From Myxococcales bacterium (GTDB lineage Bacteria > Myxococcota_A > Polyangia > Polyangiales > Polyangiaceae): a stretch of DNA of 64,000 bases. The position numbers were made by a program, and so were the translations under genes. Position 1 is the first letter of the stretch. Each line of letters opens with the position of its first letter. Positions 1-64,000 of the stretch are shown one piece after another. Location: contig CANJCO010000025.1 in NCBI GenBank assembly GCA_947473045.1, positions 1-64,000 of the forward strand. The letters run 5' to 3'. The notes beneath the pieces were generated by a model. The model was not told the origin of the DNA and searched no databases. It saw only the letters and a list, made by a program, of their open reading frames with translations.

Positions 1-105
1 GAAAAACACCCTGATAGTAATTGGCGAAGCCAATTGCGTGGGGTGGGGACCCCGAAAAACCGCGTTTTTCGGGGCGGGGAGGTGCATACCTCCCCGAGAT
101 GAAAG

Positions 106-137
106 GCTAGCAGGCCGTTCTTCAACGGCCTGCTAGC
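106..137. terminator. Perfect 14-bp stem with CTTC loop; possible terminator
   Basis: Bases 106-119 pair perfectly with 124-137 around the loop CTTC. There is no run of T on either side, so it is not a textbook intrinsic terminator. It could end transcription of a gene to the left of the window or act as an RNA-stabilising hairpin. A weaker version with one G-U pair is at 253-282 in the second repeat copy. Confidence 0.35.
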
Positions 138-163
138 AGGGCGCTCGAAAGACACCCTGCCAG
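132..163 (+). repeat. Left copy of a 32-bp direct repeat
   Basis: GCTAGCAGGGCGCT, six variable bases, then ACACCCTGCCAG. The same 14+6+12 arrangement, identical outside the six central bases, occurs at 3077-3108. The halves GCAGGG and CCCTGC form a small hairpin. This copy sits at the junction of the two 146-bp units. Confidence 0.75.
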
Positions 164-330
164 GAATTGGCGAAGCCAGTTGCGTGGGGTGGGGACCCCG
201 AAAGACCGCGTTTTTCGAGGCGGGGAGGTGCAGTCCTCCCCGAGATCAAAGGCTAGCAGGCCGCTGTTCATCGGCCTGTTAGACCCGAACGGGCGCGCGG
301 GCCGCGCCGAAGCCGTGTGGTGAGGCATTC

Positions 331-3081
331 ATGAAGATCGCGCATCTCCCGTTCGCAGCTGCACTCGTCGCCGCTGCCTGCTCGTCGACCCCAGCGCCGC
401 CGGCCACGACGCCCGACGAGCCCGATACTTCAGAGTTCAAGCGACCGCCGTACTCCTGCGCCTACATGTGTCCGAGCTCGGGATGCGCCGAAGTTGGGAC
501 TCCCTATTCGTGCCCGGCCATGGCTCCGTGGGCAGCGATGCCGCATGAAGCCGCGTGCGGAGACTGGGACGGCCGCTACCCGGCGGCTGCGCCCGGTCGC
601 TGCGTCGCCTCGGCGCCCGCCGGGGCTGCTGCCGCCTATGCGGGAACGGTAGGTGGCGTCACGATTCTGCCCGATGGGCGCACGCTCTCTCCGGCGGGCG
701 CCGACTGGGTGTTCGCCGAGAAGGACCTCGTGGGCGGCCTGACTTCCGCGTTGCAGCGCGTGCCCGGCACCCAGCTCGTGCTCGCGGTCGACACTGGCGA
801 GGGGGACCACGCCGTCAGACTCATCGACACTGCAAAGATCGGCAGCGGTGATCCCGTCGCGAGCTACGTGCGCTTCGCGAACCCGTCGACGCTCAACTCG
901 GCCGTCGCGTACGTGGCTCCCGATCTGGTCTATGTGGCGACCAACGACGGGGTGATTCAGGCGCTCAAGATCGACCTTGCGGCGGCCACCCTCGCGCGCG
1001 ATCCGGCACGCACGATCAAGCTCCCCGACGCCGTCAACGGCAACGGCGTCAAGGTGCCCTGGTATGTCGCAGGGCTCGCCGCGTCGCCCGACGGAAAGCG
1101 TCTCGTCGCGACGGGTGTGACCGAGCGTCGCCTGCTCGCCTTTGACGTCGACGCCCAGTCGCCCGGCTTCGGATCGCTGGTCGGCTCGGTCGAGCTGGGC
1201 GCCTCTGAGACGTTCTCGGTCAGCATGGATCCTGCCGATCTCGTAGGCAACCGCGCGTACGTCACCATGTGGGATCGCTCGAAGGTGGTCGAAGTCGATC
1301 TCACCGCTCCCGCCGCGCCCGTGCTCGCGCGCGAATTTCCCACGAAGAAGAACCCGCAGGGTGTCGCTTTTCTGGGGCCGAGGTGGATGGTAGCCGCGGG
1401 TGATTTGGGAGATGCGCTTACGCTGATCGATCGCGCGAGCGGGCAGACAACGGACGTGCGCGTTGACGCTACCCAACCGCTCTACGGACTCGAACCCGGA
1501 GCGCTGGCGTTCGACAGCGCGCGCAGTCGCCTGTACGCGGCGCTGGGAGGCATCAACGCGGTCTCGGTTTTTGACGTCGACTTGTCGAAGTCGCCGCCGG
1601 CGCTCGTGCCGCTGGGGCGGATGCCCACCGGCTTCTGGCCGTCGGCGCTCGCTGTGGAGGACGACGGCGCCCTCATTGTGACGAACTTGCGTGGCCGAGG
1701 CACGGGCACGCGGCCGGTCTACTGGCCGATCGAGGACTCCGACATCGCAGACCACATGCGCGGCTCAATCCAGCGCGTGCCCCTCCTGTCGGCCTCCGAG
1801 CTCGCCGCGGCCGACGCCGTGGTCGCGAAGTCGCTGTCAGTCGGCGCACGGGATGGCGCCCCGCAGGTGACGTGCCCCGACGGCGTCCGGGACTTCCCGC
1901 TGCCGGTGACCAATACCGAGGGCCCCTCGCCGGTGATCAAGCACGTGTTCGTCGTGCTTCGCGAAAACAAAGGGTTCGATGGCGTCTTTGGCGACATGCC
2001 GGGCGTCAACGGCGAGGCGACTTTCGCGCTCAAGCCGGGCTCGATGGACGCCATCTGGAAGAACTTGCGGCAGGCCGCGCGCACGTTCTCGATGAGCGAC
2101 AACTACTACACAGACGCCATCTACTCGACCCAGGGGCATGTGTGGGCAACCTATGGACGTACCAGCGACTTCAACGAGCGCACGTGGGCCATCTCCGGCA
2201 ACGGAAGGAGCGCGCGTCCCGTCCCGGGTGGGGGCGTCATCGACGTCGGGCAACCGGTAGAAGGCTCGCTCTTCGACTGGCTCGGCGACAACCACGTGGC
2301 CTACGATATTCGCGGTGAAATCGACGGTTCGCCGCGCAAGCCGCCCACCGATCACCCGCCGCTCGACGCGGCCTACCCGGGGGGCCCGTTTCAAAACATC
2401 GGCTACAACGACCTCGAAAAGGCCTGCTACCTCGCTGGGCAGTTGCGTGTATTTTGCAATCTTGGAACGGTGACGTACCTCACGCTCCCCAACGATCATA
2501 CGTTCGGCGTCTCGCCTCAGCGGCCAACGCCGGAGACGTACTGCGCGGTGAACGATGAGGCCACGGGCATGTTCCTCGACGCGCTCAGCCACAGCCCCGC
2601 CTGGGCCTCCTCGGTGGTGCTCATCACGGAGGACGATCCGTCGCAAGGAGGCGAACACGTTGACAGCCATCGGGCGCCGCTCACGTTGGTGTCGCCGTGG
2701 ATCCGTCGCGGCTACGTGTCGCACACCCACATCGACATCGCCTCAATTCACAAGCTGATCGCGCACCTCGTCGGCAAGCCCTACCCAAACGCGATCGTCG
2801 CGCAGGCCGCGCTGCCGTTCGATGCGTTCACCAGCACGCCCGATTTCGCCCCCTTCGTGTACGCGCGTCGCCAGTGGCCGCTGTCGTGCGGAGACGGGTC
2901 TGCGAAGGGCGAGCGGGACCTGTCGGACAGCTGGGACTTTTCCCGCGAGGACGCCCAGCCTGGCCTCGATCAGCAAGTCTCGCGGTGGATGCGCGGCGCG
3001 CCGGCGGCATCGCTTCCGCCGGCGCTTCGCGCGCGCGTCGACGCAAGAATCGAGGGTAACGCGCCTCGGGCAGCGCGCTAG
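331..3081 (+). CDS. Lipoprotein with beta-propeller and phosphoesterase domains
   Basis: The predicted 916-aa protein starts with a lipoprotein signal whose lipobox ends at Cys17 (VAAAC). A short Cys-rich stretch is followed by a repeat-rich region (about residues 110-500) resembling YncE/YVTN-type beta-propellers. The C-terminal part (about 530-880) looks like the phospholipase C/acid phosphatase-type phosphoesterase family. It opens with VFVVLRENKGFDGVFG, where Glu545-Asn546 matches the conserved metal-site start, and has later TEDD and DSHRAPL motifs. The likely role is hydrolysis of phosphate esters at the cell surface; the substrate is unknown. The RBS is weak (GTGAGG). Its TAG stop lies in a CTAG palindrome that is also the stop of the convergent gene. 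Confidence 0.8.
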   Translation: MKIAHLPFAAALVAAACSSTPAPPATTPDEPDTSEFKRPPYSCAYMCPSSGCAEVGTPYSCPAMAPWAAMPHEAACGDWDGRYPAAAPGRCVASAPAGAAAAYAGTVGGVTILPDGRTLSPAGADWVFAEKDLVGGLTSALQRVPGTQLVLAVDTGEGDHAVRLIDTAKIGSGDPVASYVRFANPSTLNSAVAYVAPDLVYVATNDGVIQALKIDLAAATLARDPARTIKLPDAVNGNGVKVPWYVAGLAASPDGKRLVATGVTERRLLAFDVDAQSPGFGSLVGSVELGASETFSVSMDPADLVGNRAYVTMWDRSKVVEVDLTAPAAPVLAREFPTKKNPQGVAFLGPRWMVAAGDLGDALTLIDRASGQTTDVRVDATQPLYGLEPGALAFDSARSRLYAALGGINAVSVFDVDLSKSPPALVPLGRMPTGFWPSALAVEDDGALIVTNLRGRGTGTRPVYWPIEDSDIADHMRGSIQRVPLLSASELAAADAVVAKSLSVGARDGAPQVTCPDGVRDFPLPVTNTEGPSPVIKHVFVVLRENKGFDGVFGDMPGVNGEATFALKPGSMDAIWKNLRQAARTFSMSDNYYTDAIYSTQGHVWATYGRTSDFNERTWAISGNGRSARPVPGGGVIDVGQPVEGSLFDWLGDNHVAYDIRGEIDGSPRKPPTDHPPLDAAYPGGPFQNIGYNDLEKACYLAGQLRVFCNLGTVTYLTLPNDHTFGVSPQRPTPETYCAVNDEATGMFLDALSHSPAWASSVVLITEDDPSQGGEHVDSHRAPLTLVSPWIRRGYVSHTHIDIASIHKLIAHLVGKPYPNAIVAQAALPFDAFTSTPDFAPFVYARRQWPLSCGDGSAKGERDLSDSWDFSREDAQPGLDQQVSRWMRGAPAASLPPALRARVDARIEGNAPRAAR

Positions 3082-3108
3082 CAGGGCGCTGCTTCAACAC
3101 CCTGCCAG
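3077..3108 (+). repeat. Right copy of the 32-bp direct repeat; hairpin between convergent genes
   Basis: It matches 132-163 at 26 of 32 positions with identical spacing. GCAGGGCG at 3081-3088 can pair with CACCCTGC at 3098-3105 with one mismatch. It covers the tail-to-tail junction of the phosphoesterase and the kinase-like gene, so it may serve as a bidirectional terminator, although it has no T tract. Confidence 0.65.
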
Positions 3109-3794
3109 TGCTCGCCCGGCTGGCGGGGGAAGGCGATCGACAGCTCGGTCGGCCACCCGGGCACCTCTGCCGCGACCAGCGACGCGCCATGCGCCTCGGC
3201 CACGCATCGTGCATAATACAACGAAAGTCCGATCGCGGTCGCCCGCGCCTCTCCGGGGGACTCTGCGAACGCGCGCAGCTGCGGCTGGTCGTGCAGCGAG
3301 CGTGCGTCATGTGCGACGAAGATGACGACGCTCTCGCCGCGCACCTCTGCGCCGACCAGAACGCGCCCTTGCGGCTTCACCCAGCGGAGCGACACTTCGG
3401 TCAGCAGCTCGAGCGCCCGCCGCACGTACTCGGGATGCACCGCGACCGCGAGATCGTCTGAGCAGCGCGCATCGAGGCCGACGCGCCGCTGCTCGGCATC
3501 GGCTTGCGCTTCGCCAACGACCGCGGACGCCATCGGTGCCAGCAGAGTGACCGCGCGCTGAAGCCGGAGCGAGCCGGCAGCGTGATGGGCGGTGGTTACC
3601 GCGTCGTCGATGAGCTGTCGTACGCGAGAGACTGCCAGCGCGGCGTCTCGCACGGCGTCCGCTGCATCGCCCTCGGCGGGGGTCACGTCGGCGACAAACG
3701 AGAGGTTCGCGAGCGCGGCGCTGAGCGGGTTTTTGACGTCGTGCGCGACGAGGCTCATCAGCTCAGCGTGTTCTTGCAGCAAGCGCTCACTCAT
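3078..3794 (-). CDS. Histidine-kinase-like protein with degenerate ATPase region
   Basis: This start gives 238 aa and is preceded by a GAAGGAGAAGG ribosome-binding site; a longer frame to 3878 adds only a basic stretch. Residues 10-30 are a good HisKA H-box with His18 (SLVAHDVKNPLSAAL). The following region has the length of a HATPase domain but is eroded. The N-box reads ELLTEV (129-134) with Glu where Asn is expected, and there is no clear DxG box. A remnant of the last glycine box, IGLSLYYARCVAEAHG, is at 189-204. There is no sensor or membrane segment. It overlaps the end of the upstream glycosyltransferase gene by 8 bp, so the two are probably co-translated. Autokinase activity is doubtful. 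Confidence 0.7.
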   Translation of the reverse strand: MSERLLQEHAELMSLVAHDVKNPLSAALANLSFVADVTPAEGDAADAVRDAALAVSRVRQLIDDAVTTAHHAAGSLRLQRAVTLLAPMASAVVGEAQADAEQRRVGLDARCSDDLAVAVHPEYVRRALELLTEVSLRWVKPQGRVLVGAEVRGESVVIFVAHDARSLHDQPQLRAFAESPGEARATAIGLSLYYARCVAEAHGASLVAAEVPGWPTELSIAFPRQPGEHWQGVEAAPC

Positions 3795-5655
3795 CGGTAC
3801 CTTCTCCTTCAATCGCGAAGCCCTCTTCGCGCGCTTCCCCCTCTTCGCGCGCGCGCTTCGAGTCGCGCATCGCGTCAAGATGAAGTGGCGGGGGCTGTCC
3901 GGGAAACCAGATCGGCTTGAAATAATTGCCGGCGGGCAGCCTGCGCGTCAGCGCCTCGTCGGCGGACCTCGGCAGCGGCAGCACGAGCGGCCGCCCGCTC
4001 CAGTCGACCGGCTTGTGCGGGTGCGGAAACGCGTCGGTCGAGCATTGCGCGTCCGGCCGCGGCTTGCGCCTGTAGGTGTCGAAGGCGCCGAGCCGGAACT
4101 CGAAGCAGTAGCCCTTGTGGAGCCAATCGGAAAAGGGCGCGTAGCTGCGCATCGGGCGCGCCAGCATGATGCTCCCGGCGTCGACGACGACAGCAGGCTT
4201 TTCGCGCTCAAGATCACCCAGCAGCAGCTCCACACTCCCGGGCACGATGCGTGCGCGCTCGACCGACAGCTTCTCCCAGAACCACGGCACCATCCCGGTG
4301 ACGTAAGTCTCGAACATGTAACGGCCCGCGGGCCGACGGTGGGAGTACTGGTAGAGCCAGGGAGAGAACCCCCAGACGAAAATGCGCTCGTCCGGTGCCG
4401 TGCTCGCCGCAATGTATTTGCCGAGATCCTGCACGGTCCGATCGTGCGCGACGCGGCCGTCGACGCGCTCGCCGAAGATGGTCCCCACTGTCGCGCAGGC
4501 GATCAGCAGGGCGCAGCCCGCCCACACGAGCCGATGGAGGTGCCGCCTGCTGACGGCGCCCACAGAAAAGCGGTGCGCGAGGCCCCCGGCCCAGAGCGCA
4601 ACGAACGGCCATGCCTGAAGAAAATAGTGCGGGAAGAAGCGCCACATCGAGGCTGCGCTTGAAGTGGCGATGAGCGCGTGGAGCGCGAAGTAGCTCGTGG
4701 GACCAAAGCCCCGCAGCAGCGCCATCGGGGAGCGCAGCCGCGCTGACGCTGCCGCGCGCCGCAGCACGCGAGGGGCGGCGTTTGACGCGAGGATCGCGAG
4801 CGCGAAGAAGAAGCCGGTCTGCTCGGACAGGCGAAAAAATACGTTCGTCAGCCACGCGAATTTCTGCGTGGTCGGGCGCAGGTGCACTTCGCGGTTGTAT
4901 GTAATTGTATAATACACAAACGAGTCGAAGGTGCCCTCCGACATCGCGTGCACGGCCATCGCTGCCGGGACGACGAGCGTCGCGACGGCGACCACGGCGA
5001 TCTCTCCAGCAGCCCGCGTGGCCCGGCCTGCGCGCCGCGCGTCTGCGATGAGCCATAGCGCGAGCGCCGCCGGGTGCAGCATGGCCGATTGCTTCACCGA
5101 GGCAGCAACGCCGAAGAGCGCGCCCGAGGCGGCGAGCAGCGCCCATCGCCTGCCGCTCGGGGCGGCTGTTCGAACCGCGATCGCGCCGATCCACGCGCCG
5201 AGGAGCAAGGGGGCCAGCTGCAGGGTCTCGCCGTGGAGCGCGGCGCCGTCAGCCGGCGGAAATCCGAACGCCATCGCGTAGCCCGTCAGCAGGGTCGCAA
5301 CGACGCCTGCGCGCTCGGAGAGGGCGCGTCTCGCCACCAGCCAGACCAGCGCGAGATTGAGCAGCGCGAAGCCGAGCGCCCACAGCCTGAAGGCGACCAC
5401 GTTGTCCCAGCCGCTCGTGCGCGCGATCAGCTCGAACGCGTAATACATGAGCGGGCCGCGCTGGCTCACGGCCCCGTCGTAGAGCTTGAAGCCCTCGACC
5501 AGGCGCTCGGCGACGCCCATCGCGTAGGCCTCGTCGACGTTCGCGTACGTCTTGTATCCGATGAGCGGACCGTGCACCGCGCACACGGCCACCAGGCTCA
5601 CCGCGAGCACGACCCACGCGAGCGGGGTGACCTTGCGTGCGCCTCGAAGTGCCAT
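3787..5655 (-). CDS. GT-C fold membrane glycosyltransferase (GT39/ArnT-like)
   Basis: A 622-aa polytopic membrane protein with about ten hydrophobic segments. After the first membrane helix comes YANVDEAYAMG, with Asp41-Glu42 in the place of the catalytic acidic pair of GT-C transferases. GPLMYYAFELIARTSG then follows, typical of the GT39 periplasmic loop. The C-terminal 150 residues form a soluble domain ending in a charged tail. Enzymes of this family move a sugar from a polyprenyl-phosphate donor to an acceptor outside the inner membrane. Donor and acceptor cannot be told from sequence. It is the first gene of a two-gene unit with the kinase-like gene. Confidence 0.75.
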   Translation of the reverse strand: MALRGARKVTPLAWVVLAVSLVAVCAVHGPLIGYKTYANVDEAYAMGVAERLVEGFKLYDGAVSQRGPLMYYAFELIARTSGWDNVVAFRLWALGFALLNLALVWLVARRALSERAGVVATLLTGYAMAFGFPPADGAALHGETLQLAPLLLGAWIGAIAVRTAAPSGRRWALLAASGALFGVAASVKQSAMLHPAALALWLIADARRAGRATRAAGEIAVVAVATLVVPAAMAVHAMSEGTFDSFVYYTITYNREVHLRPTTQKFAWLTNVFFRLSEQTGFFFALAILASNAAPRVLRRAAASARLRSPMALLRGFGPTSYFALHALIATSSAASMWRFFPHYFLQAWPFVALWAGGLAHRFSVGAVSRRHLHRLVWAGCALLIACATVGTIFGERVDGRVAHDRTVQDLGKYIAASTAPDERIFVWGFSPWLYQYSHRRPAGRYMFETYVTGMVPWFWEKLSVERARIVPGSVELLLGDLEREKPAVVVDAGSIMLARPMRSYAPFSDWLHKGYCFEFRLGAFDTYRRKPRPDAQCSTDAFPHPHKPVDWSGRPLVLPLPRSADEALTRRLPAGNYFKPIWFPGQPPPLHLDAMRDSKRAREEGEAREEGFAIEGEGTDE

Positions 5656-5688
5656 TTTGCGGGACAGTAGTGGATGCGCGGAGATTCT

Positions 5689-5726
5689 GAAATACCGCAG
5701 GCGGAGCGCCTTTCGGGCGCTATTTC
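5689..5726 (-). terminator. Branched hairpin between minus-strand genes
   Basis: GAAATA (5689-5694) pairs with TATTTC (5721-5726) and encloses two small stems, CCGC/GCGG and AGCGCC/GGCGCT. It lies just after the stop of the 374-aa minus-strand gene and before the glycosyltransferase start. It may be a terminator or processing site. The downstream T run is short, so the call is weak. Confidence 0.3.
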
Positions 5727-6844
5727 GTTTTTCGCTGAAGGTGTTGCCGCGCCGCGAGCGAGACGGCGCCGCTCACGTTTTTGCTGCCCGCGAGGGTCTT
5801 CAGGTCGCTCTCGCGAAGCAGCGGAATGAGCTTGGCAACTTGCGTAAACGGCACGCGAGGGTTCTGCACCAGGTTGAGCTTCACCTGATAGGTGCGCATC
5901 CACTCGCGGCTGCGCACGATCACGCTGAGGACATCCTCCGATACGTTGCGACTTCCGGCGATTCGCACGACCTCGTTTTCCTGGATCATTGGGCTCTTGA
6001 TGGCGGCGGCGGCCACGATCTTGTTGTTGTCGCGCACGAGAATGGCGCGCTCTGAAGGCGTGCCCAGCATCGCGCGGCGGACCTTCTGCGACACGTTCAT
6101 GTCGGTCAGCTTGAGTTTGACGGGCTTGAGCTTCTCGACGAGCTTCTCTTCGCCGGTCTCTTCGTCGATGACGTGGGTCTCGTCGTTCGAGACGCCGGCC
6201 TCGACCTCCGTCGCGATCGCTTCGGCCTCCACGAACAGCACGTCGTCGAAGCCCGGTTCGTCGCTGGGCTCGGCGATGAGCTCACCCGCGATCGCCGCCG
6301 CCACCTCGTGAAACGCAGCGATTCCAGTGAGCTCCTTGCCGCTTCGCACAGCGAACTCGATGATGCGGTCGCACGTCGACATGCGCGTGGCCTTGTTCAG
6401 GTACAGCTGCTCGATGATCGTCGAGTCGGCGAGCATCCGCTCTTCGTTAATCGCGATCAGCTCGGCGACCGCCTCGCTCGCGCGCGCCGCGAGCGCCGCC
6501 ACAGTGCTGGTTTCCAGCTGGGGGAGCGCCAGAATCTTGAGCATGACGGCCGTGTTTTTCGCGAACTTCGGAGCCACGACGGCGAGGACGCCGGCGGGCA
6601 GATCGGCGACCAGCGCGGCGTCGAGGAGCCGCTCCGGGATGGCATCGAGCGTTGCGCGCGCCACTTCGACGAGCGGATCGGCGTCGTCCTGCGCCATGAG
6701 CGCGACGACCGTGAGGGCATCGTGCGGCTTGAGGCCGGGCGCGACCCCGCGGGCGGCCATGGTGCGCAAGGCGGCAGGTGCCTTGAGGTCGAGGACGCGC
6801 GCGACCGCGACGGAGAGTGTGGAGAGGTCGATCGGGGGATGCAT
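5720..6844 (-). CDS. Conserved helical-repeat protein of unknown function
   Basis: A 374-aa soluble protein without signal peptide or membrane segment. The N-terminal 160 residues are Ala/Leu-rich paired helices, HEAT-like in feel (ALTVVALMAQDDADPLVEVA). A charged acidic linker (about 195-240) follows, then a C-terminal helical region with RDNNKIVAAAAIKSP, VSEDVLSVIVRSREWM and NLVQNPRVPF. The pattern reminds me of uncharacterised proteins shared by deltaproteobacterial lineages, but I cannot name a family. It is transcribed away from the SPFH gene; the 186-bp gap to that gene's start presumably holds both promoters. Confidence 0.7.
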   Translation of the reverse strand: MHPPIDLSTLSVAVARVLDLKAPAALRTMAARGVAPGLKPHDALTVVALMAQDDADPLVEVARATLDAIPERLLDAALVADLPAGVLAVVAPKFAKNTAVMLKILALPQLETSTVAALAARASEAVAELIAINEERMLADSTIIEQLYLNKATRMSTCDRIIEFAVRSGKELTGIAAFHEVAAAIAGELIAEPSDEPGFDDVLFVEAEAIATEVEAGVSNDETHVIDEETGEEKLVEKLKPVKLKLTDMNVSQKVRRAMLGTPSERAILVRDNNKIVAAAAIKSPMIQENEVVRIAGSRNVSEDVLSVIVRSREWMRTYQVKLNLVQNPRVPFTQVAKLIPLLRESDLKTLAGSKNVSGAVSLAARQHLQRKTK

Positions 6845-7030
6845 GGGGCGGGGATCCTGGTCGATGCGGGCGCAGCGCAGCGCTCGCGCTTCGGCCGTCC
6901 CACAAGCGACGGTAAAAGCTATACCGATGGCGAAAGCGCGAAAGGAGAATTATCGTGAGGCCGCGGCCGCATAAAATCGCGACCGTGCGCGTTGTACGCG
7001 GGCTACGCCAACTTGCTGGAGGGTATCACG

Positions 7031-8221
7031 ATGGGTGTGTTTGATTTCGTCAAGCAGGGTGTGAAGGAGATGGCGATCGCTCGGCCCGACGGGCAGAAAT
7101 CGCTGATCGTCTACAAGCACCCCGACCAAAACATCCCGATGTACGCCCAGCTCACCGTCGACAGCGACGAGTGCGCCGTATTCTTCAAAGACGGCCGCGT
7201 TGTGGGCGTGCTCCCCGCGGGGCGACACACGCTGCAATCGCAGAACATCCCGTTCCTCAACTCGATCGTCACGAGCTTCACCGGCGGCAACGTCTTCATC
7301 GCCGAGATCTTCTTCGTCAAGACCTCGCCTGTGCGGAGCGTCACCTTCGGTGGCCCAATCGGTGACATGATCGATCCGCTCACCGGCGAGCAGGTCATTC
7401 CCCGAATCTTCGGCGAGTTTTCGTTGGTCGTGACCGATCCGGTGCGCTTCATCGTGGGTTACGCCGGGCAGGCAGCGCAGGGCGACAACGACGCGGTTCT
7501 CGACTGGGTCAAGGGCCTGTTCATGAACGGCGTGAAGACGACGATCGGGCAAGTGTGCGAGGTCGAGGGCAAGAGTGTGCTTCAGGCCGTGAGCCTCACG
7601 CAGAAGCTCGCGCAGGCATTTGTCGCGAGCGTGCCCGATCTCAACGACATCGGCGTTCGCATCCTGCAAATGGGCCAGTTCAACTTGAACTTCTCCGAGG
7701 AGGATCGCGAGCGGCTCGTCGAGGCCAACGCGGAGGTCGCCAAGGCCAGTCGCGGAGTCAAGATCGCGGAGGCTCAGGCCAAGGCGCGCCAGTTCGAGAT
7801 GGACCAGAAATACCAGCAGGACGCGCGCTACGTTCAAAACCTCGCGGGAAACTTTCAAAACTACGCTGCCGGTCAAGCGATGATCGGCGCCGGGCAGGGC
7901 ATGGCGGCGCATGGCGTTGGCGATGGCGTCGCGGGCATGGGCGCGCAGATGGCGGTCGGCGTCGGCATGGGCAACATGATGGCGGGCTCGATGGCCGCGT
8001 CGGCCGCTCCGCCGCAGTTTCCGCCCGCGCGACCTGCCTCCGGCGGCGGGCCGATGGTGAGCTGCGCCGGGTGCGGTGCGCAGCAGCCGCAGGGCAAATT
8101 CTGCGGTGAGTGCGGCAAGCCGCTCGCCGCTCAGAAGAAGTTCTGTACGGGCTGTGGTGGCGAGCTCGCGGCCGGCGCGAAGTTCTGCGCAAACTGCGGC
8201 ACCTCCGCGGCCGCTGTCTGA
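7031..8221 (+). CDS. SPFH-domain protein with C-terminal double zinc ribbon
   Basis: Start chosen at MGVFDFVKQG because GGAGGG lies seven bases upstream; the longer frame from 6992 lacks a site. The protein is 396 aa. Residues 1-230 form an SPFH/band-7-like domain of the YdjI/virion-core-protein-like type (PVRSVTFGGPI, GEFSLVVTDPVRFI). A short helical stretch rich in Ala, Glu and Lys follows, then a Gly/Met/Ala-rich linker. The tail has two zinc ribbons, CAGCG...CGECG and CTGCG...CANCG. Such proteins are thought to organise membranes or scaffold complexes. There is no obvious operon partner, so its role here is open. Confidence 0.8.
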   Translation: MGVFDFVKQGVKEMAIARPDGQKSLIVYKHPDQNIPMYAQLTVDSDECAVFFKDGRVVGVLPAGRHTLQSQNIPFLNSIVTSFTGGNVFIAEIFFVKTSPVRSVTFGGPIGDMIDPLTGEQVIPRIFGEFSLVVTDPVRFIVGYAGQAAQGDNDAVLDWVKGLFMNGVKTTIGQVCEVEGKSVLQAVSLTQKLAQAFVASVPDLNDIGVRILQMGQFNLNFSEEDRERLVEANAEVAKASRGVKIAEAQAKARQFEMDQKYQQDARYVQNLAGNFQNYAAGQAMIGAGQGMAAHGVGDGVAGMGAQMAVGVGMGNMMAGSMAASAAPPQFPPARPASGGGPMVSCAGCGAQQPQGKFCGECGKPLAAQKKFCTGCGGELAAGAKFCANCGTSAAAV

Positions 8222-8279
8222 GCGCGCGTCCTTCTTAACTCGGGCAACACGGTAACCAGCGATTGGGTAAGCTCGGGGG

Positions 8280-8489
8280 GTGAGCCCGATCGCTGGAACC
8301 GTCTTCGTGATCGTCGCGTTCGCGGCGGTCGCGGCCAGCGGGTGCTCCGGCGTCTCGCGAGACGATCAAAGCGCGATCGGGGGAGCGTGCACGCGATCGC
8401 GCGATTGTATGCAGGGTGCATGCATCAGCGGGGTGTGCGCGCTGGGCGATGCGGGAGCGAGCACCGATGGCGGAGACGGCGGTGACTGA
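8280..8489 (+). CDS. Small Cys-motif lipoprotein
   Basis: A 69-aa reading frame from GTG, preceded by a run of six G. The N-terminus is a hydrophobic signal ending in an ASGC lipobox. The mature part has a short repeat of spaced cysteines, GGACTRSRDCMQGACISGVC, as in many secreted myxobacterial proteins, and an Asp/Gly-rich end. Its 3' end overlaps the start of the kinase gene by 23 bp, suggesting coupled translation. Short length limits certainty, but signal, cysteine pattern and position all fit a real gene. Confidence 0.6.
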   Translation: MSPIAGTVFVIVAFAAVAASGCSGVSRDDQSAIGGACTRSRDCMQGACISGVCALGDAGASTDGGDGGD

Positions 8490-10137
8490 GCCTCGCGGCA
8501 CCTTGATGATGCACCGGCGCTGTCCCGACTGCGGGCACCTCTACGGACCCGACGGCGTTTTTTGCCCGTTCGATGGTCAGAAGCTCGTGCCCTCCGGCGC
8601 CGCGCTCCCGGCCGATCCGCTGATCGGAACCACAGTCGACGGGCGCTACCTCATCAACGCCGTGCTGGGCGAAGGAGGGATGGGAACGGTCTACGACGTG
8701 CGCCATGTGGCACTCAACCGCGCCTTCGCGATGAAGGCGCTCCGGCGCGATCTTGCCGCCGAAGCCGACCTCGGCGAGCGCTTCATCCGCGAAGCTCGCG
8801 CCACCGCAGCCGTCATCCATCCGGGCGTCGTGTCGATCACCGACTTCGGGCATCTCGCGGACGCTCGCCCCTATTTCGTGATGGAAAAGTTGGAAGGCCG
8901 CACGCTCGCGAGCGTGCTGTCGGCTGGCGGGGCCATGCCGGCCGCGCGCGGGGCGATGCTGCTTGTGAAGGTGGCGCGGGCGCTTCATGCGGCGCACGGC
9001 GCCGGTATCGTTCACCGGGATCTCAAGCCCGAGAACATCTTCCTGCTCGGGCGGGCGGATGCCGGGCCGGAGCAGCAGGTGCGCGTCGTCGACTTTGGCG
9101 CGGCGCAGATCGCCGGCAAGAGCCGCCTGACGCGGGCCGGAATCGTCTTTGGAACGCCCTATTATATGTCTCCCGAGCAGGCCGCCGGCGCCGAAGTCGA
9201 CCCGCGCTCCGATATCTACGCGCTCGGCGTCATCATGTACGAGCTGTACACGGGCAAGGTCCCGTTCGAAGGCGACACGTACATGGGCGTGCTGACGCAG
9301 CACCTGTACGCCACGCCGAAGGCGCCATCGAGCTTGCTGCCTCAGCTGGAAGGTGCGCTGGGCGCGCTCGAGGACATCACGCTCAAATGCCTTGAAAAAC
9401 AGCCGCAAAATCGCTTCGCGAGCATGGCGGAAGTGGCCGCTGCGATTGAGTCCGTCCTGACGTTCGACGAGCACGGCGCAGCAAAGGTGAGTTCGCGCGG
9501 GATCCGGGCGGGCCAGCCGGCAGCCGCGTCGATGGCGGACGCGCTGGAGCTGCCCAGCCATGCCGAGATCGCGCTGCGAACGGCAGCGGCCCACGCCCGA
9601 GCGGATCGCTCCGCGCTGGCGATGCGCTTGAGGCTCGCGCTCCCCGTTGTGCTCGCGGCGGTCCTGATCGCGGGGGTGCTGATCGCGCGTCGCGGCTCGC
9701 CGCGCGCGCCGGCGGCGATTGCGTCCGGGCCCACGGTGGCGGCACCTGCGCTCCCGACGCCCGTCGCATTGCCCGCGAGCGCGTCGTCAGCGGTCGGCAC
9801 GCCGAGCGCGAGGTCGGTACGGATCGAAAGCAACGTGCCTGCTGAGGTGTGGCTCGGCGACGTGCGCGTGGGCCGCACACCCCTGGACCTCAAGGCCTTG
9901 GAGGGGGAGCGGCCGGCGACGTATACCGCGCGCGCCGACGGTTATCTGGATCAGGACGTTTCGGTCGGCAGCGCGTCGCCCGACCGCCTGGTCGTTGGCA
10001 TGCGCCGACGTGCAGGGGGCCGCGCGTCGCCGGCATCCTCCGTGGCTCCCGCAACTCTGGCGCCGTCGGCGGCTGCGTCCTCGCCGGCACCCGCGACGCA
10101 TGCCCTGCCGACGGAGATAAGCGACCCCTGGAAATAG
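8467..10137 (+). CDS. Membrane Ser/Thr protein kinase with N-terminal zinc ribbon
   Basis: A 556-aa eukaryotic-like kinase. A small zinc-ribbon motif (CPDCG at 19-23, CPFDG at 33-37) precedes the kinase domain (about 52-332). That domain has the glycine loop GEGGMGTVY, Lys90, HRDLKPEN with catalytic Asp185, and DFG with Asp209, so it should be active. A single membrane helix lies at about 388-407. It is followed by a Pro/Ala linker and a PEGA-like extracytoplasmic domain ([19 protein letters not shown]). The start was placed at ATG 8467, after GGGAG; ATGs at 8506 and 8509 are alternatives. It probably phosphorylates targets in response to envelope cues. The receiver gene just downstream may be a functional neighbour. 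Confidence 0.85.
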
Positions 10138-10210
10138 CGCTGTTTTTGCGTGCCAAGCGGCGACTGGCTGCGTGCTCGCGCGCGTTGCGCCGCGGAGCTT
10201 GACACCTCTC

Positions 10211-12484
10211 ATGCAGGCAAACCATGCTGAAGCCAGCGTGGCGAAACTTCAACTCCTGCTCGTAGACGCCGACCCGCGCAGCATTCGGGTGCTTGAGGTC
10301 AGCCTCAAAAAGGCCGGCTACTCCGTTACGACCGCCGTCGACGGTCACGACGCGCTCGCCAAGCTCGAGCACTCGCTGCCCGATCTGGTGCTGACCGACA
10401 CGCGGCTGCCGAAGCTCGACGGCTACGCTTTGGTGCGCAAGCTCAAGGAGCGCGACGACTGGTCGTCGATTCCCGTGGTTTTTCTCACGAGCCAGCGATC
10501 GATCGAAGACAAGATCCGCGGCCTGGAGCTGGGCGTCGAAGACTACCTCACCAAGCCGATCTTCGTGCGTGAGCTCCTCGCTCGGGTCAACTCGCTGCTC
10601 GCGCGACGCACGCAGGAGACGCTCGCCGCGGCGCGACCCACGAGCGGGCGCACGCGCTTCAGTGGGTCGATCGCCGACATGGCGATCGTCGACCTCGTTC
10701 AGACGTTCGAGGTGTCGCGAAAGAGCGGCATCGTGCAGCTCGAGACGCCCGCCGAGTCTGCCGAAATCTTTTTTCGCGAGGGCAGGGTTGTCGACGCAAC
10801 ACTTGGCGCTTTGCGCGGCGAAGAGGCCATTTTTCGCGCCCTCATCTGGACGGACGCCTCGTTCGAGGTGATCTTTTGTCCGGTCACCAACGACGACATC
10901 GTTGGGTCGTCCACGTCGGCGCTGCTGATGGAAGGCATGCGCCGCGTCGACGAGTGGGGGCGACTGCTCGAGCAACTCCCCCCGCTGTCTACGGTGCTCG
11001 AAATCGATCATCAACGGCTCGTCGTGCGGCTCAGCGAGATCCCCGACGAGCTCAACGCGATCCTTCGCCTGTTCGATGGCCATCGCACGCTGCTCGAGGT
11101 CGTGGACGCGTCGCCCTACGACGACCTGTCGACGCTCCAGACTGCCTCGAAATTGTTCTTCGAGGAGCTGCTCGTTCCAGGCGGCGACGGGGAGGGGGCG
11201 CAGGGCGACGCTCGCGCACCCGGGCGCCCGCGCGCTTCGATCGCGCCGCCCGCGGTGATCGACGAGTTCGCGGTCGTTCCGGCTTCGGTCACTGCTACTC
11301 CGCCGCCCGCCGAGCTTGCGTCGATGGCTTCGAGGAGCACGATGCGCATCGATTCGGCCCGCGGCACCGAGCGACCCGCTCCGCAGCCTTCGCGCGACGT
11401 GCCCGTCTTCACCTCGACGCTGCGGCCTGTCGACGGCCCTGTGCCGCCCGCCCACGAGCGCGTCGCCCGCGACGTCCCGGTCCCCGCCTCGCTGGCGCTT
11501 CCGGGCGACCTCATGGCCTCGGTCGCCAGGTCAGCGGAGCCCGCCGCTCAGCAGGCCGGTCGCACGACGGCGACGATGTCGGTCGGCAACGTCACCGCTA
11601 AGATGTCTGCGGTCGAGGCCGGCGCGCTTGCTGCCTTGAACGCGCGCGAACGCGAAGAAGATGACCAGGAAGCCGACGAACAAGACGAAGAAGAGCAGGA
11701 CGGCGGGCCTGACGACGACGCGCAAGGCGATGAGCCGCAAGCCCCTGAACCAGCGGATGGCGACCGCGATGACCATCGCGATGGCGCGCCCGAGAGCGCA
11801 CCGGGTGCTGCGTTTCAGGGCGATTCTGACGACGGTGCGTCGCTCGACGACGACGGTGATATGCGCGTCGCGGGCACTGGCGGAGGCGCGCGGCGCGTCC
11901 TCGTGTTCGGTGGCGTGGCGATCGCGCTGCTTGCCGGCGCGGCGTTTCTGCTCAAGCTTGCTAGCGCGCCGGCAACAGCCGCCGCCAGCGCGCCCGACGC
12001 TGCAGTGAGCGCGCCTCCCGTAGCGGTCGCATCCGCTGCCGCGCCATCGGAGGTCGCTTCGGCGCCCACCAGCACGCCTGCGCCCACGCCGTTGCCGTCG
12101 CCCGAACCGGCGGCTCCTTCCCCGGTTTCGGTGCCTTCGGTGGTCGCCAGGCCTGTCGCTCCGCAGAGCCCTGCGGTCGCGGCGCCGGTCTCGGCAGCGC
12201 CGAGCCCGCCTGTTGCCGTTGCAGCGCCGGCGCCGCCAGCGGCAAACGGTTCTGCGCTGAGTCAGGCGAAGAGCGCTCTCGAGCGCGGCGACAACGGCGC
12301 AGCAGTTGCCTTCGCGCGCCAGGCGACGGCGCAGAATCCCTCGAACGGCGAGGCGTGGCTGACGCTTGGCGCGGCTTACGGCGCGATGGGCAACAACGGC
12401 GCCGCGACGGCCGCCTACCGCTCCTGCGCGACTCGCGGGCGCGGCGCGCGTGTCGACGAGTGCAAGCAGATGCTCGGCGAGTAG
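10211..12484 (+). CDS. Response regulator with DUF4388-like domain and C-terminal membrane anchor
   Basis: About 757 aa from ATG 10211 (or 770 from 10172). The receiver domain (12-130) has all key residues: Asp21-Asp22, phospho-acceptor Asp63 in LTDTRLP, Thr93 and Lys115 in LTKP. Residues about 150-330 resemble DUF4388/PATAN domains of gliding and signalling bacteria. A long low-complexity stretch follows, including a Glu/Asp-rich segment. Then come one membrane helix ([19 protein letters not shown]), an Ala/Pro/Ser-rich linker and a TPR-like end with [19 protein letters not shown] receiver on a membrane protein suggests a phosphorylation-controlled scaffold rather than a DNA-binding regulator. 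No cognate histidine kinase is adjacent. The convergent gene begins one base after its stop. Confidence 0.8.
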
Positions 12485-12485
12485 T

Positions 12486-13487
12486 TCATCGTTTTACCCG
12501 CGGATCGAGCAGCGCGTACGAGGCGTCGACCAGCACGTTGGACAGCACGATCGCGGTGGACGTCACGACCACGGTGGCCAAAATCACCGGGCCGTCGCGA
12601 TCGAGCAGCGCGCTTACGCTGAGCGCGCCGATGCCAGGCCATCGGAAAAGCGTCTCGGTCACGATCGCTCCGCCCACGAGCGCGCCGAGGTCCAGGCCCA
12701 GCACCGTGATCAGCGGCACGAGCGCGTTTCGCAGCGCGTGTCTGAACCACACGCGCGCAGGCGACATTCCCTTGGCGATGGCGGTGCGCACGTGATCGAG
12801 CTTCATCACGCTGATCAGCTCGTCGCGCACGAGTCGCGTGTAATAGGCAGCTCCGGCAACACCGAGGGTGAGCGCGGGAAGGACCACGCACGCGAGGTGC
12901 TCGGCCGCGGTGCTCCCGTAGCCGTCGAGCGGCAAGAGTCGAAGCTTGTGCGCGAGCACAAACTGCAGCAGCAGCCCGAGCAGGAACGTCGGCGCGCTCA
13001 CCCCGAGCAGGCTCGCGCCCACCGACGCGTGATCGATGAGCGAGCCCCGCTTCGCGGCAGCGAGCATGCCCAGACCTACACCGACGACGACCTGAACCAG
13101 CATCGCCGCGAGCGCGAGCATCACAGTGCGCGGTAGGCGCTCTCCGATGATGTCCACCACAGGGCGGCGGCGCTGGTAGCTTTTGCCGAAGTCGAGGTGC
13201 AGCCAGCCCAACGTCGCGCACGCGCCGTGCGGACCCGAAGCATCTCCGCGGCGGGCCGTGCTGAAGTGCACGAGCCGCCTCATAAAGCGCCCATATTGTA
13301 CCGCGATCGGCTGACTCAGTCCAAGCTGCTCCCGAACGCGATCCACATCGCGAGGTCTCGCTTGCGCCCCGGCCACCATCCGCGCGGGATCGCTGGGAAC
13401 GACGTTGTTGACGATGAACGCGAGCGTAAGCACTGCCCACACGACCAGCGCCGTCCACACCGCGCGCCTGAGCAGGTAGCGCGTCAT
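12486..13487 (-). CDS. ABC transporter permease, OppB/DppB type
   Basis: A 333-aa inner-membrane permease. The start MTRYLLRRAVW is preceded by GGAGG and overlaps the stop of the binding-protein gene as ATGA, so the longer frame to 13658 is rejected. N-terminal LGLSQPIAVQYGRF, six hydrophobic segments and the cytoplasmic EAA-type loop (MSPARVWFRHALRNALVPLI) are typical of the peptide/nickel importer family. A stretch of about 20 residues around 85-105 is atypical. It should pair with the OppC-type permease encoded two genes upstream. Confidence 0.88.
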   Translation of the reverse strand: MTRYLLRRAVWTALVVWAVLTLAFIVNNVVPSDPARMVAGAQARPRDVDRVREQLGLSQPIAVQYGRFMRRLVHFSTARRGDASGPHGACATLGWLHLDFGKSYQRRRPVVDIIGERLPRTVMLALAAMLVQVVVGVGLGMLAAAKRGSLIDHASVGASLLGVSAPTFLLGLLLQFVLAHKLRLLPLDGYGSTAAEHLACVVLPALTLGVAGAAYYTRLVRDELISVMKLDHVRTAIAKGMSPARVWFRHALRNALVPLITVLGLDLGALVGGAIVTETLFRWPGIGALSVSALLDRDGPVILATVVVTSTAIVLSNVLVDASYALLDPRVKR

Positions 13488-15181
13488 CGCAGGCCTCCAA
13501 GCACCGAGCCGAGCACCCCGGCGCGCTTGGCGACGGCGGTCGCGCCGCGGTCGAGCCAGGTTCCGCCAATGAAGTTTCCGTAAACTGCGTGATCGCGGTA
13601 TCGGCGCAAGTAGGGCTGGTGCACCACATACAGCGGATAGCTGAGCGTGAGCGCCCACGGCGCGTCGTCCACCACGATGCGATCGGCGTCGTCATAAAGG
13701 CGCTGCCTCTCGCGCGGATCGGCGGCGCGTCGGCCCCGGGCCAGCAGCGCGTCGAGCCTGTCGTTCGAGTAGAAAGACGTATTGTTCGAACTCTCTTCGT
13801 TGATCGCCGACGTCGAAAACAGGGGCTCGAAAAAATCGGCCGGGTCGGGAAAATCCTGGTTCCACCCCTGATTCGAGATCGCGACGGAGTGGCGCCGCTG
13901 CGTAAGCGCGAGATAGGTCGGAAAGCTCACCAATTTCAGCTCGATCCGCAGCCCTATTTTTGCCAGCTGCTGCTGGATGACCTGGGCAGTGAACTCCGAC
14001 AGCCCCGACTGCGTCACCACGTAGGTGATCGGCGTCGGCCACCCGCCCGTGCCCGTGGCGGGGTCGAAGGGCCATCCTGCGAGGCGCATGTGTTCGAGCG
14101 CCGCCGCCCGGTCGAAGCGTTGCCCGACGAAGCCCGGATCGCGGCCGAGCACTCCGGGGAGGACGCGCGTTTGAATCACGAGGTTGGTCCCCCGGAGCCT
14201 GCGCAACTCGTCGCGGTCGATCGCCGCCGCGACCGCTCGGCGCACCTCGACGTTGTCGAACGGCGGCATCTCGACGTTCATGCCTTCGCCGAGCAGGTTG
14301 CGCGCTGTCTCGCGAAATCCGAACTCGCGCCACTTCGGATCAGCAGAAAAACGCGTCGTGTCGAGCTGCGTCAGCTCGCGAAATACGTCGATCTCGCCGG
14401 CCTCCAGCTTGAAGCGCTGCGTGACGGCGTTCATGCCCAGCGTGTATACGACGCCGTCGAGGTAAGGCTCGTTCGTTCTGAAATAGCCTTCGTGGCGCAC
14501 GAGCGACACGCTGCGCGAGGGCTGCCATCCGCCGGGGGCGAGCTTGAACGGTCCCGCGCCGCACGGACTCCACGCGTCGTCGAAGCGCTCTCCGGCGCTC
14601 TTGCACACGGGGCGAAGCGACGGCATCGCGAGCGCGGCGAGGAAGGTCGCGTCCGGCTCGCGCAGTCGAATCTCGACGTCGTAGCGCCCGGTCGATCGCA
14701 CGCCCGCGAGGTGCTCAGATTTCTTTTCAGTATAATCTTGAAAGCCTTCGATGCGATCGTAGAAGCTCGCGAAGGGCGAGGGCGTTTCGGGGTGGAGAGC
14801 GCGCTCGATGCTGCGCTTGACGTCGCTCGCGGTGAGCTCCTCGCCGTCGTGCATGAGCACGCCTCGGCGCAGCCGAAACGCGTACGTGCGGGCGTCGCCC
14901 GAAATCGAGTAATTTTCAGACAAATCGGCGAATATTTTGCCCGATGCGTCGAAGTCGACGAGGCCGGCGTAGATCATCTCAAGCAGCTCGGCGTCGAGGG
15001 CGCTGGCCGACGTGGCCGGGTCGAGCGACTTCAGATCGAAGGTCGTCGCGAGATGAAGCACGCCGCCGCGAACGGGCGCATCGAGCTCGGGATGCGCGGT
15101 CGGAATGGGGGCCGAGAGGGGCTCGTTGCATCCACTCAAAAGAAAGAAGGTCAGTCCGCTAAGTCTTCGGATCGAGCGCAT
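13484..15181 (-). CDS. Peptide-type ABC transporter substrate-binding lipoprotein
   Basis: A 565-aa solute-binding protein of family 5. The signal MRSIRRLSGLTFFLLSGC has a lipobox at Cys18. The mature protein starts with GGVLHLATTFDLKSLDPATS and has YAFRLRRGVLMHDGEELTASDV, both diagnostic of oligopeptide/dipeptide/nickel binding proteins. It lies between the two permease genes, overlapping OppC by 23 bp and OppB by 4 bp. Ligand class is probably peptides, but this family also binds nickel, opines and sugars. Confidence 0.88.
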   Translation of the reverse strand: MRSIRRLSGLTFFLLSGCNEPLSAPIPTAHPELDAPVRGGVLHLATTFDLKSLDPATSASALDAELLEMIYAGLVDFDASGKIFADLSENYSISGDARTYAFRLRRGVLMHDGEELTASDVKRSIERALHPETPSPFASFYDRIEGFQDYTEKKSEHLAGVRSTGRYDVEIRLREPDATFLAALAMPSLRPVCKSAGERFDDAWSPCGAGPFKLAPGGWQPSRSVSLVRHEGYFRTNEPYLDGVVYTLGMNAVTQRFKLEAGEIDVFRELTQLDTTRFSADPKWREFGFRETARNLLGEGMNVEMPPFDNVEVRRAVAAAIDRDELRRLRGTNLVIQTRVLPGVLGRDPGFVGQRFDRAAALEHMRLAGWPFDPATGTGGWPTPITYVVTQSGLSEFTAQVIQQQLAKIGLRIELKLVSFPTYLALTQRRHSVAISNQGWNQDFPDPADFFEPLFSTSAINEESSNNTSFYSNDRLDALLARGRRAADPRERQRLYDDADRIVVDDAPWALTLSYPLYVVHQPYLRRYRDHAVYGNFIGGTWLDRGATAVAKRAGVLGSVLGGLR

Positions 15182-16184
15182 CGCGAAGCCCCTCCCCAAC
15201 GAGGTTGAAACCGAAGACGGCCGTGACGATCGCGCCCGCGGGTGCGGCCAGCATCCAAGGCGCGGTGAGGTAGAGATCCTGCCCCTCGAAGAGCATGTGC
15301 CCCCACGTCGGCGTCGGCGGCGAGATGCCCACGCCCAAATACGACAGCACGCTCTCGGCCAGAATCATCTGCGCGACCGACGCTGTGGAAATCACGATGA
15401 GCGGGCCGGCCACGTTGGGCAGAATGTGGCCGAGCAGGATGCGCCAGGTCGACTGCCCCAGCGCGCGTGACGCTACGACGAAGTCGAGCGCGCGAACCTG
15501 CAGCGTGCGCGCACGAACGACGCGCGCGGTCCCGAGCCAGCCAGTGAGACCGAGCGTGAGCAGGATGGTGGCGACGCTCGTTCGATCGAGCGCGGCGCCC
15601 AGCGCCATCACCAGCAGCAGAAACGGAAATGACAGACCTACGTCGACCAATCGCATCAGCGCCGTGTCGGCGTTGACGCGGAGCGAAGCTGCCGCCCGCG
15701 AGCCAGCCGCGAAACGCAGCGCGGCGTAGCCTGCCAGCAGGCTCGCAGCGCCGATCGCGAGCGCGAAATTGCTGTGACCCGCGATGGTGACCGCGACCGA
15801 AACGGCGAGGCCCGCGAGCGTGACCATCGGCACCTTCAGCCCGCCGCTGCCCTCGAAGTAGCCCGCGATGACGCCAACGAGCGCGCCGAGCACCGTCGCG
15901 ATGAGGGTTGCCGCGAAGGCGATCACGAGCGAGATGCGCGCGCCGATCGCGAGTCGCGCGAGCTCGTCCCGAAACAGCCGATCGGTGCCGAGCCAGTGGG
16001 CCGCCGACGGACCGACCGGAGTGTCCTGCGCCGTCGCGCCCGAGACGAAGTCGCTCTCGTAGGCGCTGCGCGCGGCGATCGACGGGCCGACCAGCGCGAA
16101 CGCCACGAGCGCCACGACGAGCGCGACGCCGAGCACCGCGCCGCGGTGACGCGTAAAGCGCCTCGTCGCCCGCGGGTCGATCAT
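15159..16184 (-). CDS. ABC transporter permease, OppC/DppC type, with extra membrane hairpin
   Basis: The start MIDPRATRRF overlaps the preceding stop as ATGA, giving 341 aa. LGTDRLFRDELARLAIGAR, the EAA loop (LGQSTWRILLGHILPNVAGP) and the end FNLVGEGLRDALDPKT identify the OppC class. Between GVIAGYF (about 110) and NADTALMRLVDVGLSFPF (from 171) there are some 60 additional residues. They include two hydrophobic segments not found in standard OppC, which runs straight from one motif to the other. That may add a membrane hairpin. Confidence 0.87.
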   Translation of the reverse strand: MIDPRATRRFTRHRGAVLGVALVVALVAFALVGPSIAARSAYESDFVSGATAQDTPVGPSAAHWLGTDRLFRDELARLAIGARISLVIAFAATLIATVLGALVGVIAGYFEGSGGLKVPMVTLAGLAVSVAVTIAGHSNFALAIGAASLLAGYAALRFAAGSRAAASLRVNADTALMRLVDVGLSFPFLLLVMALGAALDRTSVATILLTLGLTGWLGTARVVRARTLQVRALDFVVASRALGQSTWRILLGHILPNVAGPLIVISTASVAQMILAESVLSYLGVGISPPTPTWGHMLFEGQDLYLTAPWMLAAPAGAIVTAVFGFNLVGEGLRDALDPKT

Positions 16185-17065
16185 CGCGCGCGCGCCGGCG
16201 ATGGAGACCCTGCGGCGTGGAGAAACCCGCGGATCAGAGCGCTGAGGGCCGCTGGCAGCTCCTCGGCGGGCGAATGCCCGCACTCGAGCACCTCGAGCTC
16301 GCCCCGCGGGAGTTCGCGCGCGAGGCGACGCGCGTCGAGCAGAGGAACGCGCCGGTCGAGCCTGCCGCACACCACGAGGGTGCGGGCGCTAACGCGACCC
16401 AGGCGCGCGATGACCGGGCGGGTATCGCGCGTGCTGACCAGCGTGGCGTGCGCCGCCTCGCGCGCCTCCGGCGTGTCGAAATAGGCAAATTGGGCCATGG
16501 AACGCGCGAGATTGTCGCCGTTGCTGCCGCCGGGCGCATCGCGCAGCTGCTGGACGAAGAGGCCTCGGCCGACCACTTGCTTGTAGAATACACTTCCGAC
16601 GACCGGCCAGAGCGCCGCGCGCGCGGGCCAGTGCCGCGGCGGCTGGAAGACGTCGGGCGCTATGAGTACGAGGTTGTCGACGAGCGCCGAATGCGTGGCG
16701 GCGAGCGTGAGGGCCACGAGCGCTCCGAGGCCGCGGCCGATCACGTTCACGCGTGCCGGGCCGAGCGTCGCGATCACGTCGGCGATCGACTCGGAGAACG
16801 CATCGAAGCCGTAGGAAAAGAGCCGCCGCGCGGGCTTCTCGCTCGCGCCGTGCCCAGGCAGGTCGACCGCGACCACGCGCCCGGACCCGGCGAGATCGTC
16901 GAACACGTCGTCCCATTCGAGCGCGCTCGAGAGGCGATCGTGCAGCAGTAACGTGGTCGGCCCGTGACCGGCCTCAACCGTACGCAGGCGCGCGATCTTG
17001 CCGGTTACGTCGCGCGCGCTGCGCGAGAGCCCGAATGCGGCGGGCCCGGGATGGGTAGCTGTCAT
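16181..17065 (-). CDS. Alpha/beta-hydrolase-fold protein lacking the Ser nucleophile
   Basis: A 294-aa alpha/beta-hydrolase fold protein. The core is clear: VVAVDLPGHGASEKP, an acid-loop Asp in VVCGRLDRRVPLLDA and the late His in ECGHSPAEE. The nucleophile elbow reads VIGRGLGAL (108-116), so the expected Ser is Gly112, encoded GGC, one base from AGC. The oxyanion-hole HG is HD. It therefore probably is not a classical esterase and may act as a binding or structural protein. It is the first gene of the importer operon (4-bp overlap with OppC). Confidence 0.75.
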   Translation of the reverse strand: MTATHPGPAAFGLSRSARDVTGKIARLRTVEAGHGPTTLLLHDRLSSALEWDDVFDDLAGSGRVVAVDLPGHGASEKPARRLFSYGFDAFSESIADVIATLGPARVNVIGRGLGALVALTLAATHSALVDNLVLIAPDVFQPPRHWPARAALWPVVGSVFYKQVVGRGLFVQQLRDAPGGSNGDNLARSMAQFAYFDTPEAREAAHATLVSTRDTRPVIARLGRVSARTLVVCGRLDRRVPLLDARRLARELPRGELEVLECGHSPAEELPAALSALIRGFLHAAGSPSPARAR

Positions 17066-17110
17066 GTTCCCGGAGCGATTACGCAGCGGCGCGCGGAGAG
17101 CCGGGCGCCG

Positions 17111-18682
17111 TCACGGCGTCACGAACGCGACGTCGCCGGTGACCTCTCCAGCCGCGTGGTCGGTCTGGCGGTAGAAGTTCGTGATCTGCGAGGTGCTGGG
17201 CACGAAACGAGGGAAATATCCGGCGAATCCGCGCTGCTGCGGAATCGTGCGGGTCGTCCACTTGTGCGTCGCGCCCTGAGCCGCGCCGGACGCGAGCTTG
17301 AGGGTTCCGGCGGTCGAGTCCTGATAGGCGACCTGGACGTTGCCGGTGGCATCCACCATGATCGCAGCATCGTCGCCAACGACATGTACGCCATCGGAGT
17401 AGGGCTTGCCGTTGTCGGAGCCGTTGTCGACGACTTCGGGCGCGGCATGCTTGGCCGCGTCGCCACCCGGAACCAGCATGTACTGCAGCTGCTCCTGAAT
17501 GCCGTTGACGTAAACCACGTGCCAGTCCCCGTTGGGAGTTATCGCGAGCGCTGCGGCGATGCCGACGTCGCCGGTGTTGGTGTGCTGTGCGTTGCTGGCG
17601 CCGGTCTGGCCGTCGAGAATCGACGCGGTCCATTTTCCGCCCGCGTTTGACACGCCGATGAGGTTGCCGCGCGTGCGATCGTAGACAACGAGGCCGAGGC
17701 CGCTCGGGCCGCTCGCGAGCGAAACATAGTCGCCGGCGGCGTTGGGGTAGCTTCGTGGCGCCGTCTTGTCGACCACGGCAACGCAGGTCGCCTTGTTCTT
17801 GACGGTAACGCAGGCCTTGCCGGTGCCACAGTCGGCCGGCGTGCATCCGGCGACGGCAGCGAGGCACTGGCCCGCCTGTCCGGGCGCGAGCGTGCCCGTG
17901 GGAACGCAAACCTGCGCGCCGGAGCAAAAGTCAGGAAGGCATGGGGTCTGCTCGTCGACAGCGGCATCTTCGAACGTCCAGGCGCTCGCCGATGTCGGAG
18001 GATTGGCGTTCGCGCGGCCGACCACCACGCGCGAGCGCGTATAGCCGTCTTTGCCCGCTTCCATCGCAAGAAACGCGACGACAGGCTTCCCGTCGACGAC
18101 TAGCAACTTGGCGTACCGACCGATGTCGGCGCTGGGCTTGCTGGACAGCACGTAGCTCGCCCACTGCGCGCCGTCGTAGGTCGCGAACTTCGCGCTGCCG
18201 TTGGTCGCGTCATAATACGCGACCATCGGGCGGTCGTTGGCGTCGAGCTGCAGGCTCGTCCAGAGTCCGACGTCATTGCCCGGATCGGTGCTGCCGCCGC
18301 GCCACCCTTTCGGGTCGTTGTCGGGACACGAGCCCTCGGCAAGCGCAGGCACGCCGTCTACCGTCTGCCACTGAACGCGTTGCTTGCCGGAATCGTATTT
18401 TCCGACGACGAGATCGCCGTACAAAGTCCCCGCTTGGAGCGATTTGCTCACGGGAGCGTCGTTGTAGCCGGAGACCCAGATCGCGCCGTCTTTCGCAGCG
18501 GCGACGGAAGTGTAGGCGCCGATCAGACCGAGGGGAATCGCGTCGTTGCAGGGCTGATTGCAGTCGCTGCCGCACCCTGTCGTCTGCGCGGTGTTCTCAG
18601 TGTCGCCGCAGGAGCAGCCGGGATTGGCGACACCAGCGAGCGTCAGGGCGAGCGCGCCCACGAGGCATGTTCGAGCGTTCAT
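17111..18682 (-). CDS. Secreted lipoprotein with propeller-like repeats
   Basis: Start at MNARTCLVGA, where ATG overlaps the upstream stop by one base (TGATG); the long upstream extension is antisense noise. The 523-aa protein has a signal with lipobox at Cys23 (ANPGC), then a Cys cluster. Repeated blocks follow with Gly, Trp and Asp patterns such as LDANDRPMVAYYDATNG and VDATGNVQVAYQDSTAG, as in WD/Kelch-like or sialidase-like propellers of myxobacterial surface proteins. A Cys-rich insert (CLPDFCSGAQVCVPTG) interrupts the repeats. No enzymatic motif was recognised. Confidence 0.7.
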   Translation of the reverse strand: MNARTCLVGALALTLAGVANPGCSCGDTENTAQTTGCGSDCNQPCNDAIPLGLIGAYTSVAAAKDGAIWVSGYNDAPVSKSLQAGTLYGDLVVGKYDSGKQRVQWQTVDGVPALAEGSCPDNDPKGWRGGSTDPGNDVGLWTSLQLDANDRPMVAYYDATNGSAKFATYDGAQWASYVLSSKPSADIGRYAKLLVVDGKPVVAFLAMEAGKDGYTRSRVVVGRANANPPTSASAWTFEDAAVDEQTPCLPDFCSGAQVCVPTGTLAPGQAGQCLAAVAGCTPADCGTGKACVTVKNKATCVAVVDKTAPRSYPNAAGDYVSLASGPSGLGLVVYDRTRGNLIGVSNAGGKWTASILDGQTGASNAQHTNTGDVGIAAALAITPNGDWHVVYVNGIQEQLQYMLVPGGDAAKHAAPEVVDNGSDNGKPYSDGVHVVGDDAAIMVDATGNVQVAYQDSTAGTLKLASGAAQGATHKWTTRTIPQQRGFAGYFPRFVPSTSQITNFYRQTDHAAGEVTGDVAFVTP

Positions 18683-21327
18683 CACTTCACCGCCTTGGTG
18701 CGCGCGTCTCGCCGCGAGCTGCGTCGACGCCACCCGAAGGCCGCGATGCCTGCAAGGGACGGAACGGCAAACAGCCAGCCTGTGTTGGTGTCGCCGCGAG
18801 GAACCGAGCATCCGCAGCCACCGCCGCTGGCCCCCGAAGTCGGGTCGGGACGGCCTCGCACCAGGGGCAACTGCTCGCTGGTCACGTTGCCTTCTTCGTC
18901 CTTCACTTCGACGGCGACCGACGATGCGGAGCCGAGCTGCGCGTGCGTCAGCGTGGCCACAGGCGCCCACTGTGACCACGCTCCCGCGTCGCCGCTGCCA
19001 TCGGTGGTGCGGTGCCGGGCGACGAGCGCGCCGCTCTGGCTCACGATATCCCATGCGCGCACTTCGACGTCGTCTCCGACCGGGGCGAGCTGCATTACGG
19101 GGGCCAGCACGTCGATCGCAAACGGCACATCCGCCGGCTGCGTCGACTCGCTGGCGGGCACGCCGACTTCACGCGCGAACACGTGGAGCAGGTGTTTCCC
19201 CTGCAAGAAGAGGGCATCGTTTTGAATGGTGACGTCGCGTCCCTCGGCCCAGGCGCTGCGCGTGCCCTGGTCGATGACGTAGGAGTACTCAACGCGGTGC
19301 GCGCCGTTGTCGAGCGCTGATGAGAGCATCACGTGCAGCGCCGGTAGCTTCGTGCGATCGGCTGTGGCGAGCCCCATGGCCTCGGCGTGAACCGTTTTGC
19401 CGACGAGGCGGGCCTGAACGTCGGCCTGCACGACCGCGTTTCCGTTCGGCAGGGCGAGGTCGCCGAAGATGCCGAGGAAGTCGTCTTTGTCTTTCGTCAG
19501 CTTTCGGATGCCGCCGTCGGGGATCGTCAGCGCGATGCCGAACTTGCTGAGCTGGGCGCTCAGGTCGATCGGCTTGATCGCGCCGAGAAACTGACCGGCG
19601 ATCCCGCCCAGCAGCGAAGCGAGCGACCCGGCGATGAGGTCGGGGTTGTCGGTGAGAAGGTCGTTGTTCGTGACCTTCGCGCCAGGCGCGATGTTGATGC
19701 CGCCGAGCACGGGCAGCAGGCCGCCCGCGGGGTTGGTCTTCGGGTCGATCGCCGTCGTGATGTTGATGGGGATCGAGATGTCGCCGGTGAACGTGAAGGC
19801 TCGAACGAAGCGGTCGAGGTTCCACACGTAAAAGTCGATCGCGAAGCTCTTGAGCGTGATGGTGAGAAGCGGATCGGTCTTGATGTCCTTGCCCGAGCCG
19901 AGCGTCACGATGGGCGCCTGCTGAGGGCGCGTCACGATCGCGACGGGCGCCGCTTTCTGCTCGAAGGTCAGCGTCTTCATGCCGGGGATGAGCACGCTGA
20001 GCAGCCCGCTCTGAAGCTGCGCAAACTGCTCGGTAGAGACGCCGAGGCAGAGCAGGCCGCTGTTATAAATGCCGCCAAATGCGTAGTTCAGGAATCGGCC
20101 CGACAGCGCAATGCCGAGGTCGGGGCCCTTGTCGCCCTGCGCCCACGGCGTGATGCTGTTCGAAGCGAGCTCGTCGGGAATCGGAATTCCCTGAGGGATC
20201 GGATTCGCGAAGATCGGCACGCAGTTGCTCTGCGGCATGGGCAGCGCGCCGCCCATCATACCCAGCGTCAGCCCGTTGGCCGTGTGGCCCTGTCCGTCGG
20301 GGCTCGCGGTCTGCGCGGGCGCCGTCGTCGGAAGCATGTTTCCGCCCGAAGCGAGCATGAAGTCGAGGCCGCCGGAAGTGCCCGGCGAGATGCTCGCGAG
20401 CGCGCCCGACAAATCGAGATGACCGTCGGTTCCGAGCTGAATCGGAACGCACTTCGAAGGGTCGCTCTTGTAGACGCACTTCGAATTTCCGCCGTCGGGC
20501 TGCGTGCCCGTGGGGCAGGGCGGGTTGCTGGTCGGGTCGGGCTTGGTGCACAGCTGGCTCTCGAGCGTCGACTTGAGCGTGCTGCCCAGTTGCCCGTTGA
20601 GCTGGTTTACGATCGTGCCCTTGACCGCCGACAGAACTGTGGCAGTGAACCCGCCGCAGATGGCGACGTAATTCTTGTCGAGATTTGCGTTGATGACCGC
20701 GTTGGCCGTGTCGACCTTGGTGTAGCCGTCGCGCGGCGCGATCGTCTCCGAAATGAGCGGCAGATATACGTCGACCGGCACGTCGGCGTACGTCATCTTC
20801 GGCGTTCCTCCGTTGCAGCCGCCGTTGCCGACGCCTACCTTCGCGCTGCCGAGCCACCCGAGATCGATCGGAAGACTGTCGACCTTGACGGGGATTGTGC
20901 CGCTGATGCGAATCGCCGGCTCGTTTTTGACGTTGCTGTAGTTCGCCGAGTCGAGGTGGAGCTTCGCGCCCGCGATGTTGATATCCGCGACGCACTCGCC
21001 GGCCGCTGGCTTGTCGCAGACCGTCAGCGTCGTGATGGTGATGCTCTGCGAGATCTTCGGAATGGCGAAGTTGATGACGCCCTTGTTGGCGCCGCCGAGC
21101 ACGCTTCCTGCGATCGACCCGAGGTTGTCGCCGAGAAAATCGAGTCCGTGCCGCGTGAGGCGCGCGCCCGCCGCGTTTTGCACGACCGATCCCTTCGGAA
21201 ATCCCCCTGGGAGCGGCGTCGCGCCGCAGCCCGCGCAGCCACTCGAGCACCCGCCACCGCCGCTACACGCAGCGACGATCAAGAACAAGCAGACGACAGA
21301 GAGCCTGCGCCACCAAAGTTGAAGCAT
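18682..21327 (-). CDS. Large surface lipoprotein with MYXO-CTERM-type tail
   Basis: 881 aa from MLQLWWRRLS, preceded by GGAGGAC. The N-terminal signal ends in a lipobox at Cys21 (IVAAC) followed by GGGGCSSGCAGCG. The middle has long amphipathic beta-rich segments (LHLDSANYSNV, PVDVYLPLISETIAP) that recall lipid-binding tubular (BPI-like) folds; this is a guess. The C-terminus has GGGCGCSVPRG, a hydrophobic helix and an Arg-rich tail, the layout of MYXO-CTERM sorting signals. It therefore has two possible anchoring signals. It is followed directly by the propeller lipoprotein gene. Confidence 0.7.
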   Translation of the reverse strand: MLQLWWRRLSVVCLFLIVAACSGGGGCSSGCAGCGATPLPGGFPKGSVVQNAAGARLTRHGLDFLGDNLGSIAGSVLGGANKGVINFAIPKISQSITITTLTVCDKPAAGECVADINIAGAKLHLDSANYSNVKNEPAIRISGTIPVKVDSLPIDLGWLGSAKVGVGNGGCNGGTPKMTYADVPVDVYLPLISETIAPRDGYTKVDTANAVINANLDKNYVAICGGFTATVLSAVKGTIVNQLNGQLGSTLKSTLESQLCTKPDPTSNPPCPTGTQPDGGNSKCVYKSDPSKCVPIQLGTDGHLDLSGALASISPGTSGGLDFMLASGGNMLPTTAPAQTASPDGQGHTANGLTLGMMGGALPMPQSNCVPIFANPIPQGIPIPDELASNSITPWAQGDKGPDLGIALSGRFLNYAFGGIYNSGLLCLGVSTEQFAQLQSGLLSVLIPGMKTLTFEQKAAPVAIVTRPQQAPIVTLGSGKDIKTDPLLTITLKSFAIDFYVWNLDRFVRAFTFTGDISIPINITTAIDPKTNPAGGLLPVLGGINIAPGAKVTNNDLLTDNPDLIAGSLASLLGGIAGQFLGAIKPIDLSAQLSKFGIALTIPDGGIRKLTKDKDDFLGIFGDLALPNGNAVVQADVQARLVGKTVHAEAMGLATADRTKLPALHVMLSSALDNGAHRVEYSYVIDQGTRSAWAEGRDVTIQNDALFLQGKHLLHVFAREVGVPASESTQPADVPFAIDVLAPVMQLAPVGDDVEVRAWDIVSQSGALVARHRTTDGSGDAGAWSQWAPVATLTHAQLGSASSVAVEVKDEEGNVTSEQLPLVRGRPDPTSGASGGGCGCSVPRGDTNTGWLFAVPSLAGIAAFGWRRRSSRRDARTKAVK

Positions 21328-21453
21328 GGAGTCCTCCAGAAAAGCCGATCGCGACGAGCAGGCTCGCGCGCGAGCCACCATCCAAACGGACACTGTACAC
21401 CAAATTACGCGGCGGGAAGGTCGGCGCGCGCAACGGCTACGCGCGGCGTCGAC

Positions 21454-22668
21454 TCAGTCTGTGGTGGCGTCGCTGCTACCGGCGTCGGAGGCACCTGCGT
21501 CGGCCTTGCCGCCGTCGCCCGGAGGCGCGGCGTCCGGGGTGCCGGAGTCGGAACCGGCGTCGGGCGCAGGCCCGCCCTTGCACGACGGGTCGCTGGAGCC
21601 GTCGTTAATTTTGACCGCAGAGGCCGCGAACGTGGCCGAAAGCCAGAAGCTGTCGAGGCAGTCTCCGGCTTTGCCGGTGGTCGAGCAGAAGTCGCCCTTT
21701 GCGGTGATTTTGCCGGCGCCGTCGCGGGGGCATTTGCCGTCCGCGGGCTTGGGCGAAACGCCTGCGAGCAAGATGCACATCGTCTCGCTCAGAATGTCGA
21801 CGTTCACGCGGTCGGCATCTTCGAGCGTGATGTAGCCGCCGATCGTGCCCGACGTATGCCAGCGCGAGCATTGGTCGGGGTCGGAATCGACGCAGTTTTT
21901 GCCCACGGCCGGAGCGTTGAACGAGCCGATGCAATTGCCGTCGGCCGAAATTTTCACGTCCTTGATGACCGCCTTGGTGATCGGCAGCACGACGACATTG
22001 TTGATGTCACCGGCGACGAAGATCGGCACGTTGACGCGGTCGTACGGCTGCGTGGAAAACTCCGTGTCGCTCGCGAAGTCGAGCTTTGCGAGGCTCGGCC
22101 CGACCGGCCCGACGCCTTTGACCGTCGAGTCGTAGAAGCAGTAGCCCTTGCCGAACGGATCCGTCGCGGGCGGTGCGCCGCCGGTCTTGAGCGTCTTGGC
22201 GGCCTTGTCGATTTGCATCAGCCAATTGAACGCGCCGTCTCCCGATTCGCCGCAACCTAGCTTCAGCGGCAAATTAATGCCCTTGTCGACGATGATCTTC
22301 TGAAGGTCGGTGAGCTTCGCGGGAGCCGTCGCGTACAGGCGCCGGATGCGCAGATCCCACTTCGCGCTCTTCGAATTGTCGGCCATCGGCAGGCACGTCG
22401 AGGTCGACCCGCACTCCGGCGCGATCTTGCACGTCGGGTCGATCGCCGCGGGGCAGCTGTTCGGGGTCGGATCGCAGTTGGCCGCCGGAAAATTCCCCGG
22501 CCCTCCCGCGTCGCACGAAATGGCGCTCTGCGGGCCCCCGCCCGTCGGCGGACGTTCGGGATCTGGAATGCACGCAGCCACGACGAGCGCGACGACGCCA
22601 AGGGCGGCCGCTCCGGACGCGACGCCGACCTGCCAACGAACTGACCTGCGATTCGACTCTGCGCCCAT
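21454..22668 (-). CDS. Cys-rich lipoprotein of unknown function
   Basis: A 404-aa protein with an Arg-containing leader, hydrophobic segment and lipobox at Cys33 (VVAAC). It has 16 or more cysteines, probably in disulfides, and blocks such as KLTDLQKIIVDKGINLPLKLGCG and GYITLEDADRVNVDILSETMC. The last 50 residues are a low-complexity Asp/Gly/Ala/Ser tail. It lies 126 bp upstream of the MYXO-CTERM lipoprotein in the same direction, so the three lipoproteins may form one surface complex. No family recognised. Confidence 0.65.
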   Translation of the reverse strand: MGAESNRRSVRWQVGVASGAAALGVVALVVAACIPDPERPPTGGGPQSAISCDAGGPGNFPAANCDPTPNSCPAAIDPTCKIAPECGSTSTCLPMADNSKSAKWDLRIRRLYATAPAKLTDLQKIIVDKGINLPLKLGCGESGDGAFNWLMQIDKAAKTLKTGGAPPATDPFGKGYCFYDSTVKGVGPVGPSLAKLDFASDTEFSTQPYDRVNVPIFVAGDINNVVVLPITKAVIKDVKISADGNCIGSFNAPAVGKNCVDSDPDQCSRWHTSGTIGGYITLEDADRVNVDILSETMCILLAGVSPKPADGKCPRDGAGKITAKGDFCSTTGKAGDCLDSFWLSATFAASAVKINDGSSDPSCKGGPAPDAGSDSGTPDAAPPGDGGKADAGASDAGSSDATTD

Positions 22669-22704
22669 GATTTTGCCTCGACCCTTCTTGGTACCCTACA
22701 CGTT

Positions 22705-23643
22705 TCAGTGCGGCAGCGCGAGCGAGCCGCCGTAGTCGACCATCGCGCCGAACGCTTCGATGCGCACGCCGAGATCGCCTCTCGTCGCCTGAACGAGCCG
22801 CTCGGTGCCGATCCCCTCGACGCAGAACGAGGCCGCCGCGGACGCGTAAAACATCGCGCGGCGCACCGACGCGTGCGACACGTCGCCCGTCTTTGCGAGG
22901 TAGCCCACGAGCCCTCCGGCGAAGGTGTCGCCGGCGCCTGTGGGGTCGAGCACGCTTTCGAGCGGGAAGGCGGGGACGAAGAACACGCTGCCTTCTTCGA
23001 ACAGCAGTGCGCCGTGCTCGCCGCGCTTGATGATGAGGCGCCGGGGCCCGCGCTTGTGAATCTCGCGCGCCGCCTTGAGCAGGTTGTGTTCGCCGGAGAG
23101 CTGCCGGGCCTCTTCGTCGTTGATGACGAGCAGGTCGACCTTGGCGAGCACTTTACCGAGCAGCTCGGGCTCGCCAGAAATCCAGAAGTTCATCGTGTCA
23201 GAAATGACGAGCTTGGGGCGCTCGACCTGCTCGAGGACTTCGAGCTGCAGGGCAGGGTGAATGTTGCCGAGCAGCAGGATTTCGCTCGCGCGGTGGGCGG
23301 CGGGAATCTTGGGGCGGAAGTCTGCGAAGACATTCAGCTGGGTGTCGAGCGACTCGCGGCTCGCCAGATCGCTGGAGTATCGCCCGTGCCAGCGAAACGT
23401 CTTGCCGCTCGCGCGCTCGAGGCCGGTCGTGTCGACACCGTGCGCGCCAAGCATCGAGATGTGCGACTCGGCGAAGTCGGCGCCGACCACGCCGACGAGC
23501 CGAACGGGCGCCAGCAGCGACGCGGCGAGCGACGAATAGGTAGCGGCGCCGCCCAGGACGTCCTTGAACGAGCCGGAGGGCATTTCGAGGTCATCGAATG
23601 CGACCGAGCCGACGACGAGGACGCTGTTGGGTGTATGATGCAC
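22705..23643 (-). CDS. PfkB-family (ribokinase-like) kinase
   Basis: A 312-aa kinase. The N-terminus VLVVGSVAFDDLEMP and GGAATYSSLAASLL are the PfkB opening with the substrate-binding glycines. DPTGAGDTFAGG contains the catalytic base Asp239 and anion-hole glycines. It should phosphorylate a sugar or nucleoside using ATP. Position directly after mtnP (52-bp gap) suggests a role in nucleoside or methylthioadenosine salvage. MtnP already yields a phosphorylated ribose, so its substrate is not obvious; adenosine or another ribose derivative is possible. Confidence 0.8.
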   Translation of the reverse strand: MHHTPNSVLVVGSVAFDDLEMPSGSFKDVLGGAATYSSLAASLLAPVRLVGVVGADFAESHISMLGAHGVDTTGLERASGKTFRWHGRYSSDLASRESLDTQLNVFADFRPKIPAAHRASEILLLGNIHPALQLEVLEQVERPKLVISDTMNFWISGEPELLGKVLAKVDLLVINDEEARQLSGEHNLLKAAREIHKRGPRRLIIKRGEHGALLFEEGSVFFVPAFPLESVLDPTGAGDTFAGGLVGYLAKTGDVSHASVRRAMFYASAAASFCVEGIGTERLVQATRGDLGVRIEAFGAMVDYGGSLALPH

Positions 23644-23695
23644 GTGTTTGCTCCCGAAAATTGAGCTCCCAAAAGGAGCGCGGCGCAGGCTCTTA

Positions 23696-24574
23696 CTACA
23701 ACGGCATCAGCCAGGAGAGCCTCTTTCGCGCCTCCGCCGATGCAACGCCTTCGTGGGTCATCACGGCCCCGGCGAGCGCGCCGTACGCGCGGCTCGTCTC
23801 CGGCGCCGGCAGAAGGCCTGCCAGGCGGGCCACTGTTTGCTTCGCGGCGTTGACGTTCTTGTGCATCACGGCCACGATCGCTTCGACGGTGACCGCCTCT
23901 TCGGACACATGCCAGCAGTCGTAGTCGGTGGCGAGCGCGAGCGTCGCGAACGGCAATTCAGCTTCCCGCGCGAGCTTGGCTTCGGGCATAGAGGTCATGC
24001 CGATAGCCGAAACGTTCCATGAGCGGTAGACGAGGCTCTCGGCGCGGGTCGAAAATTGCGGGCCGTCGATGCACACGTAGGTGCCTCCGTCGTGCACGCC
24101 GCGTTCGCCTTTCGCGTGCACGGCGCGCGCGGCTGACGTCAGGGCGCTGGCGAGCTTGTCGCACACGGGGTCCGAGAAGCTGACGTGGGCGGCGATCTCG
24201 TCGAAGAACGTGGAGATTCGCCGACGCGTAAGGTCGATGTACTGGTCGATCACGACGAAATCGCCCGGCTCGATTTCCTCGCGCATCGAGCCGACCGCGC
24301 TCACGCTCAGCAGGTGGGTGGCGCCGCTCATCTTCAGCGCGGCCACGTTCGCGCGGTAGTTGATCGCGTGCGGCGGGACGCGATGTCCGCGCCCGTGACG
24401 GGGCAAAAACAGCATGCGCACGTCGCCTGCCTCCGTGGGGAGGTGGCCCTCGACAATCGCGTCGCTCGGCGCCCCGTAGGGCGTCTCGACGGCGAGTTGG
24501 CGCACGTCGCGAAGGCCGTCCATTTCGTAGAGGCCGCTGCCGCCAAGCACCGCCAGAGTGTATTGCCTACCCAT
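23696..24574 (-). CDS. mtnP: S-methyl-5'-thioadenosine phosphorylase
   Basis: A 292-aa enzyme that splits methylthioadenosine with phosphate into adenine and 5-methylthioribose-1-phosphate, recycling a by-product of polyamine and quorum-signal synthesis. Family motifs: AVLGGSGLYEM, LPRHGRGHRVPPHAINYRAN (phosphate and nucleoside contacts), YVCIDGPQFSTRAES and ATDYDCW. Other members of the same phosphorylase group act on inosine/guanosine, so broader specificity is possible. The reading frame is open much further upstream, but that part is gmk read out of frame. ATG 24574 lies inside the end of gmk, overlapping by 8 bp. Confidence 0.88.
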   Translation of the reverse strand: MGRQYTLAVLGGSGLYEMDGLRDVRQLAVETPYGAPSDAIVEGHLPTEAGDVRMLFLPRHGRGHRVPPHAINYRANVAALKMSGATHLLSVSAVGSMREEIEPGDFVVIDQYIDLTRRRISTFFDEIAAHVSFSDPVCDKLASALTSAARAVHAKGERGVHDGGTYVCIDGPQFSTRAESLVYRSWNVSAIGMTSMPEAKLAREAELPFATLALATDYDCWHVSEEAVTVEAIVAVMHKNVNAAKQTVARLAGLLPAPETSRAYGALAGAVMTHEGVASAEARKRLSWLMPL

Positions 24575-25211
24575 TCGGGGCCTGGACTTTCGGAACTTCG
24601 CCGCTGCGCAAGAGCGCTTCGGCCAGGTGCGCCTTGCGCACGCGCTTCGACCGCTCGGCGACCACGACCGCGCGCAGGGCATCGAAGGCTCGCTCGACGT
24701 CGTCGTTGACGATGACGAAGTCGAACAGCGCGTAGTGCTCGATCTCGCGCATCGCGACTTGAAACCTTCGTTGAACGATCTCCTCGCTCTCGCTCGCGCG
24801 TCCGCGAAGGCGCCGCAGCAGCTCGGGCATCGACGGGGGCAGGATGAACACGCCCGTGATTTCGGGCACCTTCGCGCGAATCTGGCGCGCTCCCTGGTAG
24901 TCGATGTCGAAGATGATGCCGCCGCAGTTCGGGTCGGCCTTCGCGCGGTCGATCTCGTCGACCGAGGTGCCGTAGAAATTGCCGTGGACTTCGGCCCACT
25001 CGATGAACGCGCCGCACTCGACGAGGCGCACAAACTCGGCCTTGTCGATGAAATGGTAGTCCCGGCCGTCGACTTCGGTGGCTCGGGGGGTGCGCGTCGT
25101 GTGCGAGACGCTGAAGCGCAGGTCCGGAAATGACTGCTGGAGCCGGCGCGTCAGCGTCGTTTTTCCAGCGCCGCTCGGCGACGACAGCACTAGCAGGACG
25201 AAGTCGGACAT
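24567..25211 (-). CDS. gmk: Guanylate kinase
   Basis: A 214-aa enzyme converting GMP to GDP with ATP. The P-loop SSPSGAGKTT is at 10-19. The GMP-binding segment RFSVSHTTRTPRATEVDG is complete, and YHFIDKAEF follows as in all bacterial enzymes. Length is normal. It is coupled to mtnP by an 8-bp overlap, forming a purine nucleotide/nucleoside unit. Confidence 0.95.
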   Translation of the reverse strand: MSDFVLLVLSSPSGAGKTTLTRRLQQSFPDLRFSVSHTTRTPRATEVDGRDYHFIDKAEFVRLVECGAFIEWAEVHGNFYGTSVDEIDRAKADPNCGGIIFDIDYQGARQIRAKVPEITGVFILPPSMPELLRRLRGRASESEEIVQRRFQVAMREIEHYALFDFVIVNDDVERAFDALRAVVVAERSKRVRKAHLAEALLRSGEVPKVQAPNG

Positions 25212-25279
25212 GATGCCCCTAGGCTAGCCAATGCTGCGTGCGCGCCGCCACACGAAAGTCGCGGGCGGGCGCGAACTCG

Positions 25280-25792
25280 TCAGGACAGGCCGCGCTTGCG
25301 CTTGATGACTTCGGACATGCGTCCGTACTCGACGTCCCAGTCGCGCGAGCCCTCTTTGACGTGCTTGAGCTGCGCCCGGATCTCCTTGTCGAGCTCGTCG
25401 TCCTGCATCATGAACTTCTTGAAAATGGGAGACATCTTGCGACGCAGCTCGACATCTTCGGCGAAGATCTCCTCGACGTTGTGCGAGTGGCCGAACATTG
25501 CCACGACCTGATCGAGCAGGTAATCGAGGGCGTCGTCACCCACCTTGATGCCCTTGCTGTCGGCGATTTGGGTGCGGACGCGCGAATAGTCGGTGGTGCC
25601 CCGGCCCGTGCGCTCGAGCAGCTCGCGGGTGCGCTCGTTGACCTCTTTTTCGGTCTCGAGGTAGCTCTTGAGCACGGCCTCAACGTCGGCGATCACTTCG
25701 CCGCTGCGCTCTGTTTCAATGTCGCCAGCGGCGATCAGGGTCCGGACTACTTCCTGTGCAATCGGCGCTACGCGGCCGGCAAATAGACGCAT
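25280..25792 (-). CDS. DUF507 family protein
   Basis: A 170-aa soluble, charged helical protein. Start at MRLFAGRVAPIAQ, which is how DUF507 proteins begin; the 12 extra upstream residues are discarded. EVVRTLIAAGDIET, the Glu-rich middle and the end DVEYGRMSEVIKRKRGLS support the family. Its function is unknown; members are widespread in deltaproteobacterial and related genomes. It is 68 bp upstream of gmk in the same direction. Confidence 0.8.
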   Translation of the reverse strand: MRLFAGRVAPIAQEVVRTLIAAGDIETERSGEVIADVEAVLKSYLETEKEVNERTRELLERTGRGTTDYSRVRTQIADSKGIKVGDDALDYLLDQVVAMFGHSHNVEEIFAEDVELRRKMSPIFKKFMMQDDELDKEIRAQLKHVKEGSRDWDVEYGRMSEVIKRKRGLS

Positions 25793-25863
25793 GCGCCGAC
25801 GGTAGCTCGCTTTGCACCCCGAGGTCACTGTTTTCGAGCGACTCGCGCGCCGATTGATTTGAT

Positions 25864-26916
25864 ATGGTCTCCGGCATGTTGGTTTGCCCGTGGTGCAACT
25901 TTGATCTCAGTGCGGCGCCGGCGGGCCGCCTTTGTACGCAGTGCGGACGCTCGCCCGGAGCGCACTCGAGCCACGCGGCCCCAGCGGGCGGCTCGCGCGA
26001 CCTGGATATCGACCTCGACTTTGGCGCGGCCGATGCTCCGGCGCCGGGCGCTCACGCGTCGCTCGACCTTACGCCGAGCTTCGATGGAGAGTTGCAGCTC
26101 GCAGCCCCTGCGCGCGCCGCGTCGGTTGCCGTCGCTCCGGCGGCGGCCGCGCCGCCGTCAGGTATCAGCGCGCTCGATGACGACGACGACTTCATGAACG
26201 CCGGCGCGGGCGGAAGCCTCTCCCTCGACCTCGACAGCGGGGCAGGCGCCGGATTGCCGACCGGCCTCTCAAGCGCGTCGCGGATTCAGGGCGCCGGAGC
26301 GGGGCCCGCCTCGGCGCGGGCAGAGGGCGAATCGGATGAAGCGCCGCCCTCCGTGTCGAGCGCGGTCGCCGCGCTTTCGGTTGGGTTGCCTGAAGAAATC
26401 GATCCGTTCGAGGCCCGCGCGCTGGCCGATTACGGATCGGCGCCTGACAACGCGCTGCTGTCGCCGATTTACGCGCTTCGTGTGGTGCGTCGCCGCGCCG
26501 ACCTTGGTCGTGCGCTGGCGATTCGCCGCGATCAGGCGGGCCTTTGCGCGGTGCGCGTCGAAGAGGCGCAGCTGGCATTTGCAGAGCGCGCGCGGCCCGT
26601 TGGTGAACGCGTCGGGGCGCGCACCCTCGAGCCTGTCGTCGCCGCCGAGGCCTTGTTGCGCACCCGCGACGGCGCGCTTGCACAGGAGATGGACGCCCAC
26701 CGCGCCGAGCTCGAAAAGGTCGACGCCAGCATCGCGACGGTCGAGTCTGAGCTTGCCGTCGCGCGCGCGGAGGAGCAGGTTGTCGCCGACGAGCTCGGTC
26801 GCGCGGTCGACCTCAAAGGCCGTGCTGAAGTTAAGTTGAAGCGAGCCGAGATCGAAATCCGAAATGCGATGCAGCTGATTGAGGCCAAAGAGTCCCAGCG
26901 CGGAGTTGCACCGTGA
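25864..26916 (+). CDS. Zinc-ribbon/coiled-coil protein of unknown function
   Basis: 350 aa. The N-terminus is a zinc ribbon (CPWCNF...CTQCG within the first 30 residues). A 150-residue Ala/Gly/Asp/Ser-rich disordered region follows, then from about 185 a long charged helix, probably coiled coil (SIATVESELAVARAEEQVV). No signal or membrane segment. ATG 25876 is an alternative start. The stop overlaps the GTG start of the next gene by four bases, so the two are made together. Confidence 0.65.
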   Translation: MVSGMLVCPWCNFDLSAAPAGRLCTQCGRSPGAHSSHAAPAGGSRDLDIDLDFGAADAPAPGAHASLDLTPSFDGELQLAAPARAASVAVAPAAAAPPSGISALDDDDDFMNAGAGGSLSLDLDSGAGAGLPTGLSSASRIQGAGAGPASARAEGESDEAPPSVSSAVAALSVGLPEEIDPFEARALADYGSAPDNALLSPIYALRVVRRRADLGRALAIRRDQAGLCAVRVEEAQLAFAERARPVGERVGARTLEPVVAAEALLRTRDGALAQEMDAHRAELEKVDASIATVESELAVARAEEQVVADELGRAVDLKGRAEVKLKRAEIEIRNAMQLIEAKESQRGVAP

Positions 26917-27491
26917 GCGACGATCTTCGCGCGCAAATCGACGCACGAAACGCCGAAAAGGCCGCGATCTCGGCAGACATCGCGCGGCAGGAGCGCGTCG
27001 TCGCCGAGATTCAGTCGCGGCTCGCCACCGCCCGCAGGCGCGTCGCCGACGTGCAGAACCGCGTCTCCGCGCTCAAGTCGCAGCGCGCGGAAATCGAGTC
27101 GCGATTCGCTCGCCGCGTGGGCACCCGCAGCGAGGGCGTCGAAGACGCGCGAAAGCAGCTGCGGTCCGCGCTGCTCGAGTTCGCCCGCGACGCCGCCGAT
27201 GACACGGGTAACTACGGCGGTGAGTTCACTTCCTGTCGCGAGGACGTCGCCCGCTCGCTCGTGGCGCAGCGAAAGGCGGCGCGCGAGGTGAAGTTGCACG
27301 AAGCCGCCGTCAACTCCGCTGACACGAAGAAGGTCGCGCTGGGGATCGGCCTCGCCGTCGGGGCAGCCGTGCTCCTCGTATTTTTCATCTGCTTCCCGTT
27401 CATTTATCGCTCGCTTTCATCGCCCGATGCGCCGGCGGCGGCGCCCGCAGCTTCGGCGGCGCCGTCGTCTACGATCCCGACGCGTCGGTAA
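26913..27491 (+). CDS. Coiled-coil protein with C-terminal membrane anchor
   Basis: 192 aa from GTG, overlapping the upstream stop (GTGA). Residues 1-65 are a strongly predicted coiled coil (AEKAAISADIARQER). A mixed segment with a single Cys follows. A single membrane helix (about 143-165, VALGIGLAVGAAVLLVFFI) and a short Ala/Pro/Ser tail complete it. It probably anchors the zinc-ribbon partner at the membrane through coiled-coil pairing. No family recognised. Confidence 0.65.
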   Translation: MSDDLRAQIDARNAEKAAISADIARQERVVAEIQSRLATARRRVADVQNRVSALKSQRAEIESRFARRVGTRSEGVEDARKQLRSALLEFARDAADDTGNYGGEFTSCREDVARSLVAQRKAAREVKLHEAAVNSADTKKVALGIGLAVGAAVLLVFFICFPFIYRSLSSPDAPAAAPAASAAPSSTIPTRR

Positions 27492-28263
27492 GCGCGCGGC
27501 GGCGTGGCAGCAGCAGCACCACGGCCGCGATCGTCTGCGCGGAGAAGAACCAGACGTTCGTGACGAGCGTTCCGAATGTGTGAATGCCAGTCACGAGCGC
27601 GACGCCGAGCCAATACGGCCTGCGCGCCCACAGCACGCCCGCCAGCAGCAGCTCGCTGCCGATGGCCAGCTTCGCGAGCGCCGCGTCAACTGGCAGCCTC
27701 GCGAACGCGGCCCGCAGGAAGGCCGGGTACGGCCAACCGAGCCCGCGCGCGAGGTACTCGGTGCGCACGAACAGGTGCCCTCCGCTGAGCCAGTCCGGGT
27801 TGGCCTTGAGCAGCGCGGTTGCAAAGTACACCCATCCCAGCTGGACGAGCAGTACGTCGCGCACCCACTTTGGCTTGCGGTCGCTCTCGAACGGACCGCC
27901 GTCGGAATGGGCGAGCAGCAGCGTCACCACGGCGCAGAAGAGAAAGTCGTTCAGCCGAAAGAAGACGAGCGCGACCATGAGCCGCAGCGCCGCCGACATC
28001 ATCCCGTAGAAATAGACGCGCCGTGTGGCGAGCATCAGCAGGCCGCTGGCCACCAGACCGAGCTGCAGCGCGACGAGCTCGATGCTTCGCGGATGCGGGA
28101 ACCAGTCGCGGGCGCGCTCGGTGTATCCCATCGCGACGTCGAGCGTGTCGTAGACGAGCCAGATCACGAAATACGTGGCGCGAAACCGGGGCAGCGCAGC
28201 GCTGTCGTCGTCAGCGTCGACCCACGCTCTCGCGCGCTTACGGGCAGAGGCTGCGAAGTTCAC
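27469..28263 (-). CDS. HTTM-domain membrane protein (gamma-carboxylase-like)
   Basis: 264 aa from GTG 28263, preceded by ACGGAG; the frame continues upstream but only as noise. About seven membrane segments with short loops (TYFVIWLVYDTLDVAMGY, VYFATALLKANPDWLSGGH) resemble the HTTM domain of vitamin-K-dependent gamma-carboxylase-like proteins. Bacterial members are mostly uncharacterised. Its start overlaps the end of the small membrane-protein gene by 26 bp and its 3' end overlaps the convergent coiled-coil gene by 23 bp. Confidence 0.7.
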   Translation of the reverse strand: MNFAASARKRARAWVDADDDSAALPRFRATYFVIWLVYDTLDVAMGYTERARDWFPHPRSIELVALQLGLVASGLLMLATRRVYFYGMMSAALRLMVALVFFRLNDFLFCAVVTLLLAHSDGGPFESDRKPKWVRDVLLVQLGWVYFATALLKANPDWLSGGHLFVRTEYLARGLGWPYPAFLRAAFARLPVDAALAKLAIGSELLLAGVLWARRPYWLGVALVTGIHTFGTLVTNVWFFSAQTIAAVVLLLPRRRALTDASGS

Positions 28264-28633
28264 GAATTTCTCCGTCCGAGCTGGCACATGTGACCGCCGT
28301 CGCGGTTGCGGGCGAGGTCTTGAACGCGCAGCCCGCTGCGGCGGCTTCATCGTAGTAGGCGGCCTCGTCGTAGACTGTGTCGAACTCGATCGCCGCGCTG
28401 CGATCGCGCCACCGCGTAACCGGGCTGCCCTCGATCGACAGCGGCGGATCCCACGACACAGCGCAGCGCTCGATCTTGATCGCGAACATGTCCCACGAAA
28501 ACGGAACGCGCGCCGGCGCATGGCGCAGCGGTCGATAACCCGACGCGATCTGAGCGCCCTGCGCGACCACCTGAACTCCGACGAGCAGGGCGAGAATGCA
28601 TGCGATATACATGTACTTAAAACGCCGCGGCAT
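28238..28633 (-). CDS. Small exported or membrane-anchored protein
   Basis: 131 aa with one N-terminal hydrophobic segment (IACILALLVGVQVVAQGAQ) and an otherwise soluble domain, probably periplasmic. Three cysteines lie in the soluble part. It sits 9 bp after the RelA/SpoT-like gene and overlaps the HTTM gene. HTTM proteins often have a small associated partner, and this could be it. No family recognised. Confidence 0.6.
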   Translation of the reverse strand: MPRRFKYMYIACILALLVGVQVVAQGAQIASGYRPLRHAPARVPFSWDMFAIKIERCAVSWDPPLSIEGSPVTRWRDRSAAIEFDTVYDEAAYYDEAAAAGCAFKTSPATATAVTCASSDGEIRELRSLCP

Positions 28634-28642
28634 CGACGCGAC

Positions 28643-29932
28643 TCAGGGCTTCTTGTTGCCGCGCTTGGTCGGGGGGCCTCCACGACGTGACGCGGGAGCC
28701 CGCTTCTCCGCCGACGCCGCCTGGGCGTCGCTCTCCCGCCGCGAGCTCGCCGCGCCACGCGAGGGCGGAGGCACGCCATCCCGTCGCGAAGCCGGCGCGG
28801 CTCTCGGCGCAGTCGGCGCCGGCTCGACCGGCGGGGCTTCGCGCCGGACTGGGAGCTTCGATTCGCGCATGCCCATTTGAAGGCGCCGCATCACCGCGCG
28901 CTTCTGGCGTTCCTTGTATTTTGCATGCGAGGCGTCGCCGATCTCATTTTTTGCCTCGGTTCCGCGGTCAATGATTTGAAACTCGCAAATCACGAACACG
29001 ACCGGCGTCATCTCCCACGCCGCGGCCGGGGCCCGCTCGAGCACGTTGCGTGGCAGCCGCACCGGCATGTCGACCACGAAGTGAATCACCCGGTAGTTGT
29101 CGGCGCTGAAGCGGTTGTCGCTCGGCGTAAAGTCGTCGTCTTTGCCTGCCTGCATTTCGGGCAGCATCGCGCCGATGTGGGCGTTCTGTTGGCAGTAGGT
29201 CTTGAAGTGGAACATCGAGTTGGTGCTCTGCCCGGGGATCACATAGTTGAACGGGAAGAGCTTGGTCGTGAGGTACTGAACGACCGGCACGATGTCGTCG
29301 TAGCTGCGCGTCACGATTCGAAAGCGCAGCTTGTCGTAGATCTGGGCGGCGACGGTCTCCTGCTTCGACAGCAGCTTCGTGTAAAGCGAGTCCTTGTTTT
29401 TGCGTCCGCCGACGAACTCGAGGATCGGAAACCCGCCGGCCAGCATGCCTCCGATGACGCGGTATACTTTCTCTTCGACCATGTGAAACACCTCCTGGTC
29501 GGAGAGCGGCAGCATGAACAGCAGCTCGCGGCCTTCGAGGTGATGAATGATGTGCATGCACTTGAGAATCGTGCACGCGCAGGTCTGGCGATGGCCGTGC
29601 GATGACGCGACCATGAGCAGCTCTTCAACCGTCGCGAGCTCAACAGGCTTGGGGATCGGGAACTCGAAGTGGCGTCGGAGGTAGTCGATGGCCTGCTGCT
29701 TGATCGACGCCATGCGGCTGCGGTCGGCCGCGTCTTCGGGGTGCAGCTCCTGCGAGCGGAGGAATCGCGACACCTGATCGGTCGTCGCAAAATTCAACCT
29801 GTGCCAGTCGATGACCGAGTCGCCGCGAAGGATGAGCCTGACGGCCTCCAGGTCCATCAACGTGAAGTCGTCGAGCGTCTTGAGGCGCTCGGCGTCATGA
29901 GCCGGAGGCGGAGGTTGGCGCGATTCGGACAT
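28643..29932 (-). CDS. Divergent RelA/SpoT-like nucleotidyltransferase-fold protein
   Basis: 429 aa from MSESRQPPPP. Residues 175-345 carry, in the right order, the landmarks of (p)ppGpp synthetase domains: GRKNKDSLYTKLLSK (compare the SIYRKM substrate motif), IYDKLRFRIVT with Asp200 where the metal-binding Asp sits, NYRVIHF with Tyr280 and His284 like GYQSLHT, CEFQIID with Glu317 and Gln319 like EVQIRT, then GDASHAKYKE like AAHWKYKE. The N-terminal 170 residues contain no HD hydrolase motif and were not recognised. The C-terminal 70 residues are basic and disordered. It may match an uncharacterised myxobacterial family (I recall TIGR04552), which I could not check. It is the first gene of a unit with the small membrane protein and HTTM genes. 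Confidence 0.65.
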   Translation of the reverse strand: MSESRQPPPPAHDAERLKTLDDFTLMDLEAVRLILRGDSVIDWHRLNFATTDQVSRFLRSQELHPEDAADRSRMASIKQQAIDYLRRHFEFPIPKPVELATVEELLMVASSHGHRQTCACTILKCMHIIHHLEGRELLFMLPLSDQEVFHMVEEKVYRVIGGMLAGGFPILEFVGGRKNKDSLYTKLLSKQETVAAQIYDKLRFRIVTRSYDDIVPVVQYLTTKLFPFNYVIPGQSTNSMFHFKTYCQQNAHIGAMLPEMQAGKDDDFTPSDNRFSADNYRVIHFVVDMPVRLPRNVLERAPAAAWEMTPVVFVICEFQIIDRGTEAKNEIGDASHAKYKERQKRAVMRRLQMGMRESKLPVRREAPPVEPAPTAPRAAPASRRDGVPPPSRGAASSRRESDAQAASAEKRAPASRRGGPPTKRGNKKP

Positions 29933-29950
29933 GCTGCTTCGCCCATACTT

Positions 29951-30850
29951 ATGCCAGATTGCGCGCCAACCAAAGTGCGGCGGCCGGACGACAGAATGCA
30001 GCGGATCGCCGGGGTGCTCGAACAGGTGCGACGCGACTGCGACGTCGGCGCGCGCCGGTCGGCCGATCCCGTGGGAGCGGTGCACGAATTTGCGGGCCCG
30101 CTCGATCAGGAAATTGTAGCGCTCGTGGCCGCGTGCATCGCGTTCGGCAACGTGAAGACGATTCGCGCGAAGCTCGCCGACGCCCTCGCGCGCATCGGAC
30201 CGAGCCCGTCGGCCGCAGGCGACGCGCCCTCTGCGCTGCAAAGTCGCATGCGGGGCTGGAAGCACCGCGTGTTTTTGGGACAAGATATCGCCGCGCTCGT
30301 CATCGGGGCCCGCGCGGTGCAGCGGAGCAACGGCACCCTCGGAGAGCGCTTTCGCGCCGACTGGGAGGCCACCCACGACCTTCGGGAGGCGCTCGCGCGG
30401 TTTACCGATGCGATTCGGGATGCGGGTAGTCTGCACGCATCACCCGGGGGCCGACGGGGGCCCGCGCACCTCCTCGGAAATCCTCGGGGAGGCAGCGCCA
30501 GCAAGCGCTTGCTCCTTTACCTCCGCTGGATGATCCGGCCCGCAGACGGCGTCGATCTCGGCCTGTGGCCCCTGTCCGCGAGCATCCTGCTCTGTCCGGT
30601 CGACACCCACATTCACAAGCTTGCGCGCAACCTCGGGTTCACCCGTCGCGCCGATCTCAGCTGGAAGACGGCGGTCGAGATTGGCGCAGCGCTCGCCCGT
30701 TTTGACCCGACCGATCCGGCCCGCTACGATTTCGCCCTCTGCCACATGGGCATGCTTCAGCGCTGCCCCTCGCGCCGAGACGCCGTGCGCTGCGATGGTT
30801 GCGGCGTCATGCCCGTGTGCATTCACTGGGCGCGGGGCGGGGCGCCCTAG
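29951..30850 (+). CDS. TIGR02757 family protein
   Basis: 299 aa from ATG 29951 (or 284 from 29996). Typical family segments are visible: DPVGAVHEFAGPLDQEIVAL, ACIAFGNVKTI, SASKRLLLYLRWMIRP, VDLGLWPLSASILLCPVDTH and YDFALCHMGM, with a Cys cluster near the end (CDGCGVMPVC). The fold is thought to resemble helix-hairpin-helix DNA glycosylases, but no function is established. It is divergent from the RelA/SpoT-like gene, with only 18 bp between the two chosen starts. Confidence 0.8.
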   Translation: MPDCAPTKVRRPDDRMQRIAGVLEQVRRDCDVGARRSADPVGAVHEFAGPLDQEIVALVAACIAFGNVKTIRAKLADALARIGPSPSAAGDAPSALQSRMRGWKHRVFLGQDIAALVIGARAVQRSNGTLGERFRADWEATHDLREALARFTDAIRDAGSLHASPGGRRGPAHLLGNPRGGSASKRLLLYLRWMIRPADGVDLGLWPLSASILLCPVDTHIHKLARNLGFTRRADLSWKTAVEIGAALARFDPTDPARYDFALCHMGMLQRCPSRRDAVRCDGCGVMPVCIHWARGGAP

Positions 30851-30925
30851 CCCCGACGTTCTGCCGACCGAAAACCGTGCGGATCGCACATGGGGCGCGC
30901 TTGTTGCTAGGTTGCGCGTCGCCCG

Positions 30926-32248
30926 ATGACGCTGCTCTCCAAGGTCGTGACAGCTTGCGCGGTAGCCGCGCTCGCTACCGTGGGCACCTCCGCCCTCGCG
31001 GCCGAAGTTGAAGCGCCCGTGATCTCCGCGGCGACTTTGTCTCAGGCCGAGGCTCTGTCGATTTTTCGAGCGCGCGGCCTCGACCTTCTCATCGCCGACG
31101 CGGCCGTTCGATCGGCCGAAGGGGAGGCGGCAGTCGCATCGCGAATCGCGAATCCGCAGGTGTCGGTGGGGGTCGGACCGACGTTCAACTACGACGCATC
31201 GGCGCCCGGCTGCTCCGGTTGTTCGCGGCTCAGCGTTCAAGCCGCCATCGGCGACAGCGGCGCGATCGTCGACGTGGTTTCCGGCAAACGACGGCTCCGA
31301 TCCGAAATCGCTGACGCCGCGCTCGCGTCTGCGCGGCTCGATCGCGCAGACGCATCGCGTGTGCTGTCCTCGCTCGTCAAGCAGGCCTACACGCGCGTCG
31401 CTGTCGCGAAAAAGAGCCTCGATCAGGCGCGCGCAGTGCAGCAGCTTCTCGCTCAGGCCGTTGCGCTCGCCAAGCTCCGCTACCCGGCGGTCATTACCGA
31501 AGGCGATTTGGCGCGCACCGAGGTTCAGAAGCTCAGAGGTGACTCCGACGTCACGATCGCCGTATCCGCGCTCCGACAGGCGCAGGCTGAGCTCGCGTTC
31601 CTGCTCGGCGCGCGCACAGTCGCTCCCGACTTTCAAGTCGACGAGCTGACGTTCTTCGTCGCCCCCGAACTGCAACAGGCGAGCGAGCGCGAGCTCGTGG
31701 CGCTGGCCCTGCGCGAGAGACCGGACCTTCGCGCACGAGCCTACGACCGCACGCGCGCGCTGGCGGCGCTCGCGCTCGCGAGGCGGCAGGTGATGCCCGA
31801 CGTGCAGCTCGCGGCGCAATACAGCGGCATCGGGTCGGGGCAGGACGCCGCGAGCCCCGGGGCGCTCGTCTGGAGTGCGTCCGCCAACCTCCCGGTTTTT
31901 TCGCAGCGGCAAGGTGAAATTGAGAAGGCCAACGCTGCGCTTACGGTCGCGACGCTTACGCGCGCCAGGGCCGAGGCCATCGTGTCGGCCGAGGTCGCCG
32001 CCAGCTACGCCGACTTCGACGCCAGGCGGCGCGCCGTTGTGCGTATGAATAGCGGGCTGCTCGCGCGTGCGTCCGCTGCGCGCGACATCCTCGAACTGCA
32101 GTACAATGCGGGCACGGCGTCGCTCGTCGACTTTCTCGACGCGCAGCGCACGTTTATTTCCATCCATCAGCAATACGCTGCCGACCTCGGAGCCTACTGG
32201 ATCGCCGTCGAGCAACTCGAGCAGTCGCTCGGTGTGGAGCTTCGATGA
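30926..32248 (+). CDS. TolC-family outer-membrane efflux protein (copy 1)
   Basis: 440 aa with a cleavable signal (ALAAE), then two TolC-type repeats of long helices with beta-barrel strands. ANPQVSVGVGPTFNY and LELQYNAGTASLVDFLDAQR are family hallmarks. It should form a trimeric outer-membrane channel for tripartite efflux or type I export. It has a CxGC pair at Cys96/Cys99 shared with its paralogue. No membrane-fusion or inner-membrane pump gene is nearby. It overlaps the second copy by four bases. Confidence 0.85.
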   Translation: MTLLSKVVTACAVAALATVGTSALAAEVEAPVISAATLSQAEALSIFRARGLDLLIADAAVRSAEGEAAVASRIANPQVSVGVGPTFNYDASAPGCSGCSRLSVQAAIGDSGAIVDVVSGKRRLRSEIADAALASARLDRADASRVLSSLVKQAYTRVAVAKKSLDQARAVQQLLAQAVALAKLRYPAVITEGDLARTEVQKLRGDSDVTIAVSALRQAQAELAFLLGARTVAPDFQVDELTFFVAPELQQASERELVALALRERPDLRARAYDRTRALAALALARRQVMPDVQLAAQYSGIGSGQDAASPGALVWSASANLPVFSQRQGEIEKANAALTVATLTRARAEAIVSAEVAASYADFDARRRAVVRMNSGLLARASAARDILELQYNAGTASLVDFLDAQRTFISIHQQYAADLGAYWIAVEQLEQSLGVELR

Positions 32249-33585
32249 TCAGGAGCTTGTGGCCGTCCTTCCTGCTCGTTGCGCTCGCGGGGGTTACAGC
32301 TCCTGCGTGGGCGGGCGACCCGATCGTGCCGCCGTCGAAAACCGAGCTGCCTGCGATGCTGTCGATGCACGAAGCCGTTCGAATGCTCCATACGCGGGGC
32401 CTCGACCTTATGATCATCGACGCGCAGGTCGCGGCCGCTGAGGGAGATGTCCATATCGCCGGCGCGCTCATCAACCCGAACGTGAGCGTCGGCGCGGGCC
32501 CCGCGTTCAATTACAGCGCGCAAGATACCCCCGCGCGTCCGTGCCCAGGCTGTCAGCCTTATGCGGTGCAGTGGGGCATCTCCGACAACGGCGCTGTCCT
32601 CGACGCCGCGGTGGGCAAACGGGGGCTGCGTGTCGACGTGGCGCGTCGGGCGCTCGCGGCGGCGCGTCTTGGCCGCGCCGATGCCGAGCGGCAGCTCGCA
32701 AGCCAGGTCAAGCAGGCCTATATCGCCGTTGCGGTCGCGACGCAGGCCCTCGAGTTTTCGGTCGACGTCGACAAGAGCTTGATGCAAACGCTCGAGCTCG
32801 CGCGACTCCGCTATCCGAGCGTTATCAACGACGGCGATCTCGCGCGCATCGAAGTTCAAAAACTCGAGGCCGATCAGGCCGTCGACTCGGCCCGCGCCGA
32901 CCTGCGGCAGGCGCGAGTTTCCCTCGCGTTGCTCTTGGGCGTTCGGGGCCCGGTCCCCGACTTTGATGTGTCGCGCGACTCGCTCAAATTTTCTGTTCCC
33001 GGGCTGCTCGCTGCAACGAGTGAGCAGGAGCTCTTCGCGAGAGCGGTCGACGCGCGACAGGACTTGAAGGCGGCCGCCGCTCAGGTTCAGCGGTCGAACA
33101 GCGCCGTCGAGCTCGCCGAGCGACAGCGGGTGCCGGACGTCTCTTTGTTTGCGCAATACACGCAACTTGGGATGGGTCAGAACGTCGGCCAGCCCATGAA
33201 CCTGGTGCTCGGGCTCAGCACCAACCTGCCGGTGTTCTACCAGCAGGGGGGCGAGATCATGAAGGCGCGGGCCGACCGCGACTTGCAGGCCCTCAGCCGC
33301 GAACGCACGCTGGCGCAAATAGCCAGTGACGTGTCGACTTCTTACGCTGCGTTCGTTGCGGCCCGCGATCTGCTCCGGCGCATGGATGGCGCCCTGCTCG
33401 AACGTGCGCGACGTGCGCGCGACATCACCGACGTGCAGTACAAAAATGGTGGCGCGACGCTGATGGACTTCCTCGACGCGCAGCGCACCTACATCGCCAC
33501 CAATCGCGAGTATCTCCAGGACCTCTCCGGCTACTGGACTGCGATCTACCAGCTCGAGCAGGCCATCGGGACGGAGCTCCAATGA
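32245..33585 (+). CDS. TolC-family outer-membrane efflux protein (copy 2)
   Basis: 446 aa, signal peptide ending AWAG. It is collinear with the upstream gene, sharing NPNVSVGAGPAFNY, the AVLDAAVGKRGLRVDVA block and DVQYKNGGATLMDFLDAQRT, so the pair arose by tandem duplication but has diverged widely. The CPGC motif is at 100-103, a thioredoxin-like CxxC in the first extracellular region. ATGA overlaps at both ends show strict coupling to its neighbours. Confidence 0.85.
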   Translation: MIRSLWPSFLLVALAGVTAPAWAGDPIVPPSKTELPAMLSMHEAVRMLHTRGLDLMIIDAQVAAAEGDVHIAGALINPNVSVGAGPAFNYSAQDTPARPCPGCQPYAVQWGISDNGAVLDAAVGKRGLRVDVARRALAAARLGRADAERQLASQVKQAYIAVAVATQALEFSVDVDKSLMQTLELARLRYPSVINDGDLARIEVQKLEADQAVDSARADLRQARVSLALLLGVRGPVPDFDVSRDSLKFSVPGLLAATSEQELFARAVDARQDLKAAAAQVQRSNSAVELAERQRVPDVSLFAQYTQLGMGQNVGQPMNLVLGLSTNLPVFYQQGGEIMKARADRDLQALSRERTLAQIASDVSTSYAAFVAARDLLRRMDGALLERARRARDITDVQYKNGGATLMDFLDAQRTYIATNREYLQDLSGYWTAIYQLEQAIGTELQ

Positions 33586-34448
33586 TCACAATCCGCGCTC
33601 TGGCCTTAGCGACGGCGCTCGTGCTCGGAGGGTCCCATGTGGCCCGCGCCGATGCGGGTGCCGGGGTGGACGCCGGCGACGGCGACGCCGGGGCAATCGA
33701 CGCTGGCGCCGACTCCGGTGAAACGCCTCCGTACGGAATCGCGGAGTCGTCCACAGCGGGCAACTACGGCTGCTCGACCAGCAGCGCAGGCTCTCCGACC
33801 TGCGGCTTCGCCGGCGCGGCGCTTGCGCTTGCCGCGCTTCTGCTCACCCGTCGCCGCTCGCGCCGGGCGGGGCTCGCATCGCTGCTTGTGGTCGCGGCCG
33901 TCGGCTCCGCGCCTGCGGCTCACGCCGCCGAGGCAGCGCTTGACGCTCCTGCGCCCCTGCCGCCGTCTGCTCCGCGTAGCGTAGCGGTCTCCTACAATCC
34001 GCTCACGCTGCAGCTGTCACGCGTCAGCGCCAACCTCGAAATCACGTTGGGGTCACACCACGTGTTCGAAGCGTCTCCGTTCTATGCGTACACCCGCACG
34101 AACAGCGACTCGAACAACGTCTTTTCGGGCGTGGGCGGCGAGCTCGGCTACCGCTACTATTTCGGCGACGGCGGAATGCGCGGCCTCTACGTCGGGCCTT
34201 CGGTGCTGCTCGGATTCTACGCAGCGCAGGCGGCCACGGGGCAGTCGACCACGTTTCAAAACTTCGGAGGCGCGGTCGACGTGGGCTATCAGGCGATCGT
34301 CGCCGATCGCCTCGTTCTCGGCCTCGGAACGGGTGTACAATACACGGTTCCAACCCTCACGTTCTTGCCGCAAGAACTCCCGGCGAGCGTTTACGCGGTT
34401 CGCGGTCTGCGCCCGCGCCTGCTGTTCGCTGTGGGCGTCGCCTTTTAG
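33582..34448 (+). CDS. Outer-membrane beta-barrel protein with internal MYXO-CTERM-like segment
   Basis: 288 aa, coupled to TolC copy 2. After a signal peptide (1-23) comes a low-complexity Asp/Ala/Gly stretch. Then residues 60-95 read as a complete MYXO-CTERM signal: Cys64-Ser-Thr, hydrophobic 76-89, RRRSRR. A second signal-like helix (97-112) ending AHA follows, then about 170 residues of alternating beta strands ending in Phe, as in an outer-membrane barrel (GELGYRYYF, GVQYTVPTL). It may be a fusion of two genes, a product with internal cleavage, or a case where the barrel starts at an internal codon. Confidence 0.65.
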   Translation: MITIRALALATALVLGGSHVARADAGAGVDAGDGDAGAIDAGADSGETPPYGIAESSTAGNYGCSTSSAGSPTCGFAGAALALAALLLTRRRSRRAGLASLLVVAAVGSAPAAHAAEAALDAPAPLPPSAPRSVAVSYNPLTLQLSRVSANLEITLGSHHVFEASPFYAYTRTNSDSNNVFSGVGGELGYRYYFGDGGMRGLYVGPSVLLGFYAAQAATGQSTTFQNFGGAVDVGYQAIVADRLVLGLGTGVQYTVPTLTFLPQELPASVYAVRGLRPRLLFAVGVAF

Positions 34449-34529
34449 GGATAGCCGGCTGCGTCTGCGCCCGCGCAAAAAGCAGGGCTTGGCGCGGCCG
34501 CCTGGGTGTGCGAGCGTCCACCCACTACG

Positions 34530-35645
34530 ATGCCCGCCCGAAAAGAGTTCAGCCTCGACGCCGTTCGCACCGATGGATGGTTCGAGCGCATCGGCGAGGG
34601 AATCGGCAGTTTTCAGGCGCTGTGCGAGATCATCGGCGAGCGGTTCTTCGCGTTTTCGATCATCGTCGGCGCGCGCGTCACGGCGCTGACCGTCGATCGC
34701 CGCAACCCGGATCAGACCGTCGTCGACTTCGTGCTCGGCGCCGCGGACGACGTCGACGCCGAGGTGCAACGGTTGTCGCTGTCCGACTTTCGCCGCCGAC
34801 TCGTTGGCGCGCTTATCGTCGACGAAGCGCGCGATGCGCCTGCGCCTACGCGCGAAACCGATACCGAGTCGATCCAGCTCTTTTTGGGCGTTCGTTACCT
34901 GTTGATCGCTCCGCTTTACGGCTACTCGCTGCGCAAGCTCGTCCTTGAGGGCGCGGACGCAGACGTCACCGCGGTCTATGACGGACAAGAAGAAATCTTC
35001 GACGTCGCTCAGTTTCGCGGTCGCATCCGATCGCACGTGCAGGCCGAGATTGATCGCGCGTCGAGCGGGCAGCGCGGCACGATCGACCTGTCAAAAGTAG
35101 CCGAAGCCGAGGCGGCGACGGCCGCGGCCGACTGGAGCCGCGTCGTTCAACTCCTGGGCGCCTGGCCCGCGCCGCTGTCGATCTTCTTGCGCACCCCCGA
35201 AGGGCAGATGCTCGCGTCCGATGCGCGCTCCCTCATCGCGAAGGGGCTCGGATTGCTCGGCTCGGCGTGCGTCAATCTCAAGGAGTTCGAGCAGGCCGAG
35301 GAGGTCTTTCGAATCGGCATCCAATACGCGCAAGAAGGCGTCGCCGCGGCCGATCTCTTCCGGCGCCTCGGCGAGGCGCTCATCCAGAGCGGGCGCGCCG
35401 GAGAAGCCATCGGCCCGTTGCGGCGCTCGATCTCGTTCGGCGGAACGGCAGCGGACGTGATGCCGCTGCTCGGACGCTCATTGCTCGTGCGAAAGCGCTA
35501 CGTCGCAGCCTTCGCGTGCTTTCGATCGGCGATCGACGCAGGCGTGAGCGAGCGCTCCGTCGCAGCTGAGCTCGGCGAAGTCGAGGCGGCCCTCGGCCCG
35601 GCGCTGACGTCCTGGAAGGCGACGCGGTTGTCGTGGCAGGCCTGA
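34530..35645 (+). CDS. TPR-containing protein of unknown function
   Basis: 371 aa from ATG 34530; a GTG at 34506 is possible. The N-terminal 200 residues form an unrecognised mixed domain (FLGVRYLLIAPLYGYSLRKL). The C-terminal half has tetratricopeptide-like helices (LKEFEQAEEVFRIGIQYAQE, GRAGEAIGPLRRSISFGG). There is no signal peptide. TPR arrays mediate protein contacts; the partner is unknown. Confidence 0.65.
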   Translation: MPARKEFSLDAVRTDGWFERIGEGIGSFQALCEIIGERFFAFSIIVGARVTALTVDRRNPDQTVVDFVLGAADDVDAEVQRLSLSDFRRRLVGALIVDEARDAPAPTRETDTESIQLFLGVRYLLIAPLYGYSLRKLVLEGADADVTAVYDGQEEIFDVAQFRGRIRSHVQAEIDRASSGQRGTIDLSKVAEAEAATAAADWSRVVQLLGAWPAPLSIFLRTPEGQMLASDARSLIAKGLGLLGSACVNLKEFEQAEEVFRIGIQYAQEGVAAADLFRRLGEALIQSGRAGEAIGPLRRSISFGGTAADVMPLLGRSLLVRKRYVAAFACFRSAIDAGVSERSVAAELGEVEAALGPALTSWKATRLSWQA

Positions 35646-35736
35646 ACGAAGCTCGTCGGGCCGGCGGGCTCGCGCTTCGATCGCCCGGCCCGCGCCGAAT
35701 CTCTTCATTCGCGGCGCGGTCGGGCCGCTGCCGTGA

Positions 35737-35765
35737 TTGACACTCCCTGGCAGCGCCACTAGACA
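35737..35765 (+). promoter_or_regulatory. Candidate sigma-70 promoter of the nuo operon
   Basis: TTGACA (35737-35742) is a perfect -35 box. After 17 bases TAGACA (35760-35765) is a weak -10. It lies in the 201-bp gap before nuoA, which holds no other feature, and would give a leader of about 75 nt. Confidence 0.45.
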
Positions 35766-35846
35766 TCCGGCTCGCAATTTGGCTTGGAGTCCGCCCATTT
35801 CATCGGCCCAGAGGGTCGTGCGGCTTCGACGGTCGCGGAAGCAGAC

Positions 35847-36209
35847 ATGATCGCAACTTACGCACCTATCATTCTGATCATCACCATCGCGTTTTCGCTC
35901 GCGAGCCTCTTCTTCTTCGGTCACCGCCTGCTTGGCGGCGCCGCGAAGTTCAGCCCGGGGCGCATGGAGCCCTTCGAGTCCGGAAGCGAAAGCTCAGGCG
36001 CGAGGCACGTCAAGCTGAGCGTCAAGTTCTACCTGACGGCCATTCTCTTTGTCGTCTTCGACATCGAAGTGGTCTTTCTTTACCCGTGGGCGGTTCGGTT
36101 CAAAGAGCTCGGCTGGACGGGAATGGGCACGATGGTGGGCTTCCTCGCTGTGCTCGTTGTGGGTCTTGTTTATGTGTGGAAAAAAGGAGCACTCGAATGG
36201 GAGAGCTGA
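35847..36209 (+). CDS. nuoA: NADH-quinone oxidoreductase subunit A
   Basis: 120 aa from MIATYAPI after GGAAG; the longer frame adds a non-conserved stretch. Three membrane helices and the signature EPFESGSESSGARHVKLSVK then FYLTAILFVVFDIEVVFLYP identify the complex I subunit at the quinone cavity. It is the first gene of the operon and overlaps nuoB by 13 bp. Confidence 0.95.
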   Translation: MIATYAPIILIITIAFSLASLFFFGHRLLGGAAKFSPGRMEPFESGSESSGARHVKLSVKFYLTAILFVVFDIEVVFLYPWAVRFKELGWTGMGTMVGFLAVLVVGLVYVWKKGALEWES

Positions 36210-36808
36210 CATCGGCCCGACAGGTCACCCTCGAAGGGTCGGAGAGCGGCTTCGCCACCACCAAGCTTGAAGATTTGCTTGGGTGGGCGCGCAAATACTC
36301 TCTGTTCAACTACCCTTTCGTAACCGCCTGTTGCGGCATGGAGTTCATGGCCGTCTCCAGCCCGCGCTATGACTTTGCCAGGTTCGGCGCCGAAGCCCCG
36401 CGCTTCTCGCCGCGGCAGAGCGATCTGCTCTGGGTCGTCGGCACGATCAGCCAGCGTCAGGCGCCTGTTCTGCGCCGCGTCTACGAGCAAATGATGGACC
36501 CAAAATGGGTCATGGCATTTGGCACCTGCGCGAGCTCGGGCGGCTTTTACGACAACTACACGACCGTCGCCGGAATCGACAAAATCATTCCGTGCGACAT
36601 CTATGTTCCTGGATGTCCGCCTCGGCCCGAGGCCGTATTCGACGGCCTGATGCTCATTCAGGATAAAATCACCAGCGGCAACCGGACGCCAGCAATCGTC
36701 AAACCCCGCAACGATCCGGCCACTGCGCTCGTGAAGCTGCGCGCGTCCGCCGAGGGGGCGGTCCTCGAGGGCAAGCGCGGGCGTCGCGACGAGGAGCCGG
36801 GACGATGA
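36197..36808 (+). CDS. nuoB: NADH-quinone oxidoreductase subunit B
   Basis: 203 aa from MGELTSARQ with AAGGAG seven bases upstream. It carries the terminal N2 4Fe-4S cluster: Cys45-Cys46 (TACCGMEFM), Cys111 (GTCASSGGFYDNY) and Cys140 (VPGCPPRPE) are all present. Electrons pass from here to quinone. The C-terminal 30 residues are basic and variable. Confidence 0.97.
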   Translation: MGELTSARQVTLEGSESGFATTKLEDLLGWARKYSLFNYPFVTACCGMEFMAVSSPRYDFARFGAEAPRFSPRQSDLLWVVGTISQRQAPVLRRVYEQMMDPKWVMAFGTCASSGGFYDNYTTVAGIDKIIPCDIYVPGCPPRPEAVFDGLMLIQDKITSGNRTPAIVKPRNDPATALVKLRASAEGAVLEGKRGRRDEEPGR

Positions 36809-37389
36809 GCAAGCTCGTTCTCGACAAGCTCAAAGAGAAGTTCGGTAGTGACGTTCTCGAGACGCACGACCAGTTCGGTGACGATACCGCGGTGGTCGCT
36901 CCTCGGGCCTGGAAGGCGGCCTGCGAGTTCTTGCGCAGCGATCCTGCGCTCGATTTTAACCTGTTCGTCGATTTGTGCGGCGTCGATTACCCCGAGCGCT
37001 CGCCGCGCTTCGAAGTCGTGCTGCATGTCTATTCGGTCTCGAAGCGGCACCGCATCCGCCTCAAGGCGCGGGTCGGCGACGCAGAAGGCGACGAGGCCGA
37101 ACTCGACAGCGTGGCGAGCGTTTGGATTGGCGCCAACTGGTTCGAGCGCGAGACGTTCGACATGATGGGCGTCGTGTTCAAGGGCCATCCTGATCTCCGG
37201 CGTATTCTCATGTACCCGGAGTTCGAGGGACATCCGCTTCGCCGCGATTACCCCGCCCAGAAGACGCAGCCGCTCGTGGCCTATCGCACCGAGGAAGAAG
37301 CGGGTCTGGCGGTCGACAAGGTGGCCCCGTTCGGCCTCGACGAGGGTATGAGCTTCGGCCGCCGCATCCTCCAAGCAAAGGACAACTGA
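36805..37389 (+). CDS. nuoC: NADH-quinone oxidoreductase subunit C
   Basis: 194 aa, overlapping nuoB as ATGA. VASVWIGANWFERETFDMMG and GHPLRRDYP are the 30-kDa subunit signature. It is a separate gene, not fused to nuoD as in enterobacteria. It forms part of the peripheral arm contacting B and D. Confidence 0.95.
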   Translation: MSKLVLDKLKEKFGSDVLETHDQFGDDTAVVAPRAWKAACEFLRSDPALDFNLFVDLCGVDYPERSPRFEVVLHVYSVSKRHRIRLKARVGDAEGDEAELDSVASVWIGANWFERETFDMMGVVFKGHPDLRRILMYPEFEGHPLRRDYPAQKTQPLVAYRTEEEAGLAVDKVAPFGLDEGMSFGRRILQAKDN

Positions 37390-37390
37390 C

Positions 37391-38605
37391 ATGGAGCCCG
37401 TAGATCTGGAACTCGAAGAGAGCGAGCTCGAGCTTCCGTCCGAACCCATGCATCTGAACATGGGCCCTTCGCACCCCGCGATGCACGGCACCGTGCGAAT
37501 CGTCCTCGAGCTCAGCGGCGAGACCATTCAGAAAGCCGATGTGCAAATCGGCTATCTGCATCGCGGCTTCGAAAAGATGTGCGAGCGCGGCACCTGGGCC
37601 CAGGTGTTCCCGTATGCCGACCGTCTCAACTACGTGTCGCCGATGCTCAACAACGTCGGCTACGCGCTGGCGGTCGAAAAAATGTGCGGCATTCAGGTGC
37701 CCGATCGCTGCCAGTGGTACCGAATGGCACTCGGCGAGCTCGCGCGCATCAGCGATCACCTCACGTGCGACGGCGCCATGGCCATGGAGCTCGGAGCGAT
37801 CACGCCGTTCTTGTGGCTGGTCAAAGCGCGCGAGATGGTGTGGGACCTCCTCGAAGAGGAAACCGGCGCACGTCTCACGCACTCGTTCGGGCGAATTGGC
37901 GGAATGGCGCAGCCTCCGACCGACGGGTTTAAAGAATACGTCCGCGCGACGTTGCCCAAGGTGATCGGCCTCGTCGAAGAGGCCGAAAAGATGCTGCTCA
38001 AAAACCGCATCTTCATCGACCGCCTTCAGAACGTTGGCGTCATCAGCGGGAGCGACGCGCTCGCCCTGGGCTGGACTGGCCCCTGCCTTCGCGCGACCGG
38101 CGTCGCCTACGACGTGCGCAAGGCTCATCCCTACTTGAAATACGACGAAGTCGACTTTGAGGTTCCCGTGGGAACCCGGGGCGACACCCTCGATCGCTTC
38201 CTCGTTAGACTCGCCGAGATTCGTCAAAGCCGCCGAATCATCGAGCAGTGTCTCGAACGCATGTCCGACGACGGTCCCGTCAACGTCGACGACCCTCGCG
38301 TGATGCTCCCCGAAAAGGGTGACGTCTACACGACGATCGAGGGCACGATCGCTCACTTCAAGCTCGTCATGGAGGGCGCCAAGGTGCCGGCCGGAGAGTG
38401 CTATTCCTACACCGAGGCCGGGAACGGCGAGCTCGGGTTTTACCTCGTAAGCGACGGCTCAGGCACGCCCTACCGCGTGCGCATTCGTCCGCCCTGCTTC
38501 GCTATCGTCTCCGGCCTCGAGAGGCTCATCACCCACCGCATGCTCAGCGATATCATTCCGACTTTCGGCTCGCTGAACATGATCGGCGGCGAGTGCGATC
38601 ACTGA
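37391..38605 (+). CDS. nuoD: NADH-quinone oxidoreductase subunit D
   Basis: 404 aa, starting one base after nuoC. MHLNMGPSHPAMHGTVR holds the quinone-site His loop, and IGYLHRGFEKMCE and the C-terminal DIIPTFGSLNMIGGECD end are as in the 49-kDa subunit. Length is typical. It forms the quinone-reduction site together with NuoB. Confidence 0.96.
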   Translation: MEPVDLELEESELELPSEPMHLNMGPSHPAMHGTVRIVLELSGETIQKADVQIGYLHRGFEKMCERGTWAQVFPYADRLNYVSPMLNNVGYALAVEKMCGIQVPDRCQWYRMALGELARISDHLTCDGAMAMELGAITPFLWLVKAREMVWDLLEEETGARLTHSFGRIGGMAQPPTDGFKEYVRATLPKVIGLVEEAEKMLLKNRIFIDRLQNVGVISGSDALALGWTGPCLRATGVAYDVRKAHPYLKYDEVDFEVPVGTRGDTLDRFLVRLAEIRQSRRIIEQCLERMSDDGPVNVDDPRVMLPEKGDVYTTIEGTIAHFKLVMEGAKVPAGECYSYTEAGNGELGFYLVSDGSGTPYRVRIRPPCFAIVSGLERLITHRMLSDIIPTFGSLNMIGGECDH

Positions 38606-38616
38606 GAAATCACGCC

Positions 38617-40215
38617 ATGCCCACCTTCAAACTCGACGGCAAAGACATTCCCTTTTCGCCCGGTGAAACCATCATCGGTGCGGCCCACAAAGAGGGAATC
38701 GAGATTCCCCACTATTGTTGGCATCCCGGCCTTTCGATCGCGGCCAACTGCCGCATGTGCCTCGTCGAGGTCATGCCGGCGGCAAACCAGCGCGCGATGA
38801 TGCTCGATATTCTCGAGTGGGACGCGGCTTCCGGTGAATACAAGCCCCAGCGCAAGCCCAAGCTTCAGCCCGCCTGCCAAATGGCGGCCGTTGAAGGCAT
38901 GGACGTTCGCGCGGACTCCAGCGAGCACGTCAAGCAGGCGCGCAAGGGCGTTCAGGAGTTTCTGCTCCTGAACCATCCCGTCGATTGCCCGATTTGCGAT
39001 CAGGCGGGCGAGTGCAAGTTGCAGGACTACTGGCTCGAGCACGGGCAGTACGAAAAGCGCATGCGCGATGAGCCTGTCCACAAGCCCAAAGCGACTGTTT
39101 TTGGCGAGACCATCGTCTACGACGCAGAGCGCTGCGTGATGTGCACCCGTTGCATTCGCTTCATGGACGAGGTCGCGAAAGACCCTGTTCTCGACATGCG
39201 CGAGCGCGGCAACCTCAAAGAGGTAATCGTCGCTCCGGGGCGCCAACTCGAGGGTCACTACACGCTGATGACCGAGCACGTTTGCCCGGTCGGTGCGCTG
39301 ACCAGCAAAGACTTCCGCTTCAAGGCGCGCGTTTGGTTTCTGCGCGCGGCGAAGAGCGTGTGTCAGGGGTGCGCTACGGGTTGCAACGCGTGGCTCGACT
39401 TCGACCCGCGCTACAACAAGGCCTACCGCTACCGCCCGCGCGACAACGAGCAGGTGAACAAATACTGGATGTGCGACGAGGGAATGCTCAGCTACGCCGC
39501 GGCGCATGAGGCCCGCGTCCTCGAGGCCTCCGTGAAGGGCGTGGCGTCAACGCCCGCGCACGCGCTCGAAGGCGCGGCGAAGCGCCTCGCGAGCGTTCCC
39601 CAGTCGTCGATCGCCGTGGTCCTGAGTGCGCAGCATTCGCTCGAGGACAACTGGGCGATGCTCGAGCTGTCCAAGTTGCTTGGCGCGAAAGATGTATTTT
39701 ACACGCAGGCGGCCGACGGCTACGAAGACGAGATCTTGATCAATAAAGACAAGAACTCGAACGGGCGCGGCGTGCGAGACCTCTCGCCGTCTGCGAAGCC
39801 GTTTGGCGATCTCGCCAAGTCGGTCGCGGCCGGCTCGATCAAGCATGTCGTCGCGCTCGGCGGCGCCACCCCCTCCGGTGATCGCGATGCCGCGACGCTC
39901 GGCAAGCTCGACGTCCTGATCACGATCGCGGCGCACACGAGCTCGCTCACGGCCTCCGCGAGCGTTGTGCTCCCTGCCACCTCCTGGGCCGAGCATTCAG
40001 GCACTTGGGTGAACGCCTCGGGCCTGCGCCAGGTCGCCGATAAGGCCATCGCGCCGCAAGGCGCCAGTGAGCCGGCCTACAAGCTCGTGGCCGACCTCGC
40101 ACGCGCGCTCGGCCTGGAAGTTTCATGGACGAAGCTCAAAGAAATTCGCGCGGCGCTCGGGGCCTCCGATCCGGCGCCCGACGTGCGCTCCACCACCCTC
40201 ACGCAAGCCGTTTGA
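38617..40215 (+). CDS. nuoG: NADH-quinone oxidoreductase subunit G, short form
   Basis: 532 aa from MPTFKLDGKD. An N-terminal 2Fe-2S domain (HYCWHPGLSIAANCRMCLVE), a HPVDCPICDQAGECKLQD domain and a CVMCTRCIRF 4Fe-4S ligand set follow in order. Then comes a molybdopterin-oxidoreductase-like part with CQGCATGC. Many NuoG are 650-900 aa, so this one has a reduced molybdopterin domain. No frameshift is visible; it ends well before nuoH. Confidence 0.92.
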   Translation: MPTFKLDGKDIPFSPGETIIGAAHKEGIEIPHYCWHPGLSIAANCRMCLVEVMPAANQRAMMLDILEWDAASGEYKPQRKPKLQPACQMAAVEGMDVRADSSEHVKQARKGVQEFLLLNHPVDCPICDQAGECKLQDYWLEHGQYEKRMRDEPVHKPKATVFGETIVYDAERCVMCTRCIRFMDEVAKDPVLDMRERGNLKEVIVAPGRQLEGHYTLMTEHVCPVGALTSKDFRFKARVWFLRAAKSVCQGCATGCNAWLDFDPRYNKAYRYRPRDNEQVNKYWMCDEGMLSYAAAHEARVLEASVKGVASTPAHALEGAAKRLASVPQSSIAVVLSAQHSLEDNWAMLELSKLLGAKDVFYTQAADGYEDEILINKDKNSNGRGVRDLSPSAKPFGDLAKSVAAGSIKHVVALGGATPSGDRDAATLGKLDVLITIAAHTSSLTASASVVLPATSWAEHSGTWVNASGLRQVADKAIAPQGASEPAYKLVADLARALGLEVSWTKLKEIRAALGASDPAPDVRSTTLTQAV

Positions 40216-40237
40216 CGCAAGCAGGAACTTCGAAACC

Positions 40238-41632
40238 ATGACTGTCTCTCAGCTCATCTGGGCGATCGTGAAGATCGCCATCATGGTCGGCTTCGTGTTC
40301 AACATGGCCGCCGTGCTGACGTGGTTCGACCGCCGCGGCGGCGCCGCCATCCAGGATCGCGTGGGTCCGAACCGAGCGGTCTTCAAGATCTTCGGCAAGG
40401 AGTTCCGTTTGGCCGGCATGCTCCACCCCGCCGCCGACGGTCTGAAATTCTTCACGAAGGAGTTTTTCATGCCGCCCAGGGCTGACAAACTTCTCTTCCG
40501 CCTCGCGCCGATCCTCTCGATGGTGCCGGTGCTGGCCCTCGTCGCGGTTATCCCGTTCGGCGATACGCTCTGCACGAGCGACCTCTGGCACGCCAGCAAG
40601 GGCGGCGTGCTCGGCTACATCTTCCCCGCCGTTCCCCGCTATGGCGTCTGCGCCATCGCCCACGTTCAGGGAAGTACGGTATTTCCCGTCGATTTGCTCG
40701 TTGCGCCTCTCGACGTCGGTGTTCTCTACGTCTTCGCGATGGCGGGGCAGGGCATCGTTGGAGCCGCGATCGCTGGCTGGGCGAGCGACAACAAGTTCTC
40801 TCTGATGGGCGCACTTCGCGCCGCGAGCCAGATGGTGAGCTACGAGGTCGCCATGGGCATCTCGCTGATCGGCGCGATGATGATTTATGGCACCGTTCGT
40901 CTCGACGAGATGGTGCGTTGGCAGGGCGAGCATACTTGGGGCATTTTCGCGCAGCCGCTCGCGTTCATTGTCTTCTACACCGCAGCGACCGCTGAAAATA
41001 AGCGCATTCCGTTCGATCTGCCGGAGGCCGAGAGCGAGCTCGTGAGCGGGTACTTCACCGAGTACAGCGGCATGAGCTTCGGCATGTTCTACTTTGCCGA
41101 ATACATGGAGATCATCACGGTCGCCATGCTCACGACGACCATCTTTTTGGGTGGCTACAATCTTCCGTTCCTGCACCGCGACGGGCTCACGATCGCGTTC
41201 GGCGACAACGTGCTCCTGCACCAGTCGATGCCGCACATCTGGGTCACTATCTTCCAGGTGCACGCGTTCTTCGCGAAGGTGCTCGGCCTGTGCTTCCTGC
41301 ATGCCGTAATCCGCTGGAGTCTCCCGCGATTCCGCTACGATCAGCTCATGAAGCTGGGTTGGCGCGTGCTCCTTCCGCTGTCGCTCGCCAATGTCGTTGT
41401 CACTGGCGTTGTCTACATGGCCATTGCAAAGGGGGGCGCGAGCCTCTGGAACGGGCTCGACGTCGTGGCGCAAAGCACGCAGGCGCTCGTGGCCTTCGTG
41501 CTCACCGTGGCTACGCTGCGCCTCGTGGTGGGCTTTCTCCGTAAGCGCACGCACGAGCGGCTTATCGTCGGCAGCGCCGGCAAAATGGCTGCCGCCGCGG
41601 GCGGAACTCCTGTCACTCCGATGCAGGCTTGA
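40238..41632 (+). CDS. nuoH: NADH-quinone oxidoreductase subunit H, long form
   Basis: 464 aa from MTVSQLIWA; the frame to the left is nuoG out of frame. Membrane subunit linking the quinone site to the proton pumps. VLTWFDRRGGAAIQDRVGPN, GWASDNKFSLMGALRAAS, QMVSYEVAMGISLI and RIPFDLPEAESELVSGYFTE are diagnostic. It is about 140 residues longer than the E. coli protein, including an extra periplasmic loop near 110-145 and extended C-terminal parts. Confidence 0.95.
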   Translation: MTVSQLIWAIVKIAIMVGFVFNMAAVLTWFDRRGGAAIQDRVGPNRAVFKIFGKEFRLAGMLHPAADGLKFFTKEFFMPPRADKLLFRLAPILSMVPVLALVAVIPFGDTLCTSDLWHASKGGVLGYIFPAVPRYGVCAIAHVQGSTVFPVDLLVAPLDVGVLYVFAMAGQGIVGAAIAGWASDNKFSLMGALRAASQMVSYEVAMGISLIGAMMIYGTVRLDEMVRWQGEHTWGIFAQPLAFIVFYTAATAENKRIPFDLPEAESELVSGYFTEYSGMSFGMFYFAEYMEIITVAMLTTTIFLGGYNLPFLHRDGLTIAFGDNVLLHQSMPHIWVTIFQVHAFFAKVLGLCFLHAVIRWSLPRFRYDQLMKLGWRVLLPLSLANVVVTGVVYMAIAKGGASLWNGLDVVAQSTQALVAFVLTVATLRLVVGFLRKRTHERLIVGSAGKMAAAAGGTPVTPMQA

Positions 41633-41646
41633 GGACTTCGATTACC

Positions 41647-42303
41647 ATGGCACAAGCATTCCCCAAGAAGCCTTCTCAGCCCACCAACGCGGCGATCGTC
41701 GTGTACACCGAAGATACGTTCGCGACGCGGTCGTATTTGCCCGCGATCGCGACGGGGCTCGCGACCTCGATGCAGCACTTCTTCGAGAATGCGCGCGAGA
41801 TGATTCGCGGTCAGCGCCCCGATCCGATCACCGAGCCTTTCGCCGAGGGGATCACGACGGTCTCCTATCCCGAGCAAAAGCGCCATTACCCGGAGCGCTT
41901 TCGCGGGGTGCATCGCCTTACGCAGCGCGACGACGGCAGCCCTCGCTGCGTGGCCTGCCTGTGTTGCTCGACGGCGTGTCCGGCGCAATGCATCTTCATC
42001 GAGCCTGGCGAGTACGCCGAAGGTGACAAGCGCCGCGGCTACGAGCGCTTTCCGGTGCGCTTCGTCATCGACGAGCTGCGCTGCATTTTCTGCGGATTTT
42101 GCGTCGAGGCTTGCCCGTGCGACGCGATTCGCATGGATACCGGCGCGCACGCGGCCCCGTATGATTCACGCGAGCAGTTCATCTACGACAAGGACACGCT
42201 CCTGTCGTTCGCGAATCGCGCTGGCGAGCAACTCAGCGAAAACCCGCGGCATGAGCCAGGCGACGCCTCGCACCCGGGACTTTCTCGCGACAACGTTCAC
42301 TGA
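41647..42303 (+). CDS. nuoI: NADH-quinone oxidoreductase subunit I
   Basis: 218 aa from ATG 41647; a TTG at 41629 overlapping the nuoH stop is an alternative. Two 4Fe-4S motifs, CVACLCCSTACP and CIFCGFCVEACP, hold clusters N6a and N6b that carry electrons to NuoB. It is the last gene of this operon; the next gene is convergent and overlaps its end by 7 bp. Confidence 0.95.
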   Translation: MAQAFPKKPSQPTNAAIVVYTEDTFATRSYLPAIATGLATSMQHFFENAREMIRGQRPDPITEPFAEGITTVSYPEQKRHYPERFRGVHRLTQRDDGSPRCVACLCCSTACPAQCIFIEPGEYAEGDKRRGYERFPVRFVIDELRCIFCGFCVEACPCDAIRMDTGAHAAPYDSREQFIYDKDTLLSFANRAGEQLSENPRHEPGDASHPGLSRDNVH

Positions 42304-43121
42304 GGGTTCGGCGCGACTGCGGCGTGATCGGCATCGCTCCAGCGGTTGCCGATCGGTCGGTCGACTTTTTTCGCGCTGATTTTCACGGTGGCCGCTTTCA
42401 GCATGGCGACGTCCGCGAGGAGCGCGGCGCGGGGCGATCCCGTCATGGCTTCCGATCCGATCTCGAGCGCGCGCACGGCGTCTTTCCAGACAGCCAGCGC
42501 TCCTGCTGCGGCTCGCCAGACCCCGTATCCGTAGGCGCCGCCCGGCCCGTCCGTCCGGATCAGATCCGCCTGTACGCAAGACGAATGGTCCGGAGAGTCC
42601 GCAGCGGGGAGTCTGTCGGCGTTGGCGTCGACTGCCAGCGTCGCGTAGGTGGCGCAAGCCCCCGGAATTGACGAAGAAACCGCGAGAAAAAGCCTCTTTG
42701 CGTCGTCATCCGTGAGCAACGCCTGCGCGACCTTCGGGGCGTGGCCGGTGAGCGCGTGGGCGACGGACAGGCGCAGGGCGTCGGCGCCGACTCCTTTGGA
42801 CGTTTTCATCGCGGCGAGCCACACGCCGGAGCCCTCGAGCCACCATCCGTGTCCATCGCTCACGAGCAGCGAAAGGGCCGCGGCGGACGCCTGATCGGGC
42901 GACTTTCCGTCGAACTTGGCGCCCTCGATGAAGTAGCGCGCGCCGGCGTCGAGGCACGCGGGCAGGTTCGATCGAGCCGCGCACCGCGGCGCAGATGATT
43001 CCGGCGGACCGCTGGCGAGCGAGTCTCGCAGGCGCTCGAGCTTGCCTTTGCATCCCGTCGCAAACGACAGGAGCACCACAGCCGCGACGCAGGCGCCGGC
43101 GGACATTCGACGTTGCGACAT
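42297..43121 (-). CDS. Predicted lipoprotein
   Basis: 274 aa from MSQRRMSAGA. The signal ends in a lipobox at Cys24 (FATGC). The rest is Ala-rich helices with six further cysteines, with no recognised domain (LFLAVSSSIPGACATYATLA). It is divergent from the kinase gene, and the 83-bp gap should hold both promoters. Confidence 0.65.
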   Translation of the reverse strand: MSQRRMSAGACVAAVVLLSFATGCKGKLERLRDSLASGPPESSAPRCAARSNLPACLDAGARYFIEGAKFDGKSPDQASAAALSLLVSDGHGWWLEGSGVWLAAMKTSKGVGADALRLSVAHALTGHAPKVAQALLTDDDAKRLFLAVSSSIPGACATYATLAVDANADRLPAADSPDHSSCVQADLIRTDGPGGAYGYGVWRAAAGALAVWKDAVRALEIGSEAMTGSPRAALLADVAMLKAATVKISAKKVDRPIGNRWSDADHAAVAPNPQ

Positions 43122-43204
43122 GGGCGAATGGTACCCGAGCCCATGCGCGAAGGGCACTGCGTGTCGCGGGCGCTCCTCCAACCGGGTGCTATTCTTGGTC
43201 CAGA

Positions 43205-45253
43205 GTGCCGCGCGCTTCGGACCGTCCTCAACTGCCAGCCGATTCGCCTCGAGCGTCGCCCGAGAGGCTTGGTCCGTATGCGCTCGTGCGACGCATTGCT
43301 GCGGGCGGAATGGCCGAGGTCTACCTCGCTCGCCGCGAGGGGCCGCGGGGATTTCACAAGCAAGTCGCCCTCAAGCGGGTGCTTCCGCAGCTCGCGCGTG
43401 ACGCGGAATTCGTGCAGATGTTCGAGGACGAGGCGCGCGTGTGCGCGATGCTGTCGCACCCCAATGTCGTTCAGGTCTTCGATTTCGGCGAGGAGAACGG
43501 CGAGCTGTACCTCGCGATGGAGTTTGTTGATGGGACGACCTGCGCGCGACTGATACGCGAGGCGGCGGCGCGGGGGAGCGACATTCCGCTCGAAGTTTCG
43601 CTGCACGTGACGCTGTCTGTACTTCGGGGCCTCGCCTACGCGCACGGCGCGCGCGACGAACGAGGCAAGTCGCTGCACCTCGTGCATCGCGATGTCTCGC
43701 CGGGCAACGTGCTTATCGATCGCTCGGGTGCAGTAAAATTGGGAGATTTCGGCATTGCACGCGCCGCCGACTTTGAGCGCCGAACAGACGTCGGACAGCT
43801 CAAGGGCAAGCTCGGCTACATGTCGCCCGAGCAGGTGATGGGCAAAGAGCTCGACGCGCGCAGCGATCTTTTTACGACTGCGATTGTGCTCGCCGAGCTC
43901 GTGACCGCGCGGCCTCTGTTCAGCGGTGGCCGCGAGCTCGACGTCCTGCTCCGCATTCGCGACGTCGACCTTGGAGCCATTGATCGCAACGCCTCCCGCG
44001 TGCCCGATGACGTTCGCGCGGTGCTGTATCGCGCCTTGTCGCGCGATCCGTCGCTTCGGTATCAGTCCGCTGGAGCGTTCGCCGAGGCGTTGGAAGAGAT
44101 CATTCGGCGAAGGCGGCTCGACGTTGGACCGGCTCGCACCGCCCGGTGCATCGAGCGCCTCGGCCTCATCGACCGCGTCGACGATGTCGACACCTCCAGC
44201 GCCGGGGGGCACGCGGGGAGGGAGACCGCGCTCGTCGAAGTCGACGGACCGAACGCGCCGCTCGGCGTGGACGCCGAACAGCCGACTTCCCCGCAGGCGC
44301 TCGAGGCGGGCCAACCGCCGCGCGCCTACCGGGTGCGTCTCCCGAGCGGCGCGATCGCCGGGCCGATGTCGTATCCGAGGCTCATCGAAATGTTCGCGAC
44401 GGGAGGGGCCGACGGCGGCACTCCGATCGCGCGAGATGGGGGCGCGTTTCAGAGCGCGCGCGCGCTGCCCGAGCTCACGCGCTTCGTCACGAGCCCGGCG
44501 TTGCAATGGGACGACGAAGCCGCAGGGCAGACGACGCTTCGAGCGCCGCTCGTGCGAAGAACGTTGCCGCGCGTCATCTTCACGCTTTCGTTCGAGCGCG
44601 AAACGGGAGTGCTGCTGATTCGGGATGGCGCGCGCAGAAAGAAAGTCTACTTCGTAGAAGGCGCCCCGGAGTTCGTCGCGTCTACAGACAAACGCGAGCT
44701 CCTCGGTGAGTATCTGGTCGCCCAGGGGCAGGTGCTCCGCATGGAAGTCGACATGGCCCTCGCCATGCTCCCTCGATTTGGCGGCCGGATCGGCGATGCG
44801 CTCGTGGGCCTCGGCGTCCTGCGACCGGTCGAGCTTTTTCGCGCGATTCACCTGCAAACGCAGGCGCGCCTGGTCGAGCTTTTCAGCTGGCGGCGCGGTG
44901 AACTCACGTTCGTTCGCGGGGCGCGTTCCCACGAAGAAACCTTTCCGGTCGGCATTGATGCCTGCGAGGTGATCGCGCGAGGCGTTCGCGCGGGCTACAC
45001 GTTCGAAGAGCTCGATCGAATACTGGAGCCCTTGTCGGAAGCGCTGCTGGCACCGTCAGCCTCGCCGCCGGTGCGCTCCGAGCATTTTCGTCTCACCGAT
45101 CGCGAGGCGAGGGTACTTCGACAAATCGACGGAACGTATACGCTCCAACGCTTGTATGGTGCAGGCATCGCCGACCCTGACGAGGTCGCGCGCGCAGTGT
45201 TTATCGCGCTGAGCGGAGGGCTGGTCTCAGCGCCGCGCTGGTGTCTCGATTGA
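43205..45253 (+). CDS. Ser/Thr protein kinase with GYF-like and DUF4388-like regions
   Basis: 682 aa from GTG 43205. The kinase domain (about 22-300) has AAGGMAEVYLA, VALKRVL, HRDVSPGNV (catalytic Asp) and GDFGIARA, so it should be active. After a linker, YRVRLPSGAIAGPMSYPRLI resembles GYF-2 domains. Residues about 455-600 (VIFTLSFERETGVLLIRDGA, YFVEGAPEFV) resemble DUF4388. There is no membrane helix, so it is cytoplasmic. The domain set is close to kinases of myxobacterial motility and development networks. The start is the least certain part, as no strong RBS precedes it. Confidence 0.8.
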   Translation: MPRASDRPQLPADSPRASPERLGPYALVRRIAAGGMAEVYLARREGPRGFHKQVALKRVLPQLARDAEFVQMFEDEARVCAMLSHPNVVQVFDFGEENGELYLAMEFVDGTTCARLIREAAARGSDIPLEVSLHVTLSVLRGLAYAHGARDERGKSLHLVHRDVSPGNVLIDRSGAVKLGDFGIARAADFERRTDVGQLKGKLGYMSPEQVMGKELDARSDLFTTAIVLAELVTARPLFSGGRELDVLLRIRDVDLGAIDRNASRVPDDVRAVLYRALSRDPSLRYQSAGAFAEALEEIIRRRRLDVGPARTARCIERLGLIDRVDDVDTSSAGGHAGRETALVEVDGPNAPLGVDAEQPTSPQALEAGQPPRAYRVRLPSGAIAGPMSYPRLIEMFATGGADGGTPIARDGGAFQSARALPELTRFVTSPALQWDDEAAGQTTLRAPLVRRTLPRVIFTLSFERETGVLLIRDGARRKKVYFVEGAPEFVASTDKRELLGEYLVAQGQVLRMEVDMALAMLPRFGGRIGDALVGLGVLRPVELFRAIHLQTQARLVELFSWRRGELTFVRGARSHEETFPVGIDACEVIARGVRAGYTFEELDRILEPLSEALLAPSASPPVRSEHFRLTDREARVLRQIDGTYTLQRLYGAGIADPDEVARAVFIALSGGLVSAPRWCLD

Positions 45254-45268
45254 GCGCCCCCCGACCGT

Positions 45269-45904
45269 TCACCGAATGACCGGAGCGCCTTGCGGTACGC
45301 GTACCGTCGCGGTCGGCGCCACGGGCGGAACCGGCTTCGCGGAGGGGCTGGCCGCCGCCGGAGCGAGCGCCTGTGAAGGCGCCGACGGAGCGGCTGTCGG
45401 GGCCGCTGCCGGCGTGATGGCGCCATTGGCTCGCGTCGTCGTCGGTGCGGGAGCGGCGGGCGCGGCGGGGGTCGCGGTCGCAGCGATGCGCGCGTTGGGC
45501 GAAGGAGCAGGCTGCGGGGTCGCGGTCGCAGCGATGGGCGCGTTGGGCGAAGGAGCAGGCTGGGGGGTCGCGGTCGCAGCGATGGGCGCGTTGGGCGAAG
45601 GAGCAGGCTGGGGGGTCGCGGTCGCAGCGATGGGCGCGTTGGGCGAGGGAGCGGTCTGCGGGGTCGCGGTCGCAGCGATGGGCGCGTTGGGCGAGGGAGC
45701 GGTCTGCGGGGTCGCAGGCGAGCCGCTCGCGGCCGGGGCGGGCATGGGCGCTGCCGACGGCGCCGGGGCGTTGCCCGCTCGGAAGCCGTCCGGCGGATTG
45801 TCCGCCGTGTGATCGACGCTGACGAGTCCGGTGCAAGAACACGCCGGCGCAAGGCCCGCGGCGAGCGTGAGCGAGATTAGCGCGATGACATTTTTTGTAT
45901 TCAT
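45269..45904 (-). CDS. Pro/Ala-rich repeat lipoprotein
   Basis: 211 aa from MNTKNVIALI with GGAG upstream. The lipobox is at Cys22 (LAPAC). After a short polar region come five near-perfect 16-residue repeats (PSPNAPIAATATPQPA), then more Pro/Ala/Thr-rich sequence. No folded domain is visible. It is probably an extended surface spacer, like proline-rich envelope-spanning lipoproteins. It lies just downstream of the porin-like gene and may share its transcript. Confidence 0.65.
   Translation of the reverse strand: MNTKNVIALISLTLAAGLAPACSCTGLVSVDHTADNPPDGFRAGNAPAPSAAPMPAPAASGSPATPQTAPSPNAPIAATATPQTAPSPNAPIAATATPQPAPSPNAPIAATATPQPAPSPNAPIAATATPQPAPSPNARIAATATPAAPAAPAPTTTRANGAITPAAAPTAAPSAPSQALAPAAASPSAKPVPPVAPTATVRVPQGAPVIR
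45474..45713. repeat. Five 48-bp tandem repeats inside a gene
   Basis: Units at 45474, 45522, 45570, 45618 and 45666 are 90% or more identical and keep the frame (16 codons). They encode the Pro/Ala repeats of the lipoprotein. A repeat this uniform is likely to vary in copy number between strains. Confidence 0.9.
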
Positions 45905-45941
45905 GAGTGCTCCAGTAGATGCCAGTAGCGAAGCGCGGCGG

Positions 45942-47603
45942 TCAAAATCGGAAGAAGCCAGACACTTGCGCGCGGTGATTGATCGCGTGCTTGCCATCCG
46001 CGAACTTGTCGTCGTAGTGCGCGTATTCAAGGCCGAGGCGCAGGGCCGGGGTCGGGTCGACAAACGCGCAGGCATCAAACCAGTCTTCCGACTCTCGAAC
46101 GAGCGCGGCAGGCGCGTAGTTGTATTCGTTCGGACTTGGCGCCGACGAATCGTTACGCGTGTAGGCGGCGATATTGGGAGACGCGATGTGCGAATAGTTA
46201 CCCGCTAGCCACACGCGGCCCGCGAGACCCGGAAGATAATATTGAACGCCGCCCATGATGGCAGTCCACTGAATCGGGTGCAGATCGAACGTCTTGGTGT
46301 CGTAAACGACGAGTCCATTTTCGATGTCCTGCGGATACGCCGGGGGTGGGTTTACGCCCGTCGTGTTCGGAAGCGACGGAAACGTCATGCCGCTCTGCAT
46401 TCCCGTAAACATGTCACCGATTCCGCCGCCCATCACAAACTGTCCAGTGAGCGACAGCGAGTTTCCTTCGTGGCCTTTCGTCGCGGGAATCAGCGGAATG
46501 AACGCGTCTACGGCGACGGCGCCCGTCGTAATCGCGACGCTGTTTTTCGGCACTTGCTCGAAGTTCGGAAGTGCGAAGTTCCGCATCGTCCCGCTCACGG
46601 CGATCGATGCCGGCGAGAGCCCCGTACCCGTAGAGCCCTGAGTCTGCATGCCGGTCAATCGGTCGATCGAAAAACGCAGGCCTCCGGAGAGCTCGGGCAT
46701 CATCGAATTGCGCTGCGGCGGGCGCAAAGCGGCGGCTGCAAGCTCGAGCGTGGTCGGGCCGAGCTCGATGCGCTTTGAGAGGCGCACCTGCGCCGTCCGC
46801 GCGTAGAGCTCTCCAGGGACTCCCTGAATCTGGACTGTATTCGGGTGAAATACAGGTTGCCATCCGAAAATATGCCAGGTTTGACCGACCGTGATGTCGA
46901 CGATCGGCGTCTCGATTTTCATGTACGCTTGGCGCAAACGCATCGTCGGGTTGTTCCAGAAACCCGCCTCGCTGCCGCCGGTAGCGTACGGATAGACCGT
47001 TTCTCCCCTGTTGTTGATTGAAGGGTCGAGCGACGGATCGAATCCGAGAAAGTCCATCTCGAGCGTGGCGCTCCCGCGCACTCCAGCCGCCTCGGGCGCC
47101 CTGAGTTGCAAGCCGAAGCGGCTGTTTCTAACGCTGAACTGCGTTCTGCCGTGGTCGCCAGCGTATGTATTTTGCACGTAAGGGAGCGGCAGGACGTCGC
47201 CGTTTTGGCGCTGGACCTGGCCGTTGCCGGCCTGGTCGGCGAAGCTCTGCGTGGAGTCGGCGATCAAGTCCGTCTCAACGAAGCCGTAGAGGGTAGTCGA
47301 CCACCTGCCAACCACGAGGGTCGGCGCGTCGGCCGCGAGCGAACCGACCGAAGCGCCCATATCGCGCAGCGCCGCGTCGTATTCCGCCGCGGTGATGACG
47401 CCCTTCTCACGGAGAAGTCGCAGGCTCGAAAACTCTGCCGCCGCGGCCTTCGCGCTGGGCGCCGGGTCGACCGGAATGCTCGCGACAGGCGCGGTCGCAG
47501 CCGGCGGCTCGGGGGGCGCGACGGGCGCGGGGGCGTCATCGGCGCGCGCCAACGCCGGGCTGAGTGCGGACACAACAGTAACGAGCGCGACGACTCGGCG
47601 CAT
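45942..47603 (-). CDS. Outer-membrane porin-like protein
   Basis: 553 aa with signal peptide (ending ALARAD), a Pro/Ala linker and a SHOCT-like helix (LRLLREKGVITAAEYDAALR). A large beta-barrel domain follows (GFVETDLIAD, FGLQLRAPEA, VDITVGQTWHIFGWQPVFHP) ending in SGFFRF with terminal Phe. It resembles phosphate/carbohydrate-selective porins. Neighbouring genes encode a phosphatase-like lipoprotein and a Pro-rich lipoprotein, so phosphate uptake is one possibility. Confidence 0.75.
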   Translation of the reverse strand: MRRVVALVTVVSALSPALARADDAPAPVAPPEPPAATAPVASIPVDPAPSAKAAAAEFSSLRLLREKGVITAAEYDAALRDMGASVGSLAADAPTLVVGRWSTTLYGFVETDLIADSTQSFADQAGNGQVQRQNGDVLPLPYVQNTYAGDHGRTQFSVRNSRFGLQLRAPEAAGVRGSATLEMDFLGFDPSLDPSINNRGETVYPYATGGSEAGFWNNPTMRLRQAYMKIETPIVDITVGQTWHIFGWQPVFHPNTVQIQGVPGELYARTAQVRLSKRIELGPTTLELAAAALRPPQRNSMMPELSGGLRFSIDRLTGMQTQGSTGTGLSPASIAVSGTMRNFALPNFEQVPKNSVAITTGAVAVDAFIPLIPATKGHEGNSLSLTGQFVMGGGIGDMFTGMQSGMTFPSLPNTTGVNPPPAYPQDIENGLVVYDTKTFDLHPIQWTAIMGGVQYYLPGLAGRVWLAGNYSHIASPNIAAYTRNDSSAPSPNEYNYAPAALVRESEDWFDACAFVDPTPALRLGLEYAHYDDKFADGKHAINHRAQVSGFFRF

Positions 47604-47632
47604 GTTTCCTCCTGGCTTTCTTTGTGGGAGCT

Positions 47633-49123
47633 TCAGTGCGTGAGTTGCACGGTGTCGATCGGCGCGCCGTCGTCGGAGACCTTGGTTCCCGATGCGGTCA
47701 GGCCATAGGCTTTCATGGTGAGTTTGTTACCGTCGAGCTCGAGCAGGGCGTACGTCCCGATGTACGGCGTACCGTTGCCGAATGCCTGATTCTTCTCACG
47801 GTAGTTTGAGCTGCCGGAGCCAACTTGGTACGGCTCGGCCCCCGCGCCGGCACAGATCACGTATTGCGTTCCGGCCCCGACGACAGGAGCGCCGGTCGGC
47901 GGCGTGCCAGCGTGCAGCGATTTGCTGCGCTCGTACTCGTGATCGTGCCCGTTGAACGCGAGATCGACGGAGTACTTGTCATAGAGCGGAGCGAGCTTGC
48001 CTCGAACGCCCAGCACGTCGCCGTCGGTCGAGTGGTTCGACGTCGAGTAAAGGCCCCTGTGGCTAATTGAGACGATGAACGGCACTTTTGCCCGGTTGGC
48101 ATTCGCCGCTGACAGGTCTTTGTCGAGCCACGCGACAATCGCATTGCCGGCGTCGCTGTTGTCCTGCGACAGCGGCTGGTCGTCGACCAGCACGAAGTGG
48201 GTATTGCCGATATCGAGCGACGCGAACTGTTCGGCAAACTTGCCCTCCCCGGGAATCGCGAAGCTCGCGTAAAACTGGGAGGCTTCGTTTTCGTGATTGC
48301 CCGCGATGGGGATCATGAGCATTTCACCCAGGGTCAGGAACTTCGTGGCGTCTTTCGGGTCTTTCCAGATCGCATCGAGCCACTGCGTGTAGAGCGACTG
48401 GACCCCGCCGAGATCGACGATATCGCCGCTAATGAGCTGTGCGTTCGCGCCGGCGTCCTTCAAGCGGCCTTGAACGAGCTGCCACGTCGAGAGGGTGTCG
48501 CGCGCGTCGCCGATGATGCCGACGACGACCTTTCCCGTGGCGGGCACCGTGCTAAACGACTGCACCGCGCTCCACTTTTCAGCGCCGGGCGCCCCGCCGC
48601 CGACCTGATAATAATAGGTTGTGCCGGGCTTCAGGCCGCATACGTGTACCTCGTGGAAGAAGGCTGGCGTCTTGTCTCCGAAGCCGACGGTCGGAGGTAG
48701 CGCCGTCCAGGAGTAGCCGGCGTGTACGTCGGCCAGCGTCCCCGGGTCGTTGCCAAGCTTGACCTTGGCAGCGTGGCCCGCCGCGGCCGTTTCCCAGGTG
48801 AACGCGGCCGAGGTCGTGGCGTCGGCGTAGCCCGGCGCGCCCGCGACGGTGCCTCCACCGAGACCGAGGCGAACGCGCCGCGGCGTGTCGTCTCCGACTG
48901 CCGCCGAGGTATCGTCCACGGAAAAATCCGCGAACGCTCGCGTGGCCGGGGGTGCCACAACGTATTGGCAGCCGGTCGGGGGGTACGTGAACGAGGCTCC
49001 GCCTCCGCCGCTGTCTTCGTCGGCGCCGGCGTCGGGAAGCACCGCTCCGGATTTGCCGTTGCTGCAGGCGGCCAAGGCTACAATCGGGGCGATCGCGAAG
49101 ACTGAAGAACGGCGCGCGTACAT
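47633..49123 (-). CDS. Purple-acid-phosphatase-like metallophosphoesterase lipoprotein
   Basis: 496 aa from MYARRSSVFA (RBS GAAGGAG). The lipobox is at Cys20 (ALAAC) with a Gly/Asp-rich spacer. An N-terminal fibronectin-like domain ends in VHVCGLKPGTTYYYQVG. The metal site is complete: GDARD, GDIVDLGG, GNHE, a His in SISHRG and GHDHEYERS. It should cleave phosphate esters at the cell surface. It is the likely partner of the porin encoded 29 bp downstream. Confidence 0.85.
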   Translation of the reverse strand: MYARRSSVFAIAPIVALAACSNGKSGAVLPDAGADEDSGGGGASFTYPPTGCQYVVAPPATRAFADFSVDDTSAAVGDDTPRRVRLGLGGGTVAGAPGYADATTSAAFTWETAAAGHAAKVKLGNDPGTLADVHAGYSWTALPPTVGFGDKTPAFFHEVHVCGLKPGTTYYYQVGGGAPGAEKWSAVQSFSTVPATGKVVVGIIGDARDTLSTWQLVQGRLKDAGANAQLISGDIVDLGGVQSLYTQWLDAIWKDPKDATKFLTLGEMLMIPIAGNHENEASQFYASFAIPGEGKFAEQFASLDIGNTHFVLVDDQPLSQDNSDAGNAIVAWLDKDLSAANANRAKVPFIVSISHRGLYSTSNHSTDGDVLGVRGKLAPLYDKYSVDLAFNGHDHEYERSKSLHAGTPPTGAPVVGAGTQYVICAGAGAEPYQVGSGSSNYREKNQAFGNGTPYIGTYALLELDGNKLTMKAYGLTASGTKVSDDGAPIDTVQLTH

Positions 49124-49220
49124 GAGAGACTCCTTCGCTACCAACTTGTCAGGCGCGGGCGTCGAGCCGGTGACAACTCGGTTTCGCATCGCCACCACGT
49201 TACGCCAGCGGAAGATCATT

Positions 49221-49799
49221 TCACAGCGCGAGTCGCAGCACCGGGTAGGGGCGCTCGCCTGCCACCTCGACGAAGCCCGCAGCGAGGTAGGCGCTCAGCG
49301 TGCCGCGCCACATTTGCTCGTCGGAAGTGCGTGTATCTTGCACGTGAGGGTACGCCTCGAGCGAGGTCGCGCCCCAGGCTCTCGCGTGCGCGCCCGCTTC
49401 GGCGATTAGCGCTCGCGAGACCCCTTCGCCGCGCCGATCCGGTCGCACCAGCAGGCAGCCGATCGACCACGCTCCCGCTTCTTCGCCGAGGTCGAGCTTC
49501 TTGTAGACGGGCAGTCGCCGGAGCTTCGGCACGCTCGCGCGGGGCGTGAGCTTGAGCCATCCGACGCACAGCTCCCCTTCGAGGGCGACGAGGCCTTTGC
49601 CGTCGTCGTCGCCGCGCTCGACGCATGCGGCGTGCTCGGCTCGGCTGATCTCAGGCTCGAAAGCGCTCCTCGCGAGCCACGCGTTCTTGTCGCCCTCGAA
49701 GTGCCAGTATCGGCAGAAGCAGGTCGACGCGGCGGCCTCGAAAAGCTCGCCCCACGCGCTGATGTGCGCTGGCGACAGCGGCGCGATCACGAAGCTCAT
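49221..49799 (-). CDS. GNAT-family N-acetyltransferase
   Basis: 192 aa from MSFVIAPLSP, overlapping the gatA stop as ATGA. The acetyl-CoA site is visible as CLLVRPDRRGEGVSRALIAE, and the end AAGFVEVAGERPYPVLRL is typical. Early FCRYWHFEGDKNAW resembles the GNAT subgroup acting on small molecules. Substrate unknown; coupling to gatA is probably incidental. Confidence 0.75.
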   Translation of the reverse strand: MSFVIAPLSPAHISAWGELFEAAASTCFCRYWHFEGDKNAWLARSAFEPEISRAEHAACVERGDDDGKGLVALEGELCVGWLKLTPRASVPKLRRLPVYKKLDLGEEAGAWSIGCLLVRPDRRGEGVSRALIAEAGAHARAWGATSLEAYPHVQDTRTSDEQMWRGTLSAYLAAGFVEVAGERPYPVLRLAL

Positions 49800-51250
49800 A
49801 GCGCCGCCGCGCGCGGAGCGTGATGGCGTTCGACGGCGGCCCCCAGCGCGAACATCGTCGCTTCGTCGAGAGGCCTCGAGACGATCTGCAGGCCCACCGG
49901 AAGGCCGGATTTCGCCGGAGCGCATGGTACGCTCATCGCGGGCAGGCCGGCGAGCGAGGCGGGTAGCGTGTAGACGTCCGACAGGTACATCGACAGGGGA
50001 TCACCGGTCTTGTCGCCGAGCAGGAACGCGGGCGTCGGTGCCGTAGGGCACACGATGGCGTCACAGCGCTCGAACGCCTCCGCGAAGTCGCGCGCGATGA
50101 GCGTGCGAACCTTCTGGGCCTTCAAATAATACGCTTCGTAGTGGCCGGCAGAGAGCACGAACGTGCCCAGAAGAATGCGGCGCTTCACTTCGGCGCCGAA
50201 GCCGTGATCGCGCGTTGCGCCATAGAGGTCGCGAAGATCGCGGGAGGGCTCGACGCGGGCGCCAAAACGAACGCCGTCGAAGCGCGCCAGGTTGCTCGAC
50301 GCTTCGGCAGTCGCGAGCACGTAATAGGTCGCGATCGCATGCCGCGTGTGCGGCAAGGTCACTGGCACCACGACGCAGCCATCGGCCTGCAACTGGTCGA
50401 TGGACTGGCGGACGCTGGCCTCGACTTCGGCATCGAGTCCCTCGGCGAAGTACTCTTCCGGAACGCCGATGCGGAGCCCCGACGCGCCTCGGTCGCAGTC
50501 GCGCTCCCATCGTCCCGGTGCGATATCGAGACTGGTCGCGTCGCGGCCGTCGCGGCCGGCGATGACCTCGAGCACGCGGGCGGCGCCGCGGACGTCGCTC
50601 GCAAAAGGGCCCACCTGATCGAGGCTCGACGCGAAGGCGATGAGGCCGAATCTCGACACGCGTCCATAGGTCGGCTTGACGCCAACGCTGCCGGTGAACG
50701 CAGCGGGCTGTCGAATCGAGCCGCCCGTGTCAGAGCCGAGCGCCGCAGGGGTCATCCGCGCGGCGACCGCAGCAGCGCTGCCTCCCGACGAGCCTCCCGG
50801 CGCCCGCGAGAGGTCCCACGGGTTTCGACACGGACCGAACGCGCTGGTCTCGGTCGACGAACCCATCGCGAACTCGTCCATGTTCGTCTTGCCGGGCAGA
50901 AGCGCGTCGGCGGCCCTCAAGCGGGCAACCACTGTGGCGTCGTAGGGTGGCACGTAGCCGGCCAGCATTTTCGACCCGGCGGTCGTGACTGTTGCTCGCG
51001 TGACCAGCGAGTCTTTCAGCGCGACCGGAACGCCTGCGAGCGCTCCGAGCGCCTCGCCGCGCGCCCGCTTTTCGTCGATCGATTTCGCTTGAAGCGAAGT
51101 TTCTTCTCTCGATAACGCGAGGAATGCTCCGACTCGATCGTTGGTTACATCGATTCGAGCGAAACAGGCTTCGGCGACTTCGATGGCCTTGACCTCGCCG
51201 CGCTGAACGAGGTGCGCCAGCGTCGTGACGGGCAGTTCGAGCAAGTTCAC
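49796..51250 (-). CDS. gatA: Asp/Glu-tRNA amidotransferase subunit A
   Basis: 484 aa amidase that frees ammonia from glutamine to convert misacylated Glu-tRNA(Gln) or Asp-tRNA(Asn). The Ser-cisSer-Lys triad is intact and in the usual numbering: Lys79, Ser154 in GGSSGGS, Ser178 in DTGGS. It begins one base after gatC. GatB is not in the window. Confidence 0.95.
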   Translation of the reverse strand: MNLLELPVTTLAHLVQRGEVKAIEVAEACFARIDVTNDRVGAFLALSREETSLQAKSIDEKRARGEALGALAGVPVALKDSLVTRATVTTAGSKMLAGYVPPYDATVVARLRAADALLPGKTNMDEFAMGSSTETSAFGPCRNPWDLSRAPGGSSGGSAAAVAARMTPAALGSDTGGSIRQPAAFTGSVGVKPTYGRVSRFGLIAFASSLDQVGPFASDVRGAARVLEVIAGRDGRDATSLDIAPGRWERDCDRGASGLRIGVPEEYFAEGLDAEVEASVRQSIDQLQADGCVVVPVTLPHTRHAIATYYVLATAEASSNLARFDGVRFGARVEPSRDLRDLYGATRDHGFGAEVKRRILLGTFVLSAGHYEAYYLKAQKVRTLIARDFAEAFERCDAIVCPTAPTPAFLLGDKTGDPLSMYLSDVYTLPASLAGLPAMSVPCAPAKSGLPVGLQIVSRPLDEATMFALGAAVERHHAPRAAAL

Positions 51251-51251
51251 T

Positions 51252-51542
51252 TCAGCTCTCCACGAAGCCGGGAACGGCGAACCCGCCCAGCGTGGTGCGC
51301 GGCGCCTGCGCGAGCGCCTCTTCGTGCGTCAGTCCGGGTTTCACCACGTCGTCGCGCCAGGCGGTTCGGCCCATCGACACATGCGACGTGGGCGGCACTC
51401 CGGTCGTGTCGATCGCCGCGAGCTCGGCGATGTGGCCCACGATCGCGCCGAGGTCGCGGGTCATCGCGAGGGTTTCTTCGTCGGTCAGCGACAGGCTTGC
51501 GAGCGTAGCCACATGCTGCACGGTCTTGTGGTCAATCGGCAT
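51252..51542 (-). CDS. gatC: Asp/Glu-tRNA amidotransferase subunit C
   Basis: 96 aa. VQHVATLASLSLTDEE and the end LGGFAVPGFVES match the small subunit that stabilises the GatA-GatB complex. It lies directly before gatA, forming a gatCA operon. Confidence 0.93.
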   Translation of the reverse strand: MPIDHKTVQHVATLASLSLTDEETLAMTRDLGAIVGHIAELAAIDTTGVPPTSHVSMGRTAWRDDVVKPGLTHEEALAQAPRTTLGGFAVPGFVES

Positions 51543-51566
51543 CGTCGCCGAGGCTACCGCGCCGGC

Positions 51567-51722
51567 TTACGGGCCGCCATCGGAAGCGGGCCTCGTTGCG
51601 GGCGTCACGAACGCCGACGCGTCCTCGATTTCATATTCAGGCGGTGGCCCCTTGGGGAGCGGCGGCGGACCCGGGCAGGCCGTCAGCATTGCGCCCAGCG
51701 CGGCGATCCAGACAAAACGCAT
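51567..51722 (-). CDS. Tiny predicted lipoprotein (51 aa)
   Basis: Translation from ATG 51722 gives MRFVWIAALGAMLTAC, a complete lipoprotein signal with lipobox LTAC at Cys16. It is followed by PGPPPLPKGPPPEYEIED and a short Asp/Gly end, then TAA. It is 24 bp upstream of gatC in the same direction. No RBS is obvious; the signal and strand support it as a real small gene of unknown role. Confidence 0.55.
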   Translation of the reverse strand: MRFVWIAALGAMLTACPGPPPLPKGPPPEYEIEDASAFVTPATRPASDGGP

Positions 51723-51824
51723 GCGCGCTACGTTATCACAGCGTCAGCGGTCTTTCGCTCCGCACCCGCCGGCAGCGCTGCGAGCGCGGCGGCGCGAAGC
51801 TGGGTGAGTCCGGGCCGGCGTCCG

Positions 51825-52586
51825 TCAGTCGTCGGGCATCTTTCCGCGTCGCCACGGCATGTCGTCGCCGTCGCGCTCGGCGCAGCGCCCGGGTCGCAGC
51901 TTCCCCAACTGCGCGAGGGTCGCGTCCCGATCGAGCGCCCAGCCGAGCGTCGTCATCACGAGATCGGCGGGATTGTCTGTCGATCCGCACGTGAGCTGCC
52001 AGCCGCCTTCGTGAAAGCGCCCGACGAAGCGAAACGGCTCCTTGCCCGAGACGACCTGGCGGGTGGTGAACACGAGCCTGCTGTGCGGCTCCGCAAACGG
52101 CCAGGGCGCGTCGCATTCGCCCGCGTCGGGTCGCTGAAAAACGGGTTGGCGTGCCAGCACGGGCAGCATCACGCGAGGGTCCCACGGCAGGCGCCTGTGC
52201 GGATCGGGCCACACGCACTGAACCGCGCGAAGTGACTTTTTGTCGCCCGCCGCGACCGCCTCTTCGAGGTGCGCAGCATGGGCCGACCCTGGCAGGCGGA
52301 CGATCGGGCAGACGTAGCCGGGGAGAATGTTGCGCTTGCGGTCCCCGTGCGAAAAATGCTCGCCCAGCGCTACGCGATCGCCGATCGCGCGCAGAACGCG
52401 ATGCATGAAGTGGACGTCGCCGTTGAGGCCAAAAATCGCGACTTCGGGGTGCCCGAAGGCTGCGCCGAGCCCGACCGTGTACGCGTAGGGCGGGGACCGG
52501 TGCAGCGCTTCAGCTACGAGCACGACGCGCCACGGCTCCGCGCCGTTGCCAGCGGACTTCACGGGATGAAGCGGTTTTTCGTTCAT
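51825..52586 (-). CDS. DUF4262 domain protein
   Basis: 253 aa from MNEKPLHPVK after AGGGGCG. PPYAYTVGLGAAFGHPEVAI with FGLNGDV and the spaced His residues match DUF4262, a family of unknown function. The C-terminal half (LVMTTLGWALDRDATLAQLG) is extra. It is divergent from rpsB. Confidence 0.75.
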   Translation of the reverse strand: MNEKPLHPVKSAGNGAEPWRVVLVAEALHRSPPYAYTVGLGAAFGHPEVAIFGLNGDVHFMHRVLRAIGDRVALGEHFSHGDRKRNILPGYVCPIVRLPGSAHAAHLEEAVAAGDKKSLRAVQCVWPDPHRRLPWDPRVMLPVLARQPVFQRPDAGECDAPWPFAEPHSRLVFTTRQVVSGKEPFRFVGRFHEGGWQLTCGSTDNPADLVMTTLGWALDRDATLAQLGKLRPGRCAERDGDDMPWRRGKMPDD

Positions 52587-52697
52587 TCGCCCCTGCTGCT
52601 GTGGTGTGGCCCGAAGCCAAAAAGGACGCCCCACGGTAACCGATCTTCGCCCCAAAGGCGCGCCGCGATGCGCGGCCGGGCAGGGCGCGCGTGAGCC

Positions 52698-52725
52698 TTG
52701 ACTTGAGGCTGATTTCCCGTATCTT
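52698..52725 (+). promoter_or_regulatory. Sigma-70-type promoter of rpsB
   Basis: TTGACT (52698-52703), 16 bases, TATCTT (52720-52725). It is the best promoter match in the window and is placed as expected for a ribosomal-protein operon, giving a leader of about 170 nt. Confidence 0.65.
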
Positions 52726-52731
52726 TCGCGC

Positions 52732-52900
52732 CCCGCGTCGGCATGTCCGGCGTCGGGCCCGCGCGAACGCTCGCGCGGGAAACTTCCCCGGCTTCCCTGC
52801 GCAAATCTCACGTCCGGTGCGACAAGGCTTCACACTGAAGCCGAGTTGCTGACGCGAGAAGGGGAGCAGAGGCCCAACCGAAAACAGGAAACGCGCGATC
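52732..52900 (+). promoter_or_regulatory. Structured rpsB leader
   Basis: The leader contains two perfect hairpins: 52758-52766/52771-52779 (9 bp, loop ACGC) and 52826-52832/52836-52842 (7 bp, loop CAC). Ribosomal protein S2 represses its own mRNA through the leader in other bacteria, so this could be an S2 target. That function is inferred, not shown. Confidence 0.4.
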
Positions 52901-53734
52901 ATGACCCAGTCTGCTGAACTCCCCAAGCTCCCCGGCGAATTCCCGCTCCCCATCAAGACGCTGCTCGATGCAGGCGTCCACTTCGGCCACCAGACCAAGC
53001 GCTGGAACCCGAAGATGCGCACGTACATCTACGGCGCCCGCAACGGCGTTCACATCATCGACCTCGACCAGACCGCGCGCCTCTTCGCGCGCGCCTACCG
53101 CTTCATCACCGAGACGGTCGGTCGCGGCGGCAACATGCTGTTTATCGGCACCAAGCGTCAGGCGCAGGAAATCGTGCAGGAGGAGGCCATTCGCTCGGGC
53201 TCTTTCTACGTCGTCAACCGCTGGCTCGGCGGCACGCTCACCAACTTCCGGACCATCAAGCAGGGCCTCGACCGCATGCGCCAACTCGAGCGCATGAAAG
53301 AAGACGGCACGCACCTTCAGCTCACCAAGAAAGAAGTCTCGCGGCTTGAAAAAGAGCGCGAGCGCTTCGAGAAATACGTCGGCGGTCTGAAGACGATGAG
53401 CTCGCTGCCCGCGGCCGCGTTCGTGATCGATCCTTCGATGGAGGTCATTGCGGTGCAGGAGGCCAAGAAGCTCGGCATCCCGATCATCGCCATCACCGAC
53501 ACCAACTGCGATCCGGACCTCATCGACTACGTGATCCCGGGCAACGACGACGCGATCCGCAGCATCAAGCTCGTGACCGCGCGCGTGGCCGACGCAGTTC
53601 TCGAAGGCATGGCGCGACGCAAGGACCACGGTCCGCGCGAGTCGCACGGCGGCGGTTCCCACACCGACGTCTATCAGGGCCGCCGCGATCGCCGCCCCGC
53701 CGCCCCCGAAGAGAAGGCCCCCGAGGCCACCTGA
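52901..53734 (+). CDS. rpsB: 30S ribosomal protein S2
   Basis: 277 aa. [49 protein letters not shown] and the end [15 protein letters not shown] are universal S2 motifs. It has a basic Arg/Ala/Pro tail longer than in E. coli. AGGA lies about ten bases upstream. Followed by tsf after 129 bp that can form a hairpin (53779-53785/53813-53819). Confidence 0.98.
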
Positions 53735-53863
53735 TTCGCGCGGCGCTCGCAGACCGAGCGCCCCGCCGTTCCGCCGCCGCGAACGTGCCTCTCGCCTACG
53801 GGCAGAGCGGCGCGTTCGCTGTGGCTTGTCTAAAATCTTTTGAAACGAAACGAAGAGGATGTC

Positions 53864-54805
53864 ATGGCTGAAGTGACCGCGTCGATGGTGAAAGAGCTCC
53901 GTGAGCGTACCCAGGCTGGGATGAGCGACTGCAAAAATGCGCTCGTTGAAGCCGGCGGCGACATGGAAAAGGCCATCGAAGTCATCCTGAAAAAGGGCAT
54001 TGTCAAAGCAGCCTCCCGCGCCGGCAAAGTCGCCGCCGAGGGTGAGGTTCGTACGTTGGTCGTCGGCGATCGCGGCACCATCATCGAGGTCAACTGCCAG
54101 ACCGACTTCGTCGCGCGCGGCGACGACTTCCGCGGCTTCGTGGGCAACGTGTTGCAAATCGCGAGCACTGTGGCCAAGGGCGCCGACGTCAACGCGGCCG
54201 CTTACCCGGGCGCGGCCGGCAACGTCGACGTCTACCGCCAGGAGATGATCGCGAAGACTGGCGAAAACATCGTCATTCGTCGCTTCGACAGCATCACCGC
54301 GGCGCCGGGCGGGCTCGTCCACGCCTACATCCACATGGGCGGCAAGCTCGGTGTGCTCATCGCCGTTTCGGCCTCGACTCCCGAGGCTGCGTCCAGCAAG
54401 TCGCTCGTCGAGTTCGCTGACAACACGGCGATGCAGATCGCTGCGATGAGCCCGCTGGTCGTCTCGAAGGAGTCGATCGCGGCGGCCGACCTCGCCAAGC
54501 AGAAAGAGATCTTCGAGGCTCAGATGCGCGAGGAACAGGCTGCCGGAACGCTCAAGGCGCCCGAGGCCTCGTGGCCCAAAATCATCGAGGGCAAGGTCGC
54601 GAAGTGGTTCAATGAGGTTACGCTCGTCGGCCAGGAGAGCGTGACGCAGCCCGGCTCGACGGTCGACAAAGTTCGCGAGGAGCTCGGCAAGCAGCTCGGC
54701 GCCGACGTGAAGATCGACGGCTTTTTGCGCTTCGCGGTCGGCGAAGGCATCGAGAAGAAGACCGACGATCTCGCGGCTGAGGTCGCGAAGCTCACGGGCG
54801 GCTGA
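53864..54805 (+). CDS. tsf: Elongation factor Ts
   Basis: 313 aa from MAEVTASMVK (RBS AGAGGA); the eight-residue extension is not used. It is the nucleotide-exchange factor for EF-Tu. The UBA-like start VKELRERTQAGMSDCKNAL and TDFVARGDDF are the contact motifs for EF-Tu. Length is normal. Confidence 0.97.
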   Translation: MAEVTASMVKELRERTQAGMSDCKNALVEAGGDMEKAIEVILKKGIVKAASRAGKVAAEGEVRTLVVGDRGTIIEVNCQTDFVARGDDFRGFVGNVLQIASTVAKGADVNAAAYPGAAGNVDVYRQEMIAKTGENIVIRRFDSITAAPGGLVHAYIHMGGKLGVLIAVSASTPEAASSKSLVEFADNTAMQIAAMSPLVVSKESIAAADLAKQKEIFEAQMREEQAAGTLKAPEASWPKIIEGKVAKWFNEVTLVGQESVTQPGSTVDKVREELGKQLGADVKIDGFLRFAVGEGIEKKTDDLAAEVAKLTGG

Positions 54806-54840
54806 CGCGCGATTTCGTTTCAGAATCGTCTATTGAAGCG

Positions 54841-54873
54841 AAGGGATCGGGAAACCGGTCCCTTCTGCTTTTT
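54841..54873 (+). terminator. Intrinsic terminator after tsf
   Basis: AAGGGATCGG (54841-54850) pairs with CCGGTCCCTT (54855-54864) around a GAAA loop with one G-U pair. A T run (54869-54873) follows. It ends the rpsB-tsf unit. Confidence 0.85.
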
Positions 54874-54915
54874 GTCGGTCGGCGCGCGGCGTCCGGCTCG
54901 TGCTACGAGTCATGT

Positions 54916-55827
54916 ATGCGCCTCTGCGCCGTGAGCGTCGACCTCGACGAGATCCCGAATTACTTTCAGATTCATGGCCTGTCACCCGGGGGCGCCGCCG
55001 CCACCGCGGTGTACGACGTGGCCATTGAGCGCTTGCTCTCGCTGTCGCAGCACGCGCGCGTACCGCTGACGCTCTTTGCGGTCGGACGCGACCTCGAGCG
55101 CCCGGAGTCGGCGGCTCGCCTTCGTGATGCCTTCGCGGCCGGTTGTGAGATCGCCAATCACTCGCTCGACCATTTCTATGACCTCACAAAACGGCCGCGC
55201 GAAGAAATCCGCGCGCAGATTGCGGGCGGTGCGCAGGCCATCGAACGTGCGGTAGGGACGGCGCCGGTGGGCTTTCGCGCGCCCGGCTATACGGTCACCG
55301 ACGAGGTGTTCGATGTGCTGGCGGAGCTGGGCGTGAGCTACGACTCCTCCGTGTTTCCATGCCCCGCGTATTATGCGGCCAAGACCGCGGCGATCGCCCT
55401 TTATGCGGCGCGCGGCAGGCCGAGCCGAAGCGTGATCGACACTCCGAGCGTGCTGCGCGCTCCGACGCGTCCGTACTTTGTGGGCCGGCCCTACTACACG
55501 CGGGGAGAGGGGCTGCTCGAGCTGCCCATTCAGGTCACGCGTGGCCTGCGCCTGCCGTTCATAGGCACCAGCGTTACGCTCGCCGGGGCTGACCGCGCGC
55601 GGCTTCTGGCGCGCATGTGCGTGGGCGAGCCCCTCGTGAACCTTGAACTCCACGGCATCGACGTGCTCGACGCATCCGACGGCCTCGAAGCCCTTCGTCC
55701 CCATCAGCCCGACGTGCGCGTGGCCCACGCCCGCAAGCTTGACGCGCTAAGCGCCGTCATCGACGTGCTTCGCGGCGAGGGCTACGCGTTCGTGACGATG
55801 CGCGATGCGGCAGCCGCCTTCGTTTGA
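54916..55827 (+). CDS. Polysaccharide deacetylase (NodB-type)
   Basis: 303 aa. NodB motifs are in order: SVDLDE (Asp9/Asp11), NHSLDH with metal His82/His86, and GFRAPGYTV. It resembles the PgdA/PuuE-like branch that removes acetyl groups from surface N-acetyl sugars. No signal peptide, so it may act in the cytoplasm on precursors. Confidence 0.85.
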   Translation: MRLCAVSVDLDEIPNYFQIHGLSPGGAAATAVYDVAIERLLSLSQHARVPLTLFAVGRDLERPESAARLRDAFAAGCEIANHSLDHFYDLTKRPREEIRAQIAGGAQAIERAVGTAPVGFRAPGYTVTDEVFDVLAELGVSYDSSVFPCPAYYAAKTAAIALYAARGRPSRSVIDTPSVLRAPTRPYFVGRPYYTRGEGLLELPIQVTRGLRLPFIGTSVTLAGADRARLLARMCVGEPLVNLELHGIDVLDASDGLEALRPHQPDVRVAHARKLDALSAVIDVLRGEGYAFVTMRDAAAAFV

Positions 55828-55851
55828 AGCGAAAGACAGGCGACTGCAGCA

Positions 55852-56742
55852 CTACAGATCGCTGCCGGTTTTGTGAGGTGGTTTCGGCGCCATTTTGGGC
55901 GGCGGGCCGGGGAGAGGCCTGGCGGGCGACTTGTTCGGGTAGGTGCCGTTGACGAAACGCTCGAGCACCGGGGCGATGTTGGCAGCTTCGTTGTCGTCCC
56001 ATTCGTCGGCGCTGATTCCGTCACCCACCCACAGGGCCACGCCGCCGCCGCTCTTCGGCTTTTGAGCGACCCGCCAGAACCACGGATAGCTCGGGCGCGA
56101 CAGCCCGAGGCTGCTCAGATCGGCTGAAAACTCGGTGGCCTCGGCGCGCACGAGGCGGACCTTCGACAGCACGCGTTGCAGCTCCGCGTCGGGCAGGGCG
56201 GCGTCGAACTCGGAGCACGCGGTCGCGCCCTTCGAATATATGTAGAGTACAGTCGTCTCGCCCGCGGCGGCTCCCTGGGCGATCTCGCCGACGAGCTGCG
56301 CTTCGAGGCCGCCGGCCCCTCGCGACAACTCGACGGTATGAATGGCGCCGGCCGACAGCGGCGCGACGTACGCGGTTGGCGGTACGTAGGGCGGTGGCCC
56401 GGATGGCGACGCGCCCTTACCGATCGCCGAGAACATCGCGACGTTCAGCGCGATATAAGCGATCGTGCCGAGCGACGTCAGGCTGCCCATGATGATGCCG
56501 CTGATCGCGAGACCGCCGCCGCCGAGCGTCCCGCCCGAGCGCGAAATGTCGCGCTGGCTCATCACGCCGACGATGATCGCCGGAATGCCGGTAATGATCC
56601 CCGTGCAGCAGAACATGCCGAGAAGGCCCAAAACCAACGAGATGATGGCCTTGCTGTCGGTTTGCAGCGGCGGCGAATACAGCGGCCCGTGCATCATGGG
56701 TGGCGGCCGGGGCGGAGCCTGGGGATACGGACCGGGCGACAT
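55852..56742 (-). CDS. DUF4190-type membrane protein with thioredoxin-like domain
   Basis: 296 aa. Pro-rich N-terminus, then two membrane helices with AIISLVLGLLGMFCCTGIIT and GVMSQRDISRSGGTLGGGG, as in DUF4190 proteins. The C-terminal part (about 135-270) looks like a thioredoxin-fold domain without a CxxC pair. Function unknown. Confidence 0.65.
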   Translation of the reverse strand: MSPGPYPQAPPRPPPMMHGPLYSPPLQTDSKAIISLVLGLLGMFCCTGIITGIPAIIVGVMSQRDISRSGGTLGGGGLAISGIIMGSLTSLGTIAYIALNVAMFSAIGKGASPSGPPPYVPPTAYVAPLSAGAIHTVELSRGAGGLEAQLVGEIAQGAAAGETTVLYIYSKGATACSEFDAALPDAELQRVLSKVRLVRAEATEFSADLSSLGLSRPSYPWFWRVAQKPKSGGGVALWVGDGISADEWDDNEAANIAPVLERFVNGTYPNKSPARPLPGPPPKMAPKPPHKTGSDL

Positions 56743-56778
56743 GCAGAGACTCAGTCTAGCACTGCGGCGCGCCTTCGG

Positions 56779-57567
56779 TCAGCGGCGCTTGGGCGGCGGA
56801 ATCACGTCATAGGAGACTCCCGATTTTTGTATGAAGTCGCGGGCGAGCTCGCTGTCGCCGTGGGCGAGCTGCTCGGGCGTGCCGCGCGCCACGATTTGCC
56901 CGCGAATGACGAGGAGCGCCTGATGCGCGATTCGAAAGCAGCTCGCGATGTCGTGGGAGATGACGATCGAGGTCACGCCGAAGCGCTCGCGCATCTCTTC
57001 GATCAGGTCGTCGACGAGGCGGCTCGTGAGCGGATCGAGGCCGCTCGTGGGCTCATCGTAGATGAGAATCGGAGGCTCGAGCATGAGCGCGCGCGCGAGG
57101 CCTACCCGCTTGCGCATGCCGCCTGACAGCTCGCTCGGAAACTTCTTCTCGACGTCAGGATCGAGGCCGAGCAGTCGAAGTTTTTCGACGACGCGCTCGC
57201 GGATCTCTTTGCGGGGCAGCGAAGTGTGTTCGACGAGCGGGAAGGCGACGTTGTCGAGCACCGTGAACGAGTCGAGCAGCGCGGCGTACTGGTAGACCAT
57301 CCCGAATTTCTTACGGACCCGGTTGAGCGCGCGCTCGCCGAGCGGCGTGATGTCTTCGCCGTCGATGAAGACCTTGCCGCTCGTGGGCTTCTCGAGCGCC
57401 ACGATGATGCGCAGAAGGGTCGTTTTTCCGGCCCCTGAACCGCCGATGATCACCGTGGTTTCGTTGCGTCGCGCGACGAGCGAGATGCCCTTGAGCACCT
57501 CGGCGTCGCCGAACTTCTTGCGCACGTCGTCGAGGACGACAATTTCGTCGGGGTCGCTGGGCGGCAT
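56779..57567 (-). CDS. ABC transporter ATPase, MlaF-like
   Basis: 262 aa. Walker A GGSGAGKTT, signature LSGGMRKRVGLARAL, Walker B ILIYDEPTSGLDP and H-loop VISHD are complete. The Q-loop region MVYQYAALLDSFTVLDNVAF is characteristic of MlaF, the ATPase of phospholipid transport to or from the outer membrane. The permease and MCE partners (MlaE, MlaD) are not adjacent. Confidence 0.87.
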   Translation of the reverse strand: MPPSDPDEIVVLDDVRKKFGDAEVLKGISLVARRNETTVIIGGSGAGKTTLLRIIVALEKPTSGKVFIDGEDITPLGERALNRVRKKFGMVYQYAALLDSFTVLDNVAFPLVEHTSLPRKEIRERVVEKLRLLGLDPDVEKKFPSELSGGMRKRVGLARALMLEPPILIYDEPTSGLDPLTSRLVDDLIEEMRERFGVTSIVISHDIASCFRIAHQALLVIRGQIVARGTPEQLAHGDSELARDFIQKSGVSYDVIPPPKRR

Positions 57568-57619
57568 CGGGCGCTCGTTATAGCCTTGACGCCGGCACGC
57601 CGCGACGCACGATGCAGCG

Positions 57620-58372
57620 GTGAAGCGTCCCGGTTTTTTTCACGGCGTCGCCGCGTTTTATGCAGGGGTCGGGTTCGTGGCCACGACGCCGCGGGTATGG
57701 CTCCGCGCGGTCATGCCGATCGCGAGCCTGCTTGCGGTTGGGAGCGGGCTTGGCCTCGGAGGCGTGTGGCTCAGCGTTCGTGCAGCCGATCACATCGCTG
57801 GCGGGTCAGGCTTTTTGGCTGAGAGCGGGCACTTTTTGGTGGCCCTGTCGCTTTCGCTCGTGGCCGTCGCGATCGCGGCGGTGGTTGGTTTGACGCTCGC
57901 CCAGCCGCTCAGCAGCTCGGCGCTCGACGGGCTCGCGCAAGCGCAAGCCGAGGCGCTTCATTGGCCTCCGTGGCCCGTGCAATCACGCGGGGCTTCGTTC
58001 GGGCGATCGCTCCGTTCGGCGCTGGTCGGTCTCGGGGCGTGGCTCTTCGCCACGGCGGCTCTCGGGCTCGTCGGGCTCGTGATTCCCGGCGCAGGTGTCG
58101 TCACAGCGCCGCTCGAGTTGCTGGCTTCCGCGCTGCTGGTCGCCTGGGATCTGCTCGACTATCCGTGCGGCCTCGCGGGGCTCGGAATGCGCGAGCGACT
58201 GCGCTGGATGCAGGCGCACCCGGGCGCGACCGTGGGCTTTGGACTGGTAGGTGCGAGCTTTGCGCTGATGCCCCTGGTCGGGCTGCTCGTGCTGCCTTTC
58301 GGCGTCGCGGGAGCCACGCGGCTCTTTACGAGCGCGCCGCCGGTCAGCGCGCCCCTCCCGCGCCCGGGTTGA
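57620..58372 (+). CDS. EI24-like integral membrane protein
   Basis: 250 aa from GTG. It has several hydrophobic segments, with GVAAFYAGVGFVATTPRVW and MRERLRWMQAHPGATVGFGL resembling the EI24/CysZ-like group (sulfate or unknown transport). Family membership is by pattern only. It is divergent from the MlaF-like gene. Confidence 0.6.
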   Translation: MKRPGFFHGVAAFYAGVGFVATTPRVWLRAVMPIASLLAVGSGLGLGGVWLSVRAADHIAGGSGFLAESGHFLVALSLSLVAVAIAAVVGLTLAQPLSSSALDGLAQAQAEALHWPPWPVQSRGASFGRSLRSALVGLGAWLFATAALGLVGLVIPGAGVVTAPLELLASALLVAWDLLDYPCGLAGLGMRERLRWMQAHPGATVGFGLVGASFALMPLVGLLVLPFGVAGATRLFTSAPPVSAPLPRPG

Positions 58373-58390
58373 GCTAGGGTTGGCGGCGCT

Positions 58391-59089
58391 ATGCCAGCAC
58401 CTCGCCCCGCCACCGCAAAAAAAGGCGATTTTGGAAACGCGACCCGGGCAAAGAAGCGGCTGGTAACCGCGCGGCAGCCGCTGACGCGGGAGCGCATCTC
58501 GCTCGCGGCGCTCGAGCTCATCGAGCGCGGTGGCCTCGATGCGTTCAGCACGCGTCGTCTGGGTGCCGCCCTCGGCTGTGAGGCGATGGCGCTCTACAAT
58601 CACTTTCCGAGCAAAGACGCGGTGCTCGACGCCGTGGTCGGTCGCATGATGGACAAACTCGTGATTCCGCCCCGGCACGCGAACGGGTGGGTTGAGCGCG
58701 CGCGCGCCTTTGCGCGGTCGTACAGGGGCCTGTCGCGCCTTCATCCGAAGGCGTTTCCGCTCCTCGCGACGCGTCGGTTCAACACGCCGTCGACGCTTCG
58801 TCTGCTCGACGGCATTTTTGCTGCGTTCGCGGAAGACGGCATCGCCGGTCGCGATGCAGCGTACGTGTTTCGCACCCTTTCGAATTTTTGCGGAGGCACG
58901 GCGCTCGATGAGCTCGCCGGGCTTCGTCAGGCGGCCGAGGCGGCGCCGGACTGGACGACGCTCGGTTTACCGCACCTCGCCAGCGCGGCGCCGTGGCTGT
59001 CTCCGCCAAACTTCGACGACGCGTTCGAGGTCGGTCTCGATGTGCTTCTCGGTGGTTTGAGCCGCCGCATCGTGCCGGGCGCCGTCTGA
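58391..59089 (+). CDS. TetR-family transcriptional regulator
   Basis: 232 aa. Helix-turn-helix at about 35-80: ISLAALELIERGGLDAFSTR then LGCEAMALYNHFPSKDAVLD. The C-terminal ligand domain resembles the TetR_C group and is unlike any visible target. It starts 19 bp after the EI24-like gene and may regulate it. Confidence 0.83.
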   Translation: MPAPRPATAKKGDFGNATRAKKRLVTARQPLTRERISLAALELIERGGLDAFSTRRLGAALGCEAMALYNHFPSKDAVLDAVVGRMMDKLVIPPRHANGWVERARAFARSYRGLSRLHPKAFPLLATRRFNTPSTLRLLDGIFAAFAEDGIAGRDAAYVFRTLSNFCGGTALDELAGLRQAAEAAPDWTTLGLPHLASAAPWLSPPNFDDAFEVGLDVLLGGLSRRIVPGAV

Positions 59090-59184
59090 GCGCCAAGTCT
59101 GGGGGGGGGCGCAGTTTTGGCGCGATTGCGAGCGGTTTTCGTGTACCCTCGGGCCCGACTGCTGTCTGCAGAAGGAGAAATATT

Positions 59185-59403
59185 ATGGCGAATGACGAAC
59201 AGAAGCCGTGGATGATGACGTTGATCCTGTGCCTTGTCGCAGGGACCCTCGGCGTGCATCGTTTCTACGTTGGTAAGACTGGCTCGGGCGTTGCGATGCT
59301 GCTCACGTTCGGCGGCTGCGGCATCTGGACGCTGATCGATCTCATCATGATCGTCACCGGCAAGTTCACCGATGGTCAGGGCCGTCCGCTGCTCAAGCAG
59401 TAA
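59185..59403 (+). CDS. TM2 domain protein
   Basis: 72 aa from MANDEQKPWM, with GAAGGAG upstream. Two membrane helices, VAGTLGVHRFYVGKTGSG and GGCGIWTLIDLIMI, with the conserved Gly-Asp-type turn, are the TM2 signature. Function unknown. It is followed by a terminator. Confidence 0.85.
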   Translation: MANDEQKPWMMTLILCLVAGTLGVHRFYVGKTGSGVAMLLTFGGCGIWTLIDLIMIVTGKFTDGQGRPLLKQ

Positions 59404-59437
59404 CGTCAGGCGCGGGCCAGGCCCGCACCGTCAAGGC

Positions 59438-59482
59438 AAAGGGAGCGCCGCGGTGAAATTCGCGGCGGCTCCCTTTTTCTTT
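59438..59482 (+). terminator. Intrinsic terminator after the TM2 gene
   Basis: AAAGGGAGCGCCGCG pairs with CGCGGCGGCTCCCTTT with one bulged base around an 8-base loop, followed by five T, C and three T. It also separates the convergent glycosyltransferase gene. Confidence 0.85.
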
Positions 59483-59505
59483 ACGGCCGCCCAACCGGCG
59501 CGCGG

Positions 59506-62505
59506 TCAGAGCTCGGCGCGTATGAGCACGAACTTGTTGCACAGCTCTTTGTCGGTCAATTCCCGGTAGTTTTTGCCAGCCACTTCGCTGCGCAGTCCGC
59601 CGGTCCGCGAGTGTTCGGTTACGAAGAACACGACCTTTGTGCCTTTTTCGCGCTGCGATTTGACCCACGTGGTGAACGTGGCGCCGCTTGAGACGAACGC
59701 AGGCACCTTGTTGCTCGTGTAGAAGTTTTCGCCTTTCCAGTTCATCTGGTAGGCCACGAGCGGCTCGTCGCTGCCTTTGCGGTTGTCGTAGTAGGCCTGA
59801 ATGAGCTCGTGCTGGCCCCAGTGCGGCGCTGTGCGCACCATGTAGACGTCGACGCCCCATGCGGCCCAGACGAAAGCCAGCGAGAGCATTGCGACCACCG
59901 CGTAGCGCCGCGCCACGCGAACCGTCAGCAGCAGCCCGAGCGCGCAGGCGATGAGCACAAAGGCCGTAATGACCGCGCCAAAGTCGAGCGAGTCGGGCCA
60001 CGTGCGGCGGTAGTTGTACGTAAACAGCTGCAGCAGGCGAATGGCGCCCGGTTGGTCTGCGTTGTCGGGCTTGATGGCGAGATCGCGGCCAACGATCGCG
60101 ATGACCATGACGCTCGCGAGCGCGGCGGCACCGATCATGAGCCCTTCGTGGGAGCGTGACGCATCCGGCGGACCGCCCGCTTCTGCGGGGGCGACGTCAG
60201 CGAGCGACGACACTCGCACGATCGCGAACCGCGCGACGATCGCAGCGATCACGAGGCCGATTCCCGCACCGAGTACCTGCTTGTCGAAGCTGCCCCAGTG
60301 CGTGACTTTGTCGCCCCACGCGCTGCCGCCGATCCACGCGGTGAGCAGCTCGACTCCGATCATCGACAGGCCCGCTCCGGCGACGAACAGGGGCAGCCAG
60401 CCGACTCCGCGCCACAGGCGCTTTCCGTCGAGTATGTCGCTGAGCACTACGCCGATTAGCGCTGCGACGGGCGGCACGGCTGGGAAAATGTAGTGGTGAA
60501 ACTTGGTGCCCATGAACGAAAACAGGGCGAACGCGAAGACGAACCACATCACAAAAAACACGCTGGCGTCGGAGCGCGCGCGCCCTCGGCCTTCGCCCTG
60601 GCGCAGCCAGTAGACGAGTCCAAGTGGAGCGAGGCCCGTCCACGGGAAGACGGCGTAGCCGAGCTGCCAGACGTAGAATCGGAAGCTCGTGTCGTCGCCC
60701 TCGTTGGTGTCGTGCACGTGGCTGAACGCGCGGTTGAACATGTCGTGAAAAATGAGCCGGTCGGTGAACGGTGAGCCGTGCCGAACGTACATCGCGACGA
60801 ACCAGGGCAGGGCCACGACGCCGATGATCGCGATGCCGCTGACGAGCTCGAAACGGAGCAAATCGCTCCAGCGACGGCGCGTGCCGACGTAGGCGAAGCC
60901 GCAAATCATCGGGAGCGCGAAGCCGGCGGGCCCTTTGCCCATCGTGGCGATCGCGGCGAAAAACCAGGCCGCGAGGAAATACATGCGCTGGCGGCGTCGC
61001 TCGCCCCAGTTCATGTAGAGCAGCCCGACCACGAGCGCGGTCCACATGAGCGCCTGGACGACCGGCTCGAAGCCGCCGAACAGCCTCAGCACGATGCCCT
61101 TGACGTTCTCGGGGTGCACGCCCGCGGCCTTCGGAATCGAGGCCGGATTGGTGAGCGTGCACGCCTCGTTTCCGGGGTTGCCGCAGTTGCCCATGCCGCT
61201 GCCGCTGCGAAACTCGTCCCAGTGGGCGCGGAAGCCGTGCGCGCCGTTGCCGTGAAGCACCAGCTCGAGGTTTCGTGACAGCAGGTAGACGATTTCGGGG
61301 ATGGCGCAAATGAGCACCGTGCCAAACACGAGGTGCCACGCTGACAGTCGCAACCTGGTCGCGCCGACGTTGACCTCATACAGTTTGAGCTGCGCGTCTG
61401 GCTCGGTGTTGAGCCCGAGCAGGAGCAGGCCCATCGCGCCGGTCATCGGCGCGACGAACGGCATGTCGGTCATGGTCTGGTGGGCGAGGAAGAACCAGTC
61501 CGGCATGGTCGCCAGAACGGCCCCCGCGAGCAGCCCGGCGCGTCGCCCAAACACCCGCGCGACGCCCTTGTAGAACAGGTACATCGCGATGACGGTCAGC
61601 AGAAAATTTGGCGCCCGCACGACCCACTCGGGGTGTGCGTTGGCGAGTCCGCCCGCACCGATGAGCATTTGATCGGGCTGAAAATGGGTGCCGAGCGACG
61701 CCATCGCGAGCGCCTGCATCCAAAAATTGAGGATCGGCTTCGACCAGAACCACCCGTCTTGCGCCCACCACAGCGAGATCCAGTCGTTGCGGGCCAGGAT
61801 CTCGCGGGCGACTTCGCCGTAGTGCGTCTCCCACGGGTCCCACAGCGAGTAGCTGCCGAGCGTGGGCAAGTAGAGCACGCCCGCGAGGGTGACGATCCAA
61901 AAGCCATGGCGGTGCCACAGCGCGCGCGGGGCGCCCGTCTCGTCGGTTGCCCACGGGCCGAGCTTCACGCCCGCGTCGAACACGCTCGCGACGAGGCCGA
62001 CGAACGCGACCGTCACGATGATGCTCCAATGCCACTGATGCCCGACACCGCTCTGCGCGCCCGCGAGCGACAGCCCGAAGAGCACCAGTGCGACGATAAG
62101 CGTGCTCAGCGGCGTCGTGACCGCGGCGAGTGGGGTCGTCGACTTCACGTCGTCGGTCCGCGCGTCGTCGAAGCTTCCGGCGATATCCATGACCCCGAAC
62201 GCGGCGATCGCAGCCAAAACAAGGCCGACCGGCACTCCGGCCCGGAGCTGTCCGTCGTGGGCCATGAGCAGAAAGAGCATGAACGACGAGGCGAGCGTGG
62301 TGATGCCGCCGCGCGTCCATCGCAGCCGGTTGCCGCGAGCAAACAGCGTATCGGCCGGAGGTTCGTCGGCGCGAACGGGGGGCTCGTCGGGCGCGTTCGG
62401 AGCAACCTCGGCGAGACTCGCGTCGAGGGCGCGTTCGTCGGCCGCGGGTGCGTCGCTGGCGTCGGGGAGGCCGTCGGTTTCGTGCTGGTCGGACGTTTCG
62501 GACAT
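59506..62505 (-). CDS. ArnT-like GT-C glycosyltransferase, extra-long
   Basis: 999 aa from MSETSDQHET. A disordered acidic N-terminus, then four membrane helices (about 65-215) not found in the family core. Then YSLWDPWETHYGEVAREI with acidic Asp223 and Glu226, FWSKPILNFW and PNFLLTVIAMYLFYKG, as in ArnT/GT39 enzymes, which transfer sugars from undecaprenyl phosphate. A C-terminal periplasmic domain starts after about residue 870. The usual length is 500-600 aa. Probably lipid A or surface-glycan modification. Confidence 0.78.
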   Translation of the reverse strand: MSETSDQHETDGLPDASDAPAADERALDASLAEVAPNAPDEPPVRADEPPADTLFARGNRLRWTRGGITTLASSFMLFLLMAHDGQLRAGVPVGLVLAAIAAFGVMDIAGSFDDARTDDVKSTTPLAAVTTPLSTLIVALVLFGLSLAGAQSGVGHQWHWSIIVTVAFVGLVASVFDAGVKLGPWATDETGAPRALWHRHGFWIVTLAGVLYLPTLGSYSLWDPWETHYGEVAREILARNDWISLWWAQDGWFWSKPILNFWMQALAMASLGTHFQPDQMLIGAGGLANAHPEWVVRAPNFLLTVIAMYLFYKGVARVFGRRAGLLAGAVLATMPDWFFLAHQTMTDMPFVAPMTGAMGLLLLGLNTEPDAQLKLYEVNVGATRLRLSAWHLVFGTVLICAIPEIVYLLSRNLELVLHGNGAHGFRAHWDEFRSGSGMGNCGNPGNEACTLTNPASIPKAAGVHPENVKGIVLRLFGGFEPVVQALMWTALVVGLLYMNWGERRRQRMYFLAAWFFAAIATMGKGPAGFALPMICGFAYVGTRRRWSDLLRFELVSGIAIIGVVALPWFVAMYVRHGSPFTDRLIFHDMFNRAFSHVHDTNEGDDTSFRFYVWQLGYAVFPWTGLAPLGLVYWLRQGEGRGRARSDASVFFVMWFVFAFALFSFMGTKFHHYIFPAVPPVAALIGVVLSDILDGKRLWRGVGWLPLFVAGAGLSMIGVELLTAWIGGSAWGDKVTHWGSFDKQVLGAGIGLVIAAIVARFAIVRVSSLADVAPAEAGGPPDASRSHEGLMIGAAALASVMVIAIVGRDLAIKPDNADQPGAIRLLQLFTYNYRRTWPDSLDFGAVITAFVLIACALGLLLTVRVARRYAVVAMLSLAFVWAAWGVDVYMVRTAPHWGQHELIQAYYDNRKGSDEPLVAYQMNWKGENFYTSNKVPAFVSSGATFTTWVKSQREKGTKVVFFVTEHSRTGGLRSEVAGKNYRELTDKELCNKFVLIRAEL

Positions 62506-62584
62506 GGGCGCGCGATCGCTTAGCAACTTTGCGGCTTAACGACTAGACCGCCCCCGAAATACCGGCGTTGCAGGGGGCGGGGGC

Positions 62585-63367
62585 TCACTGCCCCGTAAAC
62601 GCGGCCGGCCGCTTGTTCAGGAACGCCTCCATGCCCTCGCGTTGATCGCGCGTGCCGAAAAGCGAGGCGAACGCCTGCGCTTCGAGCTCGTTGGCGACTT
62701 GCAGCGTCACGTCGGCGCCGCGGGCGAGCACGCGCTTGCACTGGGCGACGGCGACAGGGCCCCGGCTCGCGATGAGTCTCGCGACTTCGGCGACCTTGCC
62801 GAGCAGCTCGCCGTGCGGCACCACCGAATTGACGAGGCCGATGCTCCGCGCCTCTTCGGCGCCGATGATGGCCCCCGTAAAGCACAACTCGCGCGCCCGA
62901 CCGATGCCGACGCGCCGCGCGAGGCGCTGGGTGCCGCCGAAACCGGGGATGACGCCCAGGCTGACTTCGGGTTGGCCGAACCTGGCCTTTTCGCTCGCGT
63001 AAATGAAGTCGCACGCGAGCGCGATCTCGCAGCCTCCGCCGAGCGCGAATCCGTTGACGGCCGCGATGATCGGAAAGCGCGCGGCTTCCATGCGCGCGCC
63101 GACCGCGTGGCCCAGGTCGGCGAAACCCTTCGCTTCCGACGTGGACATCGCCGCCATGGCCGCGATGTCCGCGCCAGCGGCGAACGCCTTTTCGCCGGCG
63201 CCCGTGAGGATGAGGACCTGCACCGAAGCGTCGGCCTCGAGCGCGGCGATTGCTTCGCCGAGCTCGCGCACCAGCGTCAGATTGAGCGCGTTGAGTTTGT
63301 CGGGGCGGTTGAGGGTGACGGTGGCGACCGCGCCCTCGCGCGCGGTGAGCAGCGTTTCGTGGGTCAT
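62585..63367 (-). CDS. Enoyl-CoA hydratase/isomerase
   Basis: 260 aa crotonase. Both catalytic Glu residues are in place: Glu114 in GFALGGGCEIALACD and Glu134 in FGQPEVSLGVIPGFGGTQRL. FAAGADIAAM is the oxyanion-hole loop. It should hydrate crotonyl- or longer enoyl-CoA. It lies 39 bp downstream of the dehydrogenase gene in the same direction, making a beta-oxidation or butyryl-CoA pair. Confidence 0.9.
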   Translation of the reverse strand: MTHETLLTAREGAVATVTLNRPDKLNALNLTLVRELGEAIAALEADASVQVLILTGAGEKAFAAGADIAAMAAMSTSEAKGFADLGHAVGARMEAARFPIIAAVNGFALGGGCEIALACDFIYASEKARFGQPEVSLGVIPGFGGTQRLARRVGIGRARELCFTGAIIGAEEARSIGLVNSVVPHGELLGKVAEVARLIASRGPVAVAQCKRVLARGADVTLQVANELEAQAFASLFGTRDQREGMEAFLNKRPAAFTGQ

Positions 63368-63406
63368 GCCCAGCCGCTTAGCACGATCGCCCCGAAAACA
63401 GGCCCT

Positions 63407-64000
63407 TCAGCTGACCTTCTGCCCACCTTCGTAGCGGTAGAACCCGCGGCCCGACTTGCGACCGACCCAGCCGGCCGAGACGAGATTTTTGAGCATGGTG
63501 GGGGCACGGTATTTCGAGTCGCCGAAATCGCGGTGCAGCACCTCGGCGATGAATAGCACGGTGTCGAGTCCGATGAGGTCGGCGAGCTCGAGCGGGCCCA
63601 TCGGGTGGTTGAGACCGAGCTTGGCACCGGTGTCGATGTCGTCGGCGGTTCCGAGCCCCTGCTCGAGGGCGAAAATAGCCTCGCAGAGCATGGGGATGAG
63701 CATGCGGTTGACGAGAAATCCGGGGGCGTCGTGGCTGGTGACGACGGTCTTGCCCATCTTCTCGGCCAGCGCTCTCGCGAGCCCGTAGGTCTCGTCGCTC
63801 GTTTGGACGGCCCTGACGACCTCGACGAGTTTCATGAGCGGCGGCGGGTTCATGAAGTGCAGCCCGACGACGAGGGTCGGGCGCGAGGTCACGGCGGCGA
63901 GCTTGCTCAGCGAAATCGACGAGGTGTTGCTCGCGAGGTAGGCGCCGGGCGCGAGCGCGTCGTCGCACTGCTTGAAGAGCTTGAGCTTCAGCTCGACATT
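63407..64000 (-). CDS. 3-hydroxyacyl-CoA dehydrogenase (partial, N-terminus beyond window)
   Basis: 197 residues of the C-terminal two-thirds; the frame is open to the window edge, so the NAD-binding start is missing. The end of the NAD domain shows LASNTSSISLSKLA, then HFMNPPPLMKLVEVV, DAPGFLVNRMLIPML, NHPMGPLELADLIGLD and GRKSGRGFYRYEGG. It resembles 3-hydroxybutyryl-CoA dehydrogenase, which oxidises the product of the hydratase encoded next. Confidence 0.9.
   Translation of the reverse strand, partial: NVELKLKLFKQCDDALAPGAYLASNTSSISLSKLAAVTSRPTLVVGLHFMNPPPLMKLVEVVRAVQTSDETYGLARALAEKMGKTVVTSHDAPGFLVNRMLIPMLCEAIFALEQGLGTADDIDTGAKLGLNHPMGPLELADLIGLDTVLFIAEVLHRDFGDSKYRAPTMLKNLVSAGWVGRKSGRGFYRYEGGQKVS

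Follow-up and report, generated by a model that had tools for sequence, protein, structure and literature searches.

A hairpin-cored repeat with palindromic ends in a Polyangiaceae genome is probably a MITE mobilised by an IS5-like transposase

Short, non-coding repeats in several copies, with inverted repeats that match IS5-family insertion sequences (ISs), have been described as the MITEs BrickBuilt, MITE239, MITE464 and MITE700 of Porphyromonas gingivalis, and the excerpt of that report on which we draw also mentions a MITE that has one end in common with another (PMC4596501). The repeat described here, from the genome of a Myxococcales bacterium of the family Polyangiaceae, is like them in length, lack of coding capacity, multiplicity and IS5-type inverted repeats. 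Compared with BrickBuilt as portrayed in the same excerpt, its ends are longer and palindromic, its flanks are YTAR whereas those of BrickBuilt vary in length and sequence, and its core consists of three conserved hairpins rather than a minisatellite (PMC4596501). YTAR is known as the target duplication of IS5, as stated in an extract of PMC10359306, and both the ends and the YTAR flanks of our element are like those of an IS5 insertion sequence (transpos_IS5_4) in the same genome and of its relatives; unlike these ISs, the unit carries no transposase gene and its core is, by eye, unrelated to the IS interior. The Correia (204 bp), ERIC and Chunjie (178–235 bp) MITEs are likewise short and, in the portion of PMC10969869 that treats them, occur in tens to hundreds of copies that are mostly intergenic and in some cases close to gene ends, as here. 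Palindromes, a short conserved foot, a position near gene 3′ ends and repeat-supplied TAG stops are shared with the REP, REPIN and BIME elements associated with RAYT (extracts of PMC3733652 and PMC2817692), whereas the genome studied here has no match to a Y1 transposase and the flanks in our full set of copies agree directly and not inverted. We give a probability of about 0.85 to the reading that the unit is a non-autonomous MITE mobilised in trans by an IS5-like transposase, and that the pair of units in which it was first seen combines a recent insertion with an older one next to it. The Correia, ERIC and Chunjie elements have ends and targets other than those of the present element.

The window analysed comprises 64,000 nucleotides from base 1 of contig C25 (CANJCO010000025.1) of the source genome, which we call G000 (5.15 Mb, 138 contigs; GCA_947473045.1); further G, C and L numbers denote other genomes, contigs and stretches of sequence. 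A two-unit repeat with a 146-bp period had been noted at 6–282, and TRF reported one array at 1–282 with period 146, 1.9 copies, 89% matches and no indels, in which the contig start cuts off the left end of copy 1 (Table 1). For unit 1 (1–146), the predicted fold is indeed a row of four hairpins (−84.6 kcal/mol and z −8.7 for RNA, z −8.6 for DNA), and the fold of 147–292 is weaker (−71.7, z −4.7). The two copies differ at 14 of 136 positions, and at least 135 bases of copy 1 are identical to many other copies in the genome. Because copy 1 is identical to many other copies over this length, copy 2 is diverged by about 10% and the two have a single CTAG in common, we infer two insertions of different age. 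Only one ORF of at least 60 aa (68 aa) overlaps 1–282, and the unit holds no transposase gene. The initial remark that no gene is nearby has to be corrected, as a 916-aa ORF begins at 331, 48 bp past the repeat. Elsewhere in the window, at 45468–45715, lies a 48-bp tandem repeat (5.2 copies, 97%) whose unit length is a multiple of three and which is perhaps coding.

Table 1. Coordinates of the element copies at the window start and of related features
Feature	Position	Strand	Sequence or basis
Left terminal inverted repeat of copy 1, inner part	1..13	+	GAAAAACACCCTG, the 3′ part of CAGGGTGTTGAAAAACACCCTG, which is whole in interior copies; remainder lost at contig end
Core hairpin H1, copy 1	19..35	+	Fold; covariation across genera
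Core hairpin H2, copy 1	50..74	+	Fold; covariation
Core hairpin H3, copy 1	76..95	+	Surrounding pattern: 126 exact genome matches, reversed control 0
Right terminal inverted repeat of copy 1, itself palindromic	111..132	+	Single-base difference from the deleted G011 IS at its right end
CTAG common to copies 1 and 2 (putative YTAR insertion target)	133..136	+	Sequence; flank statistics
Left terminal inverted repeat of copy 2, diverged	137..159	+	Sequence match
Core hairpins H1–H3, copy 2	165..241 (165–181, 196–220, 222–241)	+	Fold
Right terminal inverted repeat of copy 2	257..278	+	Sequence coordinates
TTAG, YTAR 4-mer at right edge of copy 2	279..282	+	Sequence
Neighbour gene outside the element: 916-aa ORF, phosphoesterase domain (PF04185, 42.7 bits)	331..3081	+	ORF and profile match
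IS701-family IS with 18-nt perfect ends, at CTAG beside an element copy	L170:143–1538 (G000:C54)		Profile and ends
Example left ends of the G022 sister element	L224:595, L228:608, L231:571	single orientation	In-frame TGA stops

A 27-mer pattern of the unit (up to three mismatches) was found at 112 places in G000, 64 forward and 48 reverse, against none for the reversed control. Of 100 listed places, contig starts account for 41, contig ends for 43 and contig interiors for 15, with one on a contig of unspecified length; 84 are thus no more than 200 bp from the end of a contig. Since most listed copies are at contig ends, the repeat is a main cause of the broken assembly, and as a MITE it accounts for many breaks in this 138-contig genome; because two contig ends can be one copy, we estimate the number of physical copies at roughly 60–80. 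The array touches the contig start, as would be expected of a local tandem repeat or an assembly artefact, a reading with practically no probability left and refuted by the 15 interior copies among the 100 listed, by flanks that differ from copy to copy in the interior copies read out, and by the presence of the core in other genera.

The H3 pattern occurs in nine of the 183 genomes searched in the order; these all belong to the family of the source genome, with counts of 126 in G000, 43 in G022, four each in G005 and G053, two in G001 and one each in G002, G006, G054 and G087. A pattern scan of a contig database returned three stretches, all from Polyangiaceae MAGs; the strict pattern used (N before CCCC) is unable to match the type found in G022. 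With the 112 and 126 places in the source genome, the restriction to one family and named records that are all Polyangiaceae MAGs, the suggestion of an uncharacterised myxobacterial intergenic repeat holds for the Polyangiaceae. The original prediction had also named a lack of further copies and of covariation as arguments against itself, and both copies and covariation were found. No match above threshold came from plasmid and phage records or from viral contigs, the last searched with one strict pattern, and among the open-access literature matches listed no title or abstract opening names the repeat. A 99%-identical copy (L010; L151:1–119) lies on the edge of a contig of 4,965 bp (G006:C52, CANJMI010000052.1) of the Polyangiaceae MAG isolate RH-23may17-336, which may be a misbinned contig rather than a case of transfer.

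Full interior copies consist of YTAR, CAGGGTGTTGAAAAACACCCTG, core, CAGGCCGTTCTTCAACGGCCTG and YTAR, which gives an element of about 145 bp with 22-bp terminal inverted repeats, each of them nearly palindromic (CAGGGTGTTGAAAAACACCCTG and, read on the opposite strand, CAGGCCGTTGAAGAACGGCCTG); in interior copies these repeats are present as CAGGGTGTTGAAAAAC and CAGGCCGTTGAAGAAC. The 4-mers on the left flank are CTAG (25), TTAG (13), CTAA (5), CTAT (4), TTAT (2), CTGG (2) and CTGT (1). Among the 33 copies with two flanks, 14 have equal 4-mers on both sides compared to 7.4 in shuffles (p 0.0019), with similar excesses when copies adjoining another copy are removed (8/21 vs 3.7, p 0.011), when only young copies are considered (6/11 vs 2.6, p 0.017) and in an earlier copy set (11/29 vs 6.7, p 0.022). 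Six of the 33 copies have a 4-mer on a contig edge, the least reliable part of the assembly; when these are excluded, 10 of 27 are equal (vs 6.3, p 0.033), and with neighboured copies removed as well, 4 of 15 (vs 2.3, p 0.16). A 4-bp direct duplication at the MITE copies is thus likely but not firm. The unequal flanks of the other 19 copies perhaps reflect insertion of copies side by side and decay of old ones; genome-wide, and by a simple rule, another copy directly adjoins 9/62 left flanks and 8/65 right flanks. Searches with the flanks of three of eight prepared copies in six genomes gave no clean empty site: the flanks of just one of the three (L044) map together to a single contig of G001 (C795:11102–12716; L260, L265), about 1.3 kb apart, so that more than the element distinguishes the two intervals.

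Ends that are palindromic and carry a conserved tetranucleotide could also belong to a REPIN or BIME, in which a RAYT (Y1, IS200-like) mobilises a pair of palindromes in inverted orientation, both with a CTAG-like foot. Solo palindromes in G005, the weak excess of equal over inverted 4-mers in the strictest set, and REP termini that often lie on TAG stops, as reported in part of PMC3733652, would fit such an element. We nevertheless consider it very improbable, since agreement of the flanks as reverse complements shows no excess over shuffles (all copies, p 0.24; no-neighbour, p 0.52; young, p 0.47) where the full set has an excess of equal 4-mers, since Y1_Tnp (PF01797) is absent from the assembled G000, G001, G005 and G053 with one weak match in G022, and since G000 has a DDE IS with like ends. 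For G000 a REPIN or BIME is rejected because the assembly has no Y1_Tnp match; a GTAG (or CGTC) foot was not found either, the flanks being YTAR-like. The solo palindromes of G005, CTAGCAGGCTGCTGAAAAAGTTTTCAGCAGCCTGCTAG, are two ends without a core (L146:1500, L149:1500). In G039, G040, G046 and G095, stretches that start with TAGCAGGCTGYTGAAAAA have different interiors (L128–L130, L136, L138–L140, L144, L145), and in L136, L140 and L145 a matching right end follows within 220 bp, which leaves no space for a transposase gene.

DDE_Tnp_1 (PF01609) matched two genes in the G000 assembly, one IS5-type on contig C83 and one IS701-type on C54. The C83 transposase has 366 aa, scores 273 bits with NCBIfam transpos_IS5_4 (cut-off 140) and, used as a protein query, finds one place in G000. 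Its IS measures 1339 bp, starts with CAGGGTGTTGAAATTC after TTAG, ends on the other strand with CAGGACGTTGAGAAAC and has TTAG on both sides; its ends are like those of the MITE but without the palindromes. An ORF beside it (L162:2326–3378, G000:C83) may encode an AbiEii-type nucleotidyltransferase toxin. A search with the C83 transposase gave matches in nine of 108 genomes of the family. When 11 of the 12 matched transposase loci were inspected, like ends were seen on both sides in four (L178–L181), on one side in five and on neither in two; the 4-mers around the four two-ended ISs are TTAG/TTAG, CTAG/CTAG twice and CTAA/CTAG once (G019). Furthermore, G011 contains an internally deleted IS in which CTAG, CAGGGTGTTGCAGAACACCCTG, a transposase remnant, CAGGCCGTTCTGCAACGGCCTG and CTAG follow one another. 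Both ends of this deleted IS are palindromic and differ from the repeat ends by one or two bases each, and the remnant corresponds to transposase residues 311–360 (74% identity, E 5e-23). Comparison over 16 bases gave 13–15 matches between the left ends of MITE and IS and 13–14 between the right ends, compared to 13 and 11–14 crosswise, so that the sides are distinguished weakly.

The IS701-family IS on C54 adjoins a copy of the element, lies between CTAG sequences, matches IS701 at 385 bits and is the only other DDE_Tnp_1 match in G000. It is hardly credible as the parent, since it terminates in a perfect repeat of 18 nt, GCTAG followed by CACTACTTTGACA, unlike the MITE ends, and it was rejected on these grounds.

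The copy number, the ends, the like-ended IS with TTAG flanks in G000 and the deleted IS in G011 all point to a MITE of an IS5-type transposase, and we infer that the C83 transposase moves it in trans. According to this model, a separate IS, that on C83, would make an IS5-family DDE transposase which recognises the palindromic 22-bp ends, inserts the element at YTAR and duplicates those 4 bp. In the window, copy 1 as the young copy would have inserted into a YTAR bordering the old copy 2, and selection on base pairing would keep the three-hairpin core. One IS place in the G000 assembly stands against dozens of MITEs; IS copies may have been lost, because contigs below 3 kb seem to be absent (the last, C138, has 3,024 bp). 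G005 holds MITE copies, yet gave no match to the C83 transposase at 1e-20. The Polyangiaceae thereby gain a well-defined MITE and a likely transposase, which makes its mobility testable.

The hairpins themselves raise the question of whether the repeat is instead a structured RNA or a 3′-UTR element, such as a terminator or RNA stabiliser, whose hairpins are selected by the host and which is spread by unspecified means. Base pairing of the core was analysed in 41 of 57 sequences found, some of them trimmed; the 16 left out were five false matches, two contig-end cuts, three near-duplicates and six with broken or inserted hairpins, a choice that leans toward pairing, as does the use, in each sequence, of whichever of four offsets fits best. 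Across genera, the observed pairing was reached by none of 10,000 partner shuffles for H1 (38 sequences, 18 distinct arm pairs, for example GCCGGC/GCCGGC, AATTGGC/GCCAATT and GGCCTGC/GCAGGCC), by none for H2 (41 sequences, 20 distinct arm pairs) and by 115 for H3 (41 sequences, 12 distinct arm pairs), a test that kinship inflates. RNAalifold on a MAFFT alignment did not recover H1 and H2 (19 pairs, two two-sided changes, covariation term −1.34), and the arms look misaligned in this run. The original prediction had taken several differences in copy 2 that give G-U pairs rather than breaks as a sign of selection on the structure. Covariation between genera speaks for such selection, whereas the differences in copy 2 do not: seven of the 14 fall in pairs of copy 1, three of which become G-U and four are broken.

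This covariation counts in favour of a host-selected RNA. Among the mismatches, 19 are G-T and 11 A-C, which singles out no one strand, so that this count leaves the choice between RNA and DNA undecided. A search of Rfam 15 with window 1–600 gave 14.5 bits as the best match against a gathering score of 45, and the first 700 bp contain one terminator-like site only, on the minus strand, compared to 0.5 in shuffles. Moreover, near-identical copies at unrelated places require a spreading mechanism regardless of any RNA function. Even with the placement data discussed below, we regard a host RNA as unlikely, and the proposal of a small structured RNA gives way before a sub-threshold Rfam match, strand-neutral mismatches and ends that, together with the matching IS, indicate a transposable element. 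Selection on base pairing maintains the core, and our guess is that the core most likely serves the element itself, either as foldable DNA or as a transcript that does no harm at the 3′ ends of genes. Rather than a novel RNA, the repeat appears to be a newly found member of a well-known class of genomic parasites.

The core lies between IS5-type ends in G000, G005 and G065, and YTAR in G000 contains TAG or TAA. By a simple codon score, 24 of 88 YTAR flanks in G000 are the in-frame stop of a gene (left 11/40, right 13/48; 25/90 under the first codon table). A control confined to the window had 44 YTAR sites with two stops and was then enlarged to 364 kb, where 22 of 406 side tests are stops; outside called genes, stops were found in 18 of 72. 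Most of the stop bias is due to the target sequence and to gene avoidance, with an extra excess of about twofold (p 0.008). Neighbouring genes also converge on the element, with 51 flanking genes directed toward it and 22 away (37 of 110 flanks unassigned) compared to 92:104 at control YTAR sites (p 0.0009), a bias that counts in favour of the host-RNA reading.

A further point in its favour is the sister element of G022, which sits on stop codons in a single orientation. It has the same core between other ends, TGAAGGKCTGTC...GACAGCTCTYGAG, as do G053 and G054 less regularly. Its left end has TGA in all 27 distinct hairpin-found copies (filtered from 43 places), and in 17 of these the TGA is a strict in-frame stop. 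A left-end pattern, which itself contains TGA and is thus no proof of it, found 49 left ends in one orientation, 32 of them strict and 44 relaxed stops; by the identical criterion, 23 strict and 55 relaxed stops occur among 1246 control TGA in a small background of 60 kb with 28 called genes. No TGA duplication is seen in G022, because the right end is YGAG with C for T in about 30%. GTAG REPs are known to provide genes with TAG stops, as described in an extract of PMC3733652. In G022, a single ORF (303 aa, L267:1174–2085) weakly resembles Y1_Tnp/RAYT (26.9 bits), with no element copy within about 1.5 kb.

We tentatively suggest that the core could be a mobile module with exchanged ends, belonging to a family of parasites that would survive on stop codons, where the protein stays intact and the hairpins may make a transcribed site tolerable; the mover in G022 might be the single Y1/RAYT-like enzyme. 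A core common to elements with different ends, together with the seating on stop codons, bears on how harmless sites come to be occupied by a short parasite, through targeting or through filtering. The element of the source genome is ordinary in kind and well supported, its hairpin core is unusual, and the stop-codon habit in G022 is the stranger lead. Eight of the 49 left ends in G022 stand without the core, and the 41 that have it comprise 27 strict and 38 relaxed stops.
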